Below are positions 1-28,110 of a DNA stretch of 28,110 nt, piece by piece. The translations under genes were made by a program, and so were the position numbers. This stretch comes from a virus, in IMG/VR virus record IMGVR_UViG_3300032246_000351, positions 1 through 28,110 of that record, one strand, 5' to 3'. Numbering within the stretch: position 1 is the first letter of the stretch; each line of letters begins with the position of its first letter. The notes beneath the pieces are model-generated. The model saw nothing but the letters and a program-made list of their open reading frames with translations, searched no databases and had not been told where the DNA came from.

Positions 1-2595
1 ACCGGCTGTTGTTAATGTGTATATACCGTTATAAGGTGCATTGCCAGCAGTTTCGTTCTTAATTAAGACACGAGTGCCTACTGTTGATATTGTTTGACCG
101 TCAACAACTAGTGCACCAAATGCATTAGCAGTAATAGTTGCGCCGACACCAGCTGTACCGTTGTCATATGTATATGCTGGAAGTGCAGCATATGTAGCAG
201 CATAAACTGATGCCTTAATATTCAACCCTTGTGCTACGCTATCAACATATGCTTTATTAGCAGCATCGGTATCACCTGTTGGAGCTCCAACACTTGTGAT
301 TCTCTTACTAGAGACATCAACAGTACCATTACCAGATGGAACAAGTACAACATTTATGTTAGCTGCACCAGTTGCTGTACCTGCATTAAGAGTTAGAGGA
401 GTATTAGCAAATGCAGTTACTGTATTAGAAACAAATCCAGTGTTTGATGTGATATTACCATTAGCAGAAACAGCACCAATTATGTCAACACCAGTTGAAC
501 TAAAAATTACAGCATTAGCGTATCCAGTGCCTGGACTGAATCTAATATTACCGCCATTATCAATATGGATGTTACTAGAACCGTTAGCAAGATCACCAAC
601 AAAGTTTAATGCTTCTACATTGCCTGTAAAGTTAGCATTAGCACCTTGTAAGAAGTTAGTGATATTAGCACTATTAGCAAATACATAGTTAACACCATTG
701 ATGTTGCCACCAGACATTGTGATGTTGCCACCAGCGCCTGAAGTAGTAATGTTACCACCAACACCCAAGTTATTTGTAACATTAGCGTTAGCATTTAAGA
801 ATACGTTGCCACTAAAGTTAGCAGTATTGCCGGCTAGTTCTAAGTTAACTGTTAAATTATTAACTGCTAAGTTGCTGCTGATATTAGCATTGCCAGTATT
901 AAGAGTTGTAATATTGGCAGTATTAGCAAATAATGTGTTACCAATATTAGCGTTATTATTTACTTGTAAATTGTTATTTACATTTGCATAGTTAGCATAT
1001 ACATAACCAGTATTAGCATAGATATTAGCATTAGCAGTAATATTTGTATTTGCTGTGAAATTATTCGCATTAAATGTACCAGAAGATGTAATATCACCAG
1101 GAGCAGTTAACTTACCGTCTGTACCAAATGTCCAAGTGTATGTACCACCGGCAGTAACTGTTACATTACCATTAGCCTGAGCAATATAAACATTACTATT
1201 GCCATTTTGAATTTCATTGATATTAGCAGTTGAAGACCAGATTAAGTTACCTGATCCGTCTGTCTGTAGAACTTGACCGTTACTACCACCATAGATATGT
1301 ACATTACCAACATTACCTAATTGTACATTAGCATTACCGGTATAGAAATCAACTTTAGTATTTGCAGTTAGTGTTGCAGCATTTACATAATTAGCAGTAG
1401 CTAAGTTACCTAAATTAGCATTTAATGATGTTAAGTTGCCAGTGAAATTAGCAATATTACCATTTAATGTGCCTGTTAGATTTGCATTATCAACAGACAA
1501 TGTGTTTGAAGTAGCATCAAATACAAAGTTTGCGCTACCACTTAATGTATTACTAGCATTAGCAAAAACAATTTGTGTATTTGATAAGTTTGTATCTTTG
1601 ATGTTAGCAGCAGTTAATGTGTTAACAATGTTAGCATTAGCACCAACATACAAGTTGCTTTGAACATTTGCAAAGTTAGCATAGATATAACCAGCGCCAC
1701 CGCCGGCATTAGCATAAACGTTACCATTTGCTGTTACATCGTTCGTAGCAAATAAATTGTTAGCAACAAAGTCATTGCTTACTGCAATACTAGTAGTATT
1801 TGCTCTGATATTTTGTGTACCAATATAGATAGAATTACCTGATAAGTACAAGTCTTTCCACATGTTTGAAGCATTACCCAATGTATATGTATTAGATACA
1901 CTAGGGATTAAATTACTTGTTACATTAGTTGTAACACTTAAGTTACCAACAGTAGCAGTATTAGTTACGTTTAAGTTACTTGATACATTTATAAAGTTAG
2001 CAGTACCTAAGTTACCTAGATTAGCATTAAGGGCAGAAATATTACCACTGAAGTTAGCAGTATTACCTTGTAAGTTAGTAACAATATTAGCATTACCGCT
2101 TACTAATAAGTCAGTTGCAACATTTACATAGTTAGCAGTTGCCAAGTTACCTAAATTAGCATTAAGAGCATTGATATTACCACTGAAATTACCAATATTA
2201 CCATTTAGATATTGTGTTACATTTAAGTTACCTGTGATATTTGCAAGACCAACAACACTAAGGGTATTAGTAGATTGAGTGAATTGAAAGTTTGCACTAG
2301 CACCAAAATTACCATCATCATAATACTGAATATAGCCATTAGCACCCGCTGGGTTTGACATGTCCCATGGTGCGCCATTACTATAATATAGATTATCTGT
2401 TAAAACACCCCAACTTGCATTGGAATTTGATATGTTTAAGTTGCCACTGAAGTTGGCAAAGTTAGCTACTAAATTACCGTTAGCGGTAATGTTACTAGCT
2501 GTTACATCACCATTCGCTTGAATGATGACTATCTGTGGATCGTCGCCTATTGAAAATCCGCCGAGTGAGTTAAGTGCTCTTAATGTTGAAGCCAT
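1..2595 (-). CDS. Tail fibre-like low-complexity protein, C-terminus cut by window edge
   Basis: The frame is open from an ATG at 2595 to base 1: 865 residues, no stop, so the C-terminus lies outside the window. The start has a good ribosome binding site (AAGGGGA, about 2603-2609) and an ATAAATAA late-promoter-like box upstream. The N-terminus (MAS...LNSLGGFSIG) resembles that of the next fibre gene. Most of the protein is Asn/Thr/Gly/Ala-rich, with repeating units such as LNANLGNLATANYVN and STNTLSV that suggest a fibrous beta-rich shaft. Two 'QTDGSGNLIW'-type motifs occur. The last 110 or so residues (ANKAYVDSVAQGL..., VLIKNETAG, NGIYTLTTAG) resemble a segment shared by many phage tail fibres. 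Probable role: a virion-surface fibre binding the host. The exact fibre type cannot be assigned. Plus-strand frames inside it are shadows. Confidence 0.85.
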   Translation of the reverse strand, partial: MASTLRALNSLGGFSIGDDPQIVIIQANGDVTASNITANGNLVANFANFSGNLNISNSNASWGVLTDNLYYSNGAPWDMSNPAGANGYIQYYDDGNFGASANFQFTQSTNTLSVVGLANITGNLNVTQYLNGNIGNFSGNINALNANLGNLATANYVNVATDLLVSGNANIVTNLQGNTANFSGNISALNANLGNLGTANFINVSSNLNVTNTATVGNLSVTTNVTSNLIPSVSNTYTLGNASNMWKDLYLSGNSIYIGTQNIRANTTSIAVSNDFVANNLFATNDVTANGNVYANAGGGAGYIYANFANVQSNLYVGANANIVNTLTAANIKDTNLSNTQIVFANASNTLSGSANFVFDATSNTLSVDNANLTGTLNGNIANFTGNLTSLNANLGNLATANYVNAATLTANTKVDFYTGNANVQLGNVGNVHIYGGSNGQVLQTDGSGNLIWSSTANINEIQNGNSNVYIAQANGNVTVTAGGTYTWTFGTDGKLTAPGDITSSGTFNANNFTANTNITANANIYANTGYVYANYANVNNNLQVNNNANIGNTLFANTANITTLNTGNANISSNLAVNNLTVNLELAGNTANFSGNVFLNANANVTNNLGVGGNITTSGAGGNITMSGGNINGVNYVFANSANITNFLQGANANFTGNVEALNFVGDLANGSSNIHIDNGGNIRFSPGTGYANAVIFSSTGVDIIGAVSANGNITSNTGFVSNTVTAFANTPLTLNAGTATGAANINVVLVPSGNGTVDVSSKRITSVGAPTGDTDAANKAYVDSVAQGLNIKASVYAATYAALPAYTYDNGTAGVGATITANAFGALVVDGQTISTVGTRVLIKNETAGNAPYNGIYTLTTAG
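1386..2205 (-). repeat. Dispersed coding repeats in the left-edge fibre gene
   Basis: A segment of about 75 bases recurs near 1386-1465, 1990-2068 and 2125-2205, coding 'GN(I/L)TG/SGN...LNANLGNLATANYVN'. Copies differ at many third positions, so they are old relative to the right-edge 54-base array. Confidence 0.75.
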
Positions 2596-2616
2596 TCTAA
2601 TATCCCCTTATATACT

Positions 2617-2624
2617 TTATTTAT
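2617..2624 (-). promoter_or_regulatory. Late promoter-like box upstream of the 2595 fibre gene
   Basis: The minus strand reads GATAAATAAAG, one base off the TATAAATA core recognised by T4 gp55-type sigma factors. It sits 21 bases before the ATG, leaving room for the ribosome binding site. Assignment is by motif and position only. Confidence 0.45.
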
Positions 2625-2630
2625 CATTTG

Positions 2631-4214
2631 TTATAATAATTCGCCGTATTTGGTAATTAACATATTATAATTACAAGACGAATTTGACCTAGGAGTGACC
2701 CTAAGTACTAAGCTAGGTGGCATTAACACATTCCCTGCATCAAAAGCCACGTTAAAATTACCCACTCCGCCGTTTATTTCTAAGCCGGCATACTTATTAT
2801 AATCAACTTGACTACCTAAAATAGTAGATGAAATTTTCACAGTTGTTCTGGTATTTCCCGTTGTATCAGTAGAAATAATCATAAAATCTACTGCTGAAAC
2901 TTGATTTGAGGGCACTGCCCAAATAATTTGATTTGCAGTAGTACTAGTTGTTCTTGCACTATACACTGTGCTTGTGGCAAAACTATAAATACCTGCGCCA
3001 ATAGTCATAGTGTTTGCAACTAATGGTCCAGCTACGGTTAATGTATCAGTTGAATTATTATATGTAAATTTAGCACTACCAGCAAATGCACCACCGTAAT
3101 TAAACTGTACGGTTGTGTTAGGGCCACCTGGAGTTCCACCTCCACCGTTACCACCTCCACCATTGACCCAAGCTAGATTACCTTGACCGTCTGTACTCAA
3201 CACTTGCCCATTGAATCCACCAGTGATGTGAATATAAGATACGTCGCCTAAATTGGTATTTGCCCCGTTAAACGTAACATTACCATTTGCTATAAGATTT
3301 CCAGTAGTTATACTGACATTTCCTATAATACTTGCATTACCTTGTAAGAACAGATTTCCACCTGAAATTCTATTTGTTGAATTAAGATTACCTGCTGTTG
3401 CTGTTCCTGCAACTTCTAGTGCTACTAGATTGCCCACGCTAGTTATATTTGGTTGAGCATTTGCTGTAACATGTGCTGCTAAAGGAACGCTTCCTACTAA
3501 GTTAGCAGCAGACAAATTTGAAAGATTTCCACCGTCACCTGTAAAGCTACCAGCTTGTACTTCCCCTGCAACATCTAGGTTTATTAGTGTACCGACACTA
3601 GTAATATTAGGCTGTGAACTATATCTTACTGTATTTGCTGTTGTAGCATTGCTAGCTACACCTGTTAAATTACCCACAAACGTTACTGCATTTGCTTGAA
3701 ATACCGACAAAATATTTGTATTTTGATCATATGTGAATCCAGCATCACCTGCAAAAGTTCCAGCATTGTTAAACTGAACTTGAGTATTACTGCCACCAGG
3801 ACTTCCATTCCCGCCACCACCACCTGTGGGTGCAGTCCATGTTAATGTGCCTAATCCATCAGTCTGTAATACATAACCATTCAATCCACCTAATATAGAA
3901 ACATTGGCTACATCACCCAATGAAGTAGTACCTAATATATTGAGGTTTTGTGTAGTTAGAAAATTTGTATTACTATTAAATGTAAGATTAGCACTTGCAC
4001 CAAGACAAAGATTGTTGTTGAATAATAATTGTGTGTTTGAACCGGGAATAAAAGACTGGCCGTTAGCATAGCGTAGATTATTTGTAAGAACTGTATTAGC
4101 TAGTACATAATCACTATTAACATTTCCTACAACGGTTCCTGTAGAATTTACTACAGGGACAGGAGGTATACCAACTGTGTAACCGCCTAAAGTGTTAAAA
4201 GGTTCTGATGCCAT
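2631..4214 (-). CDS. Tail fibre-like protein with repeated 'NTQ.QFN' modules
   Basis: Complete 527-residue protein. Its N-terminus (MAS..NTLGGYTVG) matches the style of the downstream fibre gene, suggesting a shared attachment end. It then carries three related modules: GSNTQLLFNNN..., GSNTQVQFNNAGTFAGDAGF and GPNTTVQFNYGGAFAGSAKF. Each ends in a 'TNILSV/TDTLTV' strand, and each later leads into an 'NGQVLSTDGQGNLAW'-type unit with Gly-rich loops. The final 110 residues or so are different: a non-repetitive, probably globular beta tip (FMIISTDTTGNTRTTVKISS..., LVLRVTPRSNSS). By analogy with phage fibres, the repeats form a shaft and the C-terminal part a host-binding head; this is inference. 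A clear late-promoter-like box lies 23-31 bases upstream. The 35-base gap to the next gene suggests co-transcription. Confidence 0.85.
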   Translation of the reverse strand: MASEPFNTLGGYTVGIPPVPVVNSTGTVVGNVNSDYVLANTVLTNNLRYANGQSFIPGSNTQLLFNNNLCLGASANLTFNSNTNFLTTQNLNILGTTSLGDVANVSILGGLNGYVLQTDGLGTLTWTAPTGGGGGNGSPGGSNTQVQFNNAGTFAGDAGFTYDQNTNILSVFQANAVTFVGNLTGVASNATTANTVRYSSQPNITSVGTLINLDVAGEVQAGSFTGDGGNLSNLSAANLVGSVPLAAHVTANAQPNITSVGNLVALEVAGTATAGNLNSTNRISGGNLFLQGNASIIGNVSITTGNLIANGNVTFNGANTNLGDVSYIHITGGFNGQVLSTDGQGNLAWVNGGGGNGGGGTPGGPNTTVQFNYGGAFAGSAKFTYNNSTDTLTVAGPLVANTMTIGAGIYSFATSTVYSARTTSTTANQIIWAVPSNQVSAVDFMIISTDTTGNTRTTVKISSTILGSQVDYNKYAGLEINGGVGNFNVAFDAGNVLMPPSLVLRVTPRSNSSCNYNMLITKYGELL

Positions 4215-4236
4215 AAATATTCCATTATCTTATAAT

Positions 4237-4245
4237 GTATTTATG
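4237..4245 (-). promoter_or_regulatory. Late promoter-like box CATAAATAC upstream of the 4214 fibre gene
   Basis: The minus strand reads AGCATAAATACATTAT, very close to T4 late promoters (TATAAATAC). The same 16 bases occur before the LamG gene starting at 9367. The spacing predicts a leader of about 17 bases. Confidence 0.6.
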
Positions 4246-4261
4246 CTTGACCAATATTTAG

Positions 4262-6358
4262 TTAGAATGGGTTGGATGCTGAACTAGTTGGGCTAGCGTT
4301 GGCTGTTATTGTATTTTTGTAATATGAACTATCTGTCAAATATGATGAATTATTTACAGTATTCAGCATCAAATTTGTACTGGCTATAGTATTTGTTGGG
4401 TTTGACGGATTACCATTTTGGTTACTAGTTTGAGTTATAGATAACGGACCTGTAGGTGCTGTAAAATTGCTAGTGTACGCAGCAACGCCGTTCATTACCC
4501 TAACGTTTGATATAAGACCATACGCATTTTTACCGTTAGTTTGTCCGCCAATAACTGTAGTACCAATTGGGTTTATGTAAGTCGTTACAGTTGCTAATGT
4601 TGTACCAGTGCCGTTTACATATAGTTTAATAGTAGTCCCGTCATAAACTAATGCTAAATGATACCAGGTGCCAGTTGTAAGCGTAAAACTAGTACCGTTG
4701 ACTAGATTCCAACTTTGACTAGTGCTAGACATATACACTAATAAGTTATTCCCTGTGCCATCTAATGTTAGTGATACTGCGGTATATCCGTCGCCGTCAG
4801 CAGTTTGAAATATCCTACCATTTGCTTGTCCGGATCCACTTGGATTCCACCAAAGTTCAACTGTGAATGGATTAGAATAAAATGTTGTATTAGAAGTTGA
4901 TGTAGCCTCACCCCCATTAGTTGGAGTATGATTGAAACTTGAACTATCAGTTAAAAAACTTGCACCAATTGGGGTGTTTAATAATAAACTAGTTTGTGTT
5001 CCTGTAATAGCATTACTTGGACTACCGTATATATTTTCTGATTGTGTGCTTGGGAATGGTAATGTAGATGGTGTAAAATTTGTTGTATACATTGCAGTAC
5101 CTTTAACTATTCGTAAATTAGTAATATACTGAACTGCTTTGTAAGTTGTGCTATTGCTTGTGGCATCTTTTGTCCCAATAACTGCACTTGTGGTGCCGGG
5201 GTTTTGTGCTGCTGTTCCAAAAGAATTATTAACATAATCCGCAACACCATTTACATACATGGTAAGTGTACTTCCTGATCTTACTACCGCAATATGAGTC
5301 CAAACGTTTAGAGTAACAGAAGTTGCTCCTGTATAAGTAGTCCCGTTGAAGTAAAAAACTTTTCCAGTAGAATTGATGCCCCACACCCATGATGCAGCAG
5401 TACCTCGGTTAACCCTAGCATCAAATACCCCTTGACCTCCTGATGTAAAAGCGGTAGGTTGTATCCAGGCTTCAAGAGTAAAATCTCCAGTTAAATTAAA
5501 TGCTGTAGAACTACTAGGTAAGGTTAGATATGATGTGACAGTTGGGTCAAAAAATAAGCTACCACCAGTACTAACTGGTGTACTAGCGTTATAAGTTACA
5601 GTTCCGGTAGGAGTAAGAGTAAAGTTATTAGTACTATCATCAGTTAAATATGCTCCACTTGATGCTACATCTAATAATAATTGTGTACCAGTAACAGCGG
5701 TTAAAGCAGTTGTAGGCGGAGTAAATGTAAATGAATATACTGACTGCCCCTTAACGATGCGAACATTATTAACGTAAGAATTTGAAGGAGCAGGTTGATT
5801 GCTAGCCGTACTTAAATACAAATTCCCACCAGTGCCCATTGTAAATGTTAGTTTAAATGTTCCAAACAATACCCCATTTAAATAACAACCAATATAACTT
5901 CCTGTTCTAACCATCGCAAGATGATACCATGTGTTAAGTGAGAATGGCGTAGTTATTGCGTTAGAAGTGACACCTCCATTCCCTACATAATAATAAATAT
6001 TAGTACCATTGGGCAGGAATCCATATATTGGATTTGTATAGCCAATACTCCACCCCTGTTGAAGTATAGGGCCCCATCCATTTGGATATGATAAAGCATA
6101 ATACCAACATTCTACAGTCCAATCACCTGCGCCGGCACCTAAATTTAATGCTGCGCTAGCAGGATATGACACATAACTATTATTAGTACCGTTAAAATAT
6201 ATACTCCCACCGAGTGGTGATTGATTAGTAGTATCTAGTCCACTAGTAGTTGTACTCAAGAACTGTGTAGTACCATTGAAGGATATACTGCCAGAGATTG
6301 CTTCTCCTGACATTTGTGTACCAGTTGGTATTGTTAAATCTGTTATTATTGCGGTCAT
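4262..6358 (-). CDS. Multi-LamG (concanavalin A-like) virion protein, three modules
   Basis: 698 residues built from about three LamG/laminin-G-like (concanavalin A lectin fold) modules. Each has the signature order: a first strand (SIYFNG.., SLFFDP..), an aromatic strand (DWTVECWYY, DFTLEAWIQPT, FTVELWWNP), a central strand (WYHLAMVRTG / WTHIAVVRSG / WYHLALVYDG), the 'YVNG' hairpin, then 'NVRIVKG..YT.NFTPP' and a linker ending 'SLLLNTP..SSFLTDSS'. The start lies 3 bases after the stop of the upstream LamG gene (TAA ACC ATG), so translation is probably coupled. The first 50 residues contain an extra LamG first strand (SISFNGTTQFLS) without the rest of its domain, apparently a remnant. The protein ends exactly at a module linker (TSSASNPF). 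Probable role: binding glycans on the host surface from the tail or capsid. Confidence 0.85.
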   Translation of the reverse strand: MTAIITDLTIPTGTQMSGEAISGSISFNGTTQFLSTTTSGLDTTNQSPLGGSIYFNGTNNSYVSYPASAALNLGAGAGDWTVECWYYALSYPNGWGPILQQGWSIGYTNPIYGFLPNGTNIYYYVGNGGVTSNAITTPFSLNTWYHLAMVRTGSYIGCYLNGVLFGTFKLTFTMGTGGNLYLSTASNQPAPSNSYVNNVRIVKGQSVYSFTFTPPTTALTAVTGTQLLLDVASSGAYLTDDSTNNFTLTPTGTVTYNASTPVSTGGSLFFDPTVTSYLTLPSSSTAFNLTGDFTLEAWIQPTAFTSGGQGVFDARVNRGTAASWVWGINSTGKVFYFNGTTYTGATSVTLNVWTHIAVVRSGSTLTMYVNGVADYVNNSFGTAAQNPGTTSAVIGTKDATSNSTTYKAVQYITNLRIVKGTAMYTTNFTPSTLPFPSTQSENIYGSPSNAITGTQTSLLLNTPIGASFLTDSSSFNHTPTNGGEATSTSNTTFYSNPFTVELWWNPSGSGQANGRIFQTADGDGYTAVSLTLDGTGNNLLVYMSSTSQSWNLVNGTSFTLTTGTWYHLALVYDGTTIKLYVNGTGTTLATVTTYINPIGTTVIGGQTNGKNAYGLISNVRVMNGVAAYTSNFTAPTGPLSITQTSNQNGNPSNPTNTIASTNLMLNTVNNSSYLTDSSYYKNTITANASPTSSASNPF

Positions 6359-6361
6359 GGT

Positions 6362-9300
6362 TTAGAATACGAATGGGTCTAATGTAGCGGAAGTAGCAGT
6401 ACCAACATTAGTTATTTTTAGATTATTTATAGAACTATCTACTAAAAAGTTAGTACCAAACGCTGTGTTTAACAGTAAACTAGTTTGTGTACTTGTTACA
6501 GCGGCTGATGGTGCGCCACTTTGATTTGCTGCTTGAGAATTATTTAATGGTCCTGCAGGGGGAACAAAGTTGCTGCTGTATACTGCTAGTCCTTTGACTA
6601 CACGCAAATTTGATAAGTAAGCATTTGAATAATATACACCAGCACTGCTGCCGCCAATAGTAACACCAGATTCGAGACAGTTAACACCAGCTGATACTGG
6701 GGTTGACCCTATGCCGTTTACATAGGCAGTAACTGATCCGCTCGTTCTCACAAATGCTACATGAAGCCATCGTCCCGTTGTAATAGGAATATCTGTAAAA
6801 TAAGAAAAAAATTGAGTGCTAAAATATAAAGTACCAGTAGTAGCACTATCTCCATATGCGCCAAATCCGAGACAATTTGAAGATCCATAATATGGCCCAA
6901 CTAGATGTTGATATCCCAATGATAAAGAATTATAATATACCCAATATTCAACTGTAAAATCTCCGGTGCCAAATGCAAGAGTGTCTGCCGCACTTGAATT
7001 ATACAAATACTGACTTGTACCATTCAATGACACACTACCCGGATTAGAAAGTATTGTATAATTCTCTGTGAACGGATTGAATGGATTACTTGTAGCAGTA
7101 CCAACATTAGTTACAGTAAACGCATTAGTTGAACTATCAGTTAAATAACTACTATTACTTGGAGTAGTTAATAACAAACTTGTCTGTGAACTTTGTACTG
7201 GACAACTGGGTATACCACTTTGATTAAATGTTTGATTATTAGTAAATGGCCCTGATGTAGGTATGAAGTTTTGTGTATATACTGCTGCACCTTTGACAAT
7301 GCGGAAGTTAGAAATATAACCATTGTAATATAAAGGACCATTATTATAATTGCCAATCCATAACGGAGCCCCGGATGCCGATCCTCCTCCTGCATAAGTA
7401 CCTTCTAATATACCATTTAAGTATAATTTAGTATTAGTACCATCATATACAAGTGCTACATGATACCAATTATTTACTGTAATTGTAGTATTTGATATTA
7501 TTACAGGGCCCACAGAACTCATATCAACATATAATTTTCCGGGAATTCCACCGCTACCTATACCTAAACCCATAAATCCAGATTGAAGTTCAGCCCAAAG
7601 AAATCCATTTGTTATGTTTGTTGGATAAAACCAACACTCCCAAGTGAATATACCATTTTGGTCAAATGCGGTATTTGATGCTAAACTTAAGTATTGACTA
7701 CTACCATTAAAAAATATACTTCCCGGCGTAAATATACTACCATTACTATTGAATGGGTTAGTTGAATTACTTGTTAATGTATAAGTTGACTTTGGATAAT
7801 TACCTGTGGTTTGTTGTGTTAATGTGACACCATTGAATGACCCATCAGTAAGAAAATTATTATTGTAGGGCATGTTTACTAATAAACTTGTTTGGTTACT
7901 ACTAATAGATTTTGACGGTGATCCAATTGTGTTTGGTGCTTGTACTGCTGGTAGTGGTTGCACTGGTGGAGTAAAATTACCTACATTATAAACTGACACA
8001 CCATTAACAATACGAACATTACTTATGTTACCTTTAAAAGGTCCTGCGCCGTTACTACCAATACCGATATATACTGATTGTGAAGCGGGTGATACTATAG
8101 GACTAGTAAATGGTGCACCTGATTGTGTAGCAAAATTGTATGGATCGGGACCAGATGATACTAACTTACCATTAATAAACATATTAGTAACTAAATTTTG
8201 TCTGCACACAGCAACGTGTGTCCAGGTGTTAGCAGTGATAGTTCCTCCACCAATAGTAAACAGTGATGGGTAATTTAATCCAGATGTTGCAGGTGGATAA
8301 GCACTACTGTTATAGTAATTAACATAACGTAATCCGTTGTTGTAATAAACTAAAGTGCCTTGATTAGCACTACTTGATGGTCCATGATCCATCAGATAAA
8401 TTGTACCACTAGTCCAATTTGTTGCTGTAGGGTATATCCACATTTCCCATGTAAAATCATTGGTACTATAATTAAATTGTGTTGCTCTTGCTATAGACAA
8501 ATATTGATTAGTACCGTTAAACAATATACTACCTGAATAAGTACCCGGGCCCAAAGCACTTGAGGTTGGGCCATTTACAGCAGTTACTGTTTGAGCATAA
8601 CTTGAAGTATCAGTTAAGTAACTACTATTATTAGGAGTAGTTAATAACAAACTAGTTTGCGTACCAGTAATTGCTTGATTGTATCCAGATAAATTTAAAC
8701 TTTGTGTCGATGTTAATGGCGGGGTAGGAACGGTAATATTTGGGGGGACATATAATGCTACCCCTTTAACGATACGTATGTTGCTTAAATATCCATTGAA
8801 TGCATATGATGGGTCACCGGTAATATAACTAGCAGGCATACCAAATTCCCACGGCTGGGCTTGATTAACTGTAGGGGTAACACTAGGAGTAGTACTAACT
8901 AATACTCCATTTAAATATAAATAATAACGATTTCCATCTGATGTATCTTTACATAAAGCCACATGATACCAAGTGTTTAATGATATTGTACCAGTGGGCC
9001 AACTACTCATGTAAACCCAACCCAAATCTGTAGTGTAAAATTGTGCTTGTAAAACATTAGTGTTAACTGTTACTTGACTATTATCACCGGATAATATAGA
9101 AAAAAGCACATTTTGACCATTACCCTGATTTAAAAAATATTGTGGGGTACCACTACGTGCATGTTCACTAGCATATATCCAACATTCTACAGTCCAATTT
9201 GGTGATCCTGTAGTTATATCTAATATAGTACCGTTTGCTCCGGACCCAGTTCCACTAGTAACTACTGTTTGATTAATTCCGTTAAATGATATACTTCCGT

Positions 9301-9367
9301 AAGGTGGTGACAGAACCGTATTATTAAAACCAGTTGTTAAATTTGATCCAGAGATTTGTATTGACAT
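6362..9367 (-). CDS. Multi-LamG (concanavalin A-like) virion protein, four modules
   Basis: 1001 residues made of four LamG-like modules of about 250 residues each: roughly 24-210, 280-490, 550-760 and 800-960. Each module repeats the same series: 'ISFNG..Q.L', an aromatic strand (WTVECWIYA, FTWEMWIYPT, FTWECWFYPT, FTVEYWVYY), 'WYHVAL', 'LYLNG', 'GYISNFRIVKG.AVY', then a linker 'TQTSLLLTTPSNSSYLTDSS'. No signal peptide or membrane segment is visible. A virion adhesin binding host polysaccharide is the simplest reading. A strong late-promoter-like box ends only four bases before the ATG and no ribosome binding site is visible, which is odd for such a large protein. No other Met lies near the N-terminus, and the module starts at once, so this start is probably right. 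Confidence 0.87.
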   Translation of the reverse strand: MSIQISGSNLTTGFNNTVLSPPYGSISFNGINQTVVTSGTGSGANGTILDITTGSPNWTVECWIYASEHARSGTPQYFLNQGNGQNVLFSILSGDNSQVTVNTNVLQAQFYTTDLGWVYMSSWPTGTISLNTWYHVALCKDTSDGNRYYLYLNGVLVSTTPSVTPTVNQAQPWEFGMPASYITGDPSYAFNGYLSNIRIVKGVALYVPPNITVPTPPLTSTQSLNLSGYNQAITGTQTSLLLTTPNNSSYLTDTSSYAQTVTAVNGPTSSALGPGTYSGSILFNGTNQYLSIARATQFNYSTNDFTWEMWIYPTATNWTSGTIYLMDHGPSSSANQGTLVYYNNGLRYVNYYNSSAYPPATSGLNYPSLFTIGGGTITANTWTHVAVCRQNLVTNMFINGKLVSSGPDPYNFATQSGAPFTSPIVSPASQSVYIGIGSNGAGPFKGNISNVRIVNGVSVYNVGNFTPPVQPLPAVQAPNTIGSPSKSISSNQTSLLVNMPYNNNFLTDGSFNGVTLTQQTTGNYPKSTYTLTSNSTNPFNSNGSIFTPGSIFFNGSSQYLSLASNTAFDQNGIFTWECWFYPTNITNGFLWAELQSGFMGLGIGSGGIPGKLYVDMSSVGPVIISNTTITVNNWYHVALVYDGTNTKLYLNGILEGTYAGGGSASGAPLWIGNYNNGPLYYNGYISNFRIVKGAAVYTQNFIPTSGPFTNNQTFNQSGIPSCPVQSSQTSLLLTTPSNSSYLTDSSTNAFTVTNVGTATSNPFNPFTENYTILSNPGSVSLNGTSQYLYNSSAADTLAFGTGDFTVEYWVYYNSLSLGYQHLVGPYYGSSNCLGFGAYGDSATTGTLYFSTQFFSYFTDIPITTGRWLHVAFVRTSGSVTAYVNGIGSTPVSAGVNCLESGVTIGGSSAGVYYSNAYLSNLRVVKGLAVYSSNFVPPAGPLNNSQAANQSGAPSAAVTSTQTSLLLNTAFGTNFLVDSSINNLKITNVGTATSATLDPFVF

Positions 9368-9370
9368 AAT

Positions 9371-9379
9371 GTATTTATG
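9371..9379 (-). promoter_or_regulatory. Late promoter-like box abutting the 9367 start codon
   Basis: The minus strand reads AGCATAAATACATTATG, where the final ATG is the start codon. The box is identical to the one at 4237-4245. If the T4 spacing applies (box at about -13 to -6), the transcript would begin at or next to the start codon. Confidence 0.55.
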
Positions 9380-9394
9380 CTGAAGTTATAGCCA

Positions 9395-9420
9395 ACAAAA
9401 AAGGCACCGTAGTGCCCTTT
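9395..9420 (-). terminator. Rho-independent terminator after gp23
   Basis: On the minus strand GGCAC-TACG-GTGCC is followed directly by six T residues. It lies 44 bases past the gp23 stop and before the LamG genes, so it would end head-operon transcription and let the late promoter at 9371 start anew. Confidence 0.75.
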
Positions 9421-9463
9421 AAGTAAACTTCCCATCCCGAGGGTAAAAAGTTTGATTCCGTTT

Positions 9464-10660
9464 TTATTGGAATGTAAGGTTCTGAACAGCTATCTCTCCC
9501 ACATAGTCAGCAGCGTTACCGAATGATGACGCTGTGTTTGTTAATTCGATGTAACCATAACGAGTCATAAATGACACGACTGGTTCGAATGTTGATGGAT
9601 CTAGAACAACACCACTGCTCATCAATGGAATGTATGGGCAATAGAATGCTGCTGCATCAGTTTCTGATGAACCTTTGTAACCAACCAATACTGGTTGTGT
9701 ATCAGGTGCATAGCTGTTTACGAATACACGCATAGCGCCATTCAATGTACCAACGAACTTAGTGTTAGTTGGAGCTTCGAATGTACCTTCTGTTGTACGA
9801 GCAAACGCTGAAGTAGTTGCAGATTGCAATACTGTCAATGATGCTGGAGATACAACAGCCCAGTTACCAGCACCACGACGGGTACGTTGAGCGATCAAGT
9901 TAGCAACACGGTTGATAAGAACAGCTAGAGCAGCGTGTTCGTCACCAACGTATGTAGCTGTACCGGATACAGTAGCTTGGTTGTATGTGTACTCAGTTGT
10001 AGCTAATGTAGCAAGAGACAATAGAATTTCTTGGTCGATTTCAGCAGTAATTTCTTGTGCTAATGCGGCCATGATTTCTGCTTCAACGTCAATCCCGTGT
10101 TGTGATTGTGCGTCTTGAGCAGCTTCGAATGTCCAACGTGCTTGTAACTTACGTGACTTAGCTTCAACAGCTTGACGCAAGATTTGTACACTGATTTGCT
10201 TACCACCGTTACCTTCAAGCGCAGCAGTATCGTTACCAGTATAGTAACTTGTGCTTGTATCAGCTTGAGGTGTACGTGAATATGCTTGAGCAATCAAGAA
10301 TGGACTTAATGCTTCTTGACCAGCTGTAACGCTAGTTTGTGCAGCACTGTTGTCTGTTAATGATTGAGCATAACGAACACGTAATGTGTGGATCTGACCA
10401 ACTGGGCCTGTCATTGGCTGAACGCCTACCAATTCGTTAGCGATAACGGTTGGCATGACACGACGGATAACTGGAAGAATCACACGGTTTAATGTAGCGA
10501 TGTTACCAGCAGTTGTTGTACCGGCTGAACTTTCAGCAAGTAGTTGCTTTTTGGTGTTTTCTAAGATAACACCCATTGTTGAACGGCGAGTTCCTTTTAG
10601 ACCTTCTAACAGGGCTTCCTTGGTCTCGTTCCAACGGCCTTCTAATAATACTTTTGACAT
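9464..10660 (-). CDS. gp23: Major capsid protein (T4 gp23 family)
   Basis: 398-residue major head protein that forms the hexamers of the capsid. Its place directly after prohead protease and scaffold genes and the sequence pattern (LENTKKQLLAES near the N-terminus, 'TLNRVILPVIRRVMPTVIANELVGVQPMTGPVGQIHTLR', 'RYGYIELTN' near the end) fit gp23. The T4 protein is 521 residues, so this is a compact version. Residues 41-43 read L-A-E, matching the (L/I)-x-E cleavage preference of T4 gp21, so removal of an N-terminal propeptide of about 43 residues is likely (inference). The start has a strong AGGAGA site and two TATAAAT-like late boxes upstream, as expected for the most abundant late protein. No separate gp24 vertex gene is seen in the window. 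Confidence 0.95.
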   Translation of the reverse strand: MSKVLLEGRWNETKEALLEGLKGTRRSTMGVILENTKKQLLAESSAGTTTAGNIATLNRVILPVIRRVMPTVIANELVGVQPMTGPVGQIHTLRVRYAQSLTDNSAAQTSVTAGQEALSPFLIAQAYSRTPQADTSTSYYTGNDTAALEGNGGKQISVQILRQAVEAKSRKLQARWTFEAAQDAQSQHGIDVEAEIMAALAQEITAEIDQEILLSLATLATTEYTYNQATVSGTATYVGDEHAALAVLINRVANLIAQRTRRGAGNWAVVSPASLTVLQSATTSAFARTTEGTFEAPTNTKFVGTLNGAMRVFVNSYAPDTQPVLVGYKGSSETDAAAFYCPYIPLMSSGVVLDPSTFEPVVSFMTRYGYIELTNTASSFGNAADYVGEIAVQNLTFQ

Positions 10661-10673
10661 TTTATATTCTCCT

Positions 10674-10691
10674 AATTTATGTCGATTTATA
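10674..10691 (-). promoter_or_regulatory. Tandem late promoter-like boxes upstream of gp23
   Basis: The minus strand reads CTATAAATCGACATAAATTA just before the AGGAGA ribosome binding site. The first box (TATAAATC, 10684-10691) overlaps the gp22 stop codon; the second (CATAAATT, 10674-10681) follows at once. Either could drive a gp23-only transcript. Confidence 0.5.
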
Positions 10692-11787
10692 GCCCTGCCA
10701 GGCGTTTGATATCGATAACGTTATCACGTTGTTCCATATCTACTTCTTGTGGTTTGGCAGATTTATCACCAGTAACTTCTTGAACACTTTCACGGAGCAT
10801 AGGCTTAGTAGCTTTCTTCTCTGTTCCGTTGTTTAGAACTGCTGGTAGATACTTATCGAAAGTGCTTTGCAACTTTGGTGTTTGCACACTTTCTAGTAAG
10901 TCCTTCATTACAGATGCTTTCTCTGCGTTTAATGGAGCAAGTAAATCACTCATCATTTTTTCACGCTGATTAGACTCTTTAATAATACGAACTTCACGTT
11001 CCTTAGATTCAATCAATTTTTTACTTTGATTGAGTACTGTCATGGATTCGGCTAATTGTTGGTCTTTCAATTGTAGAGCATTCATTAGTTTACGTGTTTC
11101 AGCTTTATCATTTAAATGAGTAACACTAAACTCGCTTGCGAAACTTTCAAATATTCTACGTCCAAAATTGTTCTCACGAGCAACCTTGATATCTTCCTTC
11201 AACTGTCCTAATTCACCCTTTAGATGTGATGTTACAACGGTGTTCAATCTCTTAGCAGATTCAGTCACGAAACGTGATTTTAATCTTTCTAATTGTTGAC
11301 GACCTTCTGCAACTAACTTAACCTTAGCTTCTACAACGGCTTGTTTGTCTTGTGTGAATTCTTTAATTTCACGTGCTAGTGCATGAACAATAAATTGTTC
11401 AAGTTTTTGCTGACTTTCCATTTGTAGTTTGCGTTCGCTACGTAATTCTTTAATTTCTTCAGCTAGTTTAGTAACCATAAAATCATTGAATTTTGTTGCG
11501 CTTTCACGCAATTGTTGTTTAGCTTGTACGCGGTCTTCGTTCATTGCCTGTCTTTCAGATTGAAATTCTTGAATTTCTTCTGATAAACTTTCTGTAACCA
11601 TTTTATCTAGGGCTTCTACCATCACGATTCTGTCATGTTCATAACGTTGTGCGAATTCTTCACGTAATTCAACACGTACTTGCTCACGTGCCTCTTGTAA
11701 CTTAGATTCCCATGCTTCATTTAGAGCCTGGCCTACATCTTCGTTAATAAGTCCACTTTCAAGTAATGGCTTGATAGCATCAAACAT
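10687..11787 (-). CDS. gp22: Prohead core scaffold protein (T4 gp22 family)
   Basis: 366-residue, strongly charged, almost entirely helical protein between the protease and the capsid gene, the position of gp22, the main internal scaffold degraded during head maturation. About residues 55-190 contain roughly four imperfect coiled-coil repeats around 'F(M)V..LAEEIKEL..ER' and 'FIVHALAREIKEFTQDK'. They lead into the segment 'VARENNFGRRIFESFASEF', which I recall as a gp22 hallmark in aquatic T4-like phages. T4 gp22 is 269 residues, so this one is extended by the repeats. The ribosome binding site AAGGGGAA precedes the ATG; the start lies 13 bases after the gp21 stop. No late box is seen, so it is probably read from upstream. 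Confidence 0.9.
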   Translation of the reverse strand: MFDAIKPLLESGLINEDVGQALNEAWESKLQEAREQVRVELREEFAQRYEHDRIVMVEALDKMVTESLSEEIQEFQSERQAMNEDRVQAKQQLRESATKFNDFMVTKLAEEIKELRSERKLQMESQQKLEQFIVHALAREIKEFTQDKQAVVEAKVKLVAEGRQQLERLKSRFVTESAKRLNTVVTSHLKGELGQLKEDIKVARENNFGRRIFESFASEFSVTHLNDKAETRKLMNALQLKDQQLAESMTVLNQSKKLIESKEREVRIIKESNQREKMMSDLLAPLNAEKASVMKDLLESVQTPKLQSTFDKYLPAVLNNGTEKKATKPMLRESVQEVTGDKSAKPQEVDMEQRDNVIDIKRLAGL

Positions 11788-11799
11788 GCTGTTTCCCCT

Positions 11800-12441
11800 T
11801 TATTTAATTTTGAGATCATTGATGAGGCGCATTACTTCCTCCTTCAAATATTTCTCTACTTTCTTGTTGCCCTGAGCATCTTTTGCTAAATCCAACAATC
11901 TATAACCATGACGCATATTCATCATGCCTTCATATATTGCTTTAGGATAAGCATTAGGTGCACTTGGTTGTGCAACAATATCCACGGTGACTATTTCAAA
12001 GTCACTTACTTTGCCGCTCATGTCGTCCACGTTACCGCTACCACGACTTGATACGCCGAGTTTCACACCACTCTCCAACATAGTAGACACTAATTGTCCC
12101 ATTGGGGTTGGTAAAATCTTTAATTTGCCAAATCCATTGGCGCCGTCCATCCACATGTTTGTAATCATATGTGATACACGGTCTAAATTAATCTTTAAGT
12201 CATCAGGGTGATCTACTTCACCTAAAACTGAATGACCTTCTTGAATCTGTTGATTAAGCTGTTCTACGGCACTTTCAATTTCAGAAACAGGGTAAACACG
12301 CTCATTTGCGTTCTTTACCCCGCCCTGAATGAATATCCCTTTCATATAAAGGGACTTCAAGCCGCTATCACCTTCTTTTACCGATTCAACAACAATGCTG
12401 GCACGGTCAAAAGTTAAGTGCTCCTTGAGATACAAAGCCAT
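11800..12441 (-). CDS. gp21: Prohead core protease (T4 gp21 family, peptidase S77/U9)
   Basis: 213-residue serine protease that cleaves scaffold and capsid proteins inside the prohead. Visible features: an N-terminal strand (LYMKGIFIQGG), NERVYP at 46-51, the catalytic His in GEVDHP (H78), and the catalytic Ser in the GVSSRG loop (S131/S132), followed by the 'VDIVAQPSAPNA' segment common in viral prohead proteases. Length matches T4 gp21 (212). It sits between gp67-like and gp22 genes as in T4. A GAGAGA site lies just before the ATG, 13 bases from the previous stop. Confidence 0.94.
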   Translation of the reverse strand: MALYLKEHLTFDRASIVVESVKEGDSGLKSLYMKGIFIQGGVKNANERVYPVSEIESAVEQLNQQIQEGHSVLGEVDHPDDLKINLDRVSHMITNMWMDGANGFGKLKILPTPMGQLVSTMLESGVKLGVSSRGSGNVDDMSGKVSDFEIVTVDIVAQPSAPNAYPKAIYEGMMNMRHGYRLLDLAKDAQGNKKVEKYLKEEVMRLINDLKIK

Positions 12442-12454
12442 TCTCTCAGATTCC

Positions 12455-13273
12455 TTATATTCTACGCTTTACTGTCTTGCGTGATTCAGCTACAGGGCTC
12501 TTGGTGTTTGTACCACTAGCTTGTGACTTAGATGGAGCAGGAGCCTTCTCTAAGTCAGCGTTGTTTTGTGCAGGAGAGTTTTTAAATGATCCAGCACCTT
12601 TTACTTGTGACTCGCCTTTTGAGTAGAAGTTGCTAGGTCCTTTAGGACTTGTAGGAACTGACTCACTTGCGCCACTGAACTTTACTGGACGACTATCCAT
12701 TCCAGCTTGTCCACTGTTTTGTAAACTTGTGCTTTTTGTGTTTTGACCATTGTCACCATGAGTTACAGAAACTTTCTTTAGTGTAATTGCTTCCATCATA
12801 GCTTCTTCGTCATCACCCATAGCCATTTCTTCGTCACCCATAGCCATTTCGTCATCAGCATCTGCCATGTCATCATCGGCCATTTCGTCATCATTGTTGC
12901 CCATGATTTCTTCGAATTCAGCCATCAACTGGTCTAACTTATCTTCAATGCTTACTAAACGATCTTCGACACCTTCTTCACCCATGTCATCGTCACCTTC
13001 AATGTCAATGATATCTTCGTCACCATCATCATCAAAGTCAATTTCGTCATCTTCTTCTTCGGTCATGCCTTCTTCTTCAGCACTGATTTCGTCCATCATC
13101 TCACCTACTGGGCCGCCTGGGTCGTTCATGCCTTCATCCATTTCATCGTTCATTATATCTTCATAGATTTCGCGGCTTTTTTCAACTACGATATCGTGGA
13201 ATAATGCACGGGCTTGTTCTTCGTTCTCATTGATAATCAAATCAATAAGTTGTTCAAATTTTTTGTGATCCAT
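12455..13273 (-). CDS. gp67: Acidic prohead core protein (T4 gp67-like)
   Basis: 272 residues, much longer than T4 gp67 (80). The N-terminal 45 residues (...QLIDLIINENEEQARALFHDIVVEKS...) resemble the short helical start of gp67, and, as in T4, an extremely Asp/Glu-rich stretch follows (about residues 50-160) with Met-rich micro-repeats such as MADDDMADADDEMAMGDEE. The C-terminal 110 residues switch to a basic, Ser/Lys/Asn-rich disordered tail ending in KRRI. A role in the prohead core is inferred from position and composition. A strong AGGAGAA site and a CTAAATAA late-like box precede it. Assignment to gp67 is likely; what the basic tail does is unknown. Confidence 0.75.
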   Translation of the reverse strand: MDHKKFEQLIDLIINENEEQARALFHDIVVEKSREIYEDIMNDEMDEGMNDPGGPVGEMMDEISAEEEGMTEEEDDEIDFDDDGDEDIIDIEGDDDMGEEGVEDRLVSIEDKLDQLMAEFEEIMGNNDDEMADDDMADADDEMAMGDEEMAMGDDEEAMMEAITLKKVSVTHGDNGQNTKSTSLQNSGQAGMDSRPVKFSGASESVPTSPKGPSNFYSKGESQVKGAGSFKNSPAQNNADLEKAPAPSKSQASGTNTKSPVAESRKTVKRRI

Positions 13274-13306
13274 TGTATGTTTCTCCTAAGTAATGGCTTT
13301 GTAGAT

Positions 13307-13314
13307 TTATTTAG
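13307..13314 (-). promoter_or_regulatory. Late promoter-like box upstream of the gp67-like gene
   Basis: The minus strand reads CACTAAATAAATC, 33 bases before the ATG and upstream of the AGGAG site. It is a weaker match to the window's TAAATAC consensus. Confidence 0.4.
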
Positions 13315-13380
13315 TGAGTATTCACCAAATGTGTGCTATAAGCACGTATTTTTTACGTTTTTAGGAGAACTATAGAAATT

Positions 13381-13608
13381 TTACGCTGGTGGAGCGCCGG
13401 CTTCGGGCTTAACACCATATTGTTCGTGTACTTTTTTGATGTACTTTGCTTTTTCAAAATTACGAACATCTAACATTTTTCTAAGTTTGCGTATTTGTCT
13501 TAGTGTTAGTTTTGTCTTGCGACTTTCTTTCCACTTTGGTTTGCTGTTGTCCGCTTCGGTATCTTGGTAGCCCTCTACGGCGGGGTTAAACATTTCAAAG
13601 AGTTTCAT
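13381..13608 (-). CDS. Small basic protein of the head operon, unknown function
   Basis: 75 residues with a basic central helix pair (KLTLRQIRKLRKMLDVRNFEKAKYI) and a Pro/Ala tail. I do not recognise a family. It sits between portal and gp67-like genes, where T4 places only prohead core genes (67, 68), so a role in core or portal assembly is plausible but unproven. It does not resemble T4 gp68 by eye. The ATG is 16 bases after the gp20 stop, and a perfect GATAAATAC late box fills that gap, leaving no ribosome binding site. Confidence 0.7.
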   Translation of the reverse strand: MKLFEMFNPAVEGYQDTEADNSKPKWKESRKTKLTLRQIRKLRKMLDVRNFEKAKYIKKVHEQYGVKPEAGAPPA

Positions 13609-13614
13609 AGATAT

Positions 13615-13623
13615 GTATTTATC
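13615..13623 (-). promoter_or_regulatory. Late promoter-like box between gp20 and the 75-residue gene
   Basis: The minus strand reads GATAAATACATATCTATG, with the box directly following the gp20 stop codon and ending six bases before the next ATG. At T4 spacing, transcription would start about 2 bases before that ATG. Confidence 0.5.
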
Positions 13624-15426
13624 TTACATTGCATTACCGGTAGGGGCAGGCATTCCACCAGGTGTGTTTCCAGCATCTGTGACAGGACCAGCAACTTCTG
13701 GTCCACCTGCTGCTGCTGCACCTTCTTCTGGGGCGTTTTCAATATTATCTGCTGTCTCTAGGTCACTATCTATGTCACCTGCACTAACGCCAATGTTACG
13801 TAGATCGCTACTTTCTGGCTCAACTTCAGTTTCTTTGCCGTTTTCTTCACGCCACATTTTCTCGTTCTTGTTGATTTCTTCTTCACTCAAGCCCAAGAAT
13901 CGTTCTAGTGCAAAACGTTTACTCATGTAAGGGAATGCTTCCATAGCACTAAACGTAGTAACACGGGCAGTATCTAACTCACTTTGACGATAAGCAGCAA
14001 AGTTTTGAGGTGGATTAAACTCTAATGTGAATAGTCCACTGTCAATATTGAACCCTCTCCAACGCAAGAATAACTTGAATTCTTCATCTAATTTGTGGCT
14101 CAAATACTTCTGTAGTCGTTCGCAATATTGATTGAAACGGAACTCTTGAATCATAGCAGTTCCAACACGACCGTCGCTTAATGGAGTAGTGTTGTCATCA
14201 GGACCAGTGGGCAAGTAACTACTTGGGACACGCAAACCACGTGCTAATCTGTTATTGAAATACTTTAAGTCATCAATTTCACCAAGATTTTGTCCACCGG
14301 GTAATACTTCAACACTACTACCACGACCATCAGCAGTGACTGGGAAGAAATAATCTTCGTTCATACTTAATGGATTGTATGTAGCATCAACAATAGCTGA
14401 ACCACCATGAACTGATGGAATACGTCTTTGATGTATCTCATTCTTAATACGTTCAACGAAAGCCATAGCCAAATGACTTGGCATGTTACCAACGTCAATC
14501 TTAAACATTCTACGTTCTGGAGCACGTTGTACACGATAGATTAATACCGCATCTTCTAATAATTCTTTTTGCTTGTAAACTTTGAAAATGTTTTCTAAGA
14601 TGCTTTGACCAAAAGGCCAAAAGCGATCTAGTCCTTCAGTTAAACTCAAGTGAACAATGTGTTTAGCATCAATTGCACTTTCGCTTTGTCCTAATGTGAA
14701 ACGACTACCGGTAGTGTTGTAGGGCATACTTGGAACAGTATAACCGCCACCACCACCGCCTCCTGAGCCGCCACCTGTACCACCTAAACCAGTTGCTGGA
14801 TTAGCAGCAAAGTCTGAATTAGTTTTCTGTGCGACAGTAAGATTCTGTAAATTAATGTTAATGTCTTTGATAACATACTGTTCTGGCTTCTTGCCTTCAC
14901 TTTCATTAACAATAACTTTAATAACTTTTGTATTATCAATCCAATATAACTTAAAGTTTTCTGGATCACGAACAAAAACTTGATCTCCATACTTGATAGT
15001 ATTACGGAAGATTTTGAATGTTCTTGTTCCAAATTCGTTTAGTTTACACCATTGTTGTAGTTGTGTCTTAAGCAATTCTACTTCGTGAGGAGTTGGGTCC
15101 TCAGTGAATGCTAAGTTAAATGGTGTATCGTTGTGTTCGTTTTTCTGTGTGCTGAATTCACTAATGATATCTAAACATGCGTTAATTTCAGCATCAACGT
15201 CCATCATTTCATATTGGTTATAGCGTTCAATACGATTTGGGTGACCTGTATAGACTTCTGGAAGTCTACTCATGTAGTTTTTATAACCCATCTCGTGGTT
15301 ATTCCAGCCACCGGTACTTGAACCATTTTGTCCAGGACTACCATTCCAGGCACCACTATTACTATTTCCACCACCAATTGGGCTGGAGATACCACTTTTA
15401 TTCGTAAAACGTTTTTTGTAGGTCAT
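13624..15426 (-). CDS. gp20: Portal vertex protein (T4 gp20 family)
   Basis: 600-residue portal subunit; twelve copies form the DNA-entry vertex and start head assembly. Family features: 'RIERYNQYEMMDVDAEINACLDIISEFST' near residue 70, 'ALIYRVQRAPERRMFKIDVGNMP'-type segment near 300 (here VLIYRVQRAPERR), 'GRGSSVEVLPGGQNLGEIDDLKYF', and 'RLARGLRVPSSYL'. The first 40 residues are Gly/Ser/Asn-rich and a Gly-rich loop (GGTGGGSGGGGGGGY) interrupts the protein near residue 225; both are probably disordered insertions. Length is close to T4 gp20 (524) plus these. A late box lies 12 bases upstream; no ribosome binding site is visible. Confidence 0.95.
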   Translation of the reverse strand: MTYKKRFTNKSGISSPIGGGNSNSGAWNGSPGQNGSSTGGWNNHEMGYKNYMSRLPEVYTGHPNRIERYNQYEMMDVDAEINACLDIISEFSTQKNEHNDTPFNLAFTEDPTPHEVELLKTQLQQWCKLNEFGTRTFKIFRNTIKYGDQVFVRDPENFKLYWIDNTKVIKVIVNESEGKKPEQYVIKDININLQNLTVAQKTNSDFAANPATGLGGTGGGSGGGGGGGYTVPSMPYNTTGSRFTLGQSESAIDAKHIVHLSLTEGLDRFWPFGQSILENIFKVYKQKELLEDAVLIYRVQRAPERRMFKIDVGNMPSHLAMAFVERIKNEIHQRRIPSVHGGSAIVDATYNPLSMNEDYFFPVTADGRGSSVEVLPGGQNLGEIDDLKYFNNRLARGLRVPSSYLPTGPDDNTTPLSDGRVGTAMIQEFRFNQYCERLQKYLSHKLDEEFKLFLRWRGFNIDSGLFTLEFNPPQNFAAYRQSELDTARVTTFSAMEAFPYMSKRFALERFLGLSEEEINKNEKMWREENGKETEVEPESSDLRNIGVSAGDIDSDLETADNIENAPEEGAAAAGGPEVAGPVTDAGNTPGGMPAPTGNAM

Positions 15427-15437
15427 AATATTATCTA

Positions 15438-15445
15438 GTATTTAG
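15438..15445 (-). promoter_or_regulatory. Late promoter-like box upstream of gp20
   Basis: The minus strand reads GCTAAATACTAG, matching T4-type TATAAATACTA except at one base. The predicted start of transcription is about 7 bases before the gp20 ATG. Confidence 0.55.
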
Positions 15446-15447
15446 CG

Positions 15448-18400
15448 TTAAACCTTAGAATACATTAATAATTTTGATTGTGTGTCATTGCTATCGCTAA
15501 GTTTTGAAATCATAGTATCTAATTTTTCAGCAAGCATTTCCATAACATCAGTATTCATTGAATAAATTTCTTTGATAGTGTCGCTAGTTGATGATGAAGA
15601 TGATGCACTTGCAGATTCCATTGAGGCTGCAGGAGTTTTGCCTAATTGTTCCAAAATACTATTAGGTGATAGTGGGGATATTATTTCGTTGCCGTGTAGT
15701 GTAGCAGGATAACCAGAATTTGGACCATCTACTATACCTCCTTTTTCTGCTGATATTGCTTTGGATCCCAAATCGTCAAACTGTGATGCTTTTCTAAATT
15801 GTTCTTGTAAATGTGATCCTTCTTTATCAAAATCTGATGCTTTGTGTCCTAATCCAGCAACAGTGTTTAATACATATTTTAATGCAGCATTAGAATCCGT
15901 CATGGAATTTAAATCTTTTAGTGCAGTAGATTTTCCACCTCTAGTAGAAAACAAGTAACCTGCAAGAGCAGCAGATGCACCAGAAAAATCTTCTGCCACT
16001 TGATCAGGATCTTTCACAAAGTCTTTGCCAACTTCTTTTCCAACTTTTTCGTATACTGATCTACCTGTTATTCCAATAAACCCACGACCACGATATTTGT
16101 AAGCATCACCTGGATTTTTATTTGTACCCAATCCACCATAAACATAATCAAAGAATTCTTCATCTCCTTTACTCCAAGCAGCGTTCAATGCATCTGCGGG
16201 AACGCCGGTATCTCCAAATCCTTTCTCTTTTGCTACTCTGCCACCTGGTTTTAATTGAGGGAAAACTTTCCAAATATAATCTAGACCTTTACCTGCTAAT
16301 GTTTTCAGATAAGCAGCAGCGCCTGATTCTTTTGCCGATGGATCTAACCCTGACTCTTTTGCAGCCGTTTGAACAATGGCTTTCTTTGCCACTGGGTTCG
16401 TAATACCATACTTGTCTAATTCATTGGCCAGTTTAGCTGCATTTCCAGTCATGTCAACTTTTCCTGACTTACTTTTTTCTGCTGTAGGAATCTTTCCCGC
16501 GGTTGACGGTGGTGCTCCGCCTCCGCCACCGCCTCCAGATATGGGCGCAGATGATGCTGCGGCTGCTGCAGGTGCTCCACCTCCACCTCCGCCACCTCCA
16601 CCTCCGCCCCTTCCACCACCGCCACCTGCGGATGCTGCCGGTGCTGCTGATTTAGCTGCTGCTGCAGGTGCTCCGCCACCGCCACCTGCGGATGCTGCAG
16701 GTGCTCCGCCACCGCCACCTGCGGATGCTGCCGGTGCTGCTGATTTAGCTGCTGCTGCAGGTGCTCCGCCACCACCGCCTCCACCAGAAGGTGCTGCAGG
16801 TGCTGCTGATTTAGCTGCTGCTGCAGGTGCTCCGCCTCCACCGCCTCCACCAGAAGGTGCTGCAGGTGCTCCGCCTCCACCGCCTCCACCAGACGGTGCT
16901 GCTGCTGATGCTGCTGCAGGTGCTCCGCCACCAGCCCCACCGCCAGACGATGATGCAGGTGCTCCGCCGCCACCTCTACTTGCAGGAGCTGTACCTCCTT
17001 TTAGACCTGATGAAAAAGAAGCAAAGGCTTCTGCCATTTCTTTTGTCTTTTTAGGGTCAATATCAAGTTTAGAAAAATCAACAAATTTTTGTATAATGTC
17101 TTTTTGACCAAATAGTTTTCCTATACCATCACCAATGTTACCAATTGTATTACCTATTGCAGCAGATGCTTGACCTACACCTCCCATAGCAAATGCTGCG
17201 CTAAATGCACTAAATGCTTCAGCATTTGATTTTACTTTAGGCCCATCTATGTCAAGTTTAGAGAATTCAACTAATTTATCTATTGGTGTTTTGCCACCGA
17301 AGAAAGCAGTTAAGCCCTCAGACATATTACCAATGATGCCACCTATACCTGCTGCTGCTCCACCTGCACCAAATACTGCCAATCCTTGACCTAATCCGAT
17401 CATACCGTCACCGGCATCTTTTAGTTTAGCACCATCTAATTTTTCAAAACTTTGGATACCTTCCATTAATGTTGGCAATGTTTTTCCCAGTATCCAACTT
17501 GCACCTGCAATGCCTGCGCCTATTGTAGCAATCATTGCTGCGATTGAGGCACCCAATGTTGTTGCACCAAGAAGAACCATTGGATTAGCAAATGCTTTCA
17601 AGAAGCCAGCAGCACCTTCACCCACTCCTGTTCCTAGTTTAGCTAATGCAGGGCCTGCATCGCCAATCATAGACATTACTTTGCTTCCACCAGCACCGCC
17701 TGGTGCGGCAGCGCCTGCCATACTGCTCATTGCAGCAGTACCGGCTTGTTTTTTCATATGTGATTGTAATGCTGCTCCTGCTAATGCTTTACCATTTTTT
17801 CCTGTTGGCACTGTTGAAGCAGCGGTTGAAGCAACTGAAGAACCGGCAGTTTTTGCTACGTCTGGTAATGATGATGCTCCTTTACCAAATACACCTTTAA
17901 TACCTTCTTTCAGTCCACCGGCTGAGCCAGCAACTGCCTTGACTGTTAAAACTGACAAGGCAGTTGCTGCAAATATACCTATTGCTGCTGTAGCCGTTGC
18001 TAAATTAAAACCAAATCCTTGAAGTAATGGATTTGTTGCTGCTAGTGCTTCGTCAAATGCCACTGTAGTTTTAATCGTAGCAGTAGTTACCGCGTTTCTA
18101 GCTTTTTCTGCATTATCTTCTGCTGACTTGCCGCCTGCTGTTTTATCTCCCTCAACAACACCTTTCACTGAATCTGTAGCTGATTTATTTCTATCAACGT
18201 CACTTGTTCCAGCAGTCATACCTGTTCGTGTTACAGATTCTTGCTCTAATCCAACTTGTTTACCTAACTCTGCGCCTCCGTATTGTAATGCCGTACCAAG
18301 CTGATTTATTTTTTCACTTTGCTTTCCCTTAAAAGATTCAGTAAATTCTGCTGCACCTTCTCTAGCTTGTTCTTTGGTTTTACCTTTAAATCCCTTTTGA

Positions 18401-19506
18401 ACTTGATCCGCAGATATACCTAAATTAGCTAAACCAGCAGTTGATGCATCAAACGTACCGGTACGTGCTACTTTTCCTACTTGTAATCCGGCTCCTTTAC
18501 CAAGTGTTGCAGTTACTTGAGTAATGTATTCTTTTCTAGCATCTTGCTCTTGTTGCAATGCAGCCGCTTCATCATTTCTGCCTTCTTTTTTTAGTTTGCG
18601 TATCTTATCATCTTCTAAACGAGTAGCTATTACTTCTTCATACTCTAGCATTGCTGCTTTTTGATCTTCTTGAAGTTGATCAGCATTCTTACCGGTTAAC
18701 GCTGATAAACGCAATAAGTTTTGTGAATATTCTAATGATGCTTTTTTTAGTGCGTCACCATTTTTAGCTTGATCAGCCAATGACTTACCGGACATTGTTT
18801 GTAGTGCAACATAGTCGGCTTGTTGATTCATCAATTCTTCTTGGCTTACTCCCATTCTTTGGAATGCTTCACGAGTTGCATCGGTTACAGCAACCATCTT
18901 CCCAAAGTTAAGAGCACCATCACCAAATTTATCACCCAATGCTATTAAGCCGCCACTAGTGCGTTTCATTGCATCTGTAAACTTCTTAGATTGTTCTAAT
19001 GATAGTCCAGAAGCATGGACCATATCAACTACTTGTTGAGTTGACAATGCTCCGGCGTTACCTAATTTCTTTATCTCATCACTAGCTTTTAATGCATCAT
19101 CTGCTTGCTTCATCTGCATAGTAAGCAGCTTAGTACTAACTTGTACTATCCCGCCTAATACTGCACCCAGTGGTCCAAAGTTTTTAGCTACAGTGGCAAC
19201 TGCGCCTGCAGCAGAGTTTAAGCTATCACCAAATTTATTAAATCCACCGTCAGCACCATTTGTTAGTGCTTTACCAAAACTAGCCATTCCCGCTATAGCT
19301 TGGTTCTGCGCTTGCTCCATGCGCCTGTTAGCTTTGTCTATAATATCAGCAGCTTCTTTTTCCGCTTTTGCAGCTTCAGTAGTTGCATCACTAAACGTTT
19401 TTACACCAGTGCTGGCTTGGTGGGTACTGTCTCCCATATACCGAAAATGTTCGACAAGTTCCTTCATTACTCTAGCTAATTCTGCTGATTCTGCTGATTC
19501 TGCCAT
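15448..19506 (-). CDS. Tape-measure-like tail protein with embedded GH19 lysozyme-like domain
   Basis: 1352 residues. The N-terminal 480 or so are Ala/Lys/Glu-rich helices and coiled coil (AEKEAADIIDKANRRMEQAQNQ). Hydrophobic, membrane-like stretches follow (ATAAIGIFAATALSVL; the LLGATTLGASIAAMIATIGAG region), typical of tape-measure proteins that set tail length and pass through the membrane. Residues about 840-1008 are a low-complexity linker of GGGGGGAPAA/KSAAPAA repeats. Residues about 1022-1242 look like a GH19 chitinase/endolysin domain: helix with AAKESG (candidate catalytic Glu), then 'NPGDAYKYRGRGFIGITGR' and 'AGYLFSTRGG'. A C-terminal coiled coil follows. It would open peptidoglycan during DNA entry. 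The gene lies next to gp20 and opposite the gp26-like gene. Whether it replaces T4 gp29 is inference. Confidence 0.8.
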   Translation of the reverse strand: MAESAESAELARVMKELVEHFRYMGDSTHQASTGVKTFSDATTEAAKAEKEAADIIDKANRRMEQAQNQAIAGMASFGKALTNGADGGFNKFGDSLNSAAGAVATVAKNFGPLGAVLGGIVQVSTKLLTMQMKQADDALKASDEIKKLGNAGALSTQQVVDMVHASGLSLEQSKKFTDAMKRTSGGLIALGDKFGDGALNFGKMVAVTDATREAFQRMGVSQEELMNQQADYVALQTMSGKSLADQAKNGDALKKASLEYSQNLLRLSALTGKNADQLQEDQKAAMLEYEEVIATRLEDDKIRKLKKEGRNDEAAALQQEQDARKEYITQVTATLGKGAGLQVGKVARTGTFDASTAGLANLGISADQVQKGFKGKTKEQAREGAAEFTESFKGKQSEKINQLGTALQYGGAELGKQVGLEQESVTRTGMTAGTSDVDRNKSATDSVKGVVEGDKTAGGKSAEDNAEKARNAVTTATIKTTVAFDEALAATNPLLQGFGFNLATATAAIGIFAATALSVLTVKAVAGSAGGLKEGIKGVFGKGASSLPDVAKTAGSSVASTAASTVPTGKNGKALAGAALQSHMKKQAGTAAMSSMAGAAAPGGAGGSKVMSMIGDAGPALAKLGTGVGEGAAGFLKAFANPMVLLGATTLGASIAAMIATIGAGIAGASWILGKTLPTLMEGIQSFEKLDGAKLKDAGDGMIGLGQGLAVFGAGGAAAGIGGIIGNMSEGLTAFFGGKTPIDKLVEFSKLDIDGPKVKSNAEAFSAFSAAFAMGGVGQASAAIGNTIGNIGDGIGKLFGQKDIIQKFVDFSKLDIDPKKTKEMAEAFASFSSGLKGGTAPASRGGGGAPASSSGGGAGGGAPAAASAAAPSGGGGGGGAPAAPSGGGGGGGAPAAAAKSAAPAAPSGGGGGGGAPAAAAKSAAPAASAGGGGGAPAASAGGGGGAPAAAAKSAAPAASAGGGGGRGGGGGGGGGGGAPAAAAASSAPISGGGGGGGAPPSTAGKIPTAEKSKSGKVDMTGNAAKLANELDKYGITNPVAKKAIVQTAAKESGLDPSAKESGAAAYLKTLAGKGLDYIWKVFPQLKPGGRVAKEKGFGDTGVPADALNAAWSKGDEEFFDYVYGGLGTNKNPGDAYKYRGRGFIGITGRSVYEKVGKEVGKDFVKDPDQVAEDFSGASAALAGYLFSTRGGKSTALKDLNSMTDSNAALKYVLNTVAGLGHKASDFDKEGSHLQEQFRKASQFDDLGSKAISAEKGGIVDGPNSGYPATLHGNEIISPLSPNSILEQLGKTPAASMESASASSSSSTSDTIKEIYSMNTDVMEMLAEKLDTMISKLSDSNDTQSKLLMYSKV
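16500..16980 (-). repeat. GC-rich tandem repeats coding for the Gly/Ala/Pro linker of the tape-measure-like protein
   Basis: Repeats built from units such as GCTCCGCCACCGCCACCT and a longer unit of about 60 bases (GGATGCTGCCGGTGCTGCTG followed by ATTTAGCTGCTGCTGCAGG on the plus strand), seen at about 16630, 16720 and 16790. Base composition is far richer in G+C than the surroundings. Such an array can expand or contract by slippage. The plus strand has long open proline-rich frames here that are shadows. Confidence 0.85.
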
Positions 19507-19544
19507 GTTATTATTCCGTTTTAATTTTAGCCACTTTTTAGATG

Positions 19545-19552
19545 CTAAATAT
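19545..19552 (+). promoter_or_regulatory. Late promoter-like box for the gp26-like gene
   Basis: The plus strand reads GCTAAATATC, part of an inverted arrangement with the minus box at 19558-19565. It is 54 bases before the gp26-like ATG; the predicted leader contains a terminator-like hairpin. Confidence 0.4.
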
Positions 19553-19557
19553 CACTA

Positions 19558-19565
19558 GTATTTAG
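19558..19565 (-). promoter_or_regulatory. Late promoter-like box for the tape-measure-like gene
   Basis: The minus strand reads GATACTAAATACTAGTG, a close match to the T4 late consensus and to the box before gp20. Predicted leader about 47 bases, with a weak CGGA ribosome binding site. Confidence 0.55.
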
Positions 19566-19568
19566 TAT

Positions 19569-19588
19569 CGGGAAAAACCCGTTTTTTT
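19569..19588 (+). terminator. Terminator-like hairpin in the leader of the gp26-like gene
   Basis: CGGG-AAAAA-CCCG followed by seven T residues on the plus strand, a compact intrinsic terminator shape. It lies between the plus late box and the gp26-like start, with no plus-strand gene before it in the window. It may act as an attenuator or block antisense transcription. Confidence 0.5.
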
Positions 19589-19606
19589 ATCAAAGGAATA
19601 CAAACA

Positions 19607-20431
19607 ATGTTAGCAAACAACCCATTAAAGCAATTTTTTCGCAGACCCTCAATTTATTTGAAATTACCTAGTGGTGGAGAGGGATACTCTACGGAAGTTT
19701 TGTCAATGACGGAAACTGGTGAAGTTCCAGTATACCCGATGACCGCGATTGATGAAATTACAGTAAGAACACCGGATGCCTTGTATAATGGTACAGCAAT
19801 TGTAGAACTAATCAAAAGCTGTGTGCCAGCAATCAAAGATCCATGGCAAGTAAAAAGTATCGATGTAGATGCTATATTATTAGCAATTAAATCTTGCTCA
19901 CAGGGTAATGATTTAGAAGTTGAATCTACTTGTCCAGCATGTACCGAAGCGGCTACATACGGAGTTAATTTGATTGGTATGCTACAAAATATTAAAAAAG
20001 TAGACTACTCTACTCCATTACGGTTAGGTGAAATGGAAATAAAATTTAGACCACTAATATACAAAGAAATGAGTGTTGCCGGAAAACACCAGTTTGAACT
20101 ACAAAAAGTTTTTTCAAACATGCAAGCATTACCAGAAGAAGAACGACCTGCAAAGATGCATGAAGCAGTAGTATCAGTCACCGCAATCACAATGGATTTA
20201 CTATCTCAAACTATTGAATATATAAAAATCAAAGATATGGTCGTAACTCAAACAGAATTTATATTAGAATTCTTGCAGAATTGTGATAAGAACATCTATG
20301 TTGAGATACGTGATTATCATGGTAAATTAAAAGATCAATCAAAATTAGAGCCACAAAAAATTAAATGTATTCATTGCCAGCATGAATATTCACAAGATAT
20401 AGTAATTAACCAATCAGATTTTTTCGGTTAA
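19607..20431 (+). CDS. gp26: Baseplate hub/tail assembly protein (T4 gp26-like)
   Basis: 274 residues, resembling the T4 baseplate family that includes gp26, which helps assemble the central hub of the baseplate. Visible features: 'PSGGEGY' and 'EVPVYPMTAIDEI..RTPDALYNGTAIVELIKSCVPAI' in the first third, then two zinc-binding Cys pairs, CPAC (about residue 112) and CIHC near the C-terminus, and 'FRPLIYKEMSVA' in the middle. T4 gp26 is 208 residues. An AAAGGA site precedes the ATG. The gene is divergent from the tape-measure-like gene. Its last codons read GAT TTT TTC GGT TAA, a perfect slippery heptamer, and a small conserved-looking frame continues in -1 (see next entries). Confidence 0.8.
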   Translation: MLANNPLKQFFRRPSIYLKLPSGGEGYSTEVLSMTETGEVPVYPMTAIDEITVRTPDALYNGTAIVELIKSCVPAIKDPWQVKSIDVDAILLAIKSCSQGNDLEVESTCPACTEAATYGVNLIGMLQNIKKVDYSTPLRLGEMEIKFRPLIYKEMSVAGKHQFELQKVFSNMQALPEEERPAKMHEAVVSVTAITMDLLSQTIEYIKIKDMVVTQTEFILEFLQNCDKNIYVEIRDYHGKLKDQSKLEPQKIKCIHCQHEYSQDIVINQSDFFG

Positions 20432-20467
20432 GGCTTCTACACTTAGACCCTGAAGGTGTTCAGAAGC
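20419..20467 (+). promoter_or_regulatory. Predicted programmed -1 ribosomal frameshift signal
   Basis: T_TTT_TTC at 20419-20425 is in the correct phase for gp26 (TTT = 20420-20422, TTC = 20423-20425). The gp26 stop is at 20429-20431. A 7-base spacer leads to a stem: GCTTCT (20433-20438) pairs with AGAAGC (20462-20467), extended by ACAC (20439-20442) with GTGT (20456-20459) across a 2-base bulge. All three parts of a classical -1 frameshift site are present. Confidence 0.7.
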
Positions 20468-20655
20468 TGCTAGACAGCATGGAGAAAGAATGTACCGAGA
20501 TAAGAAAAACGGCATTGACGTTATCTTGGTACATGAGGGGTGGTGCTTCATATGAAGATATCCTAAACATGTCCCATGAGGAACGTAAACTAGTAAATGA
20601 ATTAATAGAAAACAATTTAGAAACTACTAAGAAAACACAAATGCCGTTCTTCTAA
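20425..20655 (+). CDS. -1 frame extension of gp26-like protein (or separate 58-residue protein from ATG 20479)
   Basis: After slippage the frame reads R-L-R-L-L-H-L-D-P-E-G-V-Q-K and continues through MEKECTEIRKTALTLSWYMRGG to LETTKKTQMPFF, then TAA at 20653. The fusion with gp26 would be 349 residues. The part before the first ATG (20479) has no stop and reads as a Leu-rich amphipathic helix, so it looks coding. The ATG at 20479 has no ribosome binding site, which argues against independent translation (58 residues). I associate the 'LSWYMRGG...TTKK..PFF' pattern with small proteins following gp26 in T4-like phages, but cannot check this here. Probable role: tail or hub assembly chaperone extension. 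Confidence 0.72.
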   Translation, partial: RLRLLHLDPEGVQKLLDSMEKECTEIRKTALTLSWYMRGGASYEDILNMSHEERKLVNELIENNLETTKKTQMPFF

Positions 20656-20710
20656 TTGGTGCTATAGACGTAATTATTCATTTATCTAACATTGGGTTGT
20701 TTCATTAAGT

Positions 20711-20757
20711 GATGAACTTCGTTCATCTAAGCCCTCACTTCGTTCGGTCTTATTTTT
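20711..20757 (+). terminator. Candidate terminator after the gp26-like transcription unit
   Basis: Two adjacent hairpins, GATGAAC-TTC-GTTCATC and TAAGCC...GGTCTTA, both containing ACTTCGTTC, with TTTTT directly after the second. The position 56-102 bases past the last plus-strand stop fits transcription end. Confidence 0.5.
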
Positions 20758-20876
20758 CTACAATACAGTATTCTTAAAAACTTTATTGTATCGGATATAT
20801 ATTGCCGCTTTGAAGCCATGGTAGTGCAAATTTGCACTACCAATGGAAACTTGCCATGCCCGTCATCCTTTGCCAT
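20727..20876 (-). CDS. Possible small protein (49 residues), unsupported by homology
   Basis: Open frame MAKDDGHGKFPLVVQICTT... to ...KIRPNEVRA with a GGGGA site 4 bases before the ATG and a TATAAT-like box further upstream on the minus strand (about 20911-20916). It follows the nuclease gene at a distance of 281 bases on the same strand. The 22-base palindrome and part of the candidate plus-strand terminator lie inside it, which would be unusual for a gene. I do not recognise the product. It could equally be chance. Confidence 0.25.
   Translation of the reverse strand: MAKDDGHGKFPLVVQICTTMASKRQYISDTIKFLRILYCRKIRPNEVRA
20816..20846. repeat. Long perfect palindrome
   Basis: 20820-20841 is a perfect 22-base palindrome (GGTAGTGCAAA and its exact complement). 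The arms extend with CCAT (20816-20819) against ATGG (20843-20846) around one unpaired A. It could be a protein binding site or, as RNA, a 15-pair hairpin with almost no loop. There is no T-tract next to it, so it is not an ordinary terminator. Confidence 0.8.
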
Positions 20877-21157
20877 CTATTCCCCGTATAATTACCTATT
20901 TCTGATATTATACGCAACCGGTTGTCCTGTAGTGTTTTTGGGACTGTAGTGAAGCTATCAATGTCTTTCAATTGATTCTTCGACAACGCATGTTCTATAT
21001 CCGCAAGATAGAGTTGGATATAGACTCATTGAAGGTTCGCTTTGACGAGAGCCTTCTCGGTTTTCCTTATCATTACTGATAAGCATACTCCAGATCCGTC
21101 AGCACAGCACTATCTGTACAAACTCAAGGAGGACTCACAAACTGAGCCAGCAAATTT

Positions 21158-21724
21158 TTATATATTAATTGTTAAAAGGGAATCTTTAATTTCTATTGAC
21201 TTGGTGTCTATTGTACTAGAATATGTTTTAAGTAATTCAGTATTGTGTAAGAAGAAGCTATCAAATTCAAAAATCATCCAGTCTCCGTGTTTTTGTGATG
21301 TGTAATAAGTAAAGTTATCAGCAACCCATGTTAATTTGCTTTGTACACAAATATAACGACCTTTACGATTAAACTTCATAAAAAGAATGTTTAAATCATT
21401 TGGATCAGCTACGTCCATAAGTTGTCCGATCCATGCATCTATCACTTTACATTCCCCTGTAAGTAATAAATGAAAAGGAAAATCAGCATAAAACTTGCAC
21501 TCAACATTCATTTTGGTAAATGATTGCCCGGGAACAATATCACCCTTGAACGAACGAATCTGTCCTTCGTGTAATACTTCTGTTCTACTTTGATTTTTTC
21601 CGCCCACATAAGCACCCGATCCAGGAGCACGAATGAAACTTTCACCATACTTATCTGAAAGATATTTGGCAATTTCTCTTTCGAAACCTGAACCTTTGTT
21701 TTTCTGTGGGCTTGACATAGACAT
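21158..21724 (-). CDS. PD-(D/E)XK nuclease, Holliday-junction-resolvase-like
   Basis: 188 residues if started at the ATG at 21724, which is chosen because AAGGGA lies 7 bases before it and the upstream gene's stop sits in between. A longer frame begins at 21772 inside that gene. Visible active-site pattern of the restriction-endonuclease fold: KGSGFERE (Glu15), SFIRAPGSGAY, GDIV (Asp62) and VECK (Glu75, Lys77). This resembles archaeal-type Hjc resolvases and phage resolvase-like nucleases, which cleave branched DNA. Following gp46/gp47 in the same unit, it could process recombination or packaging intermediates. The substrate is not provable from sequence alone. Confidence 0.75.
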   Translation of the reverse strand: MSMSSPQKNKGSGFEREIAKYLSDKYGESFIRAPGSGAYVGGKNQSRTEVLHEGQIRSFKGDIVPGQSFTKMNVECKFYADFPFHLLLTGECKVIDAWIGQLMDVADPNDLNILFMKFNRKGRYICVQSKLTWVADNFTYYTSQKHGDWMIFEFDSFFLHNTELLKTYSSTIDTKSIEIKDSLLTINI

Positions 21725-21728
21725 ATAC

Positions 21729-22355
21729 TTATCCCTTAATATAGTAATTGCAATAAAAAACTGTTTCTTCAATGCAATTGTTTCCGTTCAAAGTTAAACA
21801 AAACTTAATATAATTATAGATATCCTCTAACTCAATACCAGTGCCTTCCCATTTATCTAGTCTAGGCCAAAATGCATCCCACCATTCGGGTTTCCAATGA
21901 GGATGCTCATCAGTATTTAATTTATCCATAGTAATCAATGTAGTTTTAAATTTAGCTTTACCTTGTTTAAATCCTTGTGTACCTTGTTTACTTGCTTGCT
22001 CTAATGCAGCTTTGGCAACACAATATGTTTTGTATCTTGGTTCAGGGGCAGGTATAACTTTTGCTCCAATCGATCCTATATTGAATATGTGACCACTTTT
22101 GTCTGCATTACGCCATGCTTCATACACAGCAAGATATACATTAACTTGTCCAAAATTAGCCCAATCTTCAGCAGGGGGCCCGTCAAATGCATTGTTGATA
22201 AACACATCGTACCCTAAACTTAACTTAGCAATTCGCTTTTGATCTTCTGGCTTAGTAATATCATACCCTTCAGAACGTCCTATACTGTCGGCTCCAAACT
22301 GTTCAGTTAAATATCTACCTAATCCTTTACTACCGCCGGTGATTAATACTTTCAT
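21729..22355 (-). CDS. Short-chain dehydrogenase/reductase (SDR)
   Basis: 208 residues with a complete classical SDR signature: TGGSKGLG at 6-13 for NAD(P) binding, NNA at 54-56, catalytic Ser95 in NIGSIGA, and Tyr111-x3-Lys115 (YCVAK). It is shorter than usual SDRs (about 250), with a reduced C-terminal substrate region rich in Trp (HPHWKPEWWDAFWPRLDKW). Substrate unknown; candidates include sugars or modified nucleotides. It has an AAGGAAA site and starts 18 bases after the radical SAM stop. An auxiliary gene in a T4-like phage, possibly acquired from a bacterium. Confidence 0.88.
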   Translation of the reverse strand: MKVLITGGSKGLGRYLTEQFGADSIGRSEGYDITKPEDQKRIAKLSLGYDVFINNAFDGPPAEDWANFGQVNVYLAVYEAWRNADKSGHIFNIGSIGAKVIPAPEPRYKTYCVAKAALEQASKQGTQGFKQGKAKFKTTLITMDKLNTDEHPHWKPEWWDAFWPRLDKWEGTGIELEDIYNYIKFCLTLNGNNCIEETVFYCNYYIKG

Positions 22356-22373
22356 TTTTTTCCTTAATTTATT

Positions 22374-23384
22374 TTACCACTCAGTGGCATAATTTTCTGT
22401 AACACGATTCTTATCACATTTCATTGTACATTCTAAACTATCTTTGGTAAAGTTTGTTTTCCAAAAATTATTGTTAATTACTTCATTAAGTAATGTATCA
22501 TGTAAATTGAATTTCTTTCCAAGTTCTAACCAATCTTTATTGTGCTGATACCTATTAGCTACCCAACAGCATGGATAAAACTCTCCTTGGCTATTTATAT
22601 ACAAGCCCTTGTTACCTATCTGACACATGGGTTTTATCTTTTCATCTATTATATTAACATTCTTGTAAAAAGCCAAGTTAGTTTTAATCCATGGCTCTTT
22701 TAATTCTCTGTCTGATAAATTTATAAATTCTCGTTCAAATCTATGACTGGAACTCATTAGTTCTTGTTTAGGCTGAAGAATATCATATTCTCCATAGCTA
22801 GGATAAATCTTTCCAAATTTAGTACTCTTTGTTAATTGAAAATTATCAAAGCCAAGACTTTTAGCTAAGTCTGTCATGTAAGATATTTTATCTTCGTTAA
22901 ATTTAAATCCAATAGCATCCCATACTAGCCAAGCATCAGAAGTTTTTGCAATGATATCTACCCCTATCATTATACTTTTCCAGTCACTGTTCACACGGTA
23001 TATTTCATTACTAGTTTGATCCCATCCATCTAAACTAAAATGTACTTGATCATTAACCGTCAATACCTTAGCTAATTCAATCCACCAATCAGATTTTTTA
23101 TAACTACCATTAGTTACTATTATAATACTAACATTCTTTATGGATTTTATATACTTTACGATATCAACAAAATCATGTGCATATATTGGGTCACCATCAT
23201 CACCACAAAATGTAATTTTCTCTACATGATTAATGATGAATTCACTAGTAAAGTTTCGTTTAAAAAAATCTAAATCTAGTTCGGTATTTAACAAACTGTC
23301 GGGCATTTCTTGTCTAACACACCGTGGACAGGCAAGAGTGCATTTACTACTTACCTCTATGTGCCAATGCCATGCTGCTAACAT
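22374..23384 (-). CDS. Radical SAM enzyme with SPASM-like C-terminal cluster domain
   Basis: 336 residues. The radical SAM cluster motif is C15-x3-C19-x2-C22 (CTLACPRC), followed by CGDDGDP at 60-66 in place of the usual GGEP-like SAM-binding strand, and 'FSLDG' near 117. The C-terminal part has Cys254, 'LYINSQGEFYPCC' (272-273) and Cys319-x3-Cys323, the pattern of a SPASM/twitch domain binding an extra iron-sulphur cluster. Such enzymes modify peptides, sugars or other small substrates. The start overlaps the gp46 stop by one base (TAATG), so it is translationally coupled to gp46. No precursor peptide gene is obvious nearby. The substrate is unknown. Confidence 0.88.
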   Translation of the reverse strand: MLAAWHWHIEVSSKCTLACPRCVRQEMPDSLLNTELDLDFFKRNFTSEFIINHVEKITFCGDDGDPIYAHDFVDIVKYIKSIKNVSIIIVTNGSYKKSDWWIELAKVLTVNDQVHFSLDGWDQTSNEIYRVNSDWKSIMIGVDIIAKTSDAWLVWDAIGFKFNEDKISYMTDLAKSLGFDNFQLTKSTKFGKIYPSYGEYDILQPKQELMSSSHRFEREFINLSDRELKEPWIKTNLAFYKNVNIIDEKIKPMCQIGNKGLYINSQGEFYPCCWVANRYQHNKDWLELGKKFNLHDTLLNEVINNNFWKTNFTKDSLECTMKCDKNRVTENYATEW

Positions 23385-25147
23385 TATTCAATATCCACTG
23401 CTGTGTTATAGCTTGTAAATCCATTTTCTTTTACAACCTTTAATACGTTTGGTACTCGTCCTGCTAATTCTTCACGATGACTTACTAACCAAATAGATTT
23501 TTGTCTACGACGGCTCATCTCTTTAAGAATAGCGATAGCGTTTTCAACACCCATTGTGTCTAATCCACTATCAATCAATTCATCAATAAACAACGTATTG
23601 ATTGGGCTATATAGGTTCTCCCATACATCACGGAACGCAAAACTCAATCCTAGAATTAGTCGATTGCGTTCACCGCGACTTAAGTTATCAAAGTCAAGTT
23701 CACGACCCAATTCTGTAATCTCAACTTGTAAATCATTTTTAAATATTACTTGATGTGGTAATCCAATCTTATCTAAGTAATGTGTCAATCTACCATTCAA
23801 ATATGATAGATTCTGGTCAATAATCTTTTTACGAACAAAGCTATCTTTACTGGTCAATATATCAAGTAAGAACTTCTGATGTTCCATGGTACGTGTCAAT
23901 TGATTAATCTTATCAAAGTTAATCTCTTGCAATGCTTGGTTCTCCATTTCAGCAATCTGTTCACCATATGGATCAACCTCATCACTTTTCTTTTCAATAT
24001 CTTTAATAAGATTTTCAAGTTGGCTACTATGTTTAATTGCTTGTGCTTCAGTATCATAATATGTTACTGGCATTGTACCTAAATCACCTAGTTCTTTTAA
24101 TGTTTGAGTATGTTCTAAATATTGACTATTCGTTGCCAAAGCCTGCAATGAGGCTTCTTGTAGTGCCTTTACCTTCTCATCCAACACAGATTCATGCTTT
24201 TGATCATGGAACTCTTGTCCGCAAGCATAGCAAGTGTGATTTTTTAAATCATTAATTTCTTTTGTTAGTTTGTTTATTAACTTTTCTTCTTTGGCTTCAT
24301 CAGCTATACAACGAGCAACCAACTTGTTAAGATCATCAATAGTCTTGCGCTTTTCATTGTATGCAGTTAAATCTTTGTGAGCCTGTAATTCTGCTATAAT
24401 ATCAATAGTGATTAACCGTTGATACTCAATAGCAAGTTTTTCTAAATCCTCATCATGCTTCATCTTCCACAATTTCTGTCTACGCTTAGTAGAATCAATT
24501 TGTTCTTTTACACGTTTGTTGGCTTCTTCAATTGCCTTTACTTTGAATTCTTCTTGCTGAATATCATCTTTGCTGTCTTTAACTAAGCCCTTAATGACTT
24601 CAGCCTTCTCAGATAGTAATGTGATACCCAATAGTTGTTCAATGATATCACGTTGTTCATTGTTTTTTAATGCGAGAAATGGTTCGGAATAAGTGTTAAG
24701 TGCTACGATATGCTTAAACATATCGCTACTCATGTGTATCACTTTTTCAATAGATGCTTGTGTTTCTTTGTTTTCACCCTGTGCATCATCCAAACCTTTT
24801 TGTAAATCACTATTCACATAAAAGCGTAGAATGTTTGGCTTACGCCCGCGTTCAATCTTATAATCAATACTGTTGACAGTAAACTCTAATGTTACCATCA
24901 TGTTTTTGCCATTGGTGCGATTAACTAAGTTATCTTTACGAATACTGTTAATGGGAACACCAAACAATGCATAACTCAATGCTTGGATGAGAGATGTTTT
25001 ACCCGTACCATTACGAGCACCATCACCACCTAAGTCTAGGTTTTCACCTAGAATGAGTGTTAGTTCTTGTCTGTCAAAGTTGACTGCTTGTGTTACTTGT
25101 CCGATTGATAAAAAATTACGTAGTGTTATATTCTTAAGTGTTATCAT
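23384..25147 (-). CDS. gp46: Recombination endonuclease subunit, SbcC/Rad50-like (T4 gp46)
   Basis: 587-residue ABC-type ATPase of the gp46/gp47 complex, which resects DNA ends and promotes recombination-dependent replication. Walker A is GARNGTGKTS (43-52); long coiled coils flank a zinc hook CYAC (306-309); the ABC signature is NLSRGERNRL (488-497); Walker B is TLFIDELIDSGLD (518-530). Length is close to T4 gp46 (560). The start overlaps the gp47 stop by four bases (ATGA), a classic coupled pair. The order gp55-gp47-gp46 is that of T4. Confidence 0.96.
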   Translation of the reverse strand: MITLKNITLRNFLSIGQVTQAVNFDRQELTLILGENLDLGGDGARNGTGKTSLIQALSYALFGVPINSIRKDNLVNRTNGKNMMVTLEFTVNSIDYKIERGRKPNILRFYVNSDLQKGLDDAQGENKETQASIEKVIHMSSDMFKHIVALNTYSEPFLALKNNEQRDIIEQLLGITLLSEKAEVIKGLVKDSKDDIQQEEFKVKAIEEANKRVKEQIDSTKRRQKLWKMKHDEDLEKLAIEYQRLITIDIIAELQAHKDLTAYNEKRKTIDDLNKLVARCIADEAKEEKLINKLTKEINDLKNHTCYACGQEFHDQKHESVLDEKVKALQEASLQALATNSQYLEHTQTLKELGDLGTMPVTYYDTEAQAIKHSSQLENLIKDIEKKSDEVDPYGEQIAEMENQALQEINFDKINQLTRTMEHQKFLLDILTSKDSFVRKKIIDQNLSYLNGRLTHYLDKIGLPHQVIFKNDLQVEITELGRELDFDNLSRGERNRLILGLSFAFRDVWENLYSPINTLFIDELIDSGLDTMGVENAIAILKEMSRRRQKSIWLVSHREELAGRVPNVLKVVKENGFTSYNTAVDIE

Positions 25148-26157
25148 AGATTGTTATAAATTTCCAAGAGTATTCTTTTATCAAATGCATTGCTCTCAAT
25201 GCTATTGATTTGGTCAATAATGATTTGGTCTACTGATTCAAACTTTAAATCACCGCGTCCCTCTTGTTCAACTTGGTCTACTTTCATTGGTATCAATGCC
25301 ATCTCTCTTAGTTTATGTTCCGGGATTAATGTTTCACGTATGAAGTTTGCTTCTTCATATGAGATATCAATGTCAAGATGCACTCTAACATGGCTGTCAG
25401 GCAATAGCAATCCCTTTGGATTTTCTAATATATCACTTAATTTGTGAACACGATATAGAGGTTGTTTAGGCCAACTATGAAAGATTGGATCTTCACCCCA
25501 TTCAAGTACCATCATGCCACGTGCATCATCTTGTGCGTCAGCATAGTTATGCGGGAAACTATTACCAATATACCAAACATTTGCTTTGCTTTGTCGTTTG
25601 TGAAAATGCCCACTAAAGACATAATCAAAACCCTTCATATGATCGGTATTGATTTCACCATGATCAGGCATCTCAATCATTGCATTCATATAGAATCGTG
25701 GCAATTCAAAATGACCAAACATATATTTACCACTTAGTTTTTGTACTTTCTTGTAGTCATCCTGTACTAGCCAGGGTGCAATTACTACATCTCCTTCTTT
25801 AAAGAAGTCGTTGACGATTTGTACGTTTGGTAAATGTTTAGCCCACTCAACACTATGAATGTCCCTGCGGTCACGATAATAAAGGTCATGATTGCCCGGT
25901 ATAAAATATACCCTATCAAAGTTATCATTTAGTTTCTCCAATGCTTGTAATCCAAACTGTAATGTATGGATATTGATACTTGCTCTGTGATGATTATAAT
26001 CACCCAAGAAAAAACAAGTTTCGCACCCCTCACTTTTGGCTTTGGTTATAAACCAATCAACAAAGTTATTACAGTCTTGGTTATGCTGTAAACTATTTGA
26101 CTTAAGACCAAAATGGATATCAGTAAATACAGCGGCTTTTTTAAAAAGGTTACTCAT
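25144..26157 (-). CDS. gp47: Recombination endonuclease subunit, SbcD/Mre11-like (T4 gp47)
   Basis: 337-residue metallophosphoesterase nuclease. The five family motifs are in order: DIHFG (13-17), GDYNHHR, GNHDLYYRDRRDIHS, GHFELPR and GHFHKRQ. T4 gp47 has 339 residues. It acts with gp46 on DNA ends. No Shine-Dalgarno site is visible before the ATG; a sigma70-like promoter lies so close that the message could be leaderless. It is separated from gp55 by a strong terminator hairpin, so it may be made from its own promoter and from read-through. Confidence 0.96.
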   Translation of the reverse strand: MSNLFKKAAVFTDIHFGLKSNSLQHNQDCNNFVDWFITKAKSEGCETCFFLGDYNHHRASINIHTLQFGLQALEKLNDNFDRVYFIPGNHDLYYRDRRDIHSVEWAKHLPNVQIVNDFFKEGDVVIAPWLVQDDYKKVQKLSGKYMFGHFELPRFYMNAMIEMPDHGEINTDHMKGFDYVFSGHFHKRQSKANVWYIGNSFPHNYADAQDDARGMMVLEWGEDPIFHSWPKQPLYRVHKLSDILENPKGLLLPDSHVRVHLDIDISYEEANFIRETLIPEHKLREMALIPMKVDQVEQEGRGDLKFESVDQIIIDQINSIESNAFDKRILLEIYNNL

Positions 26158-26163
26158 CTAGTT

Positions 26164-26193
26164 AGTATATAGTAAAAGCCAATGTGAAATCAA
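26164..26193 (-). promoter_or_regulatory. Candidate sigma70-like promoter for gp47-gp46
   Basis: Minus strand: TTGATT (26188-26193), 18-base spacer, TATACT (26164-26169). The -35 box lies in the loop and arm of the terminator hairpin. The predicted start falls at the gp47 ATG. Support is motif only. Confidence 0.35.
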
Positions 26194-26202
26194 TCACATT
26201 GG
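26171..26202 (-). terminator. Rho-independent terminator after gp55
   Basis: A perfect nine-pair stem, CCAATGTGA with TCACATTGG, with a six-base loop; the minus strand continues CTTTTA. It begins six bases after the gp55 stop. Confidence 0.7.
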
Positions 26203-26207
26203 TAAAA

Positions 26208-27119
26208 TTATTCTTCGTAAACTACAGAACTCATACCAGCACCAAGGCCCTGACGAGTCCAGCTTGGGTTAAGTCCATTAATCTCTAAGATATCATCACG
26301 TATGTTTTGATTACGCTTTTCTGTATTCAATACCCGACAGAAACTATTTGTAATTGCTGCGGTATAGTATGCGAATGGATTAGCACTTTTGGCTTCATTG
26401 AAACGTAATCCAACATATGTAAGTTGAAGGATAGCACTATTACGCATCTCATCGTTGTATGTATACCCACGCCAATTATATTTCATGGCATATTTTTCGC
26501 ACATCATAATATACATACGGGCAAGTTTGTTTGTAACCTGTCCGTGATCCTTGCTAAACTCACCGGTTGCTAGATCACCTTTCCAATGACTTTTGCCCAC
26601 GCAATAGAAAGTATTATTTTTATCAATCATATAATGTTGGAATGGGGGGAAGTTTACTTTGACATGAACCATATCATCTACTTCAGCTTTGGTTGTCACA
26701 TCTTCTAAATCAGCAAAGATTTCATCTGGGTCGGCTTCTTCAAATTCAAAGATATCCTTTGCTGTTTTCTTTTTAACTGTTTTGCGGGGAACTTTTGGGG
26801 CGACGGGGACATGATCCCAATTCATTACTCTAAATATTAAATCTGTTACTGGGATAGATTCTGGGTCAACACTATCTTTTGCTCCTGCTTCTATTCTCAA
26901 TCTAGCTGCTCTGGTTTCTTTTGCTTGTTGAATTGTTTCTGGTTTAAATGCGTACTCTAGACTTTCTTCAATTGAAGATTGGGGCATATCTATTATGAAA
27001 TCGTATCTATGATATTCTGGTTTTGTGAAGCAGCAATATGCGTTTTTACTTTCGTGTATCTCTTTTAAGATATCTTTGTTATTTAAATAATTGACAGGTT
27101 TTCTTGAGGGTAATGACAT
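26208..27119 (-). CDS. gp55: Late-gene RNA polymerase sigma factor (T4 gp55 family)
   Basis: 303 residues against 185 in T4. The N-terminus 'NYLNNKDILKEIHESK' matches T4 gp55 (YNYVNNKELLQAI) and the C-terminal third keeps the sigma region 2-like part (YNWRGYTYNDEMRNSAILQLTYVGLRFN, NPFAYYTAAITNSFCRVLNTEKR). Between them, about residues 45-165, is an extra region with a basic patch (KVPRKTVKKKTAKD) and an acidic run. The very end, SSVVYEE, resembles the hydrophobic tail (SLDFLYE) by which T4 gp55 contacts the gp45 sliding clamp. It directs host RNA polymerase to late promoters. A near-ideal early promoter and an AAGGAG site precede it. Confidence 0.92.
   Translation of the reverse strand: MSLPSRKPVNYLNNKDILKEIHESKNAYCCFTKPEYHRYDFIIDMPQSSIEESLEYAFKPETIQQAKETRAARLRIEAGAKDSVDPESIPVTDLIFRVMNWDHVPVAPKVPRKTVKKKTAKDIFEFEEADPDEIFADLEDVTTKAEVDDMVHVKVNFPPFQHYMIDKNNTFYCVGKSHWKGDLATGEFSKDHGQVTNKLARMYIMMCEKYAMKYNWRGYTYNDEMRNSAILQLTYVGLRFNEAKSANPFAYYTAAITNSFCRVLNTEKRNQNIRDDILEINGLNPSWTRQGLGAGMSSVVYEE
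27024..27037 (-). other. Basic N-terminal segment of gp55 is not separately annotated
   Basis: No independent element is seen inside the gp55 N-terminal coding sequence at this place; the segment is ordinary coding DNA. Listed only to note that no internal start or promoter was found here. Confidence 0.1.
27052..27080 (-). other. No promoter element within the gp55 5' coding region
   Basis: This stretch was examined for a second internal promoter and none was seen; the promoter of gp55 lies further upstream at 27152-27180 (see the separate entry). Confidence 0.1.
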
Positions 27120-27123
27120 AGGT

Positions 27124-27137
27124 CTCCTTAATTTATA
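27124..27137 (-). promoter_or_regulatory. Ribosome binding site and late-like box of gp55
   Basis: The minus strand reads CTATAAATTAAGGAG: AAGGAG at 27124-27129 is an excellent ribosome binding site, and TATAAATT (27130-27137) overlaps it by position with a late-like box. The late box may be coincidental because it leaves almost no leader before the ribosome binding site. Confidence 0.4.
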
Positions 27138-27151
27138 GTTATGCTGTAGTG

Positions 27152-27180
27152 ATTATAGCATAATAGTTGCAGAAATACAA
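27152..27180 (-). promoter_or_regulatory. Sigma70-like early/middle promoter of gp55
   Basis: On the minus strand a perfect TATAAT (27152-27157) is preceded at exactly 17 bases by TTGTAT (27175-27180). Host RNA polymerase could start gp55 before the late programme. Confidence 0.6.
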
Positions 27181-27224
27181 CAGATTTTGTGTAGAAAAGG
27201 TAAAAATGCTAGTATTATTTATGA

Positions 27225-27232
27225 CTAAATAT
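27225..27232 (+). promoter_or_regulatory. Late promoter-like box for the right-edge repeat protein
   Basis: The plus strand reads GACTAAATATAAG, 20 bases before the ATG, followed by AAGGATAAG as ribosome binding site. Same shape as the plus box at 19545. Confidence 0.4.
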
Positions 27233-27252
27233 AAGATAAGGATAAGAATTTT

Positions 27253-28110
27253 ATGGCAACTACCCCAAACGCAGCACCCTCTACAGCAAATGTAACCGCT
27301 ACCGGGACTAAGGCCACAACCTCTACAATTAAACTTACCGCTAATTCAGCAGCGACCTTAACTGCTGCCAAGTCAGCAATCACTCAAGCTACCGGAAAAG
27401 CACCAGGTAATAATTTTGCTGTAGGGTCAACCACTAGTATTTCTCAAACAACACCTGGAGGAAAGTTTGTACAAGGTTCAACGACTACACCGGCATTGAA
27501 TGCAGCAGCAGCCTCATCTCCTCCTCCTACAAACAGTGGTACTTCATCTATATTCTCAGTTCAAAACATTTTAGGTGCTGCTGCCCTAGCGGCTGGAGGA
27601 TTAGCAGTTTTTAACGCAGTATCAGGTGGTATAAACATAGCTAGGTCTCTTGTAAATAATTCAAACACAGCTACTCCTTCATCATCAACAAATAATGTAC
27701 AAGATCCTGCACAACGGGCACAGGCAGCAGCAGCAATTCCAAGCACGGGTTCAACCAATAATGTATCAGATCCTGCACAAAGAGCGCAAGCAGCACAAGC
27801 ATTGGCTGTGGACAAAAAATCTACAGAGGTAGATGAACTATCTGCATTCCCGCCAAATACAGTAGCACAGCAATCAGCCGAAGTAGATGAATTATCTGCA
27901 TATCCACCGGGTGATCAAGGTGGGTTTCCACCGGAAGAAATAGAAAATCCCTTTCCGGAAGAAATTTTAGATGAAGAATCTGCATATCCACCAAATACAG
28001 TAGCGCAACAACCAACTAATATAGATGAAGAATCTGCATTCCCACCAAATACAGTAGCACAGCAACCAACTAATATAGATGAAGAATCTGCATTCCCACC
28101 AAATACAGTA
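27253..28110 (+). CDS. Ala/Ser/Pro-rich protein with tandem repeats, C-terminus cut by window edge
   Basis: Open from ATG 27253 to the right edge (286 residues, no stop). The first 95 residues are Ala/Thr/Ser-rich; one hydrophobic segment, ILGAAALAAGGLAVFNAV, at about 105-122 could span a membrane. Two copies of 'STNNV.DPAQRAQAA' follow, then repeats of an 18-residue unit (DEESAFPPNTVAQQPTNI) that continue off the edge. I do not recognise a family. The late-promoter-like box suggests a virion or late protein. The Asp/Glu and Pro pattern suggests an extended, disordered, possibly surface-exposed chain. The minus-strand frames here are shadows. Confidence 0.8.
   Translation, partial: MATTPNAAPSTANVTATGTKATTSTIKLTANSAATLTAAKSAITQATGKAPGNNFAVGSTTSISQTTPGGKFVQGSTTTPALNAAAASSPPPTNSGTSSIFSVQNILGAAALAAGGLAVFNAVSGGINIARSLVNNSNTATPSSSTNNVQDPAQRAQAAAAIPSTGSTNNVSDPAQRAQAAQALAVDKKSTEVDELSAFPPNTVAQQSAEVDELSAYPPGDQGGFPPEEIENPFPEEILDEESAYPPNTVAQQPTNIDEESAFPPNTVAQQPTNIDEESAFPPNTV
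27829..28110 (+). repeat. 54-base tandem coding repeats
   Basis: Near-identical 54-base units at 27967-28020, 28021-28074 and 28075-28110 (cut by the edge), each coding (I/L)DEESA(F/Y)PPNTVAQQPTN. A diverged unit lies at 27829-27882 and a broken one starts at 27883. The last copies are the most alike, pointing to recent duplication. Confidence 0.9.

Follow-up and report, generated by a model that had tools for sequence, protein, structure and literature searches.

The question raised by this locus is whether a gene resembling T4 gene 26 and the short open frame behind it encode two separate proteins or a short and a long form of one product. The locus lies within 28,110 nucleotides of viral DNA (IMG/VR record IMGVR_UViG_3300032246_000351, positions 1 to 28,110), referred to here in full as the window. 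A first-pass annotation proposed that the two frames are joined by a programmed −1 frameshift analogous to that of lambda G/GT, yielding 274- and 349-residue forms of a T4-like hub protein. Comparison with related phages strongly supports the frameshift, but the hub function is probably wrong. It is very probable, on the sequence evidence set out below, that the locus encodes the tail assembly chaperones TAC-N and TAC-NC of a jumbo phage, of the lambda G/GT type, and that these are made via programmed −1 frameshifting.

The 0-frame gene (19607..20431, plus strand, 274 codons) encodes the gp26-like short form, TAC-N, which contains two CxxC pairs. Its end reads GAT TTT TTC GGT TAA, with TTT at 20420-20422, so that the slippery heptamer T_TTT_TTC (20419..20425, plus strand) is in the X_XXY_YYZ phase, as the first-pass annotation had it. 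The TAA stop of the short form (20429..20431, plus strand) begins four bases after the heptamer, the figure originally given, although the bases in between number three (GGT). It is followed by a bulged hairpin, also noted earlier and now located at 20432..20468 (plus strand), in which 20432-20438 pair with 20462-20468 and 20439-20444 with 20454-20459, leaving a 2-nt bulge at 20460-20461. The spacer between heptamer and hairpin is 6 nt when the closing G-U pair is counted, and the earlier value of seven holds if that pair is ignored. The −1 frame is open from 20410 to 20652, as first read, and stops at 20653-20655. The part of it that would be added to the long form, the helical TAC-C, occupies 20425..20655 (plus strand, 76 codons and the stop). 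The predicted long product is therefore 273 + 76 = 349 residues against 274 for the short one, in agreement with the lengths first proposed. The ATG at 20479 in the −1 frame is, as claimed, without a Shine–Dalgarno sequence; GAAGCTGCTAGACAGC lies upstream of it.

Several other features of the window were recorded. A perfect hairpin (GATGAA-CTTCG-TTCATC, 20711-20727) is located 55 nt past the −1-frame stop and is followed by a second CTTCGTTCG motif; it may represent the transcript end, though it has no T tail. Two adjacent large proteins composed of repeated Laminin_G_3 (concanavalin A-like lectin) domains are encoded downstream of the capsid gene (4262-9367, minus strand). Between the gp46-like and PDDEXK endonuclease genes lie genes for a short-chain-dehydrogenase-like protein and a radical SAM/SPASM protein (21729-23384, minus strand). 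A scan of the window against Rfam gave no match, and ARAGORN found no tRNA in it.

In-phase TTTTTTN occurs six times in the 7442 codon positions of the large ORFs of the window, so that little weight can be put on the heptamer by itself. A 75-codon open frame is uncommon, having arisen in 6 of 5000 dinucleotide shuffles, and the fold energy of the hairpin, calculated from the window sequence alone, is no better than that of shuffles (z −0.81) and was not used as support. As the heptamer is not rare and the fold ordinary, the case rests on comparison with relatives.

A tblastn search with the gp26-like gene matched 62 phage records, mostly jumbo phages, and the loci of 16 cultured jumbo phages from among these were read, at a protein identity of roughly 24-33%. 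The homologous gene ends in an in-phase heptamer in all 16, TTTTTTC in 14 and TTTTTTT in 2. The same was found in two sets of IMG/VR loci, in 48/48 and 80/80 cases (128/128, some contigs recurring between the sets, which deduplicate to 92 distinct sequences). The alignment of relatives proposed as a check on the heptamer thus returned an in-phase TTTTTTC or TTTTTTT in every homologue tested. Among these relatives the distance from the heptamer to the 0-frame stop varies from 3 to 33 nt, while the −1 frame stays. This conservation is the decisive element, and lifts the candidate frameshift signal far beyond chance.

The family to which the products belong bears on their function. The short product falls within PF12322 (54.1 bits against a gathering cut-off of 24.5, E 2.2e-14) and matches PHROG 150 (E 3e-14), and the four cysteines of its CxxC pairs are invariant across 38 relatives. 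T4 gp26 and T4 gp51 both match PF12322. A profile of the fused proteins was compared with T4-type gp51, represented by a set of five sequences, and aligned with it over its entire length (E 4e-8 local, 1e-11 global), and the −1 domain alone matched the end of gp51 (E 2e-6). T4 gp26, in turn, aligned with only the part of the profile that precedes the shift. Since gp51 corresponds to the whole frameshifted product and gp26 only to the short one, the match points to a TAC pair and not to a hub protein. T4 itself encodes the two proteins in separate genes with divergent transcription; the TAC-C-like end is present on gp51 and absent from gp26, and a slippery heptamer was looked for near the stop and not found. 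The layout of the window recurs in S-RIM8, OLIVR6, Aeromonas 65.2 and phiM9, with TTTTTTC or, in phiM9, TTTTTTG as the heptamer; in three of these four the small ORF is named baseplate hub assembly catalyst, the name of T4 gp51. The phiM9 heptamer is also that of P2; that of lambda G/GT differs from the one in the window.

AlphaFold2 models were made of TAC-N and TAC-C as separate chains, from alignments limited to the window and IMG/VR sequences. The TAC-N model was confident (pLDDT 87) and matched T4-like gp26 and hub assembly proteins in BFVD with TM up to 0.90, and TAC-C was modelled as all-helical (pLDDT 83). Structure comparison against the PDB returned no tail chaperone and was uninformative (best Z 8.1 for TAC-N, over the 54 residues of one helical hairpin, and 5.4 for TAC-C), as was a PDB sequence search (E 0.2 or worse). 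NCBIfam gave only sub-threshold zinc-ribbon matches.

The gp26-like gene adjoins a tape-measure-like gene, as the first-pass annotation stated, but this neighbour is divergent. It spans 15448..19506 on the minus strand (1352 codons), and about residues 84-278 of its product resemble the product of the gene that occupies the equivalent position in 121Q (E 2e-4) and GAP32 (E 6e-3). The window's protein is a probable tape measure protein, and thus a probable client of the chaperone. The protein also carries a long, repetitive Gly/Ala/Pro-rich linker and a weak GH19/endolysin-like domain at about residues 1120-1192. Its counterpart in phage CBB, CBB_251, is a major virion protein and among the best-covered ones, with 29 unique peptides and 50% coverage. 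A tape measure protein spans 0.15 nm of tail per residue, and the approximately 722 residues of CBB_251 would correspond to about 108 nm; the CBB tail was measured at 123 nm with baseplate and collar. This is a circumstantial fit with a chaperone acting on the tape measure.

It could be argued that the frameshifting is real but that its products are structural proteins of the baseplate hub, as T4 gp26 and many of its homologues are annotated. We regard this as improbable. The annotation rests on older T4 work, and the anatomy of the locus is that of tail assembly chaperones. The CBB homologues of the gp26-like gene and of the −1 frame (CBB_250 and CBB_249) are not among the 55 listed CBB virion proteins, in contrast to the 29 peptides of the adjacent protein, in what is a single proteome of one phage with partial coverage. 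According to the accounts in PMC10885494 and PMC12846349, Vladimirov, Gautam and Davidson (2022; Virology 566:9-15) have identified the tail assembly chaperone genes of T4-like phages, and the second of these accounts credits them with the poly-T frameshift signals in the TAC-N genes. The first-pass annotation was not aware of such a frameshift as standard knowledge for T4-like phages; by these accounts it is not unknown there.

In all relatives a single homologous helical domain, beginning at two phenylalanines, is encoded in the −1 frame behind the heptamer. Nearly every complete case gives a fused product of 346-355 residues, with no indel at the junction, while the 0-frame stop shifts. Just past the heptamer, substitutions between the closest pairs of sequences are concentrated at third codon positions as read in the −1 frame (26/52, the pairs not being independent). 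The domain corresponds to PHROG 18291, a family of “unknown function”, which 24 of 37 aligned relatives match (best E 8e-38).

Most GenBank records annotate the small frame as a separate gene, sometimes overlapping the gp26 stop, and it could in principle be translated from its own start (in the window, the ATG at 20479) through coupling to the gp26 terminus, with the T run incidental. This is very unlikely. Where annotated, the small gene is always in the −1 frame, and the chosen start differs between records. The first start codon lies anywhere from 3 to 168 nt past the heptamer among relatives and is missing from the PA5oct-type locus, and a Shine–Dalgarno-like motif is present at only two of the listed first starts. 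The segment ahead of the first start is conserved as protein, which answers a further check proposed in the first-pass annotation, and the in-phase heptamer is invariant. The Pseudomonas phage Cygsa01 (L071:1072-1982) does have a gp26-like gene and a small −1-frame gene that starts at a TAATG overlap, with no slippery heptamer, so the Cygsa01 group may use translational coupling instead.

Within the window's clade, the hairpin was scored in an alignment (A2) of 24 distinct sequences free of gaps. Its columns 14-26/36-50, equivalent to 20432-20444/20454-20468, are paired in 92.6% of cells, against 33-53% when the structure is slid along the alignment; because this structure was taken from the window, the score favours it somewhat. 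Changes on both sides of a pair were seen in 22 cells, compared with 7.0 in shuffles (0/500 as high). In 59 sequences outside A2, pairing is 76.9% against 38-54% when slid, and 35 of them retain all seven of the lower pairs. Codon choice in the arms is also strongly biased, with CTT for Leu 4 in the −1 frame in 87/92 cases against 13% elsewhere, and AAG for Lys 14 in 79/79 against 28%. In 121Q, RaK2 and GAP32 there is at most a weak hairpin of this type. The stem, whose conservation the first-pass annotation proposed to check, is thus kept, with covariation, in the window's clade; the heptamer is shared by the whole family and the hairpin by a part of it. A six-T run could in principle make RNA polymerase slip and so give two forms with no ribosomal frameshift, but this is highly implausible, as six T make a short run for polymerase to slip on efficiently, phiM9 has TTTTTTG, the heptamer of P2, and the phase, the tandem codons and the covarying hairpin at 6 nt fit the ribosome.

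We infer the slippage, its frequency and the chaperone role in this phage from the conserved heptamer, the conserved −1 coding, the covariation of the hairpin in the clade and membership of the gp26/gp51 family. Under programmed frameshifting, the majority of ribosomes would translate 19607-20431 and terminate, producing the 274-residue TAC-N. A minority would be slowed at UUU UUC by the hairpin 6 nt downstream and would slip back one base, with both tRNA-Phe re-pairing with UUU UUU. These ribosomes would continue in the −1 frame to 20655, adding the helical TAC-C to form the 349-residue TAC-NC. By analogy with lambda gpG/gpGT, many copies of the short form may coat the tape measure protein, while a few copies of the long form may recruit tail tube subunits, with neither expected to stay in the virion.

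Frameshifting of this kind has precedents among phages, T4 relatives included, and the window adds a well-supported new case. The abstract of Vladimirov et al. 2022 is said to describe frameshifting as conserved in several T4-like groups, with the T4 group using genes 26 and 51. As far as T4-like TAC-N/TAC-NC are described in the accounts available, they resemble the window in having a gp26-family gene with a poly-T slippery sequence close to its end, and in reading the C-terminal domain from the −1 frame; the N-domain of the window is larger (274 residues), and its clade has the covarying hairpin. The two lambda products divide the work, the short one covering the tape measure protein and the long one bringing in tail tube subunits, and neither is part of the finished virion (PMC5009743). 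Lambda G/GT and P2 E/E' likewise shift to the −1 frame close to the end of a short gene that adjoins the gene for the tape measure (PMC5009743). The likeness considered here is one of layout, and the tape-measure-like gene of the window is on the opposite strand.

None of the papers searched brings jumbo phages, tail assembly chaperones and frameshifting together. It may be new that the signal is fixed across jumbo phages, that the hairpin covaries and that PHROG 18291 has an assignable function. It is possible, if somewhat doubtful, that the poly-T frameshift with its covarying hairpin is an undescribed fixed trait of a large jumbo-phage lineage and the older arrangement of the T4-like supergroup, with genes 26 and 51 arising when the T4 lineage assigned the short form and the long form to separate genes. 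T4 has been called an exception among long-tailed phages (PMC5009743), and the retention of the frameshift by its relatives bears on that remark. On the chaperone reading, the gene that carries a “baseplate hub” label in numerous jumbo phages would be corrected, and the orphan small-ORF family PHROG 18291 would become the C-terminal part of a chaperone. The locus also offers an RNA signal open to testing in phages that grow on laboratory E. coli.
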